Assembly: GCA_009784935.1 (NCBI GenBank) | Contig: WQXI01000007.1 | Span: 1-64,000, forward strand | Reading direction: 5' to 3' | Source of the DNA: Treponema sp. | Lineage (GTDB): Bacteria > Spirochaetota > Spirochaetia > Treponematales > Breznakiellaceae | Length of the DNA stretch: 64,000 nucleotides | In this document: positions 1 to 64,000 of the stretch, one piece after another | Position numbering within the stretch: the first letter of the stretch is position 1 | How the letters are laid out: each line of letters opens with the position of its first letter | The notes under the pieces: model-generated | Told to the model about the DNA's origin: nothing | Seen by the model: the letters and a program-made list of their open reading frames with translations, nothing else | Database searches by the model: none | Made by a program: the position numbers and the translations under genes

Positions 1-1
1 A

Positions 2-184
2 ATCGAGGAAATAATTATGGCTAGAAGGGAAAAGAATTTAACCCAAAAAGGTTTAGCCCAATTAATCGGAACAAAACAATCTAATATTTCCAGACTTGAA
101 AGCGGTAATTATAATCCTTCTTTAGATTTCTTACAAAAAATAGCATCAGCAATGGATAAAAAATTGGAAGTAAGAATGGTATAG
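2..184 (+). CDS. XRE-family HTH regulator, C-terminal part (5' end outside window)
   Basis: This reading frame is open from the window edge to a TAG at 182-184 and gives 60 residues; the start codon lies upstream or is the internal ATG at 17. It reads as a classic Cro/CI helix-turn-helix: LTQKGLAQLIGTKQSNISRLE, followed by a PSLDFLQKIASAMDKK helix. Such short XRE proteins are often the antitoxin of HigBA/RelBE-type modules, with the toxin gene upstream. That gene is outside the window, so the pairing is inference. The nearby VapBC pair fits a small toxin-antitoxin cluster. Confidence 0.75.
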   Translation: MEEIIMARREKNLTQKGLAQLIGTKQSNISRLESGNYNPSLDFLQKIASAMDKKLEVRMV

Positions 185-224
185 AAATAATTTCCAAAGT
201 CATTGTAAACATCCAATTTGACAG

Positions 225-490
225 CACTGGAAGTTTTGCTGTGAGCTCCGTGCCTGCTGGAAGCTTCGCTGCATAGTCCTCTGTGTCCTTTGCGTTCTCT
301 GCGTCTCTGCGTGAGATCTTCCCAAAAAAATATTTACCAAAACCTCAAAGGCACAGAGATAAAGAATTTTTTACCACAGAGGGCACAGAGTTTCACAGAG
401 GGAAAGAATTTTCGGACAAGAACTCCGTGAAACTCTGTGGTTAAATTCTTATCTTAATTCTTCCCCTGCGAGCCCTGCGCCTTTGCTCTT
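225..490. repeat. Intergenic CACAGAG/CTCTGTG repeat block
   Basis: The 375-base gap between the HTH gene and the antitoxin holds no credible gene and is filled by short degenerate units of CTCTGTG, CTCTGCG, CACAGAG and their complements. ACCACAGAG at 373-381 and CTCTGTGGT at 433-441 bound an inverted repeat that could fold as a long hairpin. A second motif, GGAAGCTTCGCTGCA, sits at 258-272. The same units recur at many other intergenic sites in this window. Confidence 0.8.
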
Positions 491-559
491 AGTAAACCAG
501 AAAAGAACAGGTTAAAACATGCACTACCATTTTTCCAAATTTTATGTTATATTTTATAT

Positions 560-832
560 ATGACCATTTCCCAAACCATTGACATACCGGCTGACCGCCG
601 AATAACTCTGGAAGTTCCCCGTGAAATACCAACAGGAACAACCGCCAGGTATGAACTCGTCTGGTTTCCAGTTACAAAAACTGCAAACAACCTGAATACA
701 ACATTAGAAAAGATACAAGAACTTTGTAAAAACTCATCAATTACCGTTGATAGTTTTAAAGAAATGCGCCGTAAAGATAAAGAACTTGAAGAAAATCAAT
801 ATCGCAGGTTATTTTCCGGAGACATTAATTGA
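560..832 (+). CDS. VapB-like antitoxin (small protein before PIN toxin)
   Basis: This 90-residue protein begins with a strand-rich segment (SQTIDIPADRRITLEVPREIP) typical of small antitoxins with a swapped-hairpin or similar N-terminal DNA-binding part. It ends in a charged helical tail (KEMRRKDKELEENQYRRLF) of the kind that wraps a PIN toxin. It overlaps the PIN-domain gene by four bases, the usual antitoxin-toxin arrangement. No Shine-Dalgarno is visible; an AT-rich TATATT at 548-553 ends six bases before ATG. The antitoxin role rests mainly on context; the exact family is not certain. Confidence 0.7.
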   Translation: MTISQTIDIPADRRITLEVPREIPTGTTARYELVWFPVTKTANNLNTTLEKIQELCKNSSITVDSFKEMRRKDKELEENQYRRLFSGDIN

Positions 833-1239
833 AATATGTTTTTGATGCCTGCGCTCTTATTGCAGTTTTAAAGAAAGAAAAAGGCGCAGATAAAATTAAT
901 AGCTTACTTGAAGAAGCTATTATAGGGCAAAGTGAAATTTTCATGAGTTCTATTAATTTGATAGAAGTACATTATGGTTTACTTCGTACATTAGAAAAAG
1001 AAAAAGCAAATACTGTTTTAGAAAATATTTATGAACTCCCGATTAATTTTATTAACACAATTGACGAAGTCATTTTTCATGAGTCAGCACGTCTTAAAGC
1101 TCAATATGCTATTCCGTTGGGTGATTCCATAGGATTGGCAACCGCAATTAGATTTGGCAGTGTATTTGTAACTTCTGATCATGATGACTTTGAAGAAATA
1201 GAGAAAGCAGAGAATATTTCATTTTTCTGGTTTCGTTAA
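829..1239 (+). CDS. VapC-like PIN-domain ribonuclease toxin
   Basis: This 136-residue PIN-domain protein has conserved acidic residues in the expected order: FDACALI near the N-terminus (Asp6), an internal Glu in SINLIEVHYG, GDSIGLATA (Asp) and VTSDHDDF near the C-terminus. PIN toxins are Mg-dependent RNases that cleave RNA when freed from their antitoxin. Translation probably starts at TTG 829, overlapping the antitoxin stop, which suggests translational coupling. Length and motif order are complete, so nothing marks it as degraded. Confidence 0.85.
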   Translation: MKYVFDACALIAVLKKEKGADKINSLLEEAIIGQSEIFMSSINLIEVHYGLLRTLEKEKANTVLENIYELPINFINTIDEVIFHESARLKAQYAIPLGDSIGLATAIRFGSVFVTSDHDDFEEIEKAENISFFWFR

Positions 1240-1249
1240 CTTATTCATC

Positions 1250-1278
1250 TTGCCTAACTCTTTCTTTACAGTTATACT
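1250..1278 (+). promoter_or_regulatory. Sigma-70-type promoter of the pur operon
   Basis: TTGCCT at 1250-1255, a 17-base spacer and TATACT at 1273-1278. The predicted transcription start (about 1285) falls two bases before the purK ATG at 1287, so the mRNA would be effectively leaderless; no Shine-Dalgarno precedes purK. Confidence 0.6.
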
Positions 1279-1286
1279 TACGTCAT

Positions 1287-2438
1287 ATGGCAGCACTTTT
1301 ACCTCCTGGTATAATCGGTATTATTGGCGGCGGTCAGCTTGGCCGTATGATGATTTACCGTGCAAAAAAGCTGGGGTATCGTTTTTCTGTTCTGGATGAA
1401 AAAGGCGCTCCTGCAGAAAACCTTGCAGATTTTTCTGTACACGGCAGCCTGAAAGATCCTGCTGCTTTAAAAAATCTTGCTAATGTTTCCGATCTGTTAA
1501 CCTACGAAATCGAACATATTAACACAGACGCGCTTGATGAGCTTGTTTCAAACGGTGTTAAAATATTTCCTTCGCCTTCTATGTTACGGATTATTCAAGA
1601 TAAACTTTTACAAAAAGAATTATTTATTAAAAAAGGAATCCCTACGGCAGATTACTTTAGCGCTGATGATCCAGAAAACTTTGATTTTTCCCAAAAGAAA
1701 TTCTCGCTTGTACAAAAACTGCGAAAAGGCGGCTATGACGGAAGGGGTGTAAAAGTATTAAATGCAACTAATGACAAACCTATGAATGCTCCTTCTATTT
1801 TTGAGGACATGATCGATATAGAAAAAGAACTTGCTGTTATGGTAGCCCGCAGTACTGACGGCTCTATCGCGGTTTTTCCAGTAACAGAAATGGCTTTTAA
1901 CCCCGATCATAATATTTGCGATACAGTTATCGCTCCCGCAAGAATAGACGAAAAAACCGCAGAAGCTGCAAAAGAAATTTCTGTTAATGTTGTAAAAGCA
2001 TTAGACGGAGTCGGTATATTCGGCGTTGAACTTTTCCTCGATAAAAAAGGAAATGTGCTTATAAACGAAGTCGCGCCTCGCCCTCATAACTCCGGGCACT
2101 ACACAATGGAAGCCTGCGTTACGTGCCAATTTGAACAGCATATAAGAGCTATAACAGGGCTTCCATTAGGTGATACAACGTTAATCCGCCCTGCTGTTAT
2201 GCTGAATCTTTTGGGTGAAGACGGAAGTTATGGAGAAGTTGAATTACAGGGTTACGAAGAAGCGTTAAAAGTTCCCGGTATGTCGCTTCATTTATACGGA
2301 AAAACAGAATCACGGCCAGTCCGCAAGATGGGTCACTTTACTGTAACTGCTGATACTTTAGAAGAAGCGATAAAAAAAAGCGAATATGTAAGATCGATTC
2401 TGAAAATTCACGGAAAGGAGAAATTAAATGACAAATAA
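1287..2438 (+). CDS. purK: N5-carboxyaminoimidazole ribonucleotide synthase
   Basis: PurK uses ATP and bicarbonate to carboxylate aminoimidazole ribonucleotide (AIR) to N5-CAIR in purine synthesis. The 383-residue protein starts with the ATP-grasp pre-domain motif GGGQLGRMM (residues 14-22). The ATP-grasp core ([12 protein letters not shown]) and the active-site segment [12 protein letters not shown] are intact. It is the first gene of purKEFMND, and its last codons overlap purE by 11 bases. Presence of PurK predicts the two-step (PurK+PurE class I) route rather than direct AIR carboxylation. Confidence 0.96.
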
Positions 2439-2952
2439 AAATGATAAACCTCTTGTTGGAATTATCATGGGAAGCGATTCTGATCTTCCTGTTATGAAAG
2501 AAGCGGCTGCAATTTTAAAAGAAGCAGATATTCCTTTTGAAATTACAATTGTTTCAGCTCATCGAACTCCTAACCGTCTTTTTAAATATGCGCAGTCCGC
2601 CGTAAAGCGCGGTTTAAAAGTAATTATCGCAGGCGCAGGAGGAGCTGCTCATCTTCCCGGAATGACAGCTTCGATTACTCCGCTTCCTGTTATCGGGGTG
2701 CCCATAAAGACTTCGGCTTTTTCTGGACTGGATTCAATGCTGTCGATTATTCAAATGCCTGCTGGAATTCCTGTTGCGACTGTCTCTGTAAACGGCGCAA
2801 AGAATGCGGGTCTTTTGGCGATAAGAATCCTTTCAATAAAAAATAAAGAAGTTACGAATTGGATGAATAATTATATGAAAACTCTGGAAGCAGAAGTAGA
2901 AAGCAAGGCTGTAAAGCTGGAAAATGAGCCACTTGAACGAATTCTCCAATAA
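2428..2952 (+). CDS. purE: N5-CAIR mutase, class I PurE
   Basis: PurE moves the carboxyl group of N5-CAIR to C4, giving CAIR. The 174-residue sequence has the class I signatures: MGSDSD at 14-19, SAHRTP with His45, and [12 protein letters not shown]. It overlaps purK and has its own good ribosome site (GGAAAGGAG, about 7 bases before ATG). The class matters because some treponemes are known to use a class II PurE without PurK; here both sequence and neighbour indicate class I. Confidence 0.96.
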
Positions 2953-2961
2953 AGATATAGT
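2933..2961 (+). promoter_or_regulatory. Internal promoter ahead of purF
   Basis: TTGAAC at 2933-2938, exactly 17 bases, then TATAGT at 2956-2961. The first half lies inside the end of purE. The expected start (+1 at about 2968) coincides with the A of the purF ATG, and no ribosome site exists at a workable distance. It predicts a leaderless purF mRNA in addition to read-through from purKE. Confidence 0.55.
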
Positions 2962-2967
2962 CTAGGT

Positions 2968-4398
2968 ATGGAAGACCGCCTGCAGGAAAAATGCGGAGTA
3001 TTTGGAACTTACTCAAAGAACCCTGCTTCTGATGTCGCTGCGCAGGCTTATATGGCGCTTTATGCATTACAGCACAGAGGTCAGGAAAGCTGCGGTATAG
3101 CTGTCTGCTGTGAAGGTTTAATGCAGTATCACAGCGATCTTGGTTTAGTCCCTGATGTTTTTTCCAGAGAAACGCTTGCAAAACTCGGCAAAGGAAACAT
3201 GGCAATAGGTCATGTCAGATATTCGCCGATGGATCAAAAATCAAGAGCAAACGCCCAGCCCCTTGTTGTAAGGCATATAAAAGGTTCGATGGCAATTGCG
3301 CATAACGGAAGCATTACAAACTCTGCCGCTTTGCGCGAAAAGCTTCAGATGGAAGGCGCAGTTTTTCATACAACAAATGATACAGAAATAATAATCAATA
3401 TAATTACAAAAAAAAGAATACATACAAATACTATAGAAAACGCTATAGAAGAAGCAATGAAAGAAATCGAAGGCGCATATTCTCTTGTAATTATGTCGCC
3501 GAGTAAAATGATTGCTGTCCGCGATCCTCAAGGGTTCCGTCCTCTTTGTCTTGGTTCCCGTGACGGCGACATTATAATCGCTTCGGAAAGCTGCGCTCTG
3601 GACAGTATCGGGGCAAAATTTATCCGAGACATAGAACCCGGCGAAATTTTTGTCGCCGATAAAAACGGAAGCAAAAGCATTAAAACCCACTGCGGTAAAA
3701 AAAGCGGCATGTGTCTTTTTGAATATATTTATTTTGCGCGCCCCGATTCTGTCATTGACGGAGCGTGTGTACATACAGCGCGCATTAATGCAGGCGCATT
3801 TTTGGCGGATCAATACCCTGTAAAAGCTGATGTTGTTATTGGAGTTCCCGATTCTGGATTAGATGCCGCTTTAGGATTTTCCAGAAAATCAGGCATTCCT
3901 TATGAAGTTGGTTTTATAAAAAATAAGTATATAGGGCGTACATTTATTCAGCCTACTCAGGAAGAAAGAGACCGTTCTGTCAGAATAAAACTCAACACAA
4001 TCGTAGCTAGTATTAAAAACAAAAAGATTGTACTAATCGATGATTCTATCGTACGCGGAACTACAATGAAACGTATTGTTAAACTTGTCCGCGAAACAGG
4101 AGCAAAAGAAATTCATCTGCGTATTTCTTCGCCGCCGTTTGTAAATCCTTGTTATTTCGGCACTGACATTGATTCGCGCGAAAATTTAATTTCCTTCAAA
4201 ATGAAAACAGACGAAATCTGCTCTTACCTTGGGGCTGACAGTTTAGGATTTCTTTCGATAGAGAACGCTTCTAAAATTGCAGAAAACGCAAAATGCGGTT
4301 TTTGTGACGGATGTTTTTCCGGAAATTATCCGATTCCTGAGCCATTAATAAATAAAAAAAGCAAATATGATAAAAAAATCGGAGAGTTTAGTTTTTAA
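2968..4398 (+). CDS. purF: Amidophosphoribosyltransferase
   Basis: PurF catalyses the committed step, PRPP + glutamine to 5-phosphoribosylamine. In 476 residues, the Ntn-type nucleophile is Cys9 in MEDRLQEKCGVFG, so an eight-residue propeptide must be removed. The PRPP loop is VLIDDSIVRGTT. Four cysteines in the positions of the Bacillus-type 4Fe-4S cluster (GMCLFE, NPCYFG, CGFCDGC) suggest an oxygen-sensitive Fe-S form, fitting an anaerobe. It ends one base before purM. Confidence 0.96.
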   Translation: MEDRLQEKCGVFGTYSKNPASDVAAQAYMALYALQHRGQESCGIAVCCEGLMQYHSDLGLVPDVFSRETLAKLGKGNMAIGHVRYSPMDQKSRANAQPLVVRHIKGSMAIAHNGSITNSAALREKLQMEGAVFHTTNDTEIIINIITKKRIHTNTIENAIEEAMKEIEGAYSLVIMSPSKMIAVRDPQGFRPLCLGSRDGDIIIASESCALDSIGAKFIRDIEPGEIFVADKNGSKSIKTHCGKKSGMCLFEYIYFARPDSVIDGACVHTARINAGAFLADQYPVKADVVIGVPDSGLDAALGFSRKSGIPYEVGFIKNKYIGRTFIQPTQEERDRSVRIKLNTIVASIKNKKIVLIDDSIVRGTTMKRIVKLVRETGAKEIHLRISSPPFVNPCYFGTDIDSRENLISFKMKTDEICSYLGADSLGFLSIENASKIAENAKCGFCDGCFSGNYPIPEPLINKKSKYDKKIGEFSF

Positions 4399-4399
4399 T

Positions 4400-5443
4400 A
4401 TGGAAAACAGTTACAGCGAAAGCTATAAAAATGCAGGCGTTGATGTTACAGCCGGATACAAAGCGGTAGAATTAATAAAAAAACATATCGAACGCACAAA
4501 TATTCCGGGAGTAATAGACGGTATCGGCGGATTTGGAGGGCTTTTTGCGCTTCCAAAAACGGGAACTTCGGAACCTGTTCTTGTTTCCGGCACTGACGGC
4601 GTGGGAACAAAATTAAAAATTGCAATGCTTTTTGATAAACACAATACTATCGGCATAGACTGTGTAGCGATGTGCGTAAATGATATTATCTGCGCTGCCG
4701 CAAAACCGCTTTTCTTTCTTGATTATATCGCCATGGATAAAAATATTCCCGAAAAAGTTGAACAAATAGTCAGCGGCGTTGCAGAAGGCTGTGTTCAGGC
4801 AGGCTGCGCTCTTTTGGGAGGAGAAACCGCGGAACATCCCGGAATGATGAACGAAAACGAATACGATATCGCGGGTTTTTCTGTAGGCATTGTAGAAAAA
4901 TCAAAAATACCTGATAAAAGTAAAGTAAAAGCCGGCGATGTAATTATTGCGCTTGCTTCATCTGGGGTGCACTCAAACGGATTTTCGCTTACACGCAAAG
5001 TTTTTGATATTAATAACGATAAAAAAATACTTGATAAACACATTGCAGAACTTGGAAAAACACTTGGCGAAGAACTTTTGACTCCAACAAAAATATATGT
5101 AAAATCAATTTTAGATCTTATCGAGCAAACAAATATAAAATCGATTTCTAATATTACAGGCGGAGGGTTTCAGGAGAATATTCCGCGCGCTTTTGGAAAA
5201 AACCTCGGCGCTGTAATTAAAAGAAAAGCGGTTAAAACTCCGCCGGTATTTGATATTATCGCAAAGACAGGAAATATTCCTGAGCGCGATATGTTTAATA
5301 CATACAATATGGGCGTAGGAATGTGCATTATTACTGACCCATTAAAAGCTGATGAAGCATTACAAGTTCTCCGATCATTCAATGATGACGCATATATAAT
5401 CGGCGAAGTTACTAATAAAGTCACGGGAGTAGTATTTGACTAA
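4400..5443 (+). CDS. purM: Phosphoribosylformylglycinamidine cyclo-ligase (AIR synthetase)
   Basis: PurM closes the imidazole ring using ATP, making AIR. The frame opens at 4367, inside purF, but ATG 4400 directly after the purF stop gives the normal family N-terminus (MENSYSESYKNAGVDVTAGY) and 347 residues. Conserved segments SGTDGVGTKLKIA, LLGGETAEHPGM and NITGGGFQENIPR are all present. It overlaps purN by eight bases. Confidence 0.94.
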   Translation: MENSYSESYKNAGVDVTAGYKAVELIKKHIERTNIPGVIDGIGGFGGLFALPKTGTSEPVLVSGTDGVGTKLKIAMLFDKHNTIGIDCVAMCVNDIICAAAKPLFFLDYIAMDKNIPEKVEQIVSGVAEGCVQAGCALLGGETAEHPGMMNENEYDIAGFSVGIVEKSKIPDKSKVKAGDVIIALASSGVHSNGFSLTRKVFDINNDKKILDKHIAELGKTLGEELLTPTKIYVKSILDLIEQTNIKSISNITGGGFQENIPRAFGKNLGAVIKRKAVKTPPVFDIIAKTGNIPERDMFNTYNMGVGMCIITDPLKADEALQVLRSFNDDAYIIGEVTNKVTGVVFD

Positions 5444-6032
5444 GATCGCAGTTTTAGTCAGCGGAGGCGGCACAAACCTGCAAGCTCTGATCGACGCACA
5501 AAAAGAAAACAAACTCGGCGGAGGAGAAATAACTCTTGTTATCTCGTCTGCTGCCGGAGTTTACGCTCTTGAGCGGGCGGAGAAAGCCGGTATAAAAGCT
5601 ATTACAATAGCAAGAAAAGATTACACAGATTTATCAGATTTTGACTCGGCTATAGAATCATCGTTATCCGAAAACAAAATTGACCTTGTAGTTCTTGCAG
5701 GATTTTTATCGGTTCTTGGAGCAAAAGTATTAAAAACATTTAAAGACAAAATTATTAATGTTCACCCTTCGCTTATACCTGCTTTTTGCGGAAAAGGATT
5801 TTACGGTTTAAAAGTACATAAGGAAGTAATAAAAAGCGGCGTTAAAGTTACAGGAGCTACAGTTCATTTTGTTAACGAAATTGTAGACGGCGGTAAAATA
5901 ATTCTTCAGAAAGCATTAGATGTATTGCCGGATGATACACCCGAAACATTACAGCAGCGTGTTATGAAAGAAGGAGAATGGGTTCTTCTGCCAAAAGCAG
6001 TCGCAATGTTTTGTAAAGGAGAAATAGTATGA
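5436..6032 (+). CDS. purN: Phosphoribosylglycinamide formyltransferase
   Basis: PurN transfers the formyl group of 10-formyl-THF to GAR. The 198-residue protein has the N-terminal SGGGTNLQALIDA motif, the formyl-folate site INVHPSLIPAF and the catalytic Asp region VDGGKII. Start is TTG 5436, overlapping purM; the frame has no ATG that keeps the N-terminal strand. It overlaps purD by four bases (ATGA), so translational coupling is likely. Confidence 0.94.
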   Translation: MTKIAVLVSGGGTNLQALIDAQKENKLGGGEITLVISSAAGVYALERAEKAGIKAITIARKDYTDLSDFDSAIESSLSENKIDLVVLAGFLSVLGAKVLKTFKDKIINVHPSLIPAFCGKGFYGLKVHKEVIKSGVKVTGATVHFVNEIVDGGKIILQKALDVLPDDTPETLQQRVMKEGEWVLLPKAVAMFCKGEIV

Positions 6033-7300
6033 AAGTACTTGTAATAGGCGGCGGCGGAAGAGAACATGCAATTATTAAATCATTAAAAAATAACAATAAA
6101 ATAACAAAAATTTTTGCAGCTCCGGGGAATGGCGGCATCGAAAAAGACGCAGAATGTGTATCAATAAAAGCTGTTGATATTCTCGCTATGACAGATTTTG
6201 TATTAAAAAACGCAATTGATTATGTTGTCGTAGCTCCTGATGATCCATTATCGATTGGAATGGTAGACGCTCTGGAAGAAAAAGGTGTGCGCTGTTTTGG
6301 CCCTAAGATGGCTGCCGCCCGCATTGAAAGCAGCAAAGTTTTTTCAAAAAACATAATGAAAAAATACGGTATACCAACAGCAGCCTTTGAAACTTTTTCT
6401 GACGCAGACAGCGCATGCGAATTTGTTAATTCTAATAAATCGCTGTACCCGCTTGTAATAAAAGCAGACGGACTTGCTCTTGGAAAAGGTGTTATAATCG
6501 CCGAGAATAAAAACGAAGCATTAGATGCAATAGATTCTATTATGAAAGAAAAAAAATTCGGCAATTCGGGTTCTAATATTGTAATTGAGGAATTTTTAGA
6601 AGGACCCGAAGTTACTGTTCTTAGTTTTACAGACGGAGAAACAGTTATTCCTATGATTTCATCGATGGATCATAAACGAGCTCTTGACGGGAACAAAGGA
6701 TTAAATACAGGAGGCATGGGAGTAATCGCGCCTAATCCGCATTACACAAAAGAAATTGCCGGGATTTGCGAAAAAACAATTTTTCTGCCGACTATCAACG
6801 CGATGAAAAACGAAGGCTGTCCGTTTAAAGGCTGTCTTTATTTTGGGCTCATGCTTACAAAAAACGGTCCAAAAGTAATCGAATACAACAGCCGTTTTGG
6901 AGATCCAGAAGCTCAGGCAGTGCTTCCTCTCCTTGAAACAGACCTTTTAAAAATAATGGAAGCTGTAACAGACAAAAACTTAGCAAACATAGAAATTAAA
7001 TGGAAAAATAACTTTTCTGCCTGCGTTGTACTTGCAAGCGGCGGTTATCCGGAAATTTATGAAACAGGGTTTCCTATCAATGGATTAAATGCAAACGGCT
7101 GTATCGAATCCGAAGGAACAGTTGTTTATCATGCAGGGACAGCGTTAAAAAACAGAGAATTTTTGACTTCTGGTGGACGTGTTTTGGGAATAAGCGCAAT
7201 TGGCCCGTCGCTTCAGAATGCTCTGGATAAAGCATACAAGGCAGTAGATTTGATCAAATTTAAAGGCATGTTTTACAGGAAAGATATTGGCAGATATTGA
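6029..7300 (+). CDS. purD: Phosphoribosylamine-glycine ligase
   Basis: PurD joins glycine to phosphoribosylamine using ATP. The 423-residue ATP-grasp enzyme has the N-terminal GGGGREHAI motif, VIKADGLALGKGV (nucleotide binding), GGMGVIAPNP and EYNSRFGDPEAQ (metal binding). It is the last gene of the operon. PurL, PurQ, PurB, PurC and PurH are not in this window and must be encoded elsewhere. Confidence 0.96.
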   Translation: MKVLVIGGGGREHAIIKSLKNNNKITKIFAAPGNGGIEKDAECVSIKAVDILAMTDFVLKNAIDYVVVAPDDPLSIGMVDALEEKGVRCFGPKMAAARIESSKVFSKNIMKKYGIPTAAFETFSDADSACEFVNSNKSLYPLVIKADGLALGKGVIIAENKNEALDAIDSIMKEKKFGNSGSNIVIEEFLEGPEVTVLSFTDGETVIPMISSMDHKRALDGNKGLNTGGMGVIAPNPHYTKEIAGICEKTIFLPTINAMKNEGCPFKGCLYFGLMLTKNGPKVIEYNSRFGDPEAQAVLPLLETDLLKIMEAVTDKNLANIEIKWKNNFSACVVLASGGYPEIYETGFPINGLNANGCIESEGTVVYHAGTALKNREFLTSGGRVLGISAIGPSLQNALDKAYKAVDLIKFKGMFYRKDIGRY

Positions 7301-7349
7301 TCTGGTTTTTAGTATAAAAATATGTTATAATAATTTATAAGGAGGCAGA

Positions 7350-7781
7350 ATGAGGTTAAGAATTTTCCTAGTATTCTTTTTAGTTAGTTTTTCAGCATTC
7401 TGCCAGCACAGCTATAACCATAACGCGCTTGAACATTTAAGAGAGAGTCTTGAACATCTTGTAAACGGTGATTTTAACAATGCGATTATTTCCAGCAATC
7501 AGCTTATAAGAATTGACCCAAATTCCGCTGTTAATTATGTTATTAGAGCCCGCGCTCTTTACGAACTGCAGGAATATGACAGGGTAATAGCTGACTGCGC
7601 CCAAGCTATAAGATTAGACAGAAATAATGCCGCGGCATTCACAATCCGAGGGAATGCATACGGTCAAAAAGGCGAATATAACAGAGCAATTTCTGACTGG
7701 GAAGCGGCTCTAAGAATAAACCCAAATATCGAAGAAGCAAGAGTTAATATAGAAACCGCAAGGCAGCGCAGAGACAATTAG
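7350..7781 (+). CDS. Exported TPR protein
   Basis: A 143-residue protein with a cleavable signal peptide (RIFLVFFLVSFSAFCQHS) followed by about three tetratricopeptide repeats, recognisable from NSAVNYVIRARALYELQEYD, NNAAAFTIRGNAYGQKGEYN and the RAISDWEAALRINPN helices. TPRs mediate protein-protein contacts, here probably in the periplasm. Ribosome site AAGGAGG at 7338-7344. No specific function can be assigned. Confidence 0.85.
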   Translation: MRLRIFLVFFLVSFSAFCQHSYNHNALEHLRESLEHLVNGDFNNAIISSNQLIRIDPNSAVNYVIRARALYELQEYDRVIADCAQAIRLDRNNAAAFTIRGNAYGQKGEYNRAISDWEAALRINPNIEEARVNIETARQRRDN

Positions 7782-7797
7782 AGAGTATTTCGGTATG

Positions 7798-7826
7798 TTG
7801 ATAAATTTTAATTAAATTGCTATAAT
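7798..7826 (+). promoter_or_regulatory. Sigma-70-type promoter before YkgJ-family gene
   Basis: TTGATA at 7798-7803, a 17-base spacer and a perfect TATAAT at 7821-7826. The ATG is at 7834, eight bases after the -10 box, so the transcript should start about one base before it. No Shine-Dalgarno fits in between. Confidence 0.7.
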
Positions 7827-7833
7827 TCCCCCT

Positions 7834-8289
7834 ATGGAAAAATCGTTCTTTTTCGCGTCTGGTCTTAAATTTTCCTGTAAACGCTGTTCTTCCTGCTGCA
7901 GGTATGACGCAGGATTTGTATTTTTAACCGAAAAAGACCTTTTAAACCTGTCTTTAGCCCTAAATATGGACAAAGACCGGCTAATTAGCCTATATTGCAG
8001 ATGGGTAACAGACTGGAAAGGTGACGAAGTCCTTTCTTTAAAAGAAAAAATCAATAAAGATTGCATATTATGGGATAATGGATGTACAGTTTATAAAGGA
8101 CGTCCACTTCAATGTATTACTTTTCCGTTTTGGGAATCAATAATGTCTTCTGCGGAAAGCTGGGATATAACCGCTTCTGGCTGTCCCGGGATGAACTGCG
8201 GAAAGCTGTATACAGAAACTGAGATTTTAGAGGCAAAGGAACTGCGCGTATCAGAGCCGATAATTAGCAAAATGGGGGATCAATTATGA
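7834..8289 (+). CDS. YkgJ-family cysteine-cluster protein
   Basis: A 151-residue protein with the CxxCSSCC pattern near the N-terminus (CKRCSSCCRYD) and further cysteines in DCILWDNGCTVYKGRPLQC and CPGMNC. This is the YkgJ/UPF0153 Zn- or Fe-S-binding fold. Family members are poorly characterised, so the metal is not certain. It overlaps the MBL-fold gene by four bases (ATGA), so the two are co-translated. The likely mRNA is leaderless. Confidence 0.88.
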   Translation: MEKSFFFASGLKFSCKRCSSCCRYDAGFVFLTEKDLLNLSLALNMDKDRLISLYCRWVTDWKGDEVLSLKEKINKDCILWDNGCTVYKGRPLQCITFPFWESIMSSAESWDITASGCPGMNCGKLYTETEILEAKELRVSEPIISKMGDQL

Positions 8290-9227
8290 ATATTAAGTTC
8301 TGGGGTGTCAGAGGCTCTATTCCGACACCGACACCGCCTTCCCGTATAAAAAGTAAAATTTCCGCAATCGTCGAGCAGATCACCCCCGAAGACCTTGTAA
8401 GCGCAGAAAGCAGAGAAAGATTTTTGGCAGGGCTTCCGCCTTGGATTTTTGGCACTGTCGGCGGAAACAGTCCCTGTGTCAGCTTATCGTTTGATAATAT
8501 CGACGATTGCATTGTATTTGACTGCGGTTCCGGAATACGCGAGATGGGAATCGCGCAGGCAAACGAAAAAAGAAAATCTAATCATTTTCATATTTTCTTT
8601 TCTCATTTTCATTGGGATCATATTCTTGGACTTCCTTTTTTTGGACCTTGTTATAATCCGGCAATGAAAATAGATTTTTATTCTCCGGTTCCTAATCTGG
8701 AAAAAACTCTCAGCGGACAGATGGTTCATCCGTATTTTCCTGTTCATTTTGATGTGATGGGATCTACAAAAACGTTTCACTACATGGAAAAAGAAGTAAA
8801 TATATCAGGAAGATTTGTAACTGCAAAAAAAATGAACCACCCTGGAGACTCATATGCCTATTGTGTAAATGAATCCGGAAAACGCTTCATTTATGCAACA
8901 GATACAGAGCTTACCTCAGGCGATTTTATTAAAAACGAAGAAAACACTGCGTTTTTTCAGGATGCCGATCTAATCGTAATAGACTGCCAGTATACGCTGG
9001 GAGAAGCAATAGAAAAATATAACTGGGGACACAGCGCGTTCAGTCTTGCTGTAGACTTTGCCGCTAACTGGAAAATCAAACATATGGTTATGTTTCATCA
9101 TGATCCTACTTATGATGATCAAAAACTGTACGGTATATTGCAGTCTGCAAAATGGTATTTAGAAAGAATGAATCTTAAAGGAATTGAATTAACCCTTGCC
9201 TATGAAGGGCTGGAAATTTCAATTTAA
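8286..9227 (+). CDS. MBL-fold metal-dependent hydrolase
   Basis: A 313-residue metallo-beta-lactamase-fold protein. It opens with the FWGVRGSIPTP segment of the PhnP/cyclic-phosphodiesterase-like branch and carries the metal motif HFHWDH. Further ligands are a His in KKMNHPGDSY, Asp in ATDTE and His in FHHDPTYDD. The likely chemistry is phosphodiester hydrolysis, but the substrate cannot be read from sequence. The long insert between strand 1 and the metal motif (residues about 15-60) is a feature of this subgroup. Confidence 0.88.
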   Translation: MNIKFWGVRGSIPTPTPPSRIKSKISAIVEQITPEDLVSAESRERFLAGLPPWIFGTVGGNSPCVSLSFDNIDDCIVFDCGSGIREMGIAQANEKRKSNHFHIFFSHFHWDHILGLPFFGPCYNPAMKIDFYSPVPNLEKTLSGQMVHPYFPVHFDVMGSTKTFHYMEKEVNISGRFVTAKKMNHPGDSYAYCVNESGKRFIYATDTELTSGDFIKNEENTAFFQDADLIVIDCQYTLGEAIEKYNWGHSAFSLAVDFAANWKIKHMVMFHHDPTYDDQKLYGILQSAKWYLERMNLKGIELTLAYEGLEISI

Positions 9228-9239
9228 CAGGAAACTCTG

Positions 9240-10358
9240 TTGGCAAAAGAAAAAAAGAGAATAAAAAAACGCAAAAATGCGGTTTTTTCATTTTTAATCA
9301 GTCTAACTTCGCTGTTAATTAAAATCATACTGGTTCTTATTCCATTAGCGCTTGGCGTTTTTATGTATTTTAATTCTCCTATTAATACAGAAATACGCTT
9401 AAATTATTCTGATAGTGACGCGATTAGAATCGACGAAGACGGAAGCTATCTTATTGATGTACGCAGAGGAGAAACATCGCAGTCTGTAGGTATGCGGCTG
9501 GAAAGAAACGGACTTATAACAAACAGATATTTTTGGAATCTATTATGCAGGTTTGAAAGCGAATATTTAAAAACAGGAACATACAGATTAAATCTTCCTG
9601 CTAGTATGCTTTCTATTCATCGTCTTTTAACATCAGGAAGAGAAGTGCTTCATAAGGTAACAGTACCAGAAGGAGTTACATTATTAAAAACTTCGAGGAT
9701 AATAGAAGAAGCGGGGATTTGTTCCGCTCAGGAGTTTCTTGCCGCGGCAAGGGATGTTTCGATAATTAGAAGTTATAATATACCTAATAATTCGATGGAA
9801 GGCTATCTATTTCCTGATACATATTTTTTTCCAAGCGGTTACCCGGGTGAACTTGTCGTAAGAAAAATGGCAGATAACTTTTTCAAAAAAATGGAAGAAA
9901 TAAGCCCGGCATTCAGAAACTTATCCATTACAGAATTAAATAATATAGTTATTATGGCTTCTATCATCGAACGCGAATACAGAGTCGCTGACGAAGCGCC
10001 GTTAATCAGCGGTGTTTTTAATAACCGTATTAGAATTAATATGGCTTTACAGTCATGCGCGACTGTAGAATATATAATTACAGAAATTCAAGGAAAACCG
10101 CATCCTAATCAAATTCTTTTTAGCGATCTGGAAATAGTAAATCCATATAATACATATAGAAACAGGGGACTGCCTCCGGGACCTATTTCGGCTCCGGGTG
10201 TAGTTGCATTAAGAGCCGCTGTGTATCCTGACAGAACAAATTACCTTTATTTCCGCGTAATAGACACATCAAGCGGAAGGCATTATTTTTCACGTACTTA
10301 TGATGAACATATCAGAGCAGGACTGCTTTATACGCCGAACCTTCGTCATAGACCTTAA
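9240..10358 (+). CDS. mltG: Endolytic murein transglycosylase
   Basis: MltG cleaves nascent peptidoglycan near the inner membrane and helps terminate glycan chains. The 372 residues comprise a basic N-terminus, one membrane segment at about 15-43, a LysM-like segment (RRGETSQSVGMRLERNG) and the YceG catalytic domain with the Glu in ASIIEREY and the closing NTYRNRGLPPGPI motif. Start TTG 9240 has AGGA eight bases upstream. Proximity to the mre/rod genes fits a role in wall elongation. Confidence 0.92.
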   Translation: MAKEKKRIKKRKNAVFSFLISLTSLLIKIILVLIPLALGVFMYFNSPINTEIRLNYSDSDAIRIDEDGSYLIDVRRGETSQSVGMRLERNGLITNRYFWNLLCRFESEYLKTGTYRLNLPASMLSIHRLLTSGREVLHKVTVPEGVTLLKTSRIIEEAGICSAQEFLAAARDVSIIRSYNIPNNSMEGYLFPDTYFFPSGYPGELVVRKMADNFFKKMEEISPAFRNLSITELNNIVIMASIIEREYRVADEAPLISGVFNNRIRINMALQSCATVEYIITEIQGKPHPNQILFSDLEIVNPYNTYRNRGLPPGPISAPGVVALRAAVYPDRTNYLYFRVIDTSSGRHYFSRTYDEHIRAGLLYTPNLRHRP

Positions 10359-10412
10359 GTTAAACTTTTAAGTTAACGCTATTTGCTGTAAATTAAAAAA
10401 GGAGTTTCTTTT

Positions 10413-12221
10413 TTGATATCCAAAACAACTATTTCCGAAGTGAATAACAGACTTGACGCTGTTACGGTTGTCGGAGATTATGTTCGTCTCGAACAAAAAA
10501 GCGGCAGATGGTGGGGAAGGTGTCCTTTTCATGGAGGCGGTCAGGAAAAAACTCCGTCATTTAAAGTTGATCCGGATTTAAAAATGTATCACTGCTTTGG
10601 CTGTTCTAAAGGTGGCAGTGTTATAAGTTTTGTGATGGAAATGGATAAATTAACTTATCCCGAAGCAATAAAAAATCTTGCAAAAAAAATGGGAATAGAA
10701 GTTATTTATGATAACGACAAGGACAATAATTATGAACAGAATAATACATTAAAAGAAGAACTTTATGAATTATATGCAAGAACAACTGTTACGTTTCAGC
10801 ATTTTTTAAAAGAAAAACCGCAGGGGAAAGAAGCGTTAAAATATATTAAAGAAAGAGGATTTAGCATCGAAACTATCGAAACGTTTAAGCTTGGATTTTC
10901 TCCGCAAGACAGGGATTTTTTATTTAATTTTTTAAAGCAAAAAGGATATTCAGAAGAGTTTCTAGGAAAGTCCGGATTGTTTTCTTCTAACTATAAAAAT
11001 ATACCTCTTTTTTCCGGCAGGCTCATGTTTCCCATAACAGACAGACAGGGAAGGATAAACGCGTTTGGAGGGAGGGCTCTGCCCGGACTTCAATCTGACA
11101 ACAGGGAAACGCCTAAGTACATTAACTCACCGGAAACTGAAATCTATAAAAAAGGCCAAACATTATTCGCATTAGATCTTGCAAAAAATGAGATGAGGCA
11201 GACTAAAACCGTATACCTTGCCGAAGGCTATATTGACGTAATGGCGCTCCATCAGGCAGGTATTTTAAACTCTGTCGCTCCGCTTGGAACAGCTTTCACA
11301 GATGAACAAGCGGCATGGCTTAGACGATGGGTGGAGAAAGTAATCTTAATTTTTGACAATGACGAAGCCGGAAAAAAAGCGGCATATAAGGCGATAATTA
11401 CCTGCCGTAAGAACGGCTTAATTTGTTCTGTCGCTGATCCGCAAAAAGACCCGGATTTGACAGAAGAATCCGGAATTTTCAAGGATCCGGCGGATATTTT
11501 GCATAAATTTGGCCCTGATATATTGAAAAAAAAGATGAAATTCATTATAAATGACTTTGAGTACTTAATTTCTCAAAATCAAAGCGGCGTAAATAGTGTG
11601 TCATTTATGTTTCAATATTTGGAGGCTTTGGATTCTGAGGTTGAACGCTCGGACAGTATAAGCAGAATTGCCGACATTTACAGAATCGAAAGAAATGCGG
11701 TTCAAAAGGATTATTTACAATGGAAATCTGCAGGAGGTTCCAGGGTTTCTTCTGATAAGCAGGAAAGTCAAAAAGTTGATCTGCAGATCCGCAGGAATTC
11801 GGATCTTAGCCTGCTTACAGTTGTCGCATTAAATATGGAACTTTACAGCGAGTTTCGTTCGGCAATGGAAATAAAGGAGATTGAAGATCCTGCTGCCAAG
11901 GAACTGTTTATAGTATTAGAAGAATGTTTTAAGTATGATGAAACAGGACTTGATGCATTGCTGCTGCGGATAAACGACAATGCATTGCGGAATTATATTT
12001 CTGACAAGGCTGTTTCCGGAGAATTTAAAGTTAATGTGCATAGGTTTATGGAGGATGGAATAAACAAGATTAGAAGAAAAAGACTTGATAAAAGACTTAC
12101 AGAAATAAACGCTTTAATGCGGGAAAGCGAACGAAACGGCGAAGATATTGTTAATATCGATGAATTACTGGCAGAAAAAAAATCCATTGATTCACAAATA
12201 AGAAAACTGGAAGGCAGATAG
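10413..12221 (+). CDS. dnaG: DNA primase
   Basis: DnaG makes the RNA primers for replication. The 602-residue protein has a CHC2 zinc finger (CPFH, then CFGC), the TOPRIM catalytic core (AEGYIDVMALHQAG; DNDEAG) and a helical C-terminal helicase-binding region. Start is TTG 10413 preceded by AAAAGGAG. Only three bases separate it from rpoD, giving the dnaG-rpoD core of the macromolecular-synthesis operon; rpsU is absent here. Confidence 0.96.
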   Translation: MISKTTISEVNNRLDAVTVVGDYVRLEQKSGRWWGRCPFHGGGQEKTPSFKVDPDLKMYHCFGCSKGGSVISFVMEMDKLTYPEAIKNLAKKMGIEVIYDNDKDNNYEQNNTLKEELYELYARTTVTFQHFLKEKPQGKEALKYIKERGFSIETIETFKLGFSPQDRDFLFNFLKQKGYSEEFLGKSGLFSSNYKNIPLFSGRLMFPITDRQGRINAFGGRALPGLQSDNRETPKYINSPETEIYKKGQTLFALDLAKNEMRQTKTVYLAEGYIDVMALHQAGILNSVAPLGTAFTDEQAAWLRRWVEKVILIFDNDEAGKKAAYKAIITCRKNGLICSVADPQKDPDLTEESGIFKDPADILHKFGPDILKKKMKFIINDFEYLISQNQSGVNSVSFMFQYLEALDSEVERSDSISRIADIYRIERNAVQKDYLQWKSAGGSRVSSDKQESQKVDLQIRRNSDLSLLTVVALNMELYSEFRSAMEIKEIEDPAAKELFIVLEECFKYDETGLDALLLRINDNALRNYISDKAVSGEFKVNVHRFMEDGINKIRRKRLDKRLTEINALMRESERNGEDIVNIDELLAEKKSIDSQIRKLEGR

Positions 12222-12224
12222 TTA

Positions 12225-14114
12225 ATGTTAAATTATTTTAGGTCTAGAGTAAAAAAACCGTCTCCTTTTGCAGGTCATTTTTATTCTTCTAAAACAAAAA
12301 AATACATAACTGCTAAAAAAGAAAAAACGGCTCTTAATAACGGAATAAACGCAGACGAAAATATTGACCAGACAATTTCTGATCCTGCTATAATTAAACT
12401 ATTAGAATATGCAAAAGTAAAAAATACTCTTTCTTACGAAGAACTATCTGATTTTCTCCCAGAACATATTACAAACTCTGACAAGATCGAACAGGTTCTT
12501 ATACTTTTGGAATCCAACAATGTCCAATTGATAGAAGAAGACAGCGCATCTGACGAAGATGAAGCCGACCCGAGAAAAGATCAGGGAAATTCAAAAAAGA
12601 GAGCCGCTTCTGCGGGAACAGATAAGGATTCTTCTCTTGTAGATGATCCAATAAGATTATACTTAAGAGAAATAGGAAGAGAACATCTCTTAACAGCAGA
12701 ACAGGAAATAGAACTTTCTAAAAAAATGGAAGAGGGCGAAAACATTGTAAAAAATGTAATAAGAAGATCCGGCATGGTTATACCGGAATTTTATGCTATC
12801 GCTCAAAAAGCATTTTCTAAAAGGGATCTCCGCGAATTAAACCTTTCTAAAAAAGAAATAACAGAATACATGACCGAGTGCAGAAGACTTAATCAATTTT
12901 ATAAAGATACACTGCGCGCGGTTCAGGTAGATTTAAAAAATTATATGGAATTAAAAAAACAGCTTATCATAAGGGATATTGACTACAAAGAAGATAAGGA
13001 TTGTTCTAACATAAGAAAAAGAATAATGAAGCTTATTAAGAACACGCAGTTACACCCGGAAGAAATCCAGTTGTTCTCTGACAAGTTTATTATTGCGTCT
13101 AAAAAAATTAAACGATATATCAAAGAACAGGAAAGGCTGGAAAAACACTTAAAGGTCGGTTCTGTAAAAGAACTGCGCACCCTCGGCAGATGCCTTACTA
13201 TAAAACCAGAAAGAGAAAAACTAGAAGACGAACTTGGTCTTTCTTCTGACGAGATAAAAGAAAAAATAAGGCTTATTCAAGTAACAGAAAAAAAACTAAA
13301 AGCTATGGAAACCGAATTTGAAGAGCCGATTGACAGCATTAATCAAATGGCAAGCGAAATATTTCATGGCCGCATAATGATGAAGAATGCCAAAGATAAA
13401 CTTATAAGGGCAAACCTTAGGCTGGTTGTTTCTATAGCAAAAAAATATACAAACAGAGGATTGCATTTCTTTGATCTCGTACAGGAAGGAAACATTGGTC
13501 TTATTAAAGCCGTAGAAAAATTTGAATATCAAAAAGGATTTAAATTTTCTACTTATGCGACATGGTGGATACGTCAGGCAATTACCCGCTCAATTTCTGA
13601 TCAGGCAAGAACAATCCGCGTTCCTGTTCATATGATCGAGCAGATAAACAAGGTTGTAAGAGAGTCAAGACAGCTGTTACAGTCGCTTGGAAGAGAGCCG
13701 ACTGATGAAGAAATCGCGGAAAAACTCGGCGGAAGCTGGACAGCGATTCGCGTAAAATCTGTAAAAAATGTCGCGCGCGAACCTATAAGCTTAGAAACAC
13801 CGATCGGCGAAGAAGAAGATTCGCTTTTGGGCGACTTTATCGAAGATAAAGATGTAGAAAATCCGGCTAACCAAACGGCATTTAAAGTATTGCAGGAACA
13901 GCTTGGCGGAGTTTTATCTACGCTTCCTGCGCGCGAACAGGAAGTTCTAAAAATGCGCTTTGGTCTTGATGATGGTTATTCTCTTACACTCGAAGAAGTA
14001 GGATTATATTTTAATGTAACGCGCGAAAGGATTAGGCAGATAGAGGCAAAAGCTTTAAGGCGTCTTAGACACCCAAGAAGAAGCCGTCCTTTAAAAGATT
14101 ATCTGGATCATTAA
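12225..14114 (+). CDS. rpoD: Primary sigma factor (sigma-70)
   Basis: The housekeeping sigma factor directs RNA polymerase to -35/-10 promoters. The 629-residue protein has an N-terminal region 1.1, region 1.2 ([21 protein letters not shown]), a long non-conserved insert, region 2 with the core/-10 helices ([36 protein letters not shown]), region 3 and a region 4 helix-turn-helix ending in [20 protein letters not shown]. These match near-consensus sigma-70 promoters seen elsewhere in the window. The ribosome site is weak, suggesting coupling to dnaG. Confidence 0.97.
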
Positions 14115-14182
14115 AATGGTCTATTGGATTAGAAGTCTATTGAAATGGGAATAAGACATAAATATTTTTGGAGGGAAACATT

Positions 14183-15022
14183 ATGGTAACAGAAAACGAT
14201 TTGGATAAACTAAGATCTTTACAGGATATTATTTACGAAAAAATCGGACTGGAAAAAAGCATTCAGGAAATACCCAAACTCTTGGGAACTCAGGAAGAAC
14301 TTTTGAACAGGTTAAAGAAAACCTTTATCGAAATAAACGCAGAGTACGAAAAAATTAAAGCGGAAGAAATCGATTATAAGAACAGGCTGTTCGAAGCTGA
14401 ATCTACAAGAGAAAAAGCCGAAAAAAACATAGCCAATATCAGCACTCAAAGAGAATACGAAGCTCTCGACAAGGAAAGAAAAGACGCAATAGAAAGAGAA
14501 CAGCTCTACAGAAAAGAACTTCAGCAAAAAGAAAGGTCTATTTCTGAACTTGATAAAAAAATTAAACAGCAGACCTCTTTGATAGAAAGCCAGGAAAAAG
14601 ATATCGAAGACCGCAGAAAAAAGATCGAAAACGAAATTAACGATAAACAAAAACAGATTGACGGCCTCAAAAAGAAAGAAAACAAATTGACAGAAAACCT
14701 TGATACAGAAGTTGTCTTTAAATTTGAAAGAATCATCAAAAATAAAATGGGCGTAGGAATTGTAGCTATTAAAGGCAATGTCTGCATGGGCTGCCATATG
14801 ATACTTCCTGTCCAGTTTGCCAACGAAGTCAGAATTGGCGAAGATTTCATTTTCTGTCCCTATTGTTCCCGTATCCTTTTTTATGAAGAATCAGCAGAAG
14901 GCGAAGAAGACTTCTTTAATACCGAAGATACTGGAGCCCTCTCAGACCTTGACGAAGAAGAGGAAGAATACGAAGATGATGATGAAGAAGAGGAGATCAT
15001 TAACATCGACTCCGAAGAATAG
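14183..15022 (+). CDS. Coiled-coil C4 zinc-ribbon protein
   Basis: A 279-residue protein: a long charged coiled coil at about 10-185, then a zinc ribbon (CMGCHMIL with CPYC) and a very acidic tail of Glu/Asp. This is the zf-RING_7 (PF02591-like) family, which is widespread but of unsettled function. ATG 14183 is preferred over the upstream in-frame TTG 14168 because GGAGGG at 14170-14175 is spaced seven bases from the ATG. It sits between rpoD and rnpB. Confidence 0.86.
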   Translation: MVTENDLDKLRSLQDIIYEKIGLEKSIQEIPKLLGTQEELLNRLKKTFIEINAEYEKIKAEEIDYKNRLFEAESTREKAEKNIANISTQREYEALDKERKDAIEREQLYRKELQQKERSISELDKKIKQQTSLIESQEKDIEDRRKKIENEINDKQKQIDGLKKKENKLTENLDTEVVFKFERIIKNKMGVGIVAIKGNVCMGCHMILPVQFANEVRIGEDFIFCPYCSRILFYEESAEGEEDFFNTEDTGALSDLDEEEEEYEDDDEEEEIINIDSEE

Positions 15023-15030
15023 TTTATTAC

Positions 15031-15543
15031 AGCGATGAACCATGCTGCCGCTTTGCCGTAAAATACGAAGTATTTTACGGCGGGGAGGAAAGTCCGGGCT
15101 CCGCAGGGTATGATGCCGGGTAACTCCCGGGTGACAAAGCCTAAGAAATTAGGTTCTGTCAACAGACAGCGCAACAGAAAGTATACCGCCCGTTTATTCG
15201 GGTAAGGGTGAAATGGCGGGGTAAGAGCCCGCCTCGGCATTGGCAACAATGCCGGAAAGATCCCAGCGGGATTGATGCTATTTGGGATAATTGGCATGAG
15301 TTTTGCTTTAGCAAAACTCACCGCCTTTTCCCAACGGCATTCTGCCGTTGGGAAAAGGCAAGCCTCATCAGGAGCAAGGTTAAACAGCGTAATTATTCAC
15401 GCCTAGCGTGATTAAGCCGGCTTCCCGCCGGTTAAACGCGGGTAAACTGCTAAAAATTGCTGGAAACAGCCGTTTTAGACAGATGGCAGCGTTAATATAG
15501 CCAAAGGCTATATTTTACAGAACCCGGCTTATGGTTTATCGCT
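15031..15543 (+). ncRNA. rnpB: RNase P RNA (type A, enlarged)
   Basis: The catalytic RNA that matures tRNA 5' ends. Conserved blocks are GGAGGAAAGTCCGGGCTCC, ACAGAAAGTATACCGCC, AAGGGTGAAATGG with GGTAAGAGCCCGCC, GGAGCAAGGTTAAACAG and AGAACCCGGCTTATGG. P1 is AGCGATGAACCAT (15031-15043) paired with ATGGTTTATCGCT (15531-15543); a T-run follows at 15543-15550. At about 513 bases it is well over the usual 350-400 because of perfect hairpins at 15055-15081, 15297-15320, 15323-15359 and 15494-15514. Confidence 0.95.
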
Positions 15544-15558
15544 TTTTTTTAAATCTCA

Positions 15559-15587
15559 TTGACTATTGAACGATTTTTCTTTAGAAT
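15559..15587 (+). promoter_or_regulatory. Putative promoter of the TPR-mreBCD operon
   Basis: TTGACT at 15559-15564, a 17-base spacer and TAGAAT at 15582-15587. It lies just after the rnpB T-run and predicts a start about nine bases before the TPR-gene ATG at 15603. Confidence 0.5.
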
Positions 15588-15602
15588 TCACTATATAAGG
15601 CA

Positions 15603-16541
15603 ATGTTAAGCAATAAAACATGGTCCAGTTACGGGCGTCATATATACCTTCTCAAGAGAATTCGCTCCATTGGCATTATTTTTGCCGCTGTTCTTGCGAT
15701 TGTTATGTCAATATTCTTTTTTTCACAATTAAGAAGTTCTGTAACTAATGAAAGACGCGAAATTCTGCGCGTTTGGAATGATGGAAACTATGAACAAGCA
15801 TATAATATCAGCAAAAATGCTCTTTTAGAAAAACCTGTTGATTATTTTTTACTGACAATAAACGGTTTTTCTGCATATCAAATGGGAATTTCTCAAATTA
15901 ACAATCAAAGTACATTAAAATTTATTAATGAATGTATTTTTTCTTTAAGAAAAGCAGTAATGAAAAAAGAAGCCGCAAAAGACGGACGGGTTTATTATGT
16001 TTTAGGAAAAGCATACGGTCACAAAGGAGCGGAATACGCTGACCTTGCAGTAAAATATCTAGAAATGGCAAGAAAACTTTCGTATAACGCGCAGGATATT
16101 CCGGAGTTTCTCGGACTTGCATATGCCGCTTACGGTGATTACAGAAGCAGTATCGCGGCGTTTTCTATGGCGTTTGTTCCCGGCAAAGCAGCTTCTGACA
16201 ATTTATTATTATCAATAGCAAGATCATACATAGCAATGGATGATTATCAAATGGCTTACGGTTATCTTTTAAGATGCGTAGAAACATCCCCTGATTCCAG
16301 AGCAGTTGCAATGTCACGTTTAATGTTAGCTGAAATTTACAGAAATACAGAAGAATTTTCAAAAGCAGAAGAACAATACAGAAAAATACTAGAAGATTCC
16401 GGAGAAAATGCGGAGGTGCGTTTTCAGCTTGGAGAACTTTATCACTTAATAGGAGACACGACTAGAGCGCGTTCTGAATGGAGAACGGCATACAGACAAG
16501 ATCCCTCTCATTCGAGAGCTAGAGCGCGGCTTAATATATAA
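15603..16541 (+). CDS. Membrane-anchored TPR protein ahead of mreB
   Basis: A 312-residue protein with a basic N-terminus, one membrane anchor at about 20-42 (IGIIFAAVLAIVMSIFFF) and six or more tetratricopeptide-like repeats through to the C-terminus (for example GRVYYVLGKAYGHKGAEYAD and AEVRFQLGELYHLIGDTTRA). It starts the cell-shape cluster, 12 bases before mreB, so it is probably a partner or scaffold of the elongation machinery. That role is inferred from position only. Confidence 0.85.
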   Translation: MLSNKTWSSYGRHIYLLKRIRSIGIIFAAVLAIVMSIFFFSQLRSSVTNERREILRVWNDGNYEQAYNISKNALLEKPVDYFLLTINGFSAYQMGISQINNQSTLKFINECIFSLRKAVMKKEAAKDGRVYYVLGKAYGHKGAEYADLAVKYLEMARKLSYNAQDIPEFLGLAYAAYGDYRSSIAAFSMAFVPGKAASDNLLLSIARSYIAMDDYQMAYGYLLRCVETSPDSRAVAMSRLMLAEIYRNTEEFSKAEEQYRKILEDSGENAEVRFQLGELYHLIGDTTRARSEWRTAYRQDPSHSRARARLNI

Positions 16542-16553
16542 AAGGAGTTAAAC

Positions 16554-17582
16554 ATGTTCGGCAATATTTCATCGGATTTTGGAATTGATTTAGGTACCTG
16601 TAATACCCTTATTTACATAAAGGGAAAAGGCATAGTGTTAAACGAGCCTTCTGTTGTCGCGGTAGAACGCGGAACAAAAAAAATTGTAGCGGTAGGCTCT
16701 GACGCAAAAAGAATGTTGTGGAAAACTCCAGAAAACATAATCGCGATTAGACCTATGCGTGACGGCGTTATTGCCGATATCGAATCAACAGAAAAAATGA
16801 TCAGATGTTTTATAGATCGTATTTTTCCGCGTTATCGTTTTATTAAGCCAAGAATGGTAATCGGCGTTCCTTCGTGCATAACAGAAGTTGAAAGACGCGC
16901 AGTAGAAGAGGGCGCTTACAAATCCGGCGCGAGAGAAGTCCGCGTTATAGAAGAAAGCCTTGCAGCTGCAATCGGAGCTGATATTCCGATTAGAGAGCCG
17001 GCAGGACATATGATACTCGATATCGGCGGCGGTACTACAGAAATTTCTGTTATCTCTCTCGGCGGCATGGTTGTTACAAGCGCGATTCGAGTCGGCGGCG
17101 ATGAATTTGATGATTCAATAATTAAGCATATCCGCAGTGTTCACAATCTTATAATCGGCGAGCAGATGGCAGAACGCCTTAAAATAGAAATCGGAAACGC
17201 TTCTCCTGACAGAATAATCGATAAGATGGAAGTCAAAGGAAACGATGCAATTACAGGTCTTCCGCGAAGACTGGAAATTGATTCTGTAGAAGTAAGAGAA
17301 GCTCTGCGTGATCCAATTACGCAAATCATAGATGAAATTAAAACTGTTCTTGGAAAGACACCGCCGGAACTTGCTGCGGATATTGTTGACCGCGGAATTG
17401 TAATGGCAGGCGGCGGCTCGCTTCTTAAAGGGCTTGATAAACTTATACAAAAAGAAACCGGCGTTCCCGCGATTATCGCAGAACAACCGGAAATTTGCGT
17501 AGCTCTCGGAGCCGGTAAGTATTTTGATTATATCAAGGGTGCTGATCTTACAAAGAATATCTATGACAGACTAAATGGATAA
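16554..17582 (+). CDS. mreB: Rod-shape actin MreB
   Basis: MreB forms membrane-associated filaments that organise lateral wall synthesis. The 342 residues include phosphate-1 ([19 protein letters not shown]), [15 protein letters not shown] (phosphate-2) and [12 protein letters not shown] (adenosine motif). Ribosome site AAAGGAG lies 6 bases before ATG. It is followed after six bases by mreC, in the conserved mreB-mreC-mreD order. Confidence 0.97.
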
Positions 17583-17588
17583 AACTTT

Positions 17589-18479
17589 ATGAGGCGAATC
17601 CTTGGTTTATTATCGCGAGGCGGCAAAATACAGGGCGCTCAGGCTAATATATTTGTTTTTGTTATACTAATTATAGTCTCTTCGATAATGCTTTTGATCT
17701 CTGGTAATACTTTTTCTTTTGATATAAAGAACGCGGGACTTTCTATTTTTTCCGGGATCAGAGGGGGGATTTATGAACTATCTTCGTTCCTTTCCCGGAC
17801 TGTGCTTTCTATAAAAGAGCTTTCCAATTTACGCGACGAACACGCAGATCTTTTAAGGCAGCTTGACCGTTTTGAAGAACTCGAACGCAGTAATGCAGAA
17901 ATCTATCAGGAAAATATCCGTCTAAAAGAACAGCTTGATTTTTCCAGAACGCTTCGCTACCGCAGAATACCTGCTCAAATTTCGGGAAGAGATCCTGATA
18001 ATTTATTTTCTGCCATTGTTGTAAACAAAGGAAGCTTCTCAGGAGTTTCTAATAACATGGCAGTAGTCGCATGGCAGAACGGAACACAGGCTCTTGTAGG
18101 AAGAGTTATTCAAACAGGTATTTTTGAATGTCTTGTTATGCCGGTTTTTGATATGAACTCCCTTGTTTCAGCAAGGCTTTCGGTTTCCCGTTTTGAAGGA
18201 ATTATAGAAGGTCAGGGAGACAGAGACACGCCTCTTTTAATGCGTTTTGTTCCGAGAAGAGCAAGGGAAGAAATAAACATAGGCGATATTGTTGTTACAT
18301 CAGGTATGGGGGGCGTATTTCCTTCCGGCATAAATATTGGCCGCGTAAATGTTGTTAACACGCTAGAATACGAAACAACATTAGAAATAGAAGTTATACC
18401 TATGATAGATTTTTCCAGGCTGGAATATGTTTTTATTATAGAAGCGGAAAATCTTGATATAGTTACATTTGGGGATTAA
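17589..18479 (+). CDS. mreC: Rod-shape protein MreC
   Basis: MreC is a bitopic membrane protein linking MreB to the periplasmic wall enzymes. The 296 residues show one membrane segment at about 22-42, a coiled coil at about 70-118 (DEHADLLRQLDRFEELERSN) and two beta domains with the family segment GDIVVTSGMGGVFPSGINIG. It lies between mreB and mreD with two-to-six-base gaps. Confidence 0.95.
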   Translation: MRRILGLLSRGGKIQGAQANIFVFVILIIVSSIMLLISGNTFSFDIKNAGLSIFSGIRGGIYELSSFLSRTVLSIKELSNLRDEHADLLRQLDRFEELERSNAEIYQENIRLKEQLDFSRTLRYRRIPAQISGRDPDNLFSAIVVNKGSFSGVSNNMAVVAWQNGTQALVGRVIQTGIFECLVMPVFDMNSLVSARLSVSRFEGIIEGQGDRDTPLLMRFVPRRAREEINIGDIVVTSGMGGVFPSGINIGRVNVVNTLEYETTLEIEVIPMIDFSRLEYVFIIEAENLDIVTFGD

Positions 18480-18481
18480 CA

Positions 18482-18976
18482 ATGATAAGAAGCATTGTAT
18501 GGACAGTTGTTTTCGGTGTTGTCGCGATTATTTTGCAGTCTGCGGTAATAGGTATGATTCCGATATTCGAAATTAAACCGGATTTACTTTTGTGCGTTAT
18601 AGTTTTTTCCGCGTATGTAAACGGAACTATGACAGGACAAGTATCAGGTTTTTTTGCAGGATTAATGCAGGATTTTTTATCTCAGAGTCCGCTGGGATTA
18701 AATTGCCTTGTACGCACAGTAATAGGCGCGCTTGCCGGTCTTTTTAAGGGAGCTTTTTTTCTTGATTTAATTTTTATGCCGGCTATTCTTTGCGCGCTTG
18801 CAACATTATTAAAAGCGCTTGTAACTTTGCTGCTTCATTTATTTATGGGCTCGGTTATTCCAAACCCGTTCGTTGATACCGGTATTTGGGTCGAGCTTGG
18901 GCTTAACTCTTTATTTGCTCCTCTTTTATTTTTATTGCTTAAAAATTTTAAACCAATATACGCAGGAAGAGGCTGA
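18482..18976 (+). CDS. mreD: Rod-shape protein MreD
   Basis: A 164-residue polytopic protein with about five hydrophobic segments. The acidic PDLLLCVIVFSAYVNG stretch and the following GFFAGLMQDFLS motif are typical of MreD. It works with MreC and PBP2 in the elongasome. Sequence conservation in the family is low, and the call is helped by its place between mreC and mrdA. Confidence 0.92.
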   Translation: MIRSIVWTVVFGVVAIILQSAVIGMIPIFEIKPDLLLCVIVFSAYVNGTMTGQVSGFFAGLMQDFLSQSPLGLNCLVRTVIGALAGLFKGAFFLDLIFMPAILCALATLLKALVTLLLHLFMGSVIPNPFVDTGIWVELGLNSLFAPLLFLLLKNFKPIYAGRG

Positions 18977-18978
18977 GT

Positions 18979-20793
18979 ATGCATGAAGACCAAAGTACAA
19001 GAATAGATGTCTTCAAGATATTCCTTATTGCAATTTTCGTTGTTTATGCCATCAGACTTTTTAGCATGCAGATTATTTACGGTGATGTTCACAGCGGACA
19101 AGCGCGCAGTATCTCCAGAAGAACTTACCCGATTCCTGCACAAAGAGGAGAAATATACGACAGGAACTTTACACAGCCCCTTGTTATAAACAGGGATACC
19201 TTTACAGTAAGTTTAACTCCTGCAGAAGTTCCCCGCGGCCGCATGGACGAACTAATTGATAATGTTTCATTTATTATTGGCATTACTGCCGATGAAATAA
19301 AAGCTAAACTGCCAAGCCAGTATCTGCAGCTCTATCAGCCTCTAGAAATTGCTTCAAATGTTCCGTTTCAGGTGATTGCTTCTTTAGCGGAAAGAAAAAA
19401 CACATTGCCCGGTATTTCCTGGCATATAAAATCTGTCAGAAACTATGTAGAAGTAGAAAGCCTTTCTCATATTTTAGGCTATGTAGGAAATATTACCCGC
19501 GACGAACTTACAATGCTTTATAACCTTGGGTATCAGCAGGGAGATGTAATCGGCAAAACAGGCATAGAAAGGCAGTATGATCAGCTTTTAAGGGGAGAGC
19601 AGGGCTGGGAAACAAGAACTGTCGATGTCAGAGGCAGACGAATTGCCGGTCAGCAGAATGTTGTCCGCGCGCCTCCAGAAATGGGAAGAAACCTTGTTTT
19701 GACAATTGATGCCAACTTGCAAAAACTTGTAGAAAAAGCAATCGGCCCCCAAATTGGAGCTGCTGTAGTAATGAAACCGTCAACCGGCGAAATTTTGGCG
19801 ATGGTTTCTTACCCTTGGTATGACCCAAATATTTTTATAGACGGTTCAAGCGCTGACTTTCATATGTTACGTGATGATCCTGCAAAACCGCTTATTAACC
19901 GCACGATTCAATCAAGTTATCCTCCGGCTTCTACCTTTAAGACTGTTCTTACAACAGCTATTTTAGCTGATAATGTTTTCTCTCCGGATCAGACAATTCT
20001 TTGCCGCGGTGTAGTAAATTACGGTAACCGCAACTGGCATTGCCATCTAAGATCTGGGCATGGCAGATTAAACTTAAGAAGCGCTCTCGGGCAGTCATGT
20101 AATATTTATTATATGACAGTAGGACGAGATAATGTTCATATCGACAGAATTGTAAGATACGCGGCAGATTATGGTTATGGAAAACTAACAGGTATTGATC
20201 TTCCGGAAGAAATCGCAGGATTCCTTCCCACCCCGCAATGGAAAGAACGCAGGTTCCATGAAAGATGGGTGTTAGGTGACACAATGAATATCTCAATAGG
20301 TCAGGGATATATGCTTGTCACTCCGCTTCAGATGTGCAATATGATCAGTATGGCTGTAAATAACGGTAAAATTTACAAACCTCATGTTTTAAAGGAAGTG
20401 CGCGATCCTGCCACAAACGCGATAGAAAGAGTTGTTACTCCAGAACTTATACATCAGAGCACAATTTCACCTTCTGTATTTGAATCAGTGCGTAATGATT
20501 TAAGAGGAGTTGTAAGCCAAGGGACAGCTCAATATCCTTTGAATATGAGAACAGTTCAAATAGCTGGAAAATCCGGTACTGCAGAAATTGGACTTGCAGA
20601 TCGGTGGCATTCGTGGTTTACAGCTTACGGACCGTTTAACAGCACAAATCCTGATGAGCAGATAGTTGTAACAGTAATTATAGAAGCCTCAAGTTCTCAG
20701 GTTTTTAGAGCATCTGCATCAACGGCAATTATTTTTCAGGGGTACTTTGCAAATCAGGATTATGAAGCGGCAGCACGCTCATTAGGATTTTAA
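18979..20793 (+). CDS. mrdA: Penicillin-binding protein 2 (elongation transpeptidase)
   Basis: Class B PBP that cross-links lateral-wall peptidoglycan. The 604 residues comprise one membrane segment (about 10-30), a pedestal domain beginning RTYPIPAQRGEIYDRN, and a transpeptidase domain with catalytic Ser318 in PPASTFK (Lys321), Ser373-Cys-Asn375 and Lys531-Ser-Gly-Thr. All catalytic motifs are intact. It is five bases from rodA, its glycosyltransferase partner. Confidence 0.96.
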   Translation: MHEDQSTRIDVFKIFLIAIFVVYAIRLFSMQIIYGDVHSGQARSISRRTYPIPAQRGEIYDRNFTQPLVINRDTFTVSLTPAEVPRGRMDELIDNVSFIIGITADEIKAKLPSQYLQLYQPLEIASNVPFQVIASLAERKNTLPGISWHIKSVRNYVEVESLSHILGYVGNITRDELTMLYNLGYQQGDVIGKTGIERQYDQLLRGEQGWETRTVDVRGRRIAGQQNVVRAPPEMGRNLVLTIDANLQKLVEKAIGPQIGAAVVMKPSTGEILAMVSYPWYDPNIFIDGSSADFHMLRDDPAKPLINRTIQSSYPPASTFKTVLTTAILADNVFSPDQTILCRGVVNYGNRNWHCHLRSGHGRLNLRSALGQSCNIYYMTVGRDNVHIDRIVRYAADYGYGKLTGIDLPEEIAGFLPTPQWKERRFHERWVLGDTMNISIGQGYMLVTPLQMCNMISMAVNNGKIYKPHVLKEVRDPATNAIERVVTPELIHQSTISPSVFESVRNDLRGVVSQGTAQYPLNMRTVQIAGKSGTAEIGLADRWHSWFTAYGPFNSTNPDEQIVVTVIIEASSSQVFRASASTAIIFQGYFANQDYEAAARSLGF

Positions 20794-20797
20794 TTAA

Positions 20798-22108
20798 ATG
20801 AAACTAAAAAACATTTTAAACATTGATTATTTGCTCCTTCTTCCTGTTTTGGTTCTATTGTTACTGGGAGTGCTTTTTATTTATTCATCCGGAGTAAACT
20901 CCGACGGTGAACTTGTTTCTAACGAATATATAAGACAGATAATCTGGGCATCAGCTGGGCTTGTTATAGCTGTTATTCTTTCTTTTATAAATTACCGCAG
21001 ATTTTATAATATCTCGATTTATATTTATATTTTATCATTGATTCCGCTTTTATATACATTATTATTTGGACATGTAATTTACAACGCTGCACGCTGGCTG
21101 AGAATCGGATCTTTTGGCGTTCAAATGTCAGAACTCGTAAAGATTACCGTAATAATTCTCCTTGCGCGTTTTCTTGCAGATACAGATCGTAACAGAGAAT
21201 CTTTTTCGCGTTTTATTATAAGCTGCGTTATTGTTTTTATACCGATGTTTATTGTACTGCTTCAGCCGGATTTAGGAACAGCTCTTGTATACACGATGAT
21301 TTTAATAATTATGCTGTTTATGTCGGGTGTTGCAATGCGTTATGTGGCATTTATGATTTCCTGTATTGCTTTAACGGGATTATTTTTGGTTCTTCCTTTA
21401 TGGCAGGAATTTATTCTGCGCAGAAGCATTCCGTTTCTTGCTGTTCTTACAAATATAAGAATCGTAGCTCTTACTATACTTTTCTTTGCTGTTATTGCGG
21501 GAATATCTCTTTTTGGATATTTAAAATTTAAAAAACGATACTTTTTTTGGATAGTTTATGTTTCTGCAATTATAATTTTTTCTATCGGCGCTTCTTTTGT
21601 TGCGCGCGCTGTTTTAAGGCAATATCAGATAATGCGGCTCATTGTTTTTTTAGATCCTCAGATAGATCCGCGCGGAGCAGGCTGGAATATTATTCAATCT
21701 GTAACAGCGATAGGAAACGGAGGGTTTTCCGGACAGGGTTTCCTGCAAGGAACACAAAGTCATTACAGGTTTTTACCCGAACAAAGCACTGACTTTATTT
21801 TTTCTATTTTTTCCGAAGAAGCGGGATTTTTAGGAGGAGTTTTTGTTTTTGGGCTTTTTATGTTAATTTGTTTTAGGCTGTTAGTCACAATGAAGACTGT
21901 AACAGATCCATTTGCAAAGTATGTCTGCGCAGGTCTTGCGGGAATGTACAGTTTCCATTTTATTGTAAATGTTGGAATGACAATGGGTATTATGCCTATA
22001 ACAGGTCTTCCTCTTTTATTTATGTCTTACGGAGGCTCGGCTGTTTTAACATCTATGATTGGCATTGGCATTGCTTTGAGTATTTATGTAAGAAGGTATA
22101 ACCGTTGA
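20798..22108 (+). CDS. rodA: Rod-shape SEDS glycosyltransferase RodA
   Basis: RodA polymerises lipid II with PBP2. The 436-residue protein has about ten membrane segments and the SEDS signatures AARWLRIGSFGVQMSELVK, LQPDLGTALVYT and the C-terminal GITGLPLLFMSYGGSA-type segment (ITGLPLLFMSYGGSA seen). Its stop overlaps the next gene start, so the radical-SAM fusion gene is translationally linked to the cell-shape operon. Confidence 0.95.
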   Translation: MKLKNILNIDYLLLLPVLVLLLLGVLFIYSSGVNSDGELVSNEYIRQIIWASAGLVIAVILSFINYRRFYNISIYIYILSLIPLLYTLLFGHVIYNAARWLRIGSFGVQMSELVKITVIILLARFLADTDRNRESFSRFIISCVIVFIPMFIVLLQPDLGTALVYTMILIIMLFMSGVAMRYVAFMISCIALTGLFLVLPLWQEFILRRSIPFLAVLTNIRIVALTILFFAVIAGISLFGYLKFKKRYFFWIVYVSAIIIFSIGASFVARAVLRQYQIMRLIVFLDPQIDPRGAGWNIIQSVTAIGNGGFSGQGFLQGTQSHYRFLPEQSTDFIFSIFSEEAGFLGGVFVFGLFMLICFRLLVTMKTVTDPFAKYVCAGLAGMYSFHFIVNVGMTMGIMPITGLPLLFMSYGGSAVLTSMIGIGIALSIYVRRYNR

Positions 22109-24603
22109 TTAATGGACAGATTAATTATAATGAAAAGATAAATTATATCGAACCATTAAAAGTATTCGGCGGTCAATTATTAAATATAGAAAAACCTGCC
22201 CGTTATACAGGCGGCGAAATAGGCTCGCTTGCAGATAAAAATAAATTATTTCGTACGTTAATTGCGTTTCCTGATCTTTATGAGATCGGGATGGGGAATA
22301 ACGCGGTTAAAATTATTTATAATTATATTAATTCACTGCCGGATGTTTCCTGCGACAGAGCTTTTGCGCCTGCGCCTGATTTTGAAAAAGTTTTGCGTAA
22401 CAAAAATATTCCGTTGTACGGCCTTGATACGGGAATAAGCTTTTGCGATCTTGATATTTTAATGTTTACAATCGGATATGAATTAGGATTAAACGGCGTA
22501 TTAACAATGCTTGATGTTTCTGCGATACCATTACACTGCAAAGATAGAAGCGAAAACCATCCATTGGTAATTGCCGGCGGACCTGCAGTTTCTAATCCGC
22601 TGCCGTATTCTCCGTTTATTGACGCTTTTTGGATAGGAGAAGCAGAAGCAGGTTTTTTTGATTTAATTAAAGAAATAGCCAAAGCAAAAAAAAACGGGCA
22701 GGGCAGAGCGCTGCTTTTTTCAATGCTGTCTTCTCATCCTAATATTTGGGTAAAAGGAAAAGAAGAAGTAAAACGCGCTGTATTTTTTGATTTTTCTGAT
22801 TTAAATATTCCACAGAATCCTGCAAGTCCTGTACCTGTTTATCCTATTCCTTCTATGAAGATTATTCAAAATCATGGCTCTATCGAAATTATGCGCGGAT
22901 GTCCAAATGGCTGCCGCTTTTGTCATGCGGGTTTTTGGTACAGACCGGCAAGGCAAAAAAGTATTGAACAAATAATATCAGAAGTAAACGAAATTATTAC
23001 AAAGGGCGGCTGGCAGCAGATTAGCCTGTCTTCCCTGTCATCCGGCGATTTTACAGGGATCGATATCCTTATAGATAATTTAAATTCATTGTTTGGCAAA
23101 AACCATGTTTCTTTCCAGCTTCCATCGTTAAAGGTTTCTAGTTTTGCGCTTTCTATATTGGAAAAAATTTCCTTTACAAGAAAAAGCGGCCTGACTTTTG
23201 CGGTAGAAACTCCGGATGAACAAAATCAATTGGCTTTAAATAAAGAAGTAACAAGGGATTCGATAACTGCTATTTTAGAAGAAGCCAAAAAAAAAGGATG
23301 GAAAGGCGCTAAGTTTTATTTTATGGTAGGCCTTCCTCTGCAGGAAAAAACGGGCATTAACTCATCATCAGAAGAAGAAATTGTTTCTTTTATATCCGAC
23401 ATATCACGGCGAACACGTATGAATTTTAATATTAACATTGGTATATTTATACCAAAACCTCATACTCCTTATCAATGGTCAAATCTAGATATAGAAGAAT
23501 CAGAAAAAAAACTTTTCTTTTTAAAATCAAAGATAAAATCAATGGGGCACAAGGTCAGCGTTTCTGATTCGCTTATGTCCTGCATAGAAGGGCTGATAAG
23601 CAGGGGAGACGAAAGAGCAGGGTTTTTATGCGAAAAAGCCTTTAAAAGCGGCAGCAGGCTGGATCCATGGGGCGAATATATAAACAGGGAAAAATGGCAT
23701 GAAATTCTTAAAGAAAACTCAGATTATTTAAAATCAATATTTAACTATGCTTATAACCCGAATAAAGAGCTTCCATGGAAACATATTAATTCTTGTATAA
23801 ATAATGAATATCTTGTAAACGAATATAAAAAATCCAAGGATTGTAAAAGAACGCCTTCTTGCAAAGAAAAATGCAGTTTATGCGGGGTATGCAAGGGCTT
23901 TTCTGTTAACACGCAATTATTGGAGGTTAACCAAATTGCTTTAAATGAGTCAGTTGTATCGAATAATAATGAAAATACAGATAATGTTATAGAAAGCGAA
24001 AATATTAAGAAAAGCGACCCTGACATATACAGGGTTTTATTCAGTTTTTGTAAAAAGGACAGCGCTGTTTTTCATGGGCATTTATCCCTCATAGAGATAT
24101 TTTCTATGTCTTTAAGAAGGGCTGGTGTAAACGCGATGTATACAGGCGGCTTTAATCCGCTTGCAAAGATGGAGTTTGCATCGCCCTTATCAACGGGTAT
24201 ATCAGCCGAAAATGAGATTGCTGTTATTGATTTTTTATTAGATGTAAATACAGAAAATTTTATCGATAAACTAAATAATAATTTACCTGCCGGAATCATT
24301 ATAAATAAAGCAAAGTGTTATTTAATAAAAAGCGGTTTAAAAAAACATTCGTTATCGTCATTATTATGGGGATTTGCATACAAAAATAACGGCAGTACAG
24401 ATTATATAAACGCTGTCAGCGAAAAACAATACAGGCAAAAATTTAACAAAAATACTGACGAAACCGATAAAAGCTATTTGTTTAATTTAACCCGCAGTAC
24501 GGTATTAGCAAAGGATTTAAGCAATTCATCAGGCTCATATATATCGTATTTTGACGCCTATGACTCGCTGTATTTAGGTAGACAGAATATACATTATGAA
24601 TAG
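22105..24603 (+). CDS. B12-binding-like radical SAM protein fused to DUF2344 domain
   Basis: An 832-residue fusion. The N-terminal half (about 1-230) resembles the domain seen in the TIGR03960-type radical-SAM family. The Fe-S/SAM motif is Cys266-x3-Cys270-x2-Cys273 (GCPNGCRFCHAG). A cysteine-rich patch (CKEKCSLCGVC) follows near residue 590, then a C-terminal TIGR03936/DUF2344 domain starting DIYRVLFSFCKKD and containing GGFNPLAKMEFASPL. Reaction unknown. Start is TTG 22105, overlapping the rodA stop. Confidence 0.88.
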   Translation: MINGQINYNEKINYIEPLKVFGGQLLNIEKPARYTGGEIGSLADKNKLFRTLIAFPDLYEIGMGNNAVKIIYNYINSLPDVSCDRAFAPAPDFEKVLRNKNIPLYGLDTGISFCDLDILMFTIGYELGLNGVLTMLDVSAIPLHCKDRSENHPLVIAGGPAVSNPLPYSPFIDAFWIGEAEAGFFDLIKEIAKAKKNGQGRALLFSMLSSHPNIWVKGKEEVKRAVFFDFSDLNIPQNPASPVPVYPIPSMKIIQNHGSIEIMRGCPNGCRFCHAGFWYRPARQKSIEQIISEVNEIITKGGWQQISLSSLSSGDFTGIDILIDNLNSLFGKNHVSFQLPSLKVSSFALSILEKISFTRKSGLTFAVETPDEQNQLALNKEVTRDSITAILEEAKKKGWKGAKFYFMVGLPLQEKTGINSSSEEEIVSFISDISRRTRMNFNINIGIFIPKPHTPYQWSNLDIEESEKKLFFLKSKIKSMGHKVSVSDSLMSCIEGLISRGDERAGFLCEKAFKSGSRLDPWGEYINREKWHEILKENSDYLKSIFNYAYNPNKELPWKHINSCINNEYLVNEYKKSKDCKRTPSCKEKCSLCGVCKGFSVNTQLLEVNQIALNESVVSNNNENTDNVIESENIKKSDPDIYRVLFSFCKKDSAVFHGHLSLIEIFSMSLRRAGVNAMYTGGFNPLAKMEFASPLSTGISAENEIAVIDFLLDVNTENFIDKLNNNLPAGIIINKAKCYLIKSGLKKHSLSSLLWGFAYKNNGSTDYINAVSEKQYRQKFNKNTDETDKSYLFNLTRSTVLAKDLSNSSGSYISYFDAYDSLYLGRQNIHYE

Positions 24604-24633
24604 TACTGTAAATACGGAATTCTGGGTAAGAGC

Positions 24634-24665
24634 CTCACACGGCGACACAAAGGCTCAGAGGACAC
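24634..24665. repeat. Short fragment of CTCACAC/CACAGAG repeat
   Basis: CTCACACGGCGACACAAAGG followed by CTCAGAGGACAC lies between the two converging genes. It is a partial copy of the repeat family found at 37288-37416 and elsewhere. Confidence 0.55.
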
Positions 24666-24680
24666 AAAAGATTGGCTACT

Positions 24681-25415
24681 CTATGATGGTAATTTAAAGA
24701 TGTTTAAGAGCGTGGGTTTGCTGAATATTCTGTTAAATTCTTCAGGATGAGTCCCTACCGCGACAATAAACATCATTGCATATGCATGATGTAACGGAAC
24801 TGATAATGTTTGATTAACAACATCAATGTTTAAACTTATACTAGAATTTTGTTTCATTTCTTCTCTTAACCTAAAAAAATAATCAGGTAGTATATTATGC
24901 AATTTATTTTGATCTGATCTAGAAAGCGTATGTTCTACTCCTCCATTAAGTGTTAAAAATACTTGATCACCTTGTCCAAAATTAATACTTAAGTTACCCC
25001 CGGTTGCAGGCAAAACATTTAAAACAGGTGTTGTTGGATCATTATAGGGGCTAATTTGAAGCTCAAAGTAACTGCGGCTGACAAATGTACTAGATGTAGT
25101 AATAAACGTTTTTGCTGGATCGGTATAATTTGAAAAATAACTATAATCAGCTTCAAGAAGAGGGTTTATTAGATTCCTATTATTAGAATTTACAATCAGA
25201 TCTCCAAGATCCTCTGGGCTATTACTCAAATATATCCTATAAAAAATTGTATAACCAGAAGCATTATAAGTGGTTATATTAGGCAGATCAGCCGTTGCAA
25301 CATTAATAGGTCTTTGGACATGCGGCACCTGCGGGAGAAAATAGTATTCATAGATTCCGCAGGTTGTTAATAATAAACTTGCGGAAAGTACAAATACTAT
25401 TTTTAATCCCTTCAT
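24681..25415 (-). CDS. Lipoprotein of unknown function
   Basis: A 244-residue protein with a lipoprotein signal peptide (MKGLKIVFVLSASLLLTTC, lipobox LTTC, lipidated Cys19). ATG 25415 is preferred to the longer frame because it forms an ATGA overlap with the upstream gene and has AGAGGCAAG before it. The mature part has beta-rich, Tyr/Asn-rich sequence and no recognised domain. It ends the minus-strand operon that starts at scpA. Confidence 0.82.
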   Translation of the reverse strand: MKGLKIVFVLSASLLLTTCGIYEYYFLPQVPHVQRPINVATADLPNITTYNASGYTIFYRIYLSNSPEDLGDLIVNSNNRNLINPLLEADYSYFSNYTDPAKTFITTSSTFVSRSYFELQISPYNDPTTPVLNVLPATGGNLSINFGQGDQVFLTLNGGVEHTLSRSDQNKLHNILPDYFFRLREEMKQNSSISLNIDVVNQTLSVPLHHAYAMMFIVAVGTHPEEFNRIFSKPTLLNIFKLPS

Positions 25416-26086
25416 CTTGCCTCTATAAAAATAATCCTGCTTCTTGCCAAATGCTGCCAATCTGGGATATCCGGCCATTTAATCATAACTTCGCGGTAGG
25501 CTTCTACTGCCATTGAAAAATTGCCGGAAGTCTCATAAAGCCGCCCTACCGAAAACTGAGCGCGCGGAGCCGCAGGAAACTCAAAGCTGTGCGTTGCAGC
25601 AGCTTTGTAAAGTTCGATTGCTCTGTCCGTATCACCCATTTCTTCGCTGATTGCCGCCGCGGTAAACAACGAAATTGGACCCAAGTAGGTCTTATCACCT
25701 TTTTCCGCCGCATTAAGCCAGGCCTCCCGCGAAGCAGCCCATTCTACCCTGCTGGAATAAATCTCCCCTGCCATAGACCATGCTTTGCTTCCAGCAAAAC
25801 CGCTGTGTTTTTTGCCGAATGTTTTTAATTCTTCAAGCAGTCCTTCTATATCATCGGTAATATTGCCTTCGGTTATATCAAAATGCATATCAGAAAATCG
25901 GCGGTTAAAATCGTCAATTTGGGCAATTGCGCTCTTGTTAAGGGATTCGCTTACAAAATAATAAACAAAAACTCCTACAAACATTAAAACAATAAGGCCA
26001 AAGCCGATAAACAACCCCTTTCTGTTTTTTTGGATAAATTCAGTAATTTTATCCCCTATGTTTGTTTTTTCCTTGCTGCTTTGCAT
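25412..26086 (-). CDS. Membrane-anchored TPR protein (YfgM/TPR_21-like)
   Basis: A 224-residue protein: short cytoplasmic N-terminus, one membrane segment at about 27-50 (GLFIGFGLIVLMFVGVFVYYF), then several TPR units (GSKAWSMAGEIYSS, PISLFTAAAISEEMGDTDRAI, PRAQFSVGRLYETSGNFSMA). The architecture resembles YfgM-type ancillary proteins of the Sec machinery. ATG 26086 is chosen over GTG 26092: AGGAG at 26093-26097 is correctly spaced only for the ATG. It overlaps the lipoprotein gene by four bases. Confidence 0.82.
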   Translation of the reverse strand: MQSSKEKTNIGDKITEFIQKNRKGLFIGFGLIVLMFVGVFVYYFVSESLNKSAIAQIDDFNRRFSDMHFDITEGNITDDIEGLLEELKTFGKKHSGFAGSKAWSMAGEIYSSRVEWAASREAWLNAAEKGDKTYLGPISLFTAAAISEEMGDTDRAIELYKAAATHSFEFPAAPRAQFSVGRLYETSGNFSMAVEAYREVMIKWPDIPDWQHLARSRIIFIEAR

Positions 26087-26088
26087 AA

Positions 26089-27072
26089 TCACTCCTTGGA
26101 TGTTATATTAAGCTCTTTTATCAATCTTGACAAATAAGTACGCTGTATGGCAAGAGCCCTTGCGGTCTCTGTCTGGTTCCAGTTATTCTCCTCCAAAACC
26201 TTTAAAATAAAGTTTGTCTTAAAGATGTTTACCGCTGTTTTTAGGCACCGAACGGCTGTATCATTTTCGCTGTCCGCATCTCCAGATTTAAGAAACAGGT
26301 CTTCTTTTCCTATTTGTTTATTCTTGCCTATAATGCAAGCTCTTTCAATACAGTTCATAAGCTCCCTGACATTACCCGGCCATGAATACGATAACATCGC
26401 TTCTAAGGCATCGTCAGAAAACCCGTTAAACTGCTTTTTTGTCTCCCTCTCAAATTTTTTAAGAAAAAAGCCGGCAAGTTCAATTATATCTTCCTGCCGC
26501 TTTCTTAGAGGCGGAATAAAAATCGGAAAAACATTAAGACGGTAATATAGATCCTGCCTAAAAGCGCCGGTTTGCACAAGATCTTCCAAATCTTTATTTG
26601 TAGCCGCTATTATCCTTACGTTTACCGTAATTGTAGTATCTGAGCCTACTTTTTCGAACTTTTTTTCCTGTATTATCCTGAGTATCTTTGCCTGAAGCGA
26701 AAGCGGCAAATCTCCGATTTCGTCAAGAAGAATTGTTCCTTTATCGGCGATTTCAAAACGGCCTTTTCTGTTTGCAATAGCGCTTGTAAAAGCGCCCTTT
26801 ACATGTCCAAAAAGTTCACTTTCCAAAAGACCTTCCGGAATCGCTGCACAGTTAACTTTTATAAAAGGAGCTTCTCTGCGCGGGCTTTTTATATGCACCT
26901 GTTCTGCGAATAATTCTTTGCCAACCCCGCTTTCTCCAAGAAGCAAAACAGAAGAATCTGTTTTTGCTACCTTTTCGATTATTTCCATTTTTTTTAAAAT
27001 AAGGGGGCTTTTGGTAATAATAGTTTCAGAATCGCTGTTAGGCTGAACCGCCGTAGTTTCTGATACACTCAA
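26089..27072 (-). CDS. Sigma-54-dependent activator, PspF-like (no receiver domain)
   Basis: A 327-residue AAA+ activator plus Fis-type helix-turn-helix. Walker A is GESGVGKE (46-53), Walker B GTILLDEIGDL (112-122), with arginine-finger region PPLRKRQEDI and C-terminal HTH in WNQTETARALAIQRTYLSRL. The sigma-54 contact loop reads GAFTSA (93-98) rather than GAFTGA. There is no N-terminal receiver or GAF domain, only about 25 residues, so regulation must come from a partner or from expression. rpoN is not in the window. Confidence 0.9.
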   Translation of the reverse strand: MSVSETTAVQPNSDSETIITKSPLILKKMEIIEKVAKTDSSVLLLGESGVGKELFAEQVHIKSPRREAPFIKVNCAAIPEGLLESELFGHVKGAFTSAIANRKGRFEIADKGTILLDEIGDLPLSLQAKILRIIQEKKFEKVGSDTTITVNVRIIAATNKDLEDLVQTGAFRQDLYYRLNVFPIFIPPLRKRQEDIIELAGFFLKKFERETKKQFNGFSDDALEAMLSYSWPGNVRELMNCIERACIIGKNKQIGKEDLFLKSGDADSENDTAVRCLKTAVNIFKTNFILKVLEENNWNQTETARALAIQRTYLSRLIKELNITSKE

Positions 27073-27107
27073 AACGTTTATCTATCCCTGACAGCAATCT
27101 GATAATT

Positions 27108-28853
27108 CTAGGTCTCATCAGACTTTGAATTTTTGGATTTAAGTATTGCTCCAATTGTATTTGCGGAATCCGATGATTCTTCTTCTGATAAAAACCGTGA
27201 AATCTCTTCTCTCTGTGCTTTCTTTTGGCTGTTAAACAATGTAAAAGCAACTTTTTGTTTGTCAGAATGTACTTCCAGAACAATTGCTTTTAACTTATCT
27301 CCAACCTTGAATTTTTTAAGAGCGTCATCAGGATTATCTTCTCTTGTTTCTACAAGATTTGTCTTATGAATAAGTCCTTCTATACCGCCGGGAATTCTCA
27401 GGAATAAGCCAAAATCTGTAACAGAAGCTACTTCTCCTTCTACAGGGGTTCCCGGTTTATAGTTATCGTTAAAATCTTTCCAGGGGTCTTCTGACAACTG
27501 CTTGATACCAAGTTTTATATTACGGTTATCTGTATCGATAGAAATAACCATAACTTCTATTTCTTGTCCCGCTGCCAAGCCAAAGTTCTTTCCTTTTCTT
27601 GTCCAGGACATATCATCTGCATGGAGGAATCCGTCAATGCCTTCTTCCAGTTCTACAAACGCGCCTGCATTAGTAACTTTAACAACCTTGCGTTTTATTC
27701 TTGTACCTGCTGGATATTTTTCTTCGATTTTTTCCCACGGATTATTCTGAACCTGCTTAAGTCCGAGAGATACCCTGCCCGCCTGCAAATCGTATCCAAG
27801 AATCATGCATTCGACAACATCGCCTGCATTTAAAAGATCCTGCGGTTTCTGTACTTTCTTTAACCACGAAAACTCAGAAATATGCGCCAAGCCTTCGATT
27901 CCTTCTTCCAGTTCTATAAATGCGCCAAAGTCAGTAAGTTTTGTTACTTTGCCTTTTACAATATCGTTTACATGATATTTTTCTTCAAAGTGAACCCAAG
28001 GATCATCAGAGTAATGTTTTAGAGAAAGATTGATTCTTTTTTCTTCTCTGTCAATGCGGATAACTTTAAGTTTAATTTCCTGGCCTTTTTTTACAAAGTC
28101 TTTTGGGCGCGTAACATGTCCCCAGCTCATATCATTAATATGCAGAAGCCCGTCAAAACCGCCTAAGTCTATAAATGCGCCGAAAGATGTAAAACTTTTT
28201 ACTGTTCCCGTAACATCGGTGCCGATTGGCGTATTCTCAAAGAAATCTCCTCTTTTGCGATCGAGATTTTCTTCTAGAAACTTACGTCTGTTAACAACAA
28301 TGTTTATTTTTCCGTCAGAATATAAACGCTCTACATAAACTTGAATTTTTGTATTTAATATTTTTTCGGGTTTGTCCAGTTTTTGAACATCTGCCTGACT
28401 TACAGGAAGGAACGCATGCACGCCTGCTCCCAGATTTACGTCAAAACCGCCTTTAACCTGTTTTTCTACTTTGCCGTCAACTGCTTTTTTATCAGCAAAT
28501 GCCTGCCGCAGATTTTTCCAAAAAAGTTTTGCATCTGCCTTTTGCTTAGAAACAATTACTTCGCCGTATTTGTTTTCTTTCGCGATAAGAATTACAGAAA
28601 CAGAATCTCCGATAGCCGGAACTTCGTTAAATTCCTGCAGGGAAATCTTCCCTTCCGATTTGTAACCTACATCGATAAATACCTGATCCGAAGTAACCTG
28701 AATTACCTTGCCTTCTATCAGCTGACCTTCTTCCAGCTGTTCAAGCGATTTTAAGTATTCTTCCTGTAACTGAGTCTGAATGTTTTCTCCGTCCTTTGTA
28801 CTTGGACTAGTGTCCTGCGAACTTACGCTCGGTCGCACTTCCCTCTCTGCCAT
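27108..28853 (-). CDS. rpsA: 30S ribosomal protein S1
   Basis: S1 binds mRNA and helps initiate translation. The 581-residue protein carries six OB-fold S1 domains, each with the G-x-V-x-(x)6-F/L pattern; the central ones read GTVKSFTSFGAFIDLGGFDGLLH and GKVTKLTDFGAFIELEEGIEGLAH in part. Full length suggests normal S1 function, although many mRNAs here seem leaderless. It is followed by the sigma-54 activator and preceded 15 bases by cmk, a widely conserved cmk-rpsA pairing. Confidence 0.95.
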   Translation of the reverse strand: MAEREVRPSVSSQDTSPSTKDGENIQTQLQEEYLKSLEQLEEGQLIEGKVIQVTSDQVFIDVGYKSEGKISLQEFNEVPAIGDSVSVILIAKENKYGEVIVSKQKADAKLFWKNLRQAFADKKAVDGKVEKQVKGGFDVNLGAGVHAFLPVSQADVQKLDKPEKILNTKIQVYVERLYSDGKINIVVNRRKFLEENLDRKRGDFFENTPIGTDVTGTVKSFTSFGAFIDLGGFDGLLHINDMSWGHVTRPKDFVKKGQEIKLKVIRIDREEKRINLSLKHYSDDPWVHFEEKYHVNDIVKGKVTKLTDFGAFIELEEGIEGLAHISEFSWLKKVQKPQDLLNAGDVVECMILGYDLQAGRVSLGLKQVQNNPWEKIEEKYPAGTRIKRKVVKVTNAGAFVELEEGIDGFLHADDMSWTRKGKNFGLAAGQEIEVMVISIDTDNRNIKLGIKQLSEDPWKDFNDNYKPGTPVEGEVASVTDFGLFLRIPGGIEGLIHKTNLVETREDNPDDALKKFKVGDKLKAIVLEVHSDKQKVAFTLFNSQKKAQREEISRFLSEEESSDSANTIGAILKSKNSKSDET

Positions 28854-28868
28854 CTTCTTTCCTTTAAA

Positions 28869-29498
28869 TTAATCTATACTCTCTATTAATTTCTCATAAA
28901 CTTGAACAATGGTCAAGTCACTTGTGTCCAAATATTGCACTCCTTCGGCTATTTTTAGGCTTCCTTCGACCTTATTCTTGTCAATCTCATCACGCTGTAA
29001 AATGGCGTTTTTTATCTCTAAAAGGGATAAATTCGACACTCCTTGGTCAAACCGCCGTTTTGCCCTTGAATCGGCAGATGCATCCAGATAAAAACGGTGC
29101 TTTGCGTCAGGAAAAACAACTGTTGTCATGTCCCTTCCTTCGACTACTGCATTTTGACCTTCGGCTAGCTTATGAATAAGATCGTTAACAATATGCCTTA
29201 CAGGTACAATTGCTGATAATGGAGAGGAAAACTTGTCAATTTCGTCAGTATGCAAAAGGTCTGTTACATTCTCGCCTTTAATGAAAACATCGGTTTTTCT
29301 GTATTCGATATTGATGTTTCTAGCGTATTCGATGACTTTTTCGCTGTCTGTTATGTCAATTTTAGAGCGAAGACAACCTAGAGTAATTGCCCTGTATAGT
29401 TTGCCGGAATTTATATAGGTGTAATCCAGTTTTTCTGCGAGTAGTTTTGCAATAGTGCTTTTCCCTGAACCTGCAGGTCCGTCAATCGCTATAACCAT
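28869..29498 (-). CDS. cmk: Cytidylate kinase
   Basis: Cmk phosphorylates CMP and dCMP with ATP. The 209-residue protein begins MVIAIDGPAGSGKSTIAKLLA (P-loop GPAGSGKS), has the CMP-binding region VVEGRDMTTVVFPDA and the LID segment. Somewhat shorter than many homologues (about 220-230) but all key parts are present. Ribosome site is a G-run (GGGGG) about four bases before ATG. Confidence 0.94.
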   Translation of the reverse strand: MVIAIDGPAGSGKSTIAKLLAEKLDYTYINSGKLYRAITLGCLRSKIDITDSEKVIEYARNINIEYRKTDVFIKGENVTDLLHTDEIDKFSSPLSAIVPVRHIVNDLIHKLAEGQNAVVEGRDMTTVVFPDAKHRFYLDASADSRAKRRFDQGVSNLSLLEIKNAILQRDEIDKNKVEGSLKIAEGVQYLDTSDLTIVQVYEKLIESID

Positions 29499-29525
29499 AA
29501 AATCCCCCTAAATTGATCCAAATTA

Positions 29526-29591
29526 TTAACCACAAACCACGCGAACCTTTTATCTCAAATCTTTTTCTTTGTTCGTGTTGGTTCGTGGTAA
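29526..29591. repeat. Inverted repeat overlapping rluB 3' end
   Basis: TTAACCACAAACCACGCGAACC at 29526-29547 (shown as two halves: TTAACCACAAACCACG and CGAACC) is mirrored by GTTCGTGTTGGTTCGTGGTAA at 29571-29591. It is a variant of the ACCAC...GTGGT family (here GTTCGTGG rather than CTCCGTGG). The right arm lies inside the end of the RluB-type gene and encodes its last residues. Confidence 0.65.
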
Positions 29592-30272
29592 AAGATCTGA
29601 ATATTCCTTTTCTGTTAAAGCTCTTGAAGTGCCTTCCTGGAGATTTCCAAGCTGAACAGAACCTATCCGTACTCTTCGCAGCAGGCTCGGATGAAGCCTA
29701 AAATGCGAAAAAACCCTTCTTATCTCCCTGTTTTTTCCTTCTACAAGAATTATTCTCATAGATTTCCTGCCGGTTTTTTCCGCCAGTTTTGCTTTATAAA
29801 AAACATCTTCGATGGTTATTCCATTTATAAAAGCTTCGATGGTTTCGTCAGGAATTACCCCTGTTGCCTCTACAATGTATTCTTTTTCCATCTGCGAACT
29901 CGGATGTCCAAGGCGATTCGCAAAATCTCCGTCGTTTGTAAAAAAAATTAAACCGCACGATTGATAATCCAATCTGCCTATACTGTACAATCTTTCTTTT
30001 CCTGCCGGAAGCAGGCTAAGCGCTAATTCTCTTCCCTGCGGATCGCTGGAACTGCAAATGTATCCCGGCGGTTTATTCAAGGCAAGATATATTTTTCTGC
30101 TTTCTAATGATAAAGGAGCGCCGTCAAGCAGCACAACATCATTTTCTAATACTTTGGTCCCCTGTTCTTTTATAACAATACCGTTAACAGAAACTCTTCC
30201 TTGAGCAATTATATCTTCCGACGCTCTTCTTGACGCGACTCCGGCATGCGAAAGATAAACCTGCAGTCTAAT
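29550..30272 (-). CDS. rluB: 23S rRNA pseudouridine synthase, RluB/RsuA family, probable AUU start
   Basis: The enzyme isomerises uridine in 23S rRNA (RluB-type call; RsuA/RluE-like is possible). The frame is open well upstream of the first GTG at 30134 and encodes an S4 RNA-binding domain (VYLSHAGVASRRASEDIIAQ) followed by the synthase domain LALNKPPGYICSS with catalytic GRLDYQSCGLIFFTND. The only start that keeps S4 is ATT at 30272-30270, six bases after AAGGAG, giving 240 residues. It overlaps the scpB stop. Confidence 0.85.
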   Translation of the reverse strand: MRLQVYLSHAGVASRRASEDIIAQGRVSVNGIVIKEQGTKVLENDVVLLDGAPLSLESRKIYLALNKPPGYICSSSDPQGRELALSLLPAGKERLYSIGRLDYQSCGLIFFTNDGDFANRLGHPSSQMEKEYIVEATGVIPDETIEAFINGITIEDVFYKAKLAEKTGRKSMRIILVEGKNREIRRVFSHFRLHPSLLRRVRIGSVQLGNLQEGTSRALTEKEYSDLLPRTNTNKEKDLR

Positions 30273-30822
30273 ATTTTTCTCCTTCCAATTCGAATTTTTC
30301 TATATCGCTTTCTCCGAGTTTTGGAAGTTCTGCAATCGAATTTAAATGAAACTGCCTTAAAAATTCTTTTGTAGTGCCGTACATAACAGGGCGTCCGGGA
30401 ATATCTTTTTTTCCAGCTTCTTTGACAAAATCTTTTTCCAGTAATAGACGTATCATATTATCAGCAGAAACGCCGCGGATTTTTTCTATTTCTGCGCGCG
30501 TAACAGGCTGTGAATACGCCACTATCGCCAATGTTTCCATTGCGGCGCGTGAAATTTTTGCTTCGTTTTTTCTGCCGTAGCGTTCTTTTAGATTATCCCA
30601 CAATTCACGCTTTGCAGAAATTACAATCCCGCCGCCGATTCGCGAAAGTTCCAAGCCGCAGTCTGCAGCTGTATAGCGTTCGTTTAAATTATCAAGCGCG
30701 TCTTTTACTACATCTTTAGAAAGACCGCAAATTCGCGCTATCGCACCTTCATCTAGAGGGTCGCCTTCCATGTATAGAGTTGCTTCTACAAGAGCTGTTT
30801 CTTTTTTAATATTCTCTTTCAT
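30268..30822 (-). CDS. scpB: Segregation and condensation protein B
   Basis: ScpB is the kleisin-associated winged-helix subunit of the SMC-ScpAB condensin. The 184-residue protein has the family segments VEATLYMEGDPLDEGAIA and MRAA-like ISRAAMETLAIVAYSQPVTR plus RGVSADNMIRLLLEKDFV. It is four bases from scpA. SMC is not in the window. Confidence 0.94.
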   Translation of the reverse strand: MKENIKKETALVEATLYMEGDPLDEGAIARICGLSKDVVKDALDNLNERYTAADCGLELSRIGGGIVISAKRELWDNLKERYGRKNEAKISRAAMETLAIVAYSQPVTRAEIEKIRGVSADNMIRLLLEKDFVKEAGKKDIPGRPVMYGTTKEFLRQFHLNSIAELPKLGESDIEKFELEGEKY

Positions 30823-30825
30823 TTT

Positions 30826-31542
30826 TTATACTCCGCTTGACCGTATCAGAATATCACCAAAAAGACGATTTTGAAATAGCACGATTAAACGCATCTTTGC
30901 CGCTTCTAATACAGCCAGAAAAGCGCAAACTACATCTAATGCTCCCGCTCTCACTATAAGGTCTGTAAATCTGCATTCTCCGCGGTTTTCTAAAAACTCT
31001 GCAAGCAGCGTAGTTTTTTCGTTAACAGTAACTTCTTCGTAGAGGTCTATTATTCTTTCTGCCGGAAGATTAACAGTAAGGGAAGTAAATACTTTAACAA
31101 GATCCCATATATCTACTTTTTGCCACATATCATCATCTGTAAAAGGCAAATTATGCTGAAGTCTTTTTCGTTCTATCATCCATTCGTTTTCTTTTTCTTT
31201 ATCTGTCATTAACTCTGATAATTTTTTAAATTTTTGATATTCGATAAGGCGGTCAACAAGTTCCGCTCTTGGATCTTCGCCGTAATCATCGTTCATTTCT
31301 ACCGGTAAAAGAGTGCGGCTTTTTATATACAATAAAGTTGCCGCCATTGCGTGAAACCCCGTAAGGTCTTCCAAGTCAATTATATCAGCCTCTCTGATAA
31401 ATCCGATATATTGTTCTGTTATCTGGGCTATTGGAATATCATAAATATTAATTTCATTTTTACGGATCATATAAAGTAAAAGATCGAGAGGACCTTCAAA
31501 ATCGCTTAATTTAAAACTGCGGGATTCCGCCTTGGTTTCCAT
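30826..31542 (-). CDS. scpA: Segregation and condensation protein A (kleisin)
   Basis: ScpA bridges the SMC heads. The 238 residues begin with the typical kleisin segment FEGPLDLLLYMIRKNEINIYDIPIAQITEQY (seen as FEGPLDLLLYMIRK and NIYDIPIAQITEQY), then LLYIKSRTLLP. The C-terminal winged helix is present (FTDLIVRAGALDVVCAFLAVLE). First gene of the scpAB-rluB-cmk-rpsA run; its promoter sits directly on the start codon. Confidence 0.94.
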   Translation of the reverse strand: METKAESRSFKLSDFEGPLDLLLYMIRKNEINIYDIPIAQITEQYIGFIREADIIDLEDLTGFHAMAATLLYIKSRTLLPVEMNDDYGEDPRAELVDRLIEYQKFKKLSELMTDKEKENEWMIERKRLQHNLPFTDDDMWQKVDIWDLVKVFTSLTVNLPAERIIDLYEEVTVNEKTTLLAEFLENRGECRFTDLIVRAGALDVVCAFLAVLEAAKMRLIVLFQNRLFGDILIRSSGV

Positions 31543-31550
31543 ATGAGAGC

Positions 31551-31579
31551 ATTATACCAAAGAAACAAATTTATTTAAA
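31551..31579 (-). promoter_or_regulatory. Sigma-70-type promoter of scpA operon
   Basis: Read on the minus strand: TTTAAA (31579-31574), 17 bases, perfect TATAAT (31556-31551). Eight bases separate the -10 box from the ATG, so the predicted mRNA has a leader of one or two bases. There is no Shine-Dalgarno. Confidence 0.6.
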
Positions 31580-31600
31580 GAGATGCAAAATAAGTAAGAA

Positions 31601-31685
31601 TTCAACCACGGAGTGCACGGAGTATCACGGAGAACGTAAGGATTTTGTGCAAAAACCTCTGTGTAACTCCATTACTCTGTGGTAA
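31601..31685. repeat. ACCACGGAGT/ACTCTGTGGT inverted repeat
   Basis: ACCACGGAGT near 31602, several CACGGAG units, a central AT-rich spacer and CTCTGTG...ACTCTGTGGT near 31682. It fills the recA-scpA gap and could form a long imperfect RNA hairpin after recA. Confidence 0.75.
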
Positions 31686-31692
31686 AAATTTC

Positions 31693-32826
31693 TTATCCTT
31701 CGTTCACAGCGGCAGGTGCTTCTTCTTTTGGGGGTTTTGCAGGTTTGGCTGATTTGTCACCCTTGGAGCCGGGGATTTCTCTTCCCGGAAAAATCTGACT
31801 TCTCAGCTTAACTTCCAATTCCTTTAAGAACTCGGGACGCTGTTCCAAATATTCGCGGGTGTTTTCTCTGCCCTGCCCGATTTTTTCTTCGTTATAGGAA
31901 TACCATGCGCCGCTCTTTTTGATAATTTCGTATTTGACCGCACAGTCCAAAAGGCTGCCGACAGCGGAAATACCCTTGCCAAAGATAAGTTCGATTTCGG
32001 TTTTTCTGAACGGCGGAGCGACTTTGTTCTTAACAACTTTTACGCGTACACGGTTGCCGATTGCGTCTGTGTCTTTGCCCGCTTCGATTGTTTCGGTTTT
32101 TCGGACTTCCAAACGAACCGAAGAATAAAACTTGAGCGCGTTTCCGCCGGTTGTAGTTTCCGGGTTGCCGAAGAATACGCCGATCTTCATTCTTATCTGA
32201 TTAATAAAAATCAAAATGGTTCTGGATTTGCCGATTGTCGCGGTAAGTTTACGCAGAGCCTGACTCATCAAACGAGCCTGCGCTCCCATTTGCGCGTCTC
32301 CCATCTCGCCTTCGATTTCTGACTGCGGAGTTAAAGCCGCTACAGAGTCCACGACGATTACATCGACAGCGCCGGAACGTACAAGGCTTTCTGTGATTTC
32401 CATCGCCTGCTCGCCGTTATCCGGCTGGGAAACCCATAATTCATCAATGTTAACGCCTAAATTTTTTGCGTAAACAGGGTCTAACGCATGTTCTGCGTCG
32501 ATGAATGCCGCGTTACCGCCGAGCTTTTGCGCTTCGGAAATTACATGAAGGGCGAGCGTGGTTTTTCCCGAAGACTCGGGACCGTAGATTTCGATAATGC
32601 GTCCGCGCGGATAACCGCCAATGCCTAACGCTTCATCAAGAAGAATAGAGCCCGAAGGCACTACCTCGATACCGGAAGCCGCATCGTGCGTTCCCAGTTT
32701 AATAAGTGATCCCGCGCCAAATTGCTTTTCAATCTGAAGCCGGGCAGCTTCCAGAGCCTTTGTTTTTTCCTCACTGGAAGTAACAGGACTGACCCTAGAC
32801 TTTTCTGTGTCATTTGACTTTGCCAT
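31693..32826 (-). CDS. recA: Recombinase A
   Basis: RecA promotes homologous pairing and SOS co-protease activity. The 377-residue protein has Walker [14 protein letters not shown], Walker [13 protein letters not shown], loop L1 ([16 protein letters not shown]) and loop L2 ([20 protein letters not shown]). The C-terminal tail is Lys/Pro/Ala-rich ([19 protein letters not shown]) rather than strongly acidic. Ribosome site GGGGAGGAG lies before ATG; it has its own strong promoter. Confidence 0.97.
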
Positions 32827-32885
32827 AATTATCTCCTCCCCTATACATGGCGCGAGCGTGCATTACGCTTTAGTGAAACTGAATA

Positions 32886-32914
32886 ATCATAGCATTTTTT
32901 ATAAAAAATGTCAA
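32886..32914 (-). promoter_or_regulatory. recA promoter with adjacent inverted repeat
   Basis: Minus-strand TTGACA (32914-32909), 17 bases, TATGAT (32891-32886). Directly upstream lies AGTTTAC (32916-32922) mirrored by GTAAACT (32937-32943), a spaced inverted repeat suited to a dimeric repressor. Its position beside the -35 box suggests damage-responsive control, but the LexA site of this organism is not known to me. Confidence 0.65.
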
Positions 32915-32977
32915 TAGTTTACTACATATTTGTTAAGTAAACTGCTTTTTTTAGCAAAAAAGCATGGAGTTTGCCGC

Positions 32978-33009
32978 CTTTCTTTATGAAACATCTCCAC
33001 GGGGAATCG
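32978..33009. repeat. Direct repeat of tRNA-Glu 3' end (copy 1)
   Basis: These 32 bases are identical to 33156-33187, which covers the T-arm half, acceptor 3' strand and downstream flank of tRNA-Glu. The rest of the tRNA is not duplicated. The 146 bases in between include a GGCGACA/TGTCGCC hairpin (near 33064-33081) and no gene. The pattern is that of an attachment-site duplication or a local duplication remnant. Confidence 0.8.
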
Positions 33010-33136
33010 TCTTCCATTCGCAAACATCCTGATTGCTCATTACAGACCGGGGTTTAGTCCTGTCGGCGACATCCTTGTCGCCTATTCCTAACGGCGGACA
33101 AAACCCTTCGATTCCCTGTTAGCAAAAATATTCATA

Positions 33137-33160
33137 AAAAAAGACACCTGAGTGTCTTTC
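33137..33160 (-). terminator. Intrinsic terminator of tRNA-Glu
   Basis: On the minus strand AAAGACAC, a four-base loop and GTGTCTTT followed by a T-run, beginning nine bases after the tRNA 3' end. This is a standard hairpin-plus-T terminator. Confidence 0.8.
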
Positions 33161-33169
33161 TTTATGAAA

Positions 33170-33241
33170 CATCTCCACGGGGAATCGAACCCCGGTTGCC
33201 GGGATGAAAACCCGGTGTCCTAACCGCTAGACGATGGAGAC
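33170..33241 (-). tRNA. tRNA-Glu (anticodon TTC)
   Basis: The 72-base gene folds as a cloverleaf: acceptor GTCTCCA/TGGAGAT (first pair G-T), anticodon stem CCGGG/CCCGG with loop TTTTCAT (anticodon TTC) and T-arm GGGG-TTCGATT-CCCC. The CCA end is not encoded. Upstream on the minus strand are TTGACA (33282-33277) and TAGATT (33259-33254) 17 bases apart, a likely promoter. Confidence 0.95.
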
Positions 33242-33310
33242 TAGCTGATACCAAATCTATAAAAAATCAAAAAAAATGTCAAGCCCTTTTTAAATCAATC
33301 TGTATATACT

Positions 33311-33387
33311 TTTAGCTTCGCTGCAAGCACCTTTGTGCCTCTGTGCCTTTGTGTGAGGCTTCTTCATATAAATATACCACAGAAGGC
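33311..33387. repeat. Repeat fragment with AGCTTCGCTGCAAG module
   Basis: TAGCTTCGCTGCAAG at 33313-33327, then CTTTGTGCCTCTGTGCCTTTG and TGTGTGAGG, then ACCACAGAAGG near 33377. It combines the short AGCTTCGCTGCA module with the CTCTGTG units. Confidence 0.65.
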
Positions 33388-33449
33388 TTACTTGACAAAG
33401 CAGGCGGTTTTTCGATACCATTAGACATCATACCTTATAAGGAGAGTTC

Positions 33450-33539
33450 ATGCCCTGCGGAAGAAAGCGCAAACTGCGAAAAATAGCTACTCACAAACGC
33501 AAGAAAAAACTGCGAAAAAACAGACATAAAAATAAATAA
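33450..33539 (+). CDS. AURKAIP1/COX24-domain mini-protein (bS22-like)
   Basis: A 29-residue, extremely basic protein beginning MPCGRKRKLRKIATHKRKKK and ending LRKNRHKNK. It matches the short AURKAIP1/COX24-domain proteins of Bacteroidetes and Spirochaetes, related to bS22/mS38, a small-subunit ribosomal protein near the decoding centre. Ribosome site AAGGAG lies six bases before ATG. It is shorter than usual ORF cut-offs, so it is easily missed. The link to the ribosome is by family knowledge, not shown here. Confidence 0.88.
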   Translation: MPCGRKRKLRKIATHKRKKKLRKNRHKNK

Positions 33540-33585
33540 ACAGTCTTTTTTGCCCTAAAAATTAATATCCACACAGGAGTTAACC

Positions 33586-35241
33586 ATGAATATATCCGCT
33601 TTACAAAAGGTTCGTTACGAATATAAACCTAAGCTGCCCGAAAATCTAAACGGTTCTATTGACAGTATTTCGATTCAAAATGGAGAGCCGACAGAATCAA
33701 TTTCTGACAAGGATGAACTCCGCGGCATTTTTAAAAACACATACGGAAAACCCATCGTTACCTTTGTTAAAGGCGCAAATGATAAAATTAAGCGTGAACT
33801 AAAAGTCGGAGTAATTTTAAGCGGCGGACAGGCTCCGGGCGGCCATAATGTTATAGCCGGTCTATATGACGGCTTAAAAAAAGGCAACCCCAACTCTACC
33901 CTTTACGGCTTTAAAGGCCGACCTTCGGGGCTTACAGATAACAAAACGATTGTACTTACAGACGCTATCATCGATGAATACCGAAATACAGGCGGCTTTG
34001 ATATAATAGGTTCCGGACGCACAAAAATTGAAACTCCGGATTAATTTGCGGCTTCCTTAGAAACAGCAAAAAAACTGAATCTTGACGCTGTTGTCGTTAT
34101 CGGCGGCGACGATTCCAATACTAATGCTGCTCTATTGGCAGAATATTTTACAGCTAACGGATCTTCTACGCAGGTAATCGGCTGTCCCAAAACAATTGAC
34201 GGCGATTTAAAAAACGAACATATCGAAACTTCGTTTGGCTTTGACACTGCGTGCAAAACATATTCCGAACTTATCGGCAACCTTTGCCGTGACACAAACA
34301 GCGCAAAAAAATACTGGCACTTTATTAAATTAATGGGACGCGCGGCAAGCCACATCGCTCTTGAATGCGCCTTTCAGACCCAGCCCAATATTTGCCTCAT
34401 ATCCGAAGAAGTCGAAGAAAAAGGAATGTCTCTCGATCAAATTGTCGAACAAATATGCGCGTCAATCGTTAAGCGCGCAGCTAACGGCGATAATTTCGGC
34501 ATTATATTAATTCCGGAAGGATTAGTTGAATTTATTCCCGAGATAAAAAAATTAATCGGCGAGCTTAATGATGTAATTGCAAAAGAAGCTGACTCTTTCG
34601 CTAAAGCGGAAATTTTTGCAGAACAGTTAGACTGGTTAAAGTCAAGAATCCCTGACGCTTCTTTCAAAATAATGCAATCGCTTCCTCCGGATATCGCCGC
34701 GCAGTTTTTAATGGATAGGGATCCGCACGGCAATGTTCAGGTTTCGCGCATTGAGACCGAAAAACTCCTTGTTGGAATGACAGAAAAAAAACTTAAAGAA
34801 ATGAAGGCAAACAAAAAGTACACAGGATCATTCAGCTATCAGACTCACTTTTTTGGCTACGAAGGCAGATGTGCTTTTCCGTCTAACTTTGATTCGGATT
34901 ATTGTTACAGCCTCGGCTTTAGCGCCTTTGTTCTTATTGCGTCAGGGTTAACAGGATATCTTTCCAGCGTTAAAAACCTTACCAAACCTGCAGCAAAATG
35001 GATTGCAGGCGGCGTACCCCTGACGATGATGATGAACATGGAACAGCGCCACGGTTCAAAAAAACCTGTCATAAAAAAAGCGTTAGTAGAACTAGACGGA
35101 AAACCTTTCAAAGCATTTGTTAAAACGAGAGATACATGGGCAGAAAAAACATGCTTTCTTTTTCCGGGAGCGATTCAATACTTTGGTCCTGCCGAAGTTT
35201 GTGATCAGCCCACAATGACATTAAAGCTTGAACATGAATAA
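33586..35241 (+). pseudogene. pfp: PPi-dependent 6-phosphofructokinase, interrupted by an in-frame TAA
   Basis: The reading frame 33586-35241 would encode about 551 residues, normal for the long PfpB-type enzyme that phosphorylates fructose-6-phosphate with pyrophosphate. It carries [39 protein letters not shown] and [13 protein letters not shown] single TAA at 34042-34044 splits it after ...KIETPD; the next residues [10 protein letters not shown] continue in the same frame. CAA to TAA would explain it (PDQF). The 3' part alone lacks the GGDDSN site if started at TTG 34135. No other lesion is present. Confidence 0.85.
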
Positions 35242-37273
35242 AAAAATATTTTTATTGATTAATATTTTAATATGCTCCTCTTTGCTTTTTGCGCAGGGTT
35301 TAAATGAAAGTTCTCAAAGTGACTCTCCCCTGCCTCTTAGAAGAGTTGTGATACTCACATCCGGCCTTGCGTATTATGAATATTCCGGCTCCTTAAACGG
35401 CTCTGCCAATATTGTCATCCCTTTTAAAAACGAAGCGATGAATGACGCGCTTAAAACTCTTGTAATAAATGATCCGGCAGGATCAAATCCTTCTGTTACA
35501 TATCAGTCAGAAAATACATTGATCGAAACTTTACGCAGCTTATCGGTTGATATTTCTGACTCTCCGGATTTGACAGTGATACTTTCAAGACTTAGAGGCG
35601 CAGAGGTAGAGGTGACAGTTAGAAGTATTTATTTTATACGACCTATTGGAGAACAACAGGAACCTCCGCCAGTAGTACATACAGGAAGAATTACAGGTAT
35701 AGAGTACCGTCAATCAGAATTAAGTTTAACGGGAACTCCATATCTTATTTTAAATACTGGCGAAGGTATATTTTCTGCTAGTTTGCAAAATATAGGATCT
35801 ATCAAGTTTCCTGACCCAAATATCGAACGAGACATAAACCGCGCATTGGATTTAATTTCTGCTTCCAGAAATTCCAATAACCGTAATTTATCGATTAACC
35901 TTCCCGGTACTACTAGAAGGAATGTCTCAATAAGTTATGTTATTCCTTCTCCTGTCTGGAAAGTATCCTACCGCCTCGATCTAGGTTCTCAAAGACCGCT
36001 TTTTCAGGGCTGGGCAATAGTTGACAATGACAGCGATACAGACTGGAACGGCGTATCATTATCGCTTGTCGCAGGCCGTCCGTCTTCATTCATTCAGGAA
36101 TTGTATCCGCCGTACTATGTAAGGCGCCCAATATTACCGCTGGCAATCGCGGGAGCTGCAGAAGCAGCAGTCCACGATCGCAGTGCGCCTGTACCCATGG
36201 CTGCGGCTCCTAGGACAGAAATGAGAAGAAGTGAAATGATTTTAAACGAAAGTGATTCTATTGCTCTTGGTTACGACGGAAGCGCCTCAGTAGTCAGGGG
36301 CGGAAACATCCAGACAGCGGCAGGCGCAGATGCCGGCGGACAGTTTGAATTTACAATAAGAACTCCAGTTACTCTCAACCGCAGAATGAGCGCAATGCTT
36401 CCGCTTGTTGAGTCAAATATCGAAGCTCGAAGAACCTTAATCTATAACGGACAGGGAAGATTTCCAAGATTGGGAGCAGAAATTACAAACACAAGTTCTA
36501 TGAAACTGCCGGCAGGTCCTATTACTGTTTATGACGGCGGCGTTTATGCAGGAGACGCTCTTTTAGAATTCTGGAACGAAGGGGAAAAAAGACTTATATC
36601 TTTCGGCGAAGACCTATCTGTTACAGCGGCTGTTAATCATTCTAATACGCGTGTTGTAAGCACTGTAAATGTTTCTCAGGGTGTAATGACAGTAAACCGC
36701 CATTTAACCTATATAAGAACATATACATTTATTAATTCGTCAAATGCAGCCAAACAACTGGTTATTGAACATTTAAAAACTCTAAATACAGAACTTGTCT
36801 CTCAGCAGGCGAATGAACAGACAACTTCTCATTATAGATTTAATTTAGCTTTACCTGCAAACCGGCAGACAGAATTTTCGGTGAGCGAACGTCAGCCGCT
36901 GGCAGAAAGAATATCGCTTCTTCCGCTCCGTCTTGATGCTTTAGTTACTTATTCTACAAACAGCGAAATCCCTCAGAATGTTAGGACTGCTCTTGCAAGA
37001 GCTGTAGAACTTAAACGCGCCGCTGATACCGCAGAAGCAAATGTAAGAACTATCGATTCTCAGAGAAACAGTTTGATTGCAGATCAGGATAGAATACGAA
37101 GAAATCTTGAAGCTGTAGGAAGTCAGTCAACGCAGGGACAGGAATACCTTAGACGGCTTGTCGCGCTTGATAACGAAATTGACGCCGCCGCTGTAAATCT
37201 TGAAGCAGCCCGTAACAACGCAAGAACAGCGCTCACCGCTTACGAAAACTATCTGAATAACTTAAGACTTTAA
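35234..37273 (+). CDS. Exported DUF4139-type protein
   Basis: A 679-residue protein (681 if the in-frame TTG 35228 is used) with a signal peptide ([20 protein letters not shown]). The N-terminal part ([17 protein letters not shown]) and the central [18 protein letters not shown] are hallmarks of DUF4139/mucoidy-inhibitor-A-like proteins. The C-terminus has a coiled coil (about 590-675). It probably acts in the periplasm; the function is unknown. The start overlaps the end of pfp by eight bases. Confidence 0.82.
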
Positions 37274-37287
37274 TTGTTAATGAAGAC

Positions 37288-37416
37288 CTCACACAAAGGC
37301 ACAAAGGCGCAGAGTTCACAGAGGATGAAATAATTGTAGTATTTTTCTTCCCTTCAATTCTTCTCCGTATTCTCCGTATTCTTCGTGTTCTTCGTGTCTC
37401 AGTGCCGCTGTGTGAG
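37288..37416. repeat. CTCACACA/TGTGTGAG-bounded repeat element
   Basis: The element starts CTCACACA (37288-37295) and ends TGTGTGAG (37409-37416), exact inverted termini. Between them lie CACAAAGG, GCAGAG and CACAGAGG units on one side and CTCCGTATTC/CTTCGTG units on the other. It lies between the DUF4139 gene and aspS, in a gap with no gene. Confidence 0.75.
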
Positions 37417-37417
37417 A

Positions 37418-39199
37418 TTATTCCTTAGTTTCTTTGCGGATTGTTATCCCAAGTTCATCGAGCTGTTTTTGATCGACTTCTGACGGGCAGTCATCCATTG
37501 GGCTTACTGCAAACGAATTTTTAGGGAATGCAATTACATCTTTAAGAGAAGTAACGCCAGCCATGATCATTACAAGGCGATCAAGCCCGGGAGCAATACC
37601 GCCGTGAGGAGGCGCTCCGTATTTAAATGCTTCTGTTAAAAAGCCGAATTTTTTGTCAGCTTCGGTTTTATCGATACCTACAATGTTAAATATTTTATTT
37701 TGCATTTCCGCGTCATGCACACGAATTGACCCGGAAGCTAATTCATAGCCGTTTAATACCAGATCGTATAAATCGCCCTTTACAGAACCGGGGTCGCTTT
37801 CCATTGCTGCATGATATTGATCCTGCGGCCATGTAAATAAATGATGAGCCGCTTCCCATTTCTTTTCGTCATCGTTGTATTCAAACATCGGGAAATCAAT
37901 AATCCAGACAAATTCAAATTTATTCGGATCACAAAGACCTAAGTCTTTTCCGAGCTTTGAACGAACAGCGCCTAAAGCTGTGTTTGCGGTTCTTTTGTTT
38001 GCGTCGGCAATCATGAGAATTAAATCGCCCTCTTCTGCTTTGAGTCCTTCGATTACCAAACTTGCATTATCAGCAAAAAACTTTGAAGCTCCGCCTTCTA
38101 CAGTTTTACCCGGCATAACCTTCATCCATGCCATGCCTTTTGCTTTGTAAATTTTTGCATGAGCTTCCAATTCGTCGATTTGTTTTCTGGTAAAATCTGC
38201 CTTGCCTTTTACAACAAGCGCTTTAACTGCGCCGCCTGCGGCCAATGCGTCTTTAAAAGCTATAAAACTGCTTTTTTCTACAAAAGAACTAAAATCCAAA
38301 AGTTTCATATCAAAACGTAAATCCGGTTTATCGCTTCCGTATATTTCCATTGATTCTTCCCACGAAAGCCGTTTGAAAGTTTTTGGAAGTTCTGTATTAA
38401 TAACTTTTTTAAAAACATGGTTCATAAGTCCTTCTGTCATGCAAAGAACATCGTCTCTTGTAACAAAAGACATCTCGATGTCAATCTGCGTAAACTCAGG
38501 CTGCCTGTCTCCCCTGGAATCTTCGTCACGGTAACAGCGCGCAATCTGAAAATATTTATCAAAACCTGCGACCATTAATATCTGTTTATAAATCTGCGGG
38601 GACTGAGGAAGAGCATAAAATTTTCCGGGATACAATCTGGAAGGAACAAGATAGTCGCGCGCGCCTTCCGGCGTTGACTTTATAAAGGTGGGAGTTTCAA
38701 TTTCATAAAAGCCGTTTTCTATCATCCATTCTCGTACTGCAAAAGTCGTCTGGCTTCGCATTTTGATCCGGTTCTGCATAGCTGACGATCTTAAGTCTAA
38801 GTAACGGTATTTTAATTTTAGGTCGTCATTGGCTTTGCTTTCTTCTTCGATCTGAAAAGGAAGGACTTCGCTTTTATTTAAAATAACAATTTTGTCTGCT
38901 AAAAGTTCAATCTCACCGGTTTCCATTGATTTATTAATCATATCATCCGGGCGGGCGCTTACCTTTCCTTCTGCGGCTATACAGTATTCGTTTCTCAGCT
39001 CATCGCAGACAGCCGCAAGACCGGTATTTGCCTCTGTGTCAATCGTAACCTGTGTTACTCCATATCTATCTCTGAGACTTATAAAAAATATACCGCCGTG
39101 GTTGCGTTTACGGTGAACCCAGCCGTTTAAGACAACTGTTTTGCCGGCGTCTTGTTTTCTTAATTCTCCGCAATCAGCGGTTCTTTTCATATTTTGCAT
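37418..39199 (-). CDS. aspS: Aspartyl-tRNA synthetase
   Basis: AspRS charges tRNA-Asp. The 593-residue bacterial-type enzyme has the N-terminal OB fold (VVLNGWVHRKRNHGG), class II motif 2 region (ARCYRDEDSRGDRQPEFTQ), a GAD insertion domain (about 290-400) and motif 3 GIAPGLDRLVMI. ATG 39199 has GGAG eight bases upstream. Whether it discriminates Asp from Asn tRNA cannot be read from the sequence by eye. Confidence 0.95.
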   Translation of the reverse strand: MQNMKRTADCGELRKQDAGKTVVLNGWVHRKRNHGGIFFISLRDRYGVTQVTIDTEANTGLAAVCDELRNEYCIAAEGKVSARPDDMINKSMETGEIELLADKIVILNKSEVLPFQIEEESKANDDLKLKYRYLDLRSSAMQNRIKMRSQTTFAVREWMIENGFYEIETPTFIKSTPEGARDYLVPSRLYPGKFYALPQSPQIYKQILMVAGFDKYFQIARCYRDEDSRGDRQPEFTQIDIEMSFVTRDDVLCMTEGLMNHVFKKVINTELPKTFKRLSWEESMEIYGSDKPDLRFDMKLLDFSSFVEKSSFIAFKDALAAGGAVKALVVKGKADFTRKQIDELEAHAKIYKAKGMAWMKVMPGKTVEGGASKFFADNASLVIEGLKAEEGDLILMIADANKRTANTALGAVRSKLGKDLGLCDPNKFEFVWIIDFPMFEYNDDEKKWEAAHHLFTWPQDQYHAAMESDPGSVKGDLYDLVLNGYELASGSIRVHDAEMQNKIFNIVGIDKTEADKKFGFLTEAFKYGAPPHGGIAPGLDRLVMIMAGVTSLKDVIAFPKNSFAVSPMDDCPSEVDQKQLDELGITIRKETKE

Positions 39200-39220
39200 A
39201 CATTAATCTCCAAAAATAAT

Positions 39221-39310
39221 AACCACGGAGTAACACGGAGAAAGAGAGAATTTCAGTAGAAAAACTCCGTGAAACTCCAAGCAACTTTAGTTGCAGTCCT
39301 CTGTGGTTAA
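39221..39310. repeat. ACCACGGAG/CTCTGTGGT inverted repeat
   Basis: AACCACGGAGTAACACGGAG on the left and CTCTGTGGTTAA on the right enclose CTCCGTGAAACTCC and an AGCAACTTTAGTTGCA insert. It fills the divergent aspS/GNAT gap. Confidence 0.78.
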
Positions 39311-39317
39311 AATATTA

Positions 39318-39346
39318 TATACAATTTAGCATAATTATTCTATAAT
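39318..39346 (+). promoter_or_regulatory. Promoter of UPF0158-GNAT gene
   Basis: TATACA (39318-39323), 17 bases and perfect TATAAT (39341-39346). ATG 39353 is seven bases after the -10 box, so transcription would start on the start codon; no Shine-Dalgarno is present. Confidence 0.55.
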
Positions 39347-39352
39347 ATTCCT

Positions 39353-40120
39353 ATGAATTTTGAGATGGATAATGCCCTAATTGACGATATTCTTTTTCAC
39401 ATGGAGAATCAAGACGGCAATTTTATTCTTGATACCCATGAATGTACAGTAGTTTCGGCAAACGGCATTAATCCCGATGACGGCAGATATATCTCCCTCC
39501 CCGTCTGGAACTCAAACGACGGTTTTAGGCTGATGGAAAAGTTTACTTTAAGTTTAAAAAATCCTGCCGCCCGCAGTGAGTTATCAGATTCTTTAAATAA
39601 AAACAAAGGCGTTTTCCGCGCCTTTAGAGATGTTCTCGAACAATACCCTGAGATCGAAAAACATTGGTTTAAGTTTAAAGAACAAAAAATGAAAAATTTA
39701 ATTATCGATTGGTACAATGCGTTAAGGGAAGAATGGGGACTGGAACCTATCGGCGCAGAACCAGAAGACACTTCATCTTTGGTGCTCGAAGATTTTATAT
39801 TCGAAGAAGAGACGCTTATCGATCCTTTTGGATTTCTGATTACTGCAAAAACAAACAATGAAGAATATGCAGGTGAAATTTGCGCTTATATTAGTAAAGG
39901 TGTTCTTTATGTGGAAACTTTTATAGTTTACGATGAATACAAGGGCATGGGTTTGGGCAAGACATTACTTGCCAAGCTGATCAAAACAGCTGATGAAGAA
40001 AAATTAGATGTCTCGATAGATGTACCTGCCAAGTCCGACTTTTTTACACGATCATTACTGCTGGAAAATTTTAAACCGGTAACGCAGACATTTGTTAGAA
40101 GAACAGGGTCCGCGGATTAA
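39353..40120 (+). CDS. UPF0158-like domain fused to GNAT acetyltransferase domain
   Basis: A 255-residue two-domain protein. Residues about 1-130 resemble UPF0158 (ENQDGNFILDTHECTVVSANG, and GVFRAFRDVLEQYPEIEKHWFKFK). Residues about 145-250 look like a GNAT N-acetyltransferase with the acetyl-CoA loop YKGMGLGKTLLAKLI. The substrate is unknown. The fusion call is from motifs only. Confidence 0.75.
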   Translation: MNFEMDNALIDDILFHMENQDGNFILDTHECTVVSANGINPDDGRYISLPVWNSNDGFRLMEKFTLSLKNPAARSELSDSLNKNKGVFRAFRDVLEQYPEIEKHWFKFKEQKMKNLIIDWYNALREEWGLEPIGAEPEDTSSLVLEDFIFEEETLIDPFGFLITAKTNNEEYAGEICAYISKGVLYVETFIVYDEYKGMGLGKTLLAKLIKTADEEKLDVSIDVPAKSDFFTRSLLLENFKPVTQTFVRRTGSAD

Positions 40121-40185
40121 CGCAGAGAGATATATTTATCCCTCTGTGCTCTTTGTGCCTTTGTGTCTCTGTGTGAGTAAATTTC
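40121..40185. repeat. CTCTGTG repeat units between converging genes
   Basis: CGCAGAGAGAT, then CTCTGTGCTCTTTGTGCC, TTTGTGTCTCTGTGTGAG. These units fill the 65 bases between the GNAT gene and gnd stops. Confidence 0.65.
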
Positions 40186-41637
40186 TTAAACCGTGTACGT
40201 GCTTGCGCTTGTTGCGCCTCCATGTCCAGTCCAATTTGTGTGAAAGAACTCGCCTCTCGGTTTATCAAGCCGTTCATAAGTATGCGCGCCGAAATAATCG
40301 CGCTGTGCCTGTAATAGATTTGCAGGAAGGCGTTCGTTTCTATAACCGTCAAAGTACGCAAGCGCCGAAGAAAAAGCAGGCGCCGGTATGCCGTTTAATG
40401 CCGCAGATGAAACAACCCTTCTCCATGAATCCTGTGCTTCTTCTATAATTTTTGTAAAGAATGGATCCAGTAAAAGGTTCTCTAGATCGGGTTTGCGATC
40501 AAAGGCTTCTTTTATTTTTCCAAGAAATACCGAACGTATAATACATCCGCCTCTCCACATAAGCGCGATACCGCCGTAATTGAGATTCCATTTATATTCT
40601 TTTGCCGCTTCTCTCATTAAAAGATAACCCTGAGCATAAGAAACTATCTTAGAAGCATACAGCGCTTTTTCCAGGTCTTTAATAAAAGCAGCTTTGTCAG
40701 AAGGTTTTGTAATTTTTGGAGAAGAAAAAACTTTTGCAGCTTTTACGCGTTCATCTTTTGCAGCGGATAGACAGCGGCTAAAGACTGCTTCGCCTATCAA
40801 TGTAAGCGGAACTCCAAATTCTAAAGCAGAAATACCTGTCCATTTTCCGGTTCCTTTCTGCCCTGCTGTATCTAGAATTTTTTCTACTAACGGAGAGCCG
40901 TCACTATCCTTGTAACGCAGAATATCTCTTGTTATTTCTATGAGGTAGCTTCCGAACGAACCGTTATTCCATTCTTCAAATACATTGCCCATTTCATCAC
41001 AGGAGAGACCTAAAACATTTTTCATTAAATCGTATGTTTCACAGATTAATTGCATATCTCCGTATTCAATACCGTTATGCACCATTTTTACAAAGTGCCC
41101 CGCTCCGTTTTCTCCCACCCAATCACAGCAAGGCGTATTGCCTTCGACCTTGGCGCATATCGCTTGAAGCATAGGTTTAACATGAGTCCAAGCCGCAGTC
41201 GATCCGCCCGGCATAATCGAAGGTCCTTTTAATGCACCTTCTTCGCCTCCGGAAACACCGGTTCCTATATATAAAAGTCCTTTTGATTCAACATATGCGG
41301 TTCTTCTTATCGAATCCTGAAAATTAGAATTACCGCCGTCTATAATTATATCGCCCTTATCAAATACTTTTAGAAGTTCTTCGATTGTATCGTCTACTGC
41401 GCTTCCCGCTTTTACCATTATCATCGCTTTGCGAGGAGTTGAAAGAGCGGCGGCAAAATCAGAAAGATTATGGCAGCCTGTAATTTTTTTGCCTTTTCCT
41501 CGGCCATTAACAAACTCGTCTACTTTGGATGTTGTGCGGTTATAAACAGCGACAGAAAAACCTTTGCTTTCGAGGTTGAGAACGAGGTTTTCCCCCATGA
41601 CGGCAAGACCAATAAGACCAATATCAGATTTTGACAT
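40186..41637 (-). CDS. gnd: 6-phosphogluconate dehydrogenase, decarboxylating
   Basis: Gnd converts 6-phosphogluconate to ribulose-5-phosphate, making NADPH. The frame opens at 41718 but ATG 41637, six bases after AAGGAG, gives the family N-terminus (MSKSDIGLIGLAVMGENLVLN) and 483 residues. IIDGGNSNFQDS, GTGVSGGEEGALKGPSIMPGG and MVHNGIEYGDMQLI are intact, as is the C-terminal FFHTNWTGHGG. The longer frame lies within the repeat and is not used. Confidence 0.95.
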   Translation of the reverse strand: MSKSDIGLIGLAVMGENLVLNLESKGFSVAVYNRTTSKVDEFVNGRGKGKKITGCHNLSDFAAALSTPRKAMIMVKAGSAVDDTIEELLKVFDKGDIIIDGGNSNFQDSIRRTAYVESKGLLYIGTGVSGGEEGALKGPSIMPGGSTAAWTHVKPMLQAICAKVEGNTPCCDWVGENGAGHFVKMVHNGIEYGDMQLICETYDLMKNVLGLSCDEMGNVFEEWNNGSFGSYLIEITRDILRYKDSDGSPLVEKILDTAGQKGTGKWTGISALEFGVPLTLIGEAVFSRCLSAAKDERVKAAKVFSSPKITKPSDKAAFIKDLEKALYASKIVSYAQGYLLMREAAKEYKWNLNYGGIALMWRGGCIIRSVFLGKIKEAFDRKPDLENLLLDPFFTKIIEEAQDSWRRVVSSAALNGIPAPAFSSALAYFDGYRNERLPANLLQAQRDYFGAHTYERLDKPRGEFFHTNWTGHGGATSASTYTV

Positions 41638-41679
41638 AAAATACTCCTTGTGATAATATATCATGTAAAAAGAAATTTT

Positions 41680-41758
41680 ACCACGGAGTACACAGAGTTT
41701 CACGGAGAAGAAAAGCATTCTTCTAAAAAACTCCGTGTTACTCCGTGTGCTCCGTGGT
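41680..41758. repeat. ACCACGGAG/CTCCGTGGT inverted repeat
   Basis: ACCACGGAG (41680-41688) is perfectly mirrored by CTCCGTGGT (41750-41758), with internal CACAGAG, CACGGAG and CTCCGTG units and an AAAGCATTCTTCT centre. This is the cleanest copy of the family in the window; it fills the divergent gnd/LarA-like gap. Confidence 0.82.
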
Positions 41759-41776
41759 TAATTATTAGGAGATTTT

Positions 41777-43090
41777 ATGGAAAAGACGTATGTTGCTATT
41801 GGCGGTGCGGATAAAGATTTAACAAACAGTGAATTGGAAGCATTATTTTCCGATTCTCTTTCCAAGGCTCTAGCCGATATAAACGATTCGGGTAAAGTAA
41901 TTATCCTTCCTCCCGACATTACTCGGTTTCACTCACGTGCCGGCTTTTTTACAGAAATCGCAGCTAATAAGCTGGGCGATTCACTTGGGGCTGTTCTCCC
42001 GGCTCTTGGAACCCATATGCCGATGAGCGGCAGCGAACTATCGCGGATGTTCGGTTCAACAAATAAAAATAAGTTCATCGTGCACGACTGGCGTAATGAT
42101 GTTACAGAGCTTGGACGAATCGAAGAAGACTGGGTAGAAAAAGCGTCTGACGGAAAAGTCCGCTATGACTGGCCTGTACAGGTAAATAAAATCCTTCGTA
42201 AGAATTCCAAAGACAGCGGTAATTTTTCTCTTGCGCTTAGTATCGGGCAAGTAGTCCCGCATGAGGTCGCAGGCATGGCCAACCATGGAAAAAATATTTT
42301 TGTCGGGTGCGGCGGCAAAGAAGCAATTGATAAAAGTCATTTTTGCGGAGCAGCTTATGGAATGGAAAAAATAATGGGAAGAGCTGATACTCCCGTTCGC
42401 GCTCTATTTGATGAAGGTTTACGCCGTTATTCAAGCGAGCTTCCGCCTATCTTGTGGGTGCTAACAGTTATTGGATCAAGAACAGACGGCACTAATGCTG
42501 TGAGAGGTCTTTACATCGGCTTTGGAAGAGAATGTTTTGAAAAAGCTGCGGCTCTTTCTCTAGAAGTTAACGTTAACCTGATAAATGAACCGGTTAACAA
42601 AGCTGTAGTTTACCTCGAACCCGAGGAATACCGCACAACTTGGCTTGGAAACAAAGCCATTTACCGCACACGTATGGTCATAGCTGACGGCGGTGAGCTT
42701 ATAATACTTGCTCCCGCGCTTGAGCGGTTCGGCGAGGACGAAGGAATCGACTCTCTCATCCGAAAGTACGGCTACCGTCCCGGCAAAGAAATCCTCGAAA
42801 TTACAGAGAAAGATCCTCATCTTGGATCTAACTTAAGTGCCGCTGCCCACTTAATACACGGCTCTTCCGAAAACCGTTTTACTGTACGTTATTGCCCGGG
42901 CGAAAAAATAACAAGAAATGAGATCGAATCCGTAGGTTTTGAATACGGCAGCTTGAATGAAATGCAGAAAAAGTACGACCCGGCTGTTTTAAAAAACGGC
43001 TATAACAATATCGAAGGTGAAAATATATATTATATTTCTAATCCGGCGCTTGGTTTATGGGCAGAAAAGAAGCGGTTTATACCGATATAA
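41777..43090 (+). CDS. LarA-like (DUF2088) protein
   Basis: A 437-residue protein resembling nickel-pincer lactate racemase (LarA): DITRFHSRAG near residue 50, LGTHMPMSGSELSRMFG, and the nucleotide-loop region GKNIFVGCGGKEAIDKSH. LarA homologues isomerise various 2-hydroxy acids, so the substrate is unknown. Larger LarA-type operons encode LarB/C/E for cofactor synthesis; none is seen here. Ribosome site AGGAG lies before ATG. Confidence 0.8.
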   Translation: MEKTYVAIGGADKDLTNSELEALFSDSLSKALADINDSGKVIILPPDITRFHSRAGFFTEIAANKLGDSLGAVLPALGTHMPMSGSELSRMFGSTNKNKFIVHDWRNDVTELGRIEEDWVEKASDGKVRYDWPVQVNKILRKNSKDSGNFSLALSIGQVVPHEVAGMANHGKNIFVGCGGKEAIDKSHFCGAAYGMEKIMGRADTPVRALFDEGLRRYSSELPPILWVLTVIGSRTDGTNAVRGLYIGFGRECFEKAAALSLEVNVNLINEPVNKAVVYLEPEEYRTTWLGNKAIYRTRMVIADGGELIILAPALERFGEDEGIDSLIRKYGYRPGKEILEITEKDPHLGSNLSAAAHLIHGSSENRFTVRYCPGEKITRNEIESVGFEYGSLNEMQKKYDPAVLKNGYNNIEGENIYYISNPALGLWAEKKRFIPI

Positions 43091-43095
43091 TTAGT

Positions 43096-44127
43096 ATGAA
43101 ACAATTTTTAATTTTAATGCTTATTGCTGTATTTTTGGGTTGTACGGGTTCTCCTAATAATAACGAAGAAGATGAAGAAGAAGGTGAAACTGCATTGACA
43201 GACGAGGAATTGGCTGCTTTTTTTCCCGCGCCGGGCGGCTTGCCTGTTACTTCATTTAAAGAAGTTTGGGGTTATGTCATTGACGGACAGGAAGCTGCCT
43301 TAAGACGGGGACTTCCCATTACCGATGTTGGCTATTTCGGCGCTGAAGTAGATATGTACGGAGCGCTTTCTAAAGTTCCAAACCGCCAAAACCTTGGGTC
43401 TTTCCCAGGCAGAGTTCATTTAGTTGTGACCTGCGGCAGTAATCCCCTAACCTATTTTACACTAATGCCCGGAAGCCCTCAGCGCGCCGCTTTGATAACA
43501 GATTTAATCGCGGCAACAAGAAACTTTGACGGTCTTAATATAGATTTCGAAAACATACCACCAAGATCGGGAGAGCCGTTTTTATCTTTTTTACGCGAGT
43601 TAAAAGAAGGATTGCCTCCGAATAAAATTTTATCTGTTTGCCTTTACGGACGGACAAGAACACTGCAAAATGATGTTTACGATTATACAAAAATCGCTCC
43701 ATTAGCTGATAAAATATTTGTAATGGCATACGACGAACATTGGGGAGGAGGTCCCGCAGGTCCTGTCTCAACGATAAGATGGTGCAGAAGCGCTGCAGAA
43801 TATTCTCTGCGCACTGTCGGAGCCGAAAAACTCGTTATGGGAATACCGTTTTACGGGCGCGCATGGGCAAATCAAAATCATCACAGAGCGCTTATTTTTT
43901 CTACGACAGAAAGATTAATTAATACCTACAACGCAACAGTAAGACGCGAAAACGGCACACCTACATTTGATTATAATGTTACTATCGGAGTCAAAGTTTA
44001 TTACGAGGATGAATATTCAATCTCTGCTCGTATGGTAATGTACAAATCAATGGGAATAAATTCTATTGGTTTTTGGCGTATAGGACAAGAAACTCCAAGG
44101 GTGTGGGGTTTAATTAGAATCGAATAA
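43096..44127 (+). CDS. GH18-like lipoprotein (YaaH-type glycosidase)
   Basis: A 343-residue lipoprotein; ATG 43096 begins the signal peptide MKQFLILMLIAVFLGC (Cys16), so the longer upstream frame is rejected. A Glu-rich linker follows, then a GH18 barrel with the catalytic motif FDGLNIDFE (Asp145-x4-Asp150-Phe-Glu152), VMAYDEHWGG and GIPFYGRAW. GH18 enzymes cleave chitin- or peptidoglycan-type beta-1,4 bonds. The substrate is unknown. Confidence 0.85.
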   Translation: MKQFLILMLIAVFLGCTGSPNNNEEDEEEGETALTDEELAAFFPAPGGLPVTSFKEVWGYVIDGQEAALRRGLPITDVGYFGAEVDMYGALSKVPNRQNLGSFPGRVHLVVTCGSNPLTYFTLMPGSPQRAALITDLIAATRNFDGLNIDFENIPPRSGEPFLSFLRELKEGLPPNKILSVCLYGRTRTLQNDVYDYTKIAPLADKIFVMAYDEHWGGGPAGPVSTIRWCRSAAEYSLRTVGAEKLVMGIPFYGRAWANQNHHRALIFSTTERLINTYNATVRRENGTPTFDYNVTIGVKVYYEDEYSISARMVMYKSMGINSIGFWRIGQETPRVWGLIRIE

Positions 44128-44135
44128 GGTATTTT

Positions 44136-44795
44136 TTACATTCTGAATCTAATTTTACCGCCCGGGCGGACTACCAAATATTGATTTTGTAGTTTTAATC
44201 CTTGGTTATACTTAATTAATTCCTCATAATTTGAATGCCCATATATGCTGTAACAGATAGAACTTAATGTATCATTTTCTTTAACAGTATATAATGGCAA
44301 ATAATAAATATCTATTTTTTCCAGTAAAAAATTAATAAATTCATCAGAAGGCTTTAATAAAATATCATTTTTATTATATTCTTCATTTGGAAAATAAAAA
44401 TTATAAGAAACATTTATGCAGTTTATCTCTTTATTGTAAATTACCGGGGAATTATTTAATTGATTAATAATATAATCAGCTTCGTCATTATAAACATTAA
44501 ACAATAACGAAGGAATATCTTCGACTATTACATTATTTTTTTCAATATTTATAAAATAAATACCTTTTGAATAAAAGAAATGCAGTAAAATATCGTAATA
44601 ATCATCATTATAATTTAACTTTATAGTTACATTACTGTCATATCTTATTTTATCAAAATTATGGTATTCTGTAATATTATTTTTATTACTGCAATTGATT
44701 AGCAAAAAACAAAAAAATATTAATAGAACAGTTGTTTTAAATTTCAAATTATGTCCCTTTTTTTTAACTGTATCATCGATTTTTGGCTCTGTCAA
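44136..44795 (-). CDS. LysM-domain lipoprotein
   Basis: A 219-residue protein. Start is TTG 44795, six bases after GGAGG. A basic N-terminal stretch leads to a lipoprotein signal (TTVLLIFFCFLLINC). Residues about 165-219 form a LysM-like module (YTVKENDTLSSICYSIYGHS), usually peptidoglycan binding. Codons are very AT-rich compared with neighbours, with many Asn/Ile/Tyr. It converges with the GH18-like gene, so the two are not one operon. Confidence 0.8.
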   Translation of the reverse strand: MTEPKIDDTVKKKGHNLKFKTTVLLIFFCFLLINCSNKNNITEYHNFDKIRYDSNVTIKLNYNDDYYDILLHFFYSKGIYFINIEKNNVIVEDIPSLLFNVYNDEADYIINQLNNSPVIYNKEINCINVSYNFYFPNEEYNKNDILLKPSDEFINFLLEKIDIYYLPLYTVKENDTLSSICYSIYGHSNYEELIKYNQGLKLQNQYLVVRPGGKIRFRM

Positions 44796-44892
44796 TTATA
44801 ACCTCCATAAAATTACCTCATCCGGCAGGGCTTTGCGCTGAGCTATTAGTATGTAATAGTTAAATAAAATCTAAAAAACAATTTTAATTGCA

Positions 44893-45267
44893 CTACCCTG
44901 CTCTGTCAGGCCTAAGCACTTCCGCGCCATTAATGTAAACATGCCGCGCCTTTGCTCCTACTTCGAGATAGCAATGAACAATCACCCTCACTACTCTATC
45001 TAGCGAATTTACAACAACAGGCTCCTGTGCGGAAAAAAGAACCGTATCCGCTCCAGCGCGCCCGCTTTTACGCAAAGCAGTACAGGGGTTTATCGCGTTT
45101 AAATCCGGCGTCACAGAGAAAATAACAGAAACTATATCTTCTTCCAAATCCGTAAGATTGTTATTGCTTAAAAGAGCATCATACATCTGCGCAACCTGAT
45201 TACAAATATCAGTTTCATTATTTTCGCACCGAACAGCGCCTCTTAAAGCATAGAGTTTTTTCTTCAT
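44893..45267 (-). CDS. aroH: Chorismate mutase, AroH class
   Basis: Monofunctional chorismate mutase converts chorismate to prephenate for Phe/Tyr synthesis. The 124-residue sequence matches the Bacillus AroH fold: N-terminal LRGAVRCENNETD, IVSVIFSVTPDLNAINPCTALR, and VVNSLDRVVRVIVHC with active-site Arg residues. Its ATG overlaps the stop of the upstream membrane-protein gene by four bases. Confidence 0.92.
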   Translation of the reverse strand: MKKKLYALRGAVRCENNETDICNQVAQMYDALLSNNNLTDLEEDIVSVIFSVTPDLNAINPCTALRKSGRAGADTVLFSAQEPVVVNSLDRVVRVIVHCYLEVGAKARHVYINGAEVLRPDRAG

Positions 45268-45608
45268 CCATTCCCCCTGGAAATTACAACAATAAACGCT
45301 TCCATCAAAAAGATTCCCAAACCATAAATTAAAAATAAAATATAAGCAATAATTTTTTGATATATAAACGGCTGCTTTCTAAAAATAATACGGTAAAAAT
45401 TGAGAAGCAGTTTATAAATCGAACAAATAAAAACCATAAACGAAGAATACCGCATTACAGAAAGCAGAAAAAACAAAGTTTCATCGCTAAAGTCTATTTC
45501 TATGAGATACACTATCAATGAAGTAAACGAAACCGCAAAACAGATCACTAGTATCCATGCGGTAGGACTGCTCCATTTTAGTTTGATTTTAGTTTTTTCT
45601 TTCTTCAA
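45264..45608 (-). CDS. Small membrane protein of unknown function
   Basis: A roughly 114-residue protein with three or four hydrophobic segments (WILVICFAVSFTSLIVYLI; FMVFICSIYKLLL; IAYILFLIYGLGIFLM). The start is uncertain: the frame opens at 45671, but TTG 45608 with a GGGGGA element upstream avoids encoding a strong hairpin (AGCCGGC/GCCGGCT at 45635-45653). It is translationally coupled to aroH. No family recognised. Confidence 0.65.
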   Translation of the reverse strand: MKKEKTKIKLKWSSPTAWILVICFAVSFTSLIVYLIEIDFSDETLFFLLSVMRYSSFMVFICSIYKLLLNFYRIIFRKQPFIYQKIIAYILFLIYGLGIFLMEAFIVVISRGNG

Positions 45609-45693
45609 AGTCCCATTCCCCCGCCCAGTCTGCCAGCCGGCTTGGCGCCGGCTTACTTGCATTAAAAACAATACATGTATATCATATTATAAT

Positions 45694-46488
45694 ATGAAAA
45701 AGTTTTTGATAACACTGATAATCCTTATAATTCTTGCGTCTGCCGGTTTTTTATTCGGCTGGGTTCAGTTTTCTGTACCTCCCGGCAAATACGGCGTAAT
45801 TCACTCAAAAACCCATGGTACTGACAGCGCCATTGTCAAATCCGGAGAATTCCGCTGGGTTTGGTATAAATTGATTCCGACAAATGTAAATATTTCGATA
45901 TTCAGCATAGATCACTTTAGATTTCCATTAGTTTATTCCGGTTCCCTGCCATCTGCCAATACTTATGCTTCATTTGCCGGTATTCCCAGCGCGGATTTTT
46001 CGTGGGATATAAACGGCGAAATCAGCTTTAGGGCAAACCCTGACATGCTGATAAAAACTGCCGAAAAATACAATCTTTCCAATCAAGAAGAATTAAACGC
46101 CCATTTACAAAAAATCGGGCAAGAAATCGAAACACTTGTGCTCAGATTGCTCTCTTCTGCCGTAACAGACAACGAAAGACTCGAACAAATAATGCTGGGA
46201 CACTCGGATTCTGAGATTGAATCAGAAATTTCTGTTAAATTCCCCGAAATTCACAATTTTTCGATGACAATTAATACTGCAAAGTACCCAAATTTCGTAC
46301 TTTACAGACAATTAAGGCTTTTATATGATGAATTTCTCACTAGACAGAGAGAATATATATCGAATTCCTTCGCGCGCAGGGCAGAAAGCAATGTTATAGC
46401 TCAGCTTAGGTTTGAAGAACTCGAAAGATACGGCGATCTTTTAACAAGATTCCCAATATTACTTGAATATCTTGCAATAGAAAGGTAA
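45694..46488 (+). CDS. Membrane-anchored SPFH/Band7-like protein
   Basis: A 264-residue protein; ATG 45694 is chosen because it begins the membrane anchor KKFLITLIILIILASAGFLFG, whereas the longer frame reads through a hairpin. After the anchor, PPGKYGVIHSKTHGTDSAIVKSGEFRW resembles the start of SPFH (stomatin/prohibitin/HflC) domains. The C-terminal half is helical. The SPFH call is by eye, so moderate. Confidence 0.72.
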   Translation: MKKFLITLIILIILASAGFLFGWVQFSVPPGKYGVIHSKTHGTDSAIVKSGEFRWVWYKLIPTNVNISIFSIDHFRFPLVYSGSLPSANTYASFAGIPSADFSWDINGEISFRANPDMLIKTAEKYNLSNQEELNAHLQKIGQEIETLVLRLLSSAVTDNERLEQIMLGHSDSEIESEISVKFPEIHNFSMTINTAKYPNFVLYRQLRLLYDEFLTRQREYISNSFARRAESNVIAQLRFEELERYGDLLTRFPILLEYLAIER

Positions 46489-46584
46489 TATTTACAGTAA
46501 CTTTGATACTTTTATATTTGTTATTGAATAAAGCGATAAAATAATGTATCGTTAAATATGTACAGCTTTGCGTAAGGAGATTTT

Positions 46585-47196
46585 ATGCATAAGGCGCCAG
46601 CCTTTTTATTGATACTTCTCTTAGGATTTTCTGTTGTGCTAATGGCGCAGGATTCCAGCCCCGACGCGGAAACCGACTGGGATAATTATTCTTCGGAATT
46701 ATACGTGCGCGGGGATCAGACATTTTCAATTTCACTTGGTGTAGCGTTTCCTACACTTTTTTTAAATAATGGGCAATTTTTAAGCCACAATATAGATCCT
46801 CCTGTCGGGGGAAGCGGCTTTTTGGTATATAACTACTACTTTGGCCCCCGACTTTTTGTAGGAGGCGAAGCCGGCGGTTTTGTTCTTCCCACTCTGGCAA
46901 ACAATACAATTTACATAGTAATGCTCGGCGGCAGGGTTGGAACTCAATTTGTATACGGCCGTTTTGAATTTCCTCTTAGTGTTTCTTTGGGTATGTCGTG
47001 GCAGAATTATTTAAATCTTGGCTATTACGGCTTTTATGTAAGAGCAAACGCCGCAGCGTATTTTAGAGTGTTTAATGAATGGTCGTTTGGGCTTAAAGCA
47101 GGCTGGAGCTGGCTTCCTCAATGGACAAACGATTCATCAAAAAATGTAGACGGTAATTTTTTTGACATTACCATTTCTGCACGATATCATTTTTAA
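46585..47196 (+). CDS. Outer-membrane beta-barrel-like protein
   Basis: A 203-residue protein with a signal peptide (AFLLILLLGFSVVLMAQD). The mature part alternates short Gly/Tyr/aromatic strands (GFLVYNYYFGPRLFVGGEAGGF, FPLSVSLGMSWQNYLNLG) and ends FDITISARYHF with a terminal Phe, as barrel proteins often do. AAGGAG lies before ATG. No specific family seen. Confidence 0.75.
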   Translation: MHKAPAFLLILLLGFSVVLMAQDSSPDAETDWDNYSSELYVRGDQTFSISLGVAFPTLFLNNGQFLSHNIDPPVGGSGFLVYNYYFGPRLFVGGEAGGFVLPTLANNTIYIVMLGGRVGTQFVYGRFEFPLSVSLGMSWQNYLNLGYYGFYVRANAAAYFRVFNEWSFGLKAGWSWLPQWTNDSSKNVDGNFFDITISARYHF

Positions 47197-47205
47197 GAGA
47201 GTTAT

Positions 47206-48285
47206 ATGAAAAAGAATATTTTTATATTTTTATTACTTTCTATTTTAATTTTTTCGGGATGTAATGAACCTGTTTTCTATACAGTGTCAAACGAAACGCC
47301 GCCAATACCTCCGCTTATGCCCGGCGGACCAACAAAGTTTGCTGCTGTAGGAACAACTAACTTATATGTTGCTTCGGCAAGAAGTCTTTACATGTTTGAT
47401 GGCAATGAATGGACAAATGCCAATGCACCGCCCGGTTCACATATTAGAGATATTGCCGCAAACGGTTCTACTCTTTATGCAGTTGTAGTAGACGGAGGAA
47501 GAGGTAGATTAATGCAAAGTACAGCTCCTGCTTTAACAACATGGACTCCATCTCCATGGAATTCAACAGTTTATACCGATATTGCAACTGTTCATTTAAG
47601 CGGCTCAGGAATTCTAGTTGGAGCATCTAATCCTTCTAGAAGCGATTGGGCGACATTAAATCTAAACGGCAGCGAAGTTCGTTCTTCCGGTGATTTCACT
47701 CATACGGGAATTGTCAGAGCATCAGCATCAAGCAATTTTTATATTACAACCAAGGGTATTCGTTCTTCAACAAACGGCGCTCTAGTTCCTGGAAGTGAAA
47801 ATATAATATTTACCGGTATAACTACAATAGGCAGCGGCACAGTAGCAATGTCGCGTGACGGCAGACTTTTTAGTGTAGGCGGCTCAGTATCAGAAGAATT
47901 AAGCATGGAAAGACCCTCTAACAGTAGGGGCGCTCTTCTTTATTGGACAGATCCGACAGATACTAATAACCGAATTCTTCTTGCCGGTACACAAGATCTA
48001 GCAAATAATTATGACGCAAGCGATACACATGGATACATGGAACTTGTTTTAAGTCCTACAGGCGGAATTGTAACCGGTAATACATTTAAATGGCCTGGAA
48101 CATCACCAACAACTGTAGAAAATTATGAACGTTTTGTTTCTTCTCTAAGAAAACATGGTTTAATCGATCTTGTTTTATTTAACAATAGGCTTTTTGCTTC
48201 TACTATTCAAAACGGTGTATGGTCGTTGAAAGATCACAAAGATGGCTACGGTGTTTACTGGAATGCAGAACGTAATGAAGAATAA
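47206..48285 (+). CDS. Lipoprotein, probable beta-propeller
   Basis: A 359-residue lipoprotein (MKKNIFIFLLLSILIFSGC, Cys19). The mature sequence has repeated short strand units (FAAVGTTNLYVASARSLYMF, IRDIAANGSTLYAVVVDG, ASASSNFYITTKGIRSS) suggestive of a WD/propeller-like fold. It follows the barrel protein by nine bases and may be its co-expressed partner. No function assigned. Confidence 0.78.
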   Translation: MKKNIFIFLLLSILIFSGCNEPVFYTVSNETPPIPPLMPGGPTKFAAVGTTNLYVASARSLYMFDGNEWTNANAPPGSHIRDIAANGSTLYAVVVDGGRGRLMQSTAPALTTWTPSPWNSTVYTDIATVHLSGSGILVGASNPSRSDWATLNLNGSEVRSSGDFTHTGIVRASASSNFYITTKGIRSSTNGALVPGSENIIFTGITTIGSGTVAMSRDGRLFSVGGSVSEELSMERPSNSRGALLYWTDPTDTNNRILLAGTQDLANNYDASDTHGYMELVLSPTGGIVTGNTFKWPGTSPTTVENYERFVSSLRKHGLIDLVLFNNRLFASTIQNGVWSLKDHKDGYGVYWNAERNEE

Positions 48286-48294
48286 ACCGCATTA

Positions 48295-50568
48295 ATGGAC
48301 GAACTCTTTTCTGCAAAAAACGAAAAAACACTTGAGAATAACCCGTTAGCTGACAGAATGCGCCCGCGCACTCTAGAAGACATTGTAGGTCAAGATCATA
48401 TAGTAGGCGAAGGAAGACTCCTTCGGCGGGCGATTCAAGCTGACCGTCTTTCATCGATTATCCTTTACGGTCCGCCGGGAACAGGCAAGACATCACTTGC
48501 CGCTGTAATCGCAAATACGACACGAGCAGCTTTCGAAAAATTAAACGCTGTTTTAAGCGGCGTAAAGGATATACGCGAAGTTATCGATCGCGCCGACGAC
48601 CGTACCAGGCTTTACAGTAAAAGAACTATTTTATTTGTTGACGAAGTTCACCGCTGGAACAAAGCGCAACAAGACGCTCTTCTCCCTTGGGTAGAGAACG
48701 GAACTGTTATTCTCGTCGGCGCAACAACAGAAAACCCTTTCTTTGAGGTAAACCGAGCCCTTGTCAGCAGAAGCCGTATCTTTCAGCTTAAAGCGCTTGA
48801 TAATAAAGGATTAATGGAAACAGCGCTTAGAACACTATCTGACAAGGAGAGAGGATACGGCAGATGGAATGTTACATTCGAAGACGGCGCGCTTGAACAT
48901 CTTGTAGATATTGCGGCAGGAGACGCTCGCAGTTTATTAAACGCCATGGAGCTCGCAATCGAAACTAGTTCGTGGAGTTTACCCGAAGGGGAAACTCCTA
49001 ACAAAACCGACGAAGGCGGTTTTGTATGGCCCCCTGTTGAAGGCACTGACATACACATTTCTATGGAAGCGGCAGAAGAAAGTATTCAGAGGCGCGCGCT
49101 TTTATATGACCGTGACGGAGATTATCATTTTGATACAATCAGCGCATTTATTAAAAGCGTAAGAGGAAGCGACCCCGATGCGGCGCTTTACTGGCTGGCA
49201 AAAATGGTGCGCGCCGGCGAAGACCCAAAATTTATATTCAGGCGGATGATTATTTTGGCAAGCGAAGATGTCGGTCTTGCCGACCCAAACGCGATTTCTG
49301 TAGTGGTTTCCTGCGCTCAAGCCTTTGAAAGAATCGGGTTTCCCGAAGGAAACTTTCCTTTATCACAAGCCTGTCTTTATCTTGCCACTGCTCCAAAATC
49401 AAATACTACTCTATCGTATTTTGACGCTCTCAAAGAAGTAGAAAAAGAAGACGCGGAAGTTCCTAATCATTTGAGAGACGCAAGTCGTGATGCAGAAGGT
49501 TTTGGACATGGCGAAGGTTATATTTATCCGCACGCTTTTAGAAACCACTGGGCAGCACAGCAGTATCTTCCAAATACTTTAAAGGGAAGAACTTTTTATA
49601 TTCCTTCGGTTGTAGGATACGAAGGTAAGATACGCGATGAAGTTTTAGAAAAACATCAGTTAAATATCGCAATTATGCTTGGAGAACAGGATTCAAAATC
49701 AGAAATTTTATCTTGGTCTGCGGCGTCAAAAGGTCATGAAGGCTGGTTTAAACGGCTGGAATCAGGAAGAAGCAAATTGCTAACAAGCGATAAAAATATA
49801 ATTTTTTCGGCAGCTTCTGTCAGCCGCCATTCACGCGTTCTTATTCCAAAAGCAAACGACGGCTTGCTTTTATGGGAAAGTTTAAAACGCTGCCCGGAAG
49901 GTCTTAGCGCAGGGATTGTTTCTAATGATCAGGCAAAAGATTCTCTTTTAAGAAGCGCTTCGATATTTGATGAAACAGAAAAACCTCTTGTTGCAGTATC
50001 TGATAAGATTCTCCCGGATCTTAAAGAATCTGATGAATGGTTTTCCTGCAGTCAATTTGACAATATTTTATTAAGAGCCCCCCGCTTCAATATTGAACCT
50101 TCACTATTAGCCTCAAGCGCAAAAGAGCTTCTTGCAGAACAGGGGACTTTTGTTTTATTGTATTCCCCGCCAGAAAAAGGAGAGCGTATCTCCAATGTGC
50201 TTTTGAGAGAGAATTACTCAAAAGATATATGCGAAAGGCTTAAGAAAGCCGAAGAAGAATTTTTTAGTCAATCAGACAATTTAAAACCAGAAAATCTTGG
50301 CATAAACGATGAAGATTTAACAAAAGCCTTTAAAAATGCAGGTTTTACAGTAAAAACCGAAATAATTGACCAGAATGAAGAGCGGCTTATCACAGAAAAG
50401 GATTTGGCTCTTTGGTTTAATACAGAACAGTCCCGCTGGGGTTCATTTATGTTAAAAAAACTCCAAAAAAACGATTTTGATTCGATATTTGGGGCATTAC
50501 AGCTCATTATTTCCAGAGGTCCGGTGCTTTGGCAGTGGAAAAGTATATGTTTTTCAGCAAAAAAGTAA
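48295..50568 (+). CDS. rarA: RarA (MgsA) AAA+ ATPase fused to a C-terminal domain
   Basis: A 757-residue protein. Residues 1-445 form RarA, an AAA+ clamp-loader-like ATPase acting at stalled forks: Walker A GPPGTGKT (59-66), Walker [16 protein letters not shown], sensor region [13 protein letters not shown], and the tetramerisation part with [18 protein letters not shown]. Residues about 460-757 are an extra domain with methyltransferase-like strand order ([29 protein letters not shown]). The same fusion is known in other spirochetes and cyanobacteria; the added role is unknown. Confidence 0.88.
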
Positions 50569-50649
50569 AAAAATAGTTCACTTTTCATGTAAAATATAGT
50601 ATTATTCTCTTGGCTAATAATAAAATTATTCGATATAGAGGTGTAAATT

Positions 50650-51003
50650 ATGAAAAAAGCCGCTGCAAAGAAAAAACCGGCTAAAAGCGCTCCTAAAAAA
50701 ACTACTGTAAAAAAAGCCGCTCCCAAAACTAAGGCAGCAAAACCGTCTGCAAAATCTTCTAAACCTGCAGCTAAAAAACCGTCAGCAAAGCCCGCTGTTA
50801 AAACTGCAGTAAAGAAAACAGCTTCTAAAACAACTGCTGACAAAAAACCGCCTGCAAAAAAGGCTGTTCCTGTAAAACCAGACCCAAAAGCCGAAAAACC
50901 CGAAGAAAAACCGGTTTCTCAGTCACAGGATATGAGTTTACCGGAAGGAAGCGCCCTTCAGCAGACAGGTCAAAGGCGCCCATTAATAGTATTTCCTAAG
51001 TAA
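50650..51003 (+). CDS. Histone-H1-like Lys/Ala/Pro-rich protein
   Basis: A 117-residue, very basic low-complexity protein with repeats of the AAKKPxAK type (KKPAKSAPKKTTVKKAAPK) and a short neutral tail (SLPEGSALQQTGQRRPL). Such proteins bind DNA non-specifically and compact the nucleoid, like chlamydial Hc-type histones. A possible promoter is TTGGCT at 50610 with TATAGA at 50634. It lies just before the flagellin sigma-28 promoter. Confidence 0.75.
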   Translation: MKKAAAKKKPAKSAPKKTTVKKAAPKTKAAKPSAKSSKPAAKKPSAKPAVKTAVKKTASKTTADKKPPAKKAVPVKPDPKAEKPEEKPVSQSQDMSLPEGSALQQTGQRRPLIVFPK

Positions 51004-51022
51004 AAATTTCTAAAATATTTAT

Positions 51023-51050
51023 TAAAGTTTTTTAGTAAACCTGCCGATAA
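51023..51050 (+). promoter_or_regulatory. Sigma-28 (FliA) promoter of first flagellin gene
   Basis: TAAAGTTT at 51023-51030 and a perfect GCCGATAA at 51043-51050, 12 bases apart. This matches the flagellar sigma-28 consensus. The predicted start (about 51058) leaves a 90-base leader containing hairpins. Confidence 0.8.
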
Positions 51051-51110
51051 TAAGACTGGAAAGCTGTATTCGGGCTGGATTTCCGCGGATTTAGCCTGAT
51101 AGGTTTTCGT

Positions 51111-51145
51111 AGAAGCAAGGATGCTTCTTTATAAGTTCAAGGAGG
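51111..51145 (+). promoter_or_regulatory. GGA-loop hairpin and GGA-rich ribosome site (CsrA-like target)
   Basis: AGAAGC (51111-51116) and GCTTCT (51123-51128) enclose the loop AAGGAT; the Shine-Dalgarno AAGGAGGAT begins at 51139. A loop GGA plus a GGA-containing ribosome site is the arrangement bound by CsrA. Treponemes are known to encode CsrA; none is in this window. Confidence 0.6.
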
Positions 51146-51150
51146 ATCTT

Positions 51151-52008
51151 ATGATCATTAACCACAACCTGAGCGCAATGTTTGCGGACAGGTCCCTCAA
51201 GGTAACACAGGTTTACCTCACAAAAGACATGGAAAAACTTTCTTCCGGTCTTCGTATCAACCGTGCCGGCGATGACGCTTCTGGTCTTGCAGTTTCCGAA
51301 AAACTCCGCAGTCAGATACGCGGTCTTAACCAGGCTTCGACAAACGCCCAAAACGGCATTTCCTTTATTCAGGTAGCAGAAGGCTATCTCCAGGGCTCAC
51401 AGGACATCCTGCAGCGCCTCAGGGAATTGTCAGTTCAAGCGGCAAACGGCATCTACAGTGATGAAGACAGACTCTACATTCAGGTAGAAGTTTCCGCGCT
51501 CGTAGCAGAAGTTGACAGAATTGCTTCCCACGCCCAGTTTAACGGCATGAATATGCTTACAGGACGTTTTGGACGCATGACAGGCGACAATGTTGTTACA
51601 GCTTCCATGTGGCTCCATATCGGCGCTAATATGGACCAGAGAATTCAAGTTCATATCGGCACAATGACCGCTAAAGGTCTTGGTATCCGCCGTATGGACG
51701 ATACTTTCATCAGCTTACAGACCCCAGATGATGCTAACAGAACAATCGGCGTTGTTGACGCAGCTCTCAAAATCATCAATAAACAGCGCGCAGACCTCGG
51801 TGCATACCAGAACCGTCTGGAACACTCTGTAAGAAGCCTTGACATTGGTGCAGAAAACATGCAGGCATCTGAATCAAGAATTAGGGACGCTAACATGGCT
51901 AACCAAATGGTTGACTATGTAAAGAACCAGATCTTGACTCAGAGCGGAACAGCTATGTTAGCTCAAGCAAACCAGAGGGCAACTTCGGTATTGTCATTAT
52001 TGCAATAA
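51151..52008 (+). CDS. flaB: Flagellin core protein FlaB (first copy)
   Basis: A 285-residue periplasmic flagellar-filament subunit. The conserved N-terminal D0/D1 helices ([35 protein letters not shown]) and C-terminal helix ([21 protein letters not shown]) are complete; the central variable domain is short, typical of spirochete FlaB. ATG 51151 is chosen by the AAGGAGGAT site; the earlier ORF start at 51121 is not used. Divergence from the second copy suggests distinct FlaB paralogues. Confidence 0.93.
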
Positions 52009-52019
52009 TGTGATATAAT
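51991..52019 (+). promoter_or_regulatory. Sigma-70-type promoter within end of first flagellin
   Basis: TTGTCA (51991-51996), 17 bases, and a perfect TATAAT (52014-52019). It lies across the flaB stop codon and would transcribe the 350-base leader of the second flagellin from about 52026. Confidence 0.65.
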
Positions 52020-52020
52020 A

Positions 52021-52376
52021 GGGGAAGCTTAAGGTCGACACCGTGGAAGAAGACTTTAGGCTCCCCTCCCTCTTCGCTTTTGCACCTTTGCCGGGAGTTG
52101 ACAGGCATCTATGGAAATAGCTGCCAAAGAGTTCTTTGACAAAATCCCTCCAGCCATCTGTCAGTTTTTAATAAACGGCAAGATGCGCGGGACAGCTCGA
52201 AACGATTAATTTTTTGACGGAATAGGTGTCATTAAATCAATCGTTTCGTTCCGTTGCGGAGATAGGTGAAGATTCAGTCTAATTTAGGCTGGCGCGTAAT
52301 CTTTATTTATTCCCGCTCCCGCGGAACACTTCGGCATGGATAGCCGAAGAAAAGCAAACTATGGAGGGTATATAGA
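52021..52376 (+). promoter_or_regulatory. Long structured leader of the second flagellin gene
   Basis: This 350-base gap has no long gene. It contains a 15-bp stem with one bulge (52021-52036 with 52052-52066, loop containing GTGGAAG), an inverted repeat CGAAACGATT/AATCGTTTCG (52198-52207, 52239-52248), a 7-bp hairpin CTTCGGC/GCCGAAG with loop ATGGATA (52329-52349) and the GGAGGG ribosome site near 52364. The last two resemble a CsrA target. A separate small RNA is possible. Confidence 0.6.
52111..52209 (+). CDS. Possible 32-residue leader peptide
   Basis: ATG 52111 to TAA 52209 encodes MEIAAKEFFDKIPPAICQFL and a further twelve residues ending RGTARND. Only a weak AGG lies five bases upstream. 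Amino-acid composition is protein-like, but nothing else supports translation. It could be a regulatory leader peptide or chance. Confidence 0.25.
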   Translation: MEIAAKEFFDKIPPAICQFLINGKMRGTARND

Positions 52377-53231
52377 ATGATTATTAATCACAACATGAGC
52401 GCCATGTACGCTGATCGTCAGCTTGGTGTTACCAACCTTTCGTTGGGAAAAAACATCGAGAAATTAAGTTCCGGTATGAGGATCAATCGTGCTGGTGATG
52501 ATGCATCCGGTCTCGCGGTTTCCGAAAAAATGAGAAGCCAGATTCGCGGTCTGCATCAAGCCGAACGCAATATCCAGAACGGCGTATCTTTTATCCAAGC
52601 TTCCGAAGGTTATCTTCAGGGAACACAGGATATTTTACACCGTCTTAGGGAATTAGCGGTTCAGTCAGCTAACGGTATTTATTCAGACGAAGATCGTATG
52701 CAGATCCAAGTCGAAGTATCGGCAATGGTTGACGAAGTAAACCGTATTGCATCCCATGCCCAGTTTAACGGCATGAACATGCTTACCGGCGCTTTTGCAT
52801 TTGATTCTCCTTCTGGCAGAATCATGCAGCTTCAGGTCGGAGCTAACATGGATCAGAACGCAAGAATTTTCATTGGCGATATGTCAGCGACAGCTCTTGG
52901 TTTAACTGATTCACAGGGAAATGCAGGAAAACTTTCCATCGCAGACCCTGCAGAAGCTAACCTAGCAATCGGCACTGTTGACAGCGCAATGAAAATTGTA
53001 AACAAACAGCGTGCAGACCTTGGCGCTTATCAGAACCGTTTTGAAATGGCAGCACAGAGCGTAGCCATTGCAGCAGAAAATATCCAAGCTGCAGAATCCC
53101 GCATTAGGGACACAAACATGGCTAACAAGATGGTAGACTACACAAGAGACTCCATCTTGAATCAGACAGGTACTGCAATGTTAGCTCAGGCTAACCTTCG
53201 CACACAGTCTGTATTACAGCTTCTGTCATAA
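52377..53231 (+). CDS. flaB: Flagellin core protein FlaB (second copy)
   Basis: A 284-residue flagellin with the same N- and C-terminal helices as the first copy ([56 protein letters not shown]) but a different central segment and surface. Ribosome site GGAGGG is nine bases before ATG. Arrangement flaB-flaB-flaG-fliD matches other treponemes. Which FlaB number each corresponds to cannot be settled here. Confidence 0.94.
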
Positions 53232-53301
53232 GCCAGACCATTTAAAAACCAGCGAAGCAAGAGACTTCTGGACGTCGTCTTTTTTTCGCAATTCGGTATT
53301 C

Positions 53302-53370
53302 TGACCGCTATCCGCGGTCAAAGTACCGGAAAAGGACAGTGAAGAGCGCGCCTTCACTGTCCAATTTTTT
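53302..53370 (+). terminator. Terminator after second flagellin
   Basis: GGACAGTGAAG (53334-53344), seven-base loop, CTTCACTGTCC (53352-53362), then TTTTTT at 53365-53370: a strong intrinsic terminator. A second hairpin, TGACCGC/GCGGTCA, lies just before it at 53302-53320. Confidence 0.85.
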
Positions 53371-53417
53371 CTCCTGCCCGGTATATAATTTTGTGCCAGG
53401 GATTTGGCAGGGGGAAT

Positions 53418-53454
53418 ACCCTACGCTTTTGCTGTGTTAAGAAAAGCATAGGGT
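53418..53454 (+). promoter_or_regulatory. Hairpin upstream of flaG
   Basis: ACCCTACGCTTTT (53418-53430) and AAAAGCATAGGGT (53442-53454) pair over 13 positions with one C-A mismatch, ending nine bases before the GGAGG of flaG. A TATAAT at 53384-53389 lies upstream without a good -35 box. It may control flaG expression. Confidence 0.45.
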
Positions 53455-53473
53455 GAATACATGGAGGTACAAA

Positions 53474-53791
53474 ATGTCCGTAGCTAGTGTAGGATTTAAC
53501 CCTTCCTCGCAAACTCCGCTTCCTCAGTTAATGAGGCAGCAGGATACCCAACCGGAAAAAAAAGAAAAACCTCAAAATATTCAAACAACAGCAGCAGATA
53601 TAGAACGGATTGGGAGCGCATTAAACAAGAAGCTTCAATTTGTGGTTGATCACAGATCAAACGAAGTCATTGTAAAGGTCATTGATAAAGCTACCGATAA
53701 GGTGATTAAGGAAATACCGCCCGAAGAATTACAGCGGTTACATAGGAGCCTTAAAGAGGCAATCGGCCTTTTGTTTAATGAGATGGTATAG
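53474..53791 (+). CDS. flaG: FlaG-family flagellar protein
   Basis: A 105-residue protein whose C-terminal half carries the FlaG motif (LNKKLQFVVDHRSNEVIVKV, then EIPPEELQRL). FlaG proteins influence filament length. The start is ATG 53474 with GGAGG at 53463; an upstream ORF start at 53453 lies inside the hairpin. It precedes fliD, as in many flagellar clusters. Confidence 0.88.
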   Translation: MSVASVGFNPSSQTPLPQLMRQQDTQPEKKEKPQNIQTTAADIERIGSALNKKLQFVVDHRSNEVIVKVIDKATDKVIKEIPPEELQRLHRSLKEAIGLLFNEMV

Positions 53792-53839
53792 CTTATAGGG
53801 TAAAGCAGGTTTGACCTGTAGATTGGGGGGTTCAGGTTT

Positions 53840-55867
53840 ATGTCCGATGTTTTTATTCCTGGGATAAGAAGCCGCTTTAATACAGACCAGATTATCGAAG
53901 GTCTGATGAATGTTGAGCGTATCCCAAGAAACAGAGCTCAAGATCAAGTAGATACTCTTCAAGTTCAAAGAGGTTATTGGCAGGAAGTAGGCAGGCGGAT
54001 AAACTCTCTTAGAGACAGCTCACGTCTGCTCTTTAGTCATCAAAACCCTTTTAACGAAAGAATAGGAAGAAGCGCTGATAGTAATGTAATTACCGCTACA
54101 GCAACAAGAGAAGCCGCCGAACAAACAGTCCGTTTTTCTGTAAAACAAACAGCGACAGCCGATCGTTTTCTCTCACAGCCTTTAGATGAAAGAACAAGAA
54201 TAGAAGCCGGCACATATAACTTTACAGTAGGAAACAACGAAATCTCAATTAATTTCCGCGGAGGAACTTTAAGAGATTTTGTAGATATAATTAACAGAAG
54301 AGGCCAGGATAAAATTGCAGCCTCACTTATCGCAGTACAACCCGGGACACGATCCCTTTTAATAGAAGCAAAAGAAACTGGTTCCGCTAACAGGCTTGAT
54401 TTCGGCGCAGACGCAAGAACGCTTGCCACAAGAATCGGAATGGTAGAAGTAAATAACGAAACAAGAAGAGACATTACAATAACAGATAGCACTGTACGCA
54501 GAAGCGGTCAGAATGCTTCCAGCGTTTCGATAAGTGATGGCGTTTTAAATGTACCGCCGCAAGGAACCGCTTCCCTTCCTGTTAACATGGCAATCGCTTC
54601 TGATTCACCTCTTGTACTTCGTCTCGAAACCCTGACTAATGTTCAGTCAGGCGATGCTTATATTGCTCCTGCCGCTCCTCCCGGTCCCGATATTCCTTCG
54701 GGCTCCGTTACTTACAGCGGAATCACAGTTAATAACGAACCGTCAGCGGCTCCTTTTCCGGATTTTACTCCGCCGCCGCCGCCTCAGCGTAATGATGACC
54801 TTGGAGTTTTAAATTTAGTTTTTTCTGACGGCACTACGGCAAGACTGCCTGCAATAACTGATTCATCTTCTTTTACAGCGCGGCAGTATAATCTTGCAGA
54901 AGTCGCCCGCGGCAAAACAATTGTTTCGCTTAACATAGAAAATTCTAACACGCACCGTTCGGTATCGGTCGGTAAAATAGAAGTACTCGACCCATCTTCT
55001 ACATCCGGCGGATTAAGGCCTTTAAACGCTGTTTCTAATGCCCGCGACGCGATTATTTCGATGGAAGGCATAGATATAATCAGGTCTACAAATAATATTG
55101 ACGATCTTATTCCGGGCGTAACAATAAACGTAAGAGGAATATCTGAGCGGCCTATAGAATTAAAAATTACTGCGGATGTCGAAGCCTCAAAAGAAGCGAT
55201 TATTGCTTTTGTAGGCAACTATAATCGTCTAATGGCAGAAATAAATATTCTTACCCGCAGGGATGACCGCGTTATTGACGAGCTTACATATTTAACATCA
55301 GACGAAAGAACATCCTACAGAGAAAGGCTTGGTATTTTTGCAAGCGATACAACGCTTAATACTCTAAGAAGCAACTTACAGCGTATTGTTACAGCGCCCT
55401 ACCCTACAAGCCTCGAACGCGAACTTTCTCTTCTCGCGCAGATCGGTATCAGCACTAACGCTCATAGAAGCACAGGTTATGATCCATCAAGGTTAAGAGG
55501 TTATCTCGAAATAAACGAAGCTGTTTTAGACGCGGCTCTTGAATCAAAAATCCCCGCGATTAAAGAACTTTTTGCCAGTGATACTACAGGTGATCTTATT
55601 GCTGATACCGGCGTCGCTTTTAATGTTGACGCTCTAGTAAGACCTTTTGTAGAAATCGGCGGAATAATTTCTTTAAAAACAAATACGATTGATTCGCGTA
55701 TAAGCAGAGATGAAAGACGCATTGCAACCCTTGACCGGCAATTGGCTGCGAGAGAACAGGAACTGCGTATTCAGTATGCCAGAATGGAAGCGGCTTATGC
55801 CAGAATGGAGCAAATGTCCCAGTCACTGGATAATTTTAGCCAGCAAAACAGGAACAACAACAGGTAA
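53840..55867 (+). CDS. fliD: Flagellar filament cap protein FliD
   Basis: A 675-residue cap protein, as long as the spirochete form and longer than enterobacterial FliD. FliD_N segment (IPGIRSRFNTDQIIEGLMNVE), hook-associated domain (DAIISMEGIDIIRSTNNIDDLIPGVT) and C-terminal coiled coil (RRIATLDRQLAAREQELRIQ) are clear. A proline-rich linker (APPGPDIPSG; PFPDFTPPPPPQRND) lies at about 275-320. The cap guides flagellin polymerisation at the filament tip in the periplasm. Confidence 0.93.
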   Translation: MSDVFIPGIRSRFNTDQIIEGLMNVERIPRNRAQDQVDTLQVQRGYWQEVGRRINSLRDSSRLLFSHQNPFNERIGRSADSNVITATATREAAEQTVRFSVKQTATADRFLSQPLDERTRIEAGTYNFTVGNNEISINFRGGTLRDFVDIINRRGQDKIAASLIAVQPGTRSLLIEAKETGSANRLDFGADARTLATRIGMVEVNNETRRDITITDSTVRRSGQNASSVSISDGVLNVPPQGTASLPVNMAIASDSPLVLRLETLTNVQSGDAYIAPAAPPGPDIPSGSVTYSGITVNNEPSAAPFPDFTPPPPPQRNDDLGVLNLVFSDGTTARLPAITDSSSFTARQYNLAEVARGKTIVSLNIENSNTHRSVSVGKIEVLDPSSTSGGLRPLNAVSNARDAIISMEGIDIIRSTNNIDDLIPGVTINVRGISERPIELKITADVEASKEAIIAFVGNYNRLMAEINILTRRDDRVIDELTYLTSDERTSYRERLGIFASDTTLNTLRSNLQRIVTAPYPTSLERELSLLAQIGISTNAHRSTGYDPSRLRGYLEINEAVLDAALESKIPAIKELFASDTTGDLIADTGVAFNVDALVRPFVEIGGIISLKTNTIDSRISRDERRIATLDRQLAAREQELRIQYARMEAAYARMEQMSQSLDNFSQQNRNNNR

Positions 55868-55881
55868 ACATTAGGTGAACT

Positions 55882-56730
55882 ATGGAAATTAAAATAAACG
55901 ATAAGATACTGGATGCAAAACCAGAAAATGAAAACACTGTTGGAGAAGTTCTTTCCAGCGTTGAGCAATGGCTCGAATCTTCCGGGCACCGAATAAGCGA
56001 ATTAAAAATTGACAATGAACTTGTTAATGTCTCCGAGATAGGCGATGTCTTTGCAAAAAATATTGATTCTGTCAATTTAATGGAAATAAGAACACTCGCG
56101 ATCGGAGAGCTCGCTGCCGCTTCTATCTTAAATCTGATAGAAGACATAAAAGAATATGAAGGTCTCGATTTTAACGGGAAAAAAGCATTTTTTGAAACAT
56201 GGAAAACAAGCGCCGCTGCGGGATTTTTATCTGCAGAAATGCCTGATTTATTCGGGTTCTGCGTAAATACTTTTTCTAACGGAGAGATCGGAGCGCAGAC
56301 TCTTTTATCAATTACAGAAGAGATTCAAAGGGAAGTAATCGAACCTGTAAAAGAATTATCAAATATTGAACCTGTATTAAATGAAATTTGCGAAAGGCTT
56401 ATTCGTCTTCCTCTTGATATTCAAACCGGAAAAGACGCGCTTGCAGCTCAGACTATTCAGATTTTTTCGGCTGTCACAGAAAAGATAATCAGAATATTCC
56501 GTCAGCTTGATATTCAGGGTTATTTATCATTAGCTTCCGGCAGTGAAAAACCTCTTAACCAGTTAATAACAGAGTTTTGGAATGTATTAAAAGAACTTTT
56601 GGAAGCATACGAAAAAAATGATTCTATCCTAGTCGGAGATATTACAGAATACGAAGCTGCTCCTAAATTAAAAAAACTGTATTTTGCTATCTTAGAAAAT
56701 ATTCAAAAAAAAACTCAGGATGAAAAATGA
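55882..56730 (+). CDS. Conserved hypothetical protein in the flagellar cluster
   Basis: A 282-residue, soluble, mostly helical acidic protein with no signal peptide. The first 60 residues (EIKINDKILDAKPENENTVGEVL) look like a small beta-grasp-like domain; the rest is helical (EEIQREVIEPVKELSNIEPV). It follows fliD by 14 bases and overlaps the PilZ gene by four bases, so it probably acts with motility or PilZ signalling. Family not recognised. Confidence 0.8.
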   Translation: MEIKINDKILDAKPENENTVGEVLSSVEQWLESSGHRISELKIDNELVNVSEIGDVFAKNIDSVNLMEIRTLAIGELAAASILNLIEDIKEYEGLDFNGKKAFFETWKTSAAAGFLSAEMPDLFGFCVNTFSNGEIGAQTLLSITEEIQREVIEPVKELSNIEPVLNEICERLIRLPLDIQTGKDALAAQTIQIFSAVTEKIIRIFRQLDIQGYLSLASGSEKPLNQLITEFWNVLKELLEAYEKNDSILVGDITEYEAAPKLKKLYFAILENIQKKTQDEK

Positions 56731-57836
56731 TAAACTTTTTTTTGTTTCTTCCATTACAAGTATCCGCCACAGATTTTAATTTTGATGCAAATACAACAAA
56801 CCCGACAACTGTTCTTATTGGATTTATAGTTATTGCAGTTATTATCGCAGTATTAATAATAGTAAACTCTAAAAAACCTGGGATTTCCGGCAGCAGCTCC
56901 GGCGGAGGCGGAGGCGGAGCTGGAAGAAGTATCTTTGCAGGTCTTGCGCTCCATCGTATCGCAAGAAACATTGGACTCAATAATGAACAGGCTAATATGC
57001 TCTCCTATGTTTTTAAAATTGATCAAGTAATAGAACCGGAAAAATCCATTAATAACCCTGCCCTTCTTGACCGGCACTTTAGGCGCGCATATAGATTAAT
57101 AGAAAACGGCGCCGGCACTGCCGCCGAAATTCAAAGAAAACTTGCAATTTTATTCTCTACAAGAAACGCGCTGGAAAACAGCTTAATAGGCGGAATAACT
57201 TCTTCCAAAAGCATAAAAGATGACACACAGCTTGTTTTAAATACAGGCAAGGAAAGAATAAACTCAAATGTAATTTCGGCAAAGGGAGAAAACCTTGTAT
57301 TAGAAGCTCCAAAAAGCGTTTTAGGAAGCCAAATTAAAATACAAAGGGGTACAAGGCTTACTGTTTTATTTTTTACAAAAAATAACAAGGGGTTTAGTTT
57401 TGAGAGCCGTGTGACGGGCTATTCCAGCCAAAACTCTAATCCCACAATGCTTATCGCGCATTCTAATAATTTAAGATTTTTATCCCAAAGACGCTTTAGA
57501 AGAAGGCAGGCAGTTATTGCTTGTTCTTTATATTTGGTGTATGTTGAAGGCAGCGGAAAAAAACAGCGCCTTGTTGTTGATAAGCGCAGATTGCAGGGTA
57601 ATATTGGGGATATTTCTGTCGGCGGCTGCTCAATGAAGATTCTTGCTCCTGTACAAGTCGGAGCAAGATTTAAGATTGAATTTACCCAAAGCGATGTTAA
57701 TGTTGCCGCGCTTGGACAGGTTTTAAGATCAAACAAAACAGGCATGAACACCATAATTCATGTCAAGTTTCTTAAAATCCCGCAAAGGTCAATGAATATT
57801 ATTAATTCGTTTGTTTATGAGTATGGACGTGAATAA
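56727..57836 (+). CDS. Membrane PilZ-domain protein (c-di-GMP receptor)
   Basis: A 369-residue protein with a short extracytoplasmic N-terminus, one membrane segment (TTVLIGFIVIAVIIAVLIIV), a Gly/Ser-rich linker, a helical region and a C-terminal PilZ domain. The c-di-GMP motif is RRFRRRQ (around residue 255) with DISVGG about 35 residues later. It probably senses c-di-GMP for motility, near the HD-GYP protein encoded 1.4 kb downstream. Confidence 0.88.
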   Translation: MINFFLFLPLQVSATDFNFDANTTNPTTVLIGFIVIAVIIAVLIIVNSKKPGISGSSSGGGGGGAGRSIFAGLALHRIARNIGLNNEQANMLSYVFKIDQVIEPEKSINNPALLDRHFRRAYRLIENGAGTAAEIQRKLAILFSTRNALENSLIGGITSSKSIKDDTQLVLNTGKERINSNVISAKGENLVLEAPKSVLGSQIKIQRGTRLTVLFFTKNNKGFSFESRVTGYSSQNSNPTMLIAHSNNLRFLSQRRFRRRQAVIACSLYLVYVEGSGKKQRLVVDKRRLQGNIGDISVGGCSMKILAPVQVGARFKIEFTQSDVNVAALGQVLRSNKTGMNTIIHVKFLKIPQRSMNIINSFVYEYGRE

Positions 57837-57857
57837 ACTGTATAAAGGACGGTAAAA

Positions 57858-58121
57858 ATGAAAGTTATCACAATAAAAGACATGATCAGAAAAGATGTCC
57901 CTATCTATTACCGTTTGCTTTTTACAGGCGTTGCCGTTATAGAAATTAACGATGTTAACCGCGATTTTCGCATAGATTTTTCGATAGAAATTAAACCGAC
58001 AGGTCAGAGGGATATAAATGTATCTTTTATAGACACAATTGATTATCCGTTAATTCCTGTTGTAAGAGAATTAAAAGCAATAATACAAGAATTGGATTCC
58101 AATGACGGACTTCCCACTTGA
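57858..58121 (+). CDS. Small conserved protein before tsaE
   Basis: An 87-residue soluble protein (MKVITIKDMIRKDVPIYYRL...ELDSNDGLPT) overlapping tsaE by 20 bases. Charged, with beta-rich middle (DFRIDFSIEIKPTG). No family recognised. Similar small proteins accompany this cluster in treponemes as far as I can recall; function unknown. Ribosome site AAGGACGG is weak. Confidence 0.72.
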   Translation: MKVITIKDMIRKDVPIYYRLLFTGVAVIEINDVNRDFRIDFSIEIKPTGQRDINVSFIDTIDYPLIPVVRELKAIIQELDSNDGLPT

Positions 58122-58554
58122 GATCACTTTAGAATCAAAAACACCGGAAGAAACTTTTAACATTGGAAAACGTATAGCTGCTCACTTATGCGCGGGCTCT
58201 GTTTTGGCTTTGGATGGAACGCTTGGCAGCGGAAAAACCTGCCTTATAAAAGGCATTGCCAGTTTTTTGGGCATTAAAGAAAATATCACAAGCCCTACAT
58301 ATACGATTATTAATGAATACCAATTAGAACCAAATAAATCATTTTATCATATTGACGCTTACCGCCTTAACGATGACAGGGATTTTGAAGAAACCGGCGG
58401 TTTAGAAGTTATCAATGATGAAAAAGGAATATCTGTGATTGAATGGAGTTATCGTATAAAAAATTCGCTTCCTAAACACACAATTCATGTTTTTATTGAT
58501 ATAACGGGTAAAACTTCCAGAACTATAAAAATAAAAGGTATTGATAATTTATGA
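58102..58554 (+). CDS. tsaE: tRNA t6A-modification ATPase TsaE
   Basis: TsaE is the P-loop ATPase of the TsaBDE complex that makes t6A37 on ANN-decoding tRNAs. The 150-residue protein has Walker A GTLGSGKTCL (family: GxLGAGKT), the switch TSPTYTIINEY, and VIEWSYRI near the C-terminus. Its start lies inside the preceding gene and its stop overlaps tsaB by four bases. Confidence 0.93.
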   Translation: MTDFPLEITLESKTPEETFNIGKRIAAHLCAGSVLALDGTLGSGKTCLIKGIASFLGIKENITSPTYTIINEYQLEPNKSFYHIDAYRLNDDRDFEETGGLEVINDEKGISVIEWSYRIKNSLPKHTIHVFIDITGKTSRTIKIKGIDNL

Positions 58555-59204
58555 ATACAATACTTGCGATTGATTCATTTTCATCATTATTTTCCGCTGC
58601 CCTTTTATACAAAGAAGAATTATTTTATATCGAATCTGACGCTCAGTTAAGACAGTCAGAACTTGCGATGGTTTTTATAGATGATTTATTTAAAAAAGCA
58701 AATATAAAGCCAAACGAACTTAACGGCGTTCTTTGTATGCAGGGTCCCGGCTCCTTTACGGGGCTTCGTATTGGTTATTCAATTGCAAAAGGACTGGCTC
58801 TTTCGCTTTCTATTCCTTTTGCGGCTGTACCGACATTAGATTGTATTGCCCTTAATTACAGCGGTTTAACTTTTGCCGTAACAGAAGCTATAAAATCATG
58901 CTGTTTTTATGCCGTTTTTGATAACGGTAAAAGGCTTACAGAAGATAAAGAAGGCTCTTTTCATTCTATTGCAGAAGAAGTCGAAATTTACCTAAAAAAA
59001 GCTCCTAATATAGCAATTACTGGAAAATTCTCTCCCCTTTTGAATGAATCTTTGCTGTGTTTTGCTGATAAAGTAACTATTAATAATGAAAAACGAGGTT
59101 ACGCAAAAGATATTTTAACCATTGCCAAAAACAGAAAAATACTTGATAATGATTGTGACGCTTATTTATTTGAAGGACCTCAATATTTAAGGAATTCTGT
59201 ATGA
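58551..59204 (+). CDS. tsaB: tRNA t6A-modification protein TsaB
   Basis: TsaB is the catalytically inactive ASKHA-fold partner that holds TsaD. The 217-residue sequence begins MNTILAIDSFSSLFSAAL and has the conserved MQGPGSFTGLRIGYSIAKGLA segment. It overlaps both tsaE and the HD-GYP gene, so tsaE-tsaB-HD-GYP form one unit. TsaD is not in the window. Confidence 0.93.
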   Translation: MNTILAIDSFSSLFSAALLYKEELFYIESDAQLRQSELAMVFIDDLFKKANIKPNELNGVLCMQGPGSFTGLRIGYSIAKGLALSLSIPFAAVPTLDCIALNYSGLTFAVTEAIKSCCFYAVFDNGKRLTEDKEGSFHSIAEEVEIYLKKAPNIAITGKFSPLLNESLLCFADKVTINNEKRGYAKDILTIAKNRKILDNDCDAYLFEGPQYLRNSV

Positions 59205-60250
59205 GTTATGTTATAGAAGAAGCAAATCTCGAACCTCTTGATGACTCCGGTAATGAAGGGCTCATTTTATCTTCTTCTCATAATCCCTTTAAAACAAGCG
59301 TTTTTCCGGTTTTAATTTTAAACAAGCAGTTAAAGATTATTTATTCCAACGAATCCTGCGAGCAGATGTTTCAGGGTTTCTCAAATCTCCTTGGAAGCTA
59401 TTTTTTTGATTTATTCGGCAAGGCATTTTCGCTGGAAGACGCAAGAAAAATAAGAGATACGATTATAAACGGAGGAAATGGTTTTTCTTGGAAAGGAACA
59501 GCGCTTTTAAAAACAAGAGAAACTGTTTCGATTAAGATTAGGGTCTATATTTTTCCTCTAGAAATGGATTTAAAGGCGCCGTCTGATTTTGTTGTAATGT
59601 TTGATGATTTTACAGAAGAAAGTAAAAAGCTTTTAAGATCTGTTTTTCTTTCTTTACTGGAAGCTTCTAAACTAAAAGATAATGATACAGGAAAGCATAT
59701 TGTCCGCGTTAACGAATATTCCAAACGACTTTCTGACGAACTCTTTAAAATAGGCGGCGATTCTTACAAGCGGATAGACGCTGACTTTATCGATAATATT
59801 GGTTTTTTAGCGGCAATGCATGATGTAGGAAAAATCGGCACACCGGATGACATCCTAAATAAAGAGGGTCCGCTCTCTGACTGGGAATGGGCAGTAATGC
59901 GCGAACATACAAAAAACGGAGCTTTTATTTTATCAACTTATCCCAATCCTATGGCAAAAGAAATCGCTCTCTCCCATCACGAAAAATGGAACGGCACCGG
60001 CTATCCATTCCAGCTCGAAGGCGAAATGATTCCGCTTGCCGCAAGAATTGTTACAATTGCAGATGTTTATGACGCTCTGCGCATGGAACGCAGTTATAAA
60101 CCAGCTTTGAGCCACGAAGTTGCAATATCAAAAATAATTGAACAAAGCGGCATTCATTTTGATCCAAAACTTATTAATATTTTTAAAGGTATAATGGGCG
60201 ACTTTGAAAAGATCTATAACTCCAACTCGGACGAAGCTCGAAGAGATTAA
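59201..60250 (+). CDS. PAS-HD-GYP c-di-GMP phosphodiesterase
   Basis: A 349-residue protein: a PAS-like sensor (about 30-140; ILNKQLKIIYSNESCEQMFQG) and an HD-GYP domain with His207-Asp208 in HDVGKIG, His259-His260 and the NGTGYP version of the GYP motif, plus IADVYDAL. HD-GYP enzymes degrade c-di-GMP. Metal-binding residues appear intact, so activity is likely. With the PilZ protein it makes a local c-di-GMP signalling pair. Confidence 0.9.
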   Translation: MSYVIEEANLEPLDDSGNEGLILSSSHNPFKTSVFPVLILNKQLKIIYSNESCEQMFQGFSNLLGSYFFDLFGKAFSLEDARKIRDTIINGGNGFSWKGTALLKTRETVSIKIRVYIFPLEMDLKAPSDFVVMFDDFTEESKKLLRSVFLSLLEASKLKDNDTGKHIVRVNEYSKRLSDELFKIGGDSYKRIDADFIDNIGFLAAMHDVGKIGTPDDILNKEGPLSDWEWAVMREHTKNGAFILSTYPNPMAKEIALSHHEKWNGTGYPFQLEGEMIPLAARIVTIADVYDALRMERSYKPALSHEVAISKIIEQSGIHFDPKLINIFKGIMGDFEKIYNSNSDEARRD

Positions 60251-60260
60251 ATACGAAGAG

Positions 60261-60400
60261 TCTCACACACGTCCAAGAATGCACGCGAATGCGTGTAGCT
60301 GGATAAATTAGGGAGACGTGGCGCACAACAAAAGTCAATGAGGCGGATAATGCGCGAAGGATTTATCCTGAGCTGTGCGCCCAGCACAGCGGCACAGAGA
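60261..60400. repeat. 140-bp repeat, left copy (inverted partner at 61289-61426)
   Basis: Starts TCTCACACACGTCC, contains AATGCACGC, AATGCGTGT, AATTAGGGAG, TGGCGCA, AATGCGCGA and ends GCGGCACAGAG. The same ordered motifs occur on the opposite strand at 61289-61426 with about three-quarters identity judged by eye. Confidence 0.75.
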
Positions 60401-60660
60401 TTCATTGGGAAGATCCTCTCGCAGGGCTCGCAGGGGAAGAATTAAGATAAGAATTTAACCACAGAGTTTCACGGAGTTCTTGTCCGAAAGCCTTTATTCC
60501 TGCTAGAAGCTTCGCTGCAAGGACCCGTGTTACTCCGTGTGCTAGAAGCTTCGCTGCAAGTACCTCTGTGGTAAAAATTACAAAGGACACAGAGGAAATA
60601 TCTGAAATTTATCTCGCAGTGCCCGCTGTGGTGATCTTGCAGCGAAGCTTCTAGCAAGAA
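60401..60660. repeat. Compound repeat block with three AGCTTCGCTGCA modules
   Basis: Alternating ACCACAGAG, CACGGAG, CTCCGTG and CTCTGTGG units, plus the module GCTAGAAGCTTCGCTGCAAG at about 60502-60521 and 60541-60560, and its complement at 60636-60655. The 440-base gap from 60251 holds no gene. Confidence 0.78.
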
Positions 60661-60689
60661 TTTTAGATTAAAAGTTCCCAATTTTTTGT

Positions 60690-61196
60690 TTATGGGTATG
60701 TAACTCTTCCTGTTAGCATATCAACGGTTGCAATTAGAAATCTTTGATAATCATGAGTAATAAATAATACATGATTAAAGAGACCGGAATAAATCTGTGC
60801 TTTACCATCCCAATCAACATTAACTGTATACTCTTTTCCGTTTTCAAAATTAAAGTTAAATGATATCATATTAAAAGTTGATTTTGAAACATGTGTTAAG
60901 TGCTCTCCATTAAAAACAAACTGAGTATTACCGCCCGGAATCCTTAGAAGTTCAACAGTAGCAGTATTCTGGAATCTAGTAAAAGGTTTTGATATCCAAT
61001 TAACTTGAATTCCATTATATTCAACAATTGATAGTCCATATATATAGAAAGCAATTAGGGTTGTTTCTTCATCCGGTAAATATTCATTAAATACATTTAT
61101 CGTATGTTTAGATTTATTGATATCTATAATAGCGCAAGAACCAATTAAAATAAAACAGACAATTACAAACAGCGTTAAAACAACATTTTTCTTCAT
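60690..61196 (-). CDS. Lipoprotein between inverted repeats
   Basis: A 168-residue lipoprotein (KKNVVLTLFVIVCFILIGSC; Cys21). The mature protein is beta-rich (VELLRIPGGNTQFVFNGEHL; FNMISFNFNFENGKEYTVNV) with no recognised family. AAGGAG precedes ATG. It is bracketed by the 140-bp inverted repeat pair, so it may have moved as a unit. Function unknown. Confidence 0.78.
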   Translation of the reverse strand: MKKNVVLTLFVIVCFILIGSCAIIDINKSKHTINVFNEYLPDEETTLIAFYIYGLSIVEYNGIQVNWISKPFTRFQNTATVELLRIPGGNTQFVFNGEHLTHVSKSTFNMISFNFNFENGKEYTVNVDWDGKAQIYSGLFNHVLFITHDYQRFLIATVDMLTGRVTYP

Positions 61197-61288
61197 AAAA
61201 ACTCCTTTAAGAAAACAACCAAATATTAGTATAATAATATCATAAATTTTAATAAAGTCAACATAAAAATATTGATAACACCTTCTTT

Positions 61289-61426
61289 CTCCGTGCCGTT
61301 GTGCCGGGCGCGCAGCTCCAGCTAAAGCTGTCGCGCATTATTTTATCTCATTGCATTTAATTTTGCGCCATGCCTCCCTAATTCATCCATCCACACGCAA
61401 TGCGTGCATTAATGGGCATGTGTGAG
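61289..61426. repeat. 140-bp repeat, right copy (inverted)
   Basis: On the minus strand it reads CTCACACATGCCC, AATGCACGC, TTGCGTGTGGATGGATG, AATTAGGGAGGCATGGCGCA and ends GCGCCCGGCACAACGGCACGG, matching the element at 60261-60400 in order. Confidence 0.75.
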
Positions 61427-61439
61427 TTTCTTACGGCAA

Positions 61440-62591
61440 TTAAATCATTCGCCGCTCCAGTTCCACAAAGGCTTCTTCTAAAAATCTGTTTAAATAAAGC
61501 ATTTTATTTTTGTTTTGCCAGCGGAAGAGTGTCTCTCCAATACACTCTTCAATACTACAAGAAAATCTGTTTTTAAATAATGTTAAATCTGGTCCATCAC
61601 TGCAGCGATACCCCATTAAAAGACTTTCTTTTATTAAAGTAAGTTTATCAAGTATTTCGCAGTTTGCGTTTTGTATATTTGGGTTTTTTATATATTCGTC
61701 AATATTAGAATTATAAGCATATCTTTTACCTTGAGGAATACTATCGTTTATTATAGTTCCGCTTGCGGCTGCTCCTGCTCCTATCCAGTTTTCTAGACGC
61801 CAATATCTTAAATTGTGCCTGCTGTATTTATTGTCTTTTGCAAAATTAGAAATTTCGTAATTTTCAAATCCTTTGGTAATTAATAATTCCCGTCCTGTAA
61901 GCCAAAGTTCTTCGGCTATTTCATTTTGCGGCAGAAGGATAGTATTTAGATTTATTTTTTTTGCTAAGGGAGTTTCTGGATCTACAGTTAAACTATAAAG
62001 AGAAATATGCGAAGGATTAAATTCTAAAATTTTATTTATATCATTGAAAACAGCTGCGTTATCCTGAAACGGGAGTCCTGTAATTAAATCAACACAAAGT
62101 GAATCTGGGAAATAACTGGAAGCTATTTTTAAACTTTTCTTTACCTTTTTTTCTTCCCTGTGTTCACTTCTTCCGCGATTTACAGCTAAACGGCTTTTTT
62201 CATTAAAAGTCTGCACTCCAAGGCTTATTCTATTAATACCGCCATCTTTGCAAATATCCAAAAAATCATTTGCGACAGATTCCGTGTTTGCCTCTATAGT
62301 AAACTCTACAGGATTAAAACAAGAAATTTTATTTAATTCATTTAATAAATACTTTATTTTACTGTCCAAAACAGAGGGAGTACCTCCGCCGATATATGCT
62401 GTTGGTATTTCTTCTATTTTAAAATATTCAATCTGCTCTCTTATATCTAAAACAAGCGCTTTTAAATAAGAATCAAAATATTCATTTTTAAGATTGTTTT
62501 CTTTAATGGAATTTATATCAATCGAATAAAAATCACAGTAGTCGCATAACGAACTGCAAAACGGGATATGAATATATAAAGACGCTATCAT
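61440..62591 (-). CDS. hemW: Heme chaperone HemW-like radical SAM protein
   Basis: A 383-residue radical SAM protein with Cys12-x3-Cys16-x2-Cys19 (CSSLCDYC) and no fourth Cys of true HemN, so HemW-like rather than coproporphyrinogen oxidase. AYIGGGTPSVL, TIEANTESV, ISLGVQTFN and the C-terminal HemN_C region (GYRCSDGPDLTLF) are present. HemW delivers heme to respiratory proteins; in a treponeme its role is unclear. It is 14 bases from the signal peptidase gene. Confidence 0.88.
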   Translation of the reverse strand: MIASLYIHIPFCSSLCDYCDFYSIDINSIKENNLKNEYFDSYLKALVLDIREQIEYFKIEEIPTAYIGGGTPSVLDSKIKYLLNELNKISCFNPVEFTIEANTESVANDFLDICKDGGINRISLGVQTFNEKSRLAVNRGRSEHREEKKVKKSLKIASSYFPDSLCVDLITGLPFQDNAAVFNDINKILEFNPSHISLYSLTVDPETPLAKKINLNTILLPQNEIAEELWLTGRELLITKGFENYEISNFAKDNKYSRHNLRYWRLENWIGAGAAASGTIINDSIPQGKRYAYNSNIDEYIKNPNIQNANCEILDKLTLIKESLLMGYRCSDGPDLTLFKNRFSCSIEECIGETLFRWQNKNKMLYLNRFLEEAFVELERRMI

Positions 62592-62605
62592 ACCGCGTAC
62601 CGCGT

Positions 62606-63322
62606 TTAAAGAAGCGTAATCTTGTTAAGCGGCCAAAACCTTAATAATGCTCTTGCTGATATTAACGAAGGAGAAATCGCTCCCCATGTACGCGAATCGT
62701 TTGTATTGCTCCTATCATCAGAAACAACATAACAATCATCATTACCAAGCACAATTGTATCAATGCTTCCGGAAAAAGGAATCGAATTATCCCAAATATC
62801 AGTAATCTGCGGAATCGATGTATGATACGGTCTTTGTGAAAGTTCAAACTCTGTAAGAATATAGGAACTGCCTGCAGCTTGTACCCTAAATCCATAACTG
62901 CTCATAGAAATTTCATCTCCGGGAAGACCGATAACACGTTTAATGTAATGCTGCCCCTCTCCGGAAAAAATCCCTGCCTTTTGAGCTGTAAAAAATCTTA
63001 CAAAACCATCAATGAAACGAAGCGGAAGATTTGCGTCTTTACGATGCCTCATGTCTACAAGCACAATGCTTCCCCGTTTATACGGAAATTGATTTTCATC
63101 GTTATTCCGCCCTAACGGCTTAAAAGAAGTAAATATTATCCTGTCGCCTTTATTTAAACCGGGCTGCATTGTATCGTTATCAACAACCCAAACAGAAATA
63201 AAAAACGCGCTTATACAATTATAAATAATAAATAAAATAAAAAATACAAGAAGAAATTTTAATGCTTTATGCCTTTGATACTTCTGAGCTGTATAAGAAT
63301 AATGTGTCCATTTATCAAACAT
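62606..63322 (-). CDS. lepB: Type I signal peptidase with Thr in place of catalytic Ser
   Basis: A 238-residue signal-peptidase-I homologue: cytoplasmic N-terminus, one membrane segment (about 22-45), then box B, here NDTMQPGLNKGD with Thr51 where Ser is expected; the general-base Lys128 lies in YIKRVIGLPGD; box E is SDDRSNTNDSRTWG. It follows a second lepB by ten bases. It may be a weak or regulatory paralogue, or a Thr-dependent protease. Confidence 0.85.
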   Translation of the reverse strand: MFDKWTHYSYTAQKYQRHKALKFLLVFFILFIIYNCISAFFISVWVVDNDTMQPGLNKGDRIIFTSFKPLGRNNDENQFPYKRGSIVLVDMRHRKDANLPLRFIDGFVRFFTAQKAGIFSGEGQHYIKRVIGLPGDEISMSSYGFRVQAAGSSYILTEFELSQRPYHTSIPQITDIWDNSIPFSGSIDTIVLGNDDCYVVSDDRSNTNDSRTWGAISPSLISARALLRFWPLNKITLL

Positions 63323-63332
63323 ATTTACCTTC

Positions 63333-64000
63333 CTATATAATTTTTCCCCAGCGGTTAAACGGCCAGAAAATTACAAGTCCTTTTCCAAGAACTTTAGAAA
63401 CTTTGACAGGACCGTATTCACGTCCGTCATAAGAACTATCACGATTATCTCCAAGCGGAAGAATCCTTCCTTCCGGCACATACCATCCAAGACGGCTTGC
63501 CGCAAGATTATTAGAATAGCTTTTAACATGAGGCATAGCTTTTCTGACTGTTTCGTTCCGCGAGAGATAAACAGCAAGCGAATCATTTCTTACTGCCGAT
63601 GACGCCTGAGAAATTAGTTTTTGCGAAACAGGAAATCCCGCAATAGACCAGCCGTCTGCTTTTCCAAAAGCTGCAATCGCCTCATAATCATCCTGTTTTA
63701 TTAAACGGCTCACATTGTGTTTCCAGCCGCGGGCAGCGTTATATTCTCTTTCCGAAACCCATCTATCTTCTCCGGCGAACTTAATATAGACATCTCCATC
63801 CTTAAATATTAACCTGTCGCCGCCTTGTCCAATTGTCCTTTTTATAAGGAAATGCACCCTCTGTTCGCCTTGATCGTTCCTGTCAATATCTACAAGAGAG
63901 AGGGTAAGCATAAATATAATCCTTTGTGTAATATCAAATGCCGTTCCCATCCAGCCGCTGAACCTTGAAACATAATCGGGACTTTCAAAAACAATAACGT
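63333..64000 (-). CDS. lepB: Type I signal peptidase (N-terminus outside window)
   Basis: The open frame runs off the right edge (about 222 codons seen). Visible parts are VIVFESPDYVSRFSG, the catalytic Lys segment FLIKRTIGQGGDRLIF, and box E GDNRDSSYDGREYGPV, then the C-terminal FWPFNRWGKII. A large insertion between the Lys box and box E is typical of the bigger lepB type. The nucleophile Ser region lies outside the window, so activity cannot be judged. Upstream of the other lepB in one unit. Confidence 0.87.
   Translation of the reverse strand, partial: VIVFESPDYVSRFSGWMGTAFDITQRIIFMLTLSLVDIDRNDQGEQRVHFLIKRTIGQGGDRLIFKDGDVYIKFAGEDRWVSEREYNAARGWKHNVSRLIKQDDYEAIAAFGKADGWSIAGFPVSQKLISQASSAVRNDSLAVYLSRNETVRKAMPHVKSYSNNLAASRLGWYVPEGRILPLGDNRDSSYDGREYGPVKVSKVLGKGLVIFWPFNRWGKII

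Follow-up and report, generated by a model that had tools for sequence, protein, structure and literature searches.

A mobile, structured repeat of about 113 nt behind genes in Treponema, with two inverted copies around a lipoprotein-like gene

Two similar sequences in inverted orientation enclose a single lipoprotein-like gene on contig WQXI01000007.1 of a Treponema sp. (assembly GCA_009784935.1), raising the question of whether the gene and its flanks form one composite, MITE-like cassette or whether the flanks are two independent insertions. A first-pass annotation of the window (the whole 64,000-nt stretch analysed here) had offered both readings. Its description of the inverted arms was borne out: positions 60256-60400 and the complement of 61288-61432 were 77% identical over 145 nt (MAFFT, BLAST; E 1e-24 in a BLAST search against the own genome), and a repeat search resolved three collinear inverted pairs, 60256-60286 with 61402-61432, 60290-60342 with 61347-61399, and 60347-60400 with 61288-61341, each 81% complementary. 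The motifs it had listed were present in both arms, and one gene does lie between them, a 168-aa minus-strand ORF with a lipobox-like start (by eye). The codons of this gene are indeed AT-rich, with a GC content of 29% and a GC3 of 18%, where 58 long ORFs in the window average 39% and 33%. The features of the locus are as follows.

59201-60250, plus strand: HD domain gene with a weak PAS match, presumably of the HD-GYP type; copy 1 lies behind it.
60262-60269, plus strand: CTCACACA, the left part of a host CACAGAG-type repeat interrupted by copy 1.
60270-60382, plus strand: copy 1 of the structured element (core CGTCC...GTGCGCCC), in the sense of the HD gene and 19 nt behind its stop; found by repeat search, BLAST and covariance model.
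60383-60400, plus strand: right part of the host repeat (..CACAGCGGCACAGAGA) beyond copy 1, with CACA on either side of the element.
60690-61196, minus strand: lipoprotein-like gene, 168 aa.
61288-61305, minus strand: right part of the host repeat beyond copy 2.
61306-61418, minus strand: copy 2 of the structured element (core TGCCC...GCGCGCCC), in the sense of the hemW-like gene and 21 nt behind its stop; found by repeat search, BLAST and covariance model.
61419-61426, minus strand: CTCACACA, the left part of a host repeat interrupted by copy 2.
61440-62591, minus strand: radical SAM protein gene with a weak HemN_C match, which we take to be hemW-like; copy 2 lies behind it.

The arms had been described as 140-bp elements; the inverted similarity extends that far, but the repeated element proper covers only ~113 nt of each arm. 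The motifs had also been read as parts of one element. The outermost of them, CTCACACA and GCGGCAC, belong to a second repeat, because the CTCACACA repeat occurs uninterrupted elsewhere and two of the uninterrupted sites continue with GCGGCAC, as does the sequence beyond the element in the interrupted ones. In ~256 kb of own-genome sequence, overlapping loci included, we counted 11 uninterrupted CTCACACA sites and three interrupted by the element at the identical point. CTCACACA and GCACAGCGGCACAGAG both lie outside the element and represent this different repeat, which is found uninterrupted elsewhere in the own genome. In the window, the CACAGAG-type dispersed repeat (CTCACACAAAGGCACAAAGG...) is uninterrupted at 33338-33358, 37287-37307 and 40158-40178, and interrupted at 60262 and 61426. 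Three own-genome copies of the element have CACA flanks on both sides, which is possibly a 4-bp duplication; as the three share their position in the CTCACACA repeat, one composite repeat could have been copied, rather than three insertions having occurred. Two copies of the CACAGAG-type repeat can also point towards each other (37287 and 37416). The stretch from copy 1 to the lipoprotein gene contains a third small repeat, CTTGCAGCGAAGCTTCTAGCA, three times within 160 bp (60501-60521, 60540-60560 and 60636-60656).

The ~113-nt element is a dispersed mobile repeat that was previously unregistered. BLAST of the own genome returned further copies on other contigs, and across genomes it returned matches in 13 of 59, the own one counted. 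From 30 copies, both window arms among them, we built a covariance model; it scored copy 1 at 123.5 bits and copy 2 at 113.4 bits, and recovered at least 12 copies in the own genome. With the best 90 candidates scored in each genome, the model found the element in 33 of the 39 genomes of the genus, and the number of matches per genome ranged between species from 0 to at least 78, the latter in G031 (best 90 of 703 candidates scored). G029 had 29 copies; the four foremost copy-rich genomes were G031, G022, G029 and G008. Searches of the order and the phylum, which ran with stricter filters than the genus search, found the element in 22 of 241 genomes (E up to 1e-6) and in 2 of 296 sampled genomes, respectively. 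The order-level matches beyond the genus came from ten genomes of ten other genera, all in the same family, and both phylum-level matches were within the genus. Rfam gave no match up to E 1 in window positions 59000-63000 and none above the gathering score over 20 copy-bearing loci, where two weak opposite-strand hits touched a copy (BTnc231, 23.4 bits vs 80.4; BSnc120, 22.5 bits vs 114). BLAST of one element copy found nothing among phages and plasmids, and a degenerate core pattern of the element found nothing among viral contigs, in sets that may omit near records; a single Meiothermus contig that matched the degenerate pattern among genome contigs was taken as chance. The element was not found in the open-licence literature searched.

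Alignment of the copies predicts a strongly conserved, two-domain, single-strand fold in which both termini of the element pair with one central sequence, GGCG-T-GGCGC. In domain 1, the internal GGCG pairs with the left-end CGCC and encloses a GCAC/GTGT hairpin; in domain 2, which a single T separates from domain 1, the right-end GCGCC pairs with GGCGC, and a further hairpin combines a tandem G-A motif with a TTTA loop. RNAalifold recovered part of this fold, and the left-end CGCC/GGCG helix (columns 8-75, 9-74 and 10-73) was first spotted by eye and then emerged from column covariation across 109 copies. We scored 21 pairs in 64 distinct copies, picked by hand from 121 for their spread over genomes. 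Paired cells made up 98.7% of the total, as compared with 90.9% in shuffles; 14 of the 21 pairs had changed on both sides, as compared with 5.9; and the covariation score was 0.304, as compared with 0.148. None of 500 shuffles reached the observed pairing, two-sided changes or covariation score, and structures slid by 1-3 columns were only 19-58% paired. The left-tetranucleotide helix was paired in 98.4% of cells, and the tandem GA/GA motif was kept in 60 of the 64 copies. G-U outnumbered A-C among the paired cells (103 vs 7, or 27 vs 6 without two G-U-rich pairs), suggesting that the drawn strand is the one that folds. For copies 1 and 2 in the window, thermodynamic z-scores were -2.15 and -0.43, only modestly better than shuffles, and the case for the fold therefore rests on covariation.

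The element has moved many times. G031 contains nested copies in which the joined flanks of the inner copy recreate an uninterrupted element, split at CGGCGT(GG)C/GC (the slash marks the boundary), although a single event may underlie all of these nested copies; one such element-within-element arrangement has seemingly been multiplied as a whole in that genome (L087, L089, L094, L162, L168 and others). There are also the copies that interrupt the CTCACACA repeat, tandem copies sharing ends, and in G031 same-orientation series spaced ~110-1100 nt apart. Outside G031, the usual ends are GG/CGCC...GCGCCC/GG. There, the right GG was present in 33 of the 39 copies with a left GG, as compared with 5 of the 21 without, so that the GG/GG class comprises 33 of 60 copies. 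Where the left dinucleotide was not GG, it equalled the right one in only 1 of 21 copies, indicating that there is no general target duplication. Nor did we find a duplication of fixed length: there is the GG/GG class, there is CACA around the three own copies, and in G031 eight copies with an ACCAC context had no duplication.

Longer direct repeats occurred at the left boundary of 12 of 121 copies, as compared with 12 of 1500 in a swapped-flank control (left repeat copy ending no more than 3 nt from the model's left end, score of at least 28). Those measured further were 24 to ~107 nt long with variable spacing on the right side, some also cover sequence to the left of the element, and ~90% of copies have none. 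A plain insertion model leaves these repeats unexplained. A first reading of them as SINE-like long target duplications was set aside, as several lie in tandem arrays or next to tRNA genes and the empty sites found later needed none. Some copies adjoin tRNA genes, with tRNA-like 3' pieces around them (L181, Phe; L040, Val; L052, Lys, by ARAGORN; L058 by its likeness to L052).

Statistically, copies of the element prefer the position directly behind a gene, reading in the same direction, and often substitute their own stop codon for the gene's. With genes called as simple longest ORFs, the left-side gene lay in the element's sense for 71 of the 101 copies that could be scored (of the remaining 20 of 121, 19 overlap an ORF and one has no upstream ORF in reach); the copies in G031 share flanks, and outside that genome the figure was 37 of 50. 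Reading frames of at least 100 codons entered the left end of the element 33 times, in 32 of 121 copies, as compared with three frames entering the right end antisense. In the commonest outcome, seen for 14 of the 33 frames, translation would stop three codons into the element in one frame, giving ...GAQ-stop, from the donated sequence GGC GCC CAA TAA, or variants of it. We listed 18 upstream ORFs and submitted ten to Pfam, one of which had no match, and two to a PDB search. YebC matched to residue 241 of 246 (the solved homologue has 247 residues; PDB), a HisH-like amidotransferase to 201-204 of 212 (PDB), DctM to the profile end (Pfam), and a transporter permease over 183 of 184 profile positions (Pfam). 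Since these protein matches run close to the element, the upstream genes so examined are essentially whole, with the element at their natural ends. Ordinary chromosomal genes are among them: YebC, the HisH-like amidotransferase, phosphofructokinase and RF-1. The phosphofructokinase gene is followed by the element at the same codon in two species (L047 in G009 and L055 in G032); the native end of that gene, GGAGCCTGCTAA, resembles the left end of the element and is perhaps a decayed older copy.

The two window arms are probably separate copies of this element and not the two ends of one transposon. They were 73.9% identical to each other, with a median of 69.2% among 64 copies; copy 1 was 89.5% identical to a copy on contig C2, and copy 2 was 84.2% identical to a copy on contig C24. 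Because each arm is closer to copies elsewhere, we favour two independent insertions over a composite transposon, whose near-identical flanking copies would move together. The inverted appearance of the arms follows from the convergence of the HD gene and the hemW-like gene, as each copy lies in its own gene's sense. The locus was also compared with that of relatives, represented by one genome per species with hemW-like proteins 46-58% identical: in nine, the HD gene and the hemW-like gene abut, with aligned ends 0-110 nt apart and without elements or lipoprotein gene, and none of the hemW-like loci of 29 relatives had an element. The nine relatives indicate that neither the elements nor the lipoprotein gene is ancestral at the locus. 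The latter gene is sporadic in the genus, with matches in 9 of 39 genomes, the own included, and its product had no Pfam or NCBIfam match. Two own-genome paralogues (G000:C7:67093-67458, 29% identity; G000:C25:12925-13299, 49%) have no elements in their fetched flanks.

The nine relatives are also what would be expected had the inverted copies carried the lipoprotein gene, as one 1.2-kb unit, into the gap between the convergent genes; a single composite event would leave them without the whole stretch, and for this reason we retain that explanation, although we consider it improbable. The unusually low GC of the lipoprotein gene and the edges of the unit, within ~20 nt of both stop codons, are consistent with such a cassette. 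By contrast, the modest identity of the arms and their nearer relatives elsewhere argue against it, as does the finding that 11 further loci with lipoprotein homologues had no element in their fetched flanks. The rule that holds for the family already predicts each arm's direction from its own gene, and a target-site duplication around the whole unit was not convincing (3-4 bases at best, by eye). Of the two readings in the first-pass annotation, then, the two independent insertions are the one that gained support.

Searches with Y1_Tnp, RVT_1 and integron-integrase models revealed no recognisable mobiliser in the 39 genomes, some of which are incomplete, weakening the absences. Y1_Tnp genes were found in 17 of the 39, mostly one each, including G031 and G008, and in none of the own genome, G022 and G029. 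RVT_1 was found in 11, with one in G008 and none in the own genome, G031, G022 or G029. No genome had an integron integrase over the TIGR02249 cut-off; a tyrosine recombinase (G000:C41:16968-17789, with many relatives and frames mostly of 310-570 aa) matched the integron-integrase model in two gapped pieces, below the cut-off. No element lay beside a Y1_Tnp or RVT_1 gene at the 12 + 12 loci fetched, and the fetched integrase-like loci likewise had none. Copies showed no replication-strand bias, with 26 of 52 on the G-rich strand (GC skew, three genomes). Half an element behind an own-genome ORF was considered as an autonomous partner and discarded, as the neighbour, which we take to be a sugar-phosphate-mutase-like gene, is not a transposase.

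The explanation that we consider best overall, and hold to be likely, is that a mobile folded element is placed at gene ends in sense, that the window arms inserted independently, and that the element spreads by recognition of its folded strand. Under this explanation, copies 1 and 2 would each have entered a CACAGAG-type repeat behind its own gene, and the lipoprotein gene would lie between them by coincidence or would have arrived separately. The element would be non-autonomous, its folded strand being recognised in trans and its ends joined at a GG (or GG-nGC) target, and selection, target choice or both would leave copies at places where they end translation quickly and lend the upstream messenger a structured 3' end. 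We advance only tentatively, and with more doubt than conviction, a bolder form of the proposal: that this is a new class of small mobile element, transposed by recognition of a folded strand whose two ends are both paired to a single central sequence. Such an element would target, or survive only at, GG-nGC sites at the ends of genes and in their direction; by exchanging the stop codon and adding a structured 3' UTR, it would rewire messenger 3' ends across the genus.

Single-strand DNA transposition of the REP/RAYT or IS200/IS605 kind would suit a non-autonomous element with a one-strand structure and little or no target duplication, and Y1_Tnp genes are present in 17 of the 39 genomes. We nevertheless think it unlikely that such a system is the mover, given that neither the own genome nor G029, with its 29 copies, has a Y1_Tnp gene, that none of the 12 fetched Y1_Tnp loci adjoins an element, as copies flanking a RAYT gene would, and that replication-strand bias is absent. 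Somewhat less probable still is SINE-like retroposition, in which a sense RNA, possibly a messenger 3' end, is copied and inserted. The sense bias behind genes, the tandem copies sharing ends, and the fixed left end with direct repeats of variable right spacing in 12 of 121 copies all point that way; however, RVT_1 is lacking in the own genome and in three of the four most copy-rich ones (G031, G022 and G029), the great majority of copies have no direct repeats, and the nested and CACAGAG-repeat cases require no long duplication. It is very unlikely that the element is now immobile, an ancient cis-acting 3' signal for termination, stability or processing that selection has kept at gene ends. 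Strong structural covariation, placement behind genes and the want of a recognisable mobiliser would all agree with that account, but the element is missing at the same place in relatives, nested and tandem copies exist, and the number of matches differs widely between species. We give least credence to an integron-type system in which the element is an attC-like site and each gene with its element a mobile cassette. That model draws on the placement in sense after genes, often with a stop codon carried along, the same-orientation series in G031, the asymmetry of the folded strand, and the direct repeats that cover the stretch left of the element. It is contradicted by a right end without a GTT box and a left end of CAAT rather than AAC, by the absence of an integron integrase above the cut-off in all 39 genomes, and by the ordinary chromosomal nature of several upstream genes.

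These data add a structured element, not registered before and supported by covariation, that is common across a bacterial genus and has been mobile without an apparent enzyme. Its placement at gene ends and its donated stop codon raise the questions of whether it moves via a folded strand and whether it alters messenger stability or termination; if the proposal is right, a selfish repeat rewires messenger 3' ends throughout the genus. The locus also carries a caution: where the neighbouring genes converge, a gene enclosed by inverted repeats is not necessarily part of a composite transposon.

With respect to known systems, the label MITE-like fits the element in so far as it is small, non-coding, non-autonomous, multi-copy and mobile, but MITEs are defined by long terminal inverted repeats, whereas the consensus ends of the element, CGCCCAA... 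and ...GCGCCC, form direct repeats with only ~5 nt of inverted match (by inspection), and we found no fixed target duplication. At the 12 Y1_Tnp and 12 RVT_1 loci fetched, we saw no parental transposon sharing the ends. Treponema integron attC sites resemble the element in their folded strand and their position behind genes in sense; they carry AAC/GTT boxes, which the element lacks, and the element occurs as many single dispersed copies with no integron integrase over the cut-off (PMC3607928). REPs are palindromes of 20-40 bp with an unpaired GTAG or CGTC tag, and their termini are reported to supply stop codons to flanking ORFs; the CGTC type, seemingly without a dedicated transposase, is reported from Spirochaetes among other phyla (PMC3733652). 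The element shares with REPs its small, structured, extragenic and non-autonomous character and the stop-codon habit, and differs in its 113-nt length, two domains and paired left CGCC. ERIC, CIR, Correia and RUP elements are described as ~100-150 bp, intergenic and non-autonomous, with a stable RNA fold and, for some, a position behind genes where they affect the messenger; CIR elements consist of two arms and a linker (PMC2229807). Like that group, the element is dispersed between genes, non-autonomous and folded, and it works in the same manner; unlike it, by description and not by sequence, it has ends that pair with a central GGCG-T-GGCGC, usually GG...GG boundaries, placement in sense and a stop codon of its own. 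We would file the element as a new variant among bacterial small mobile repeats.
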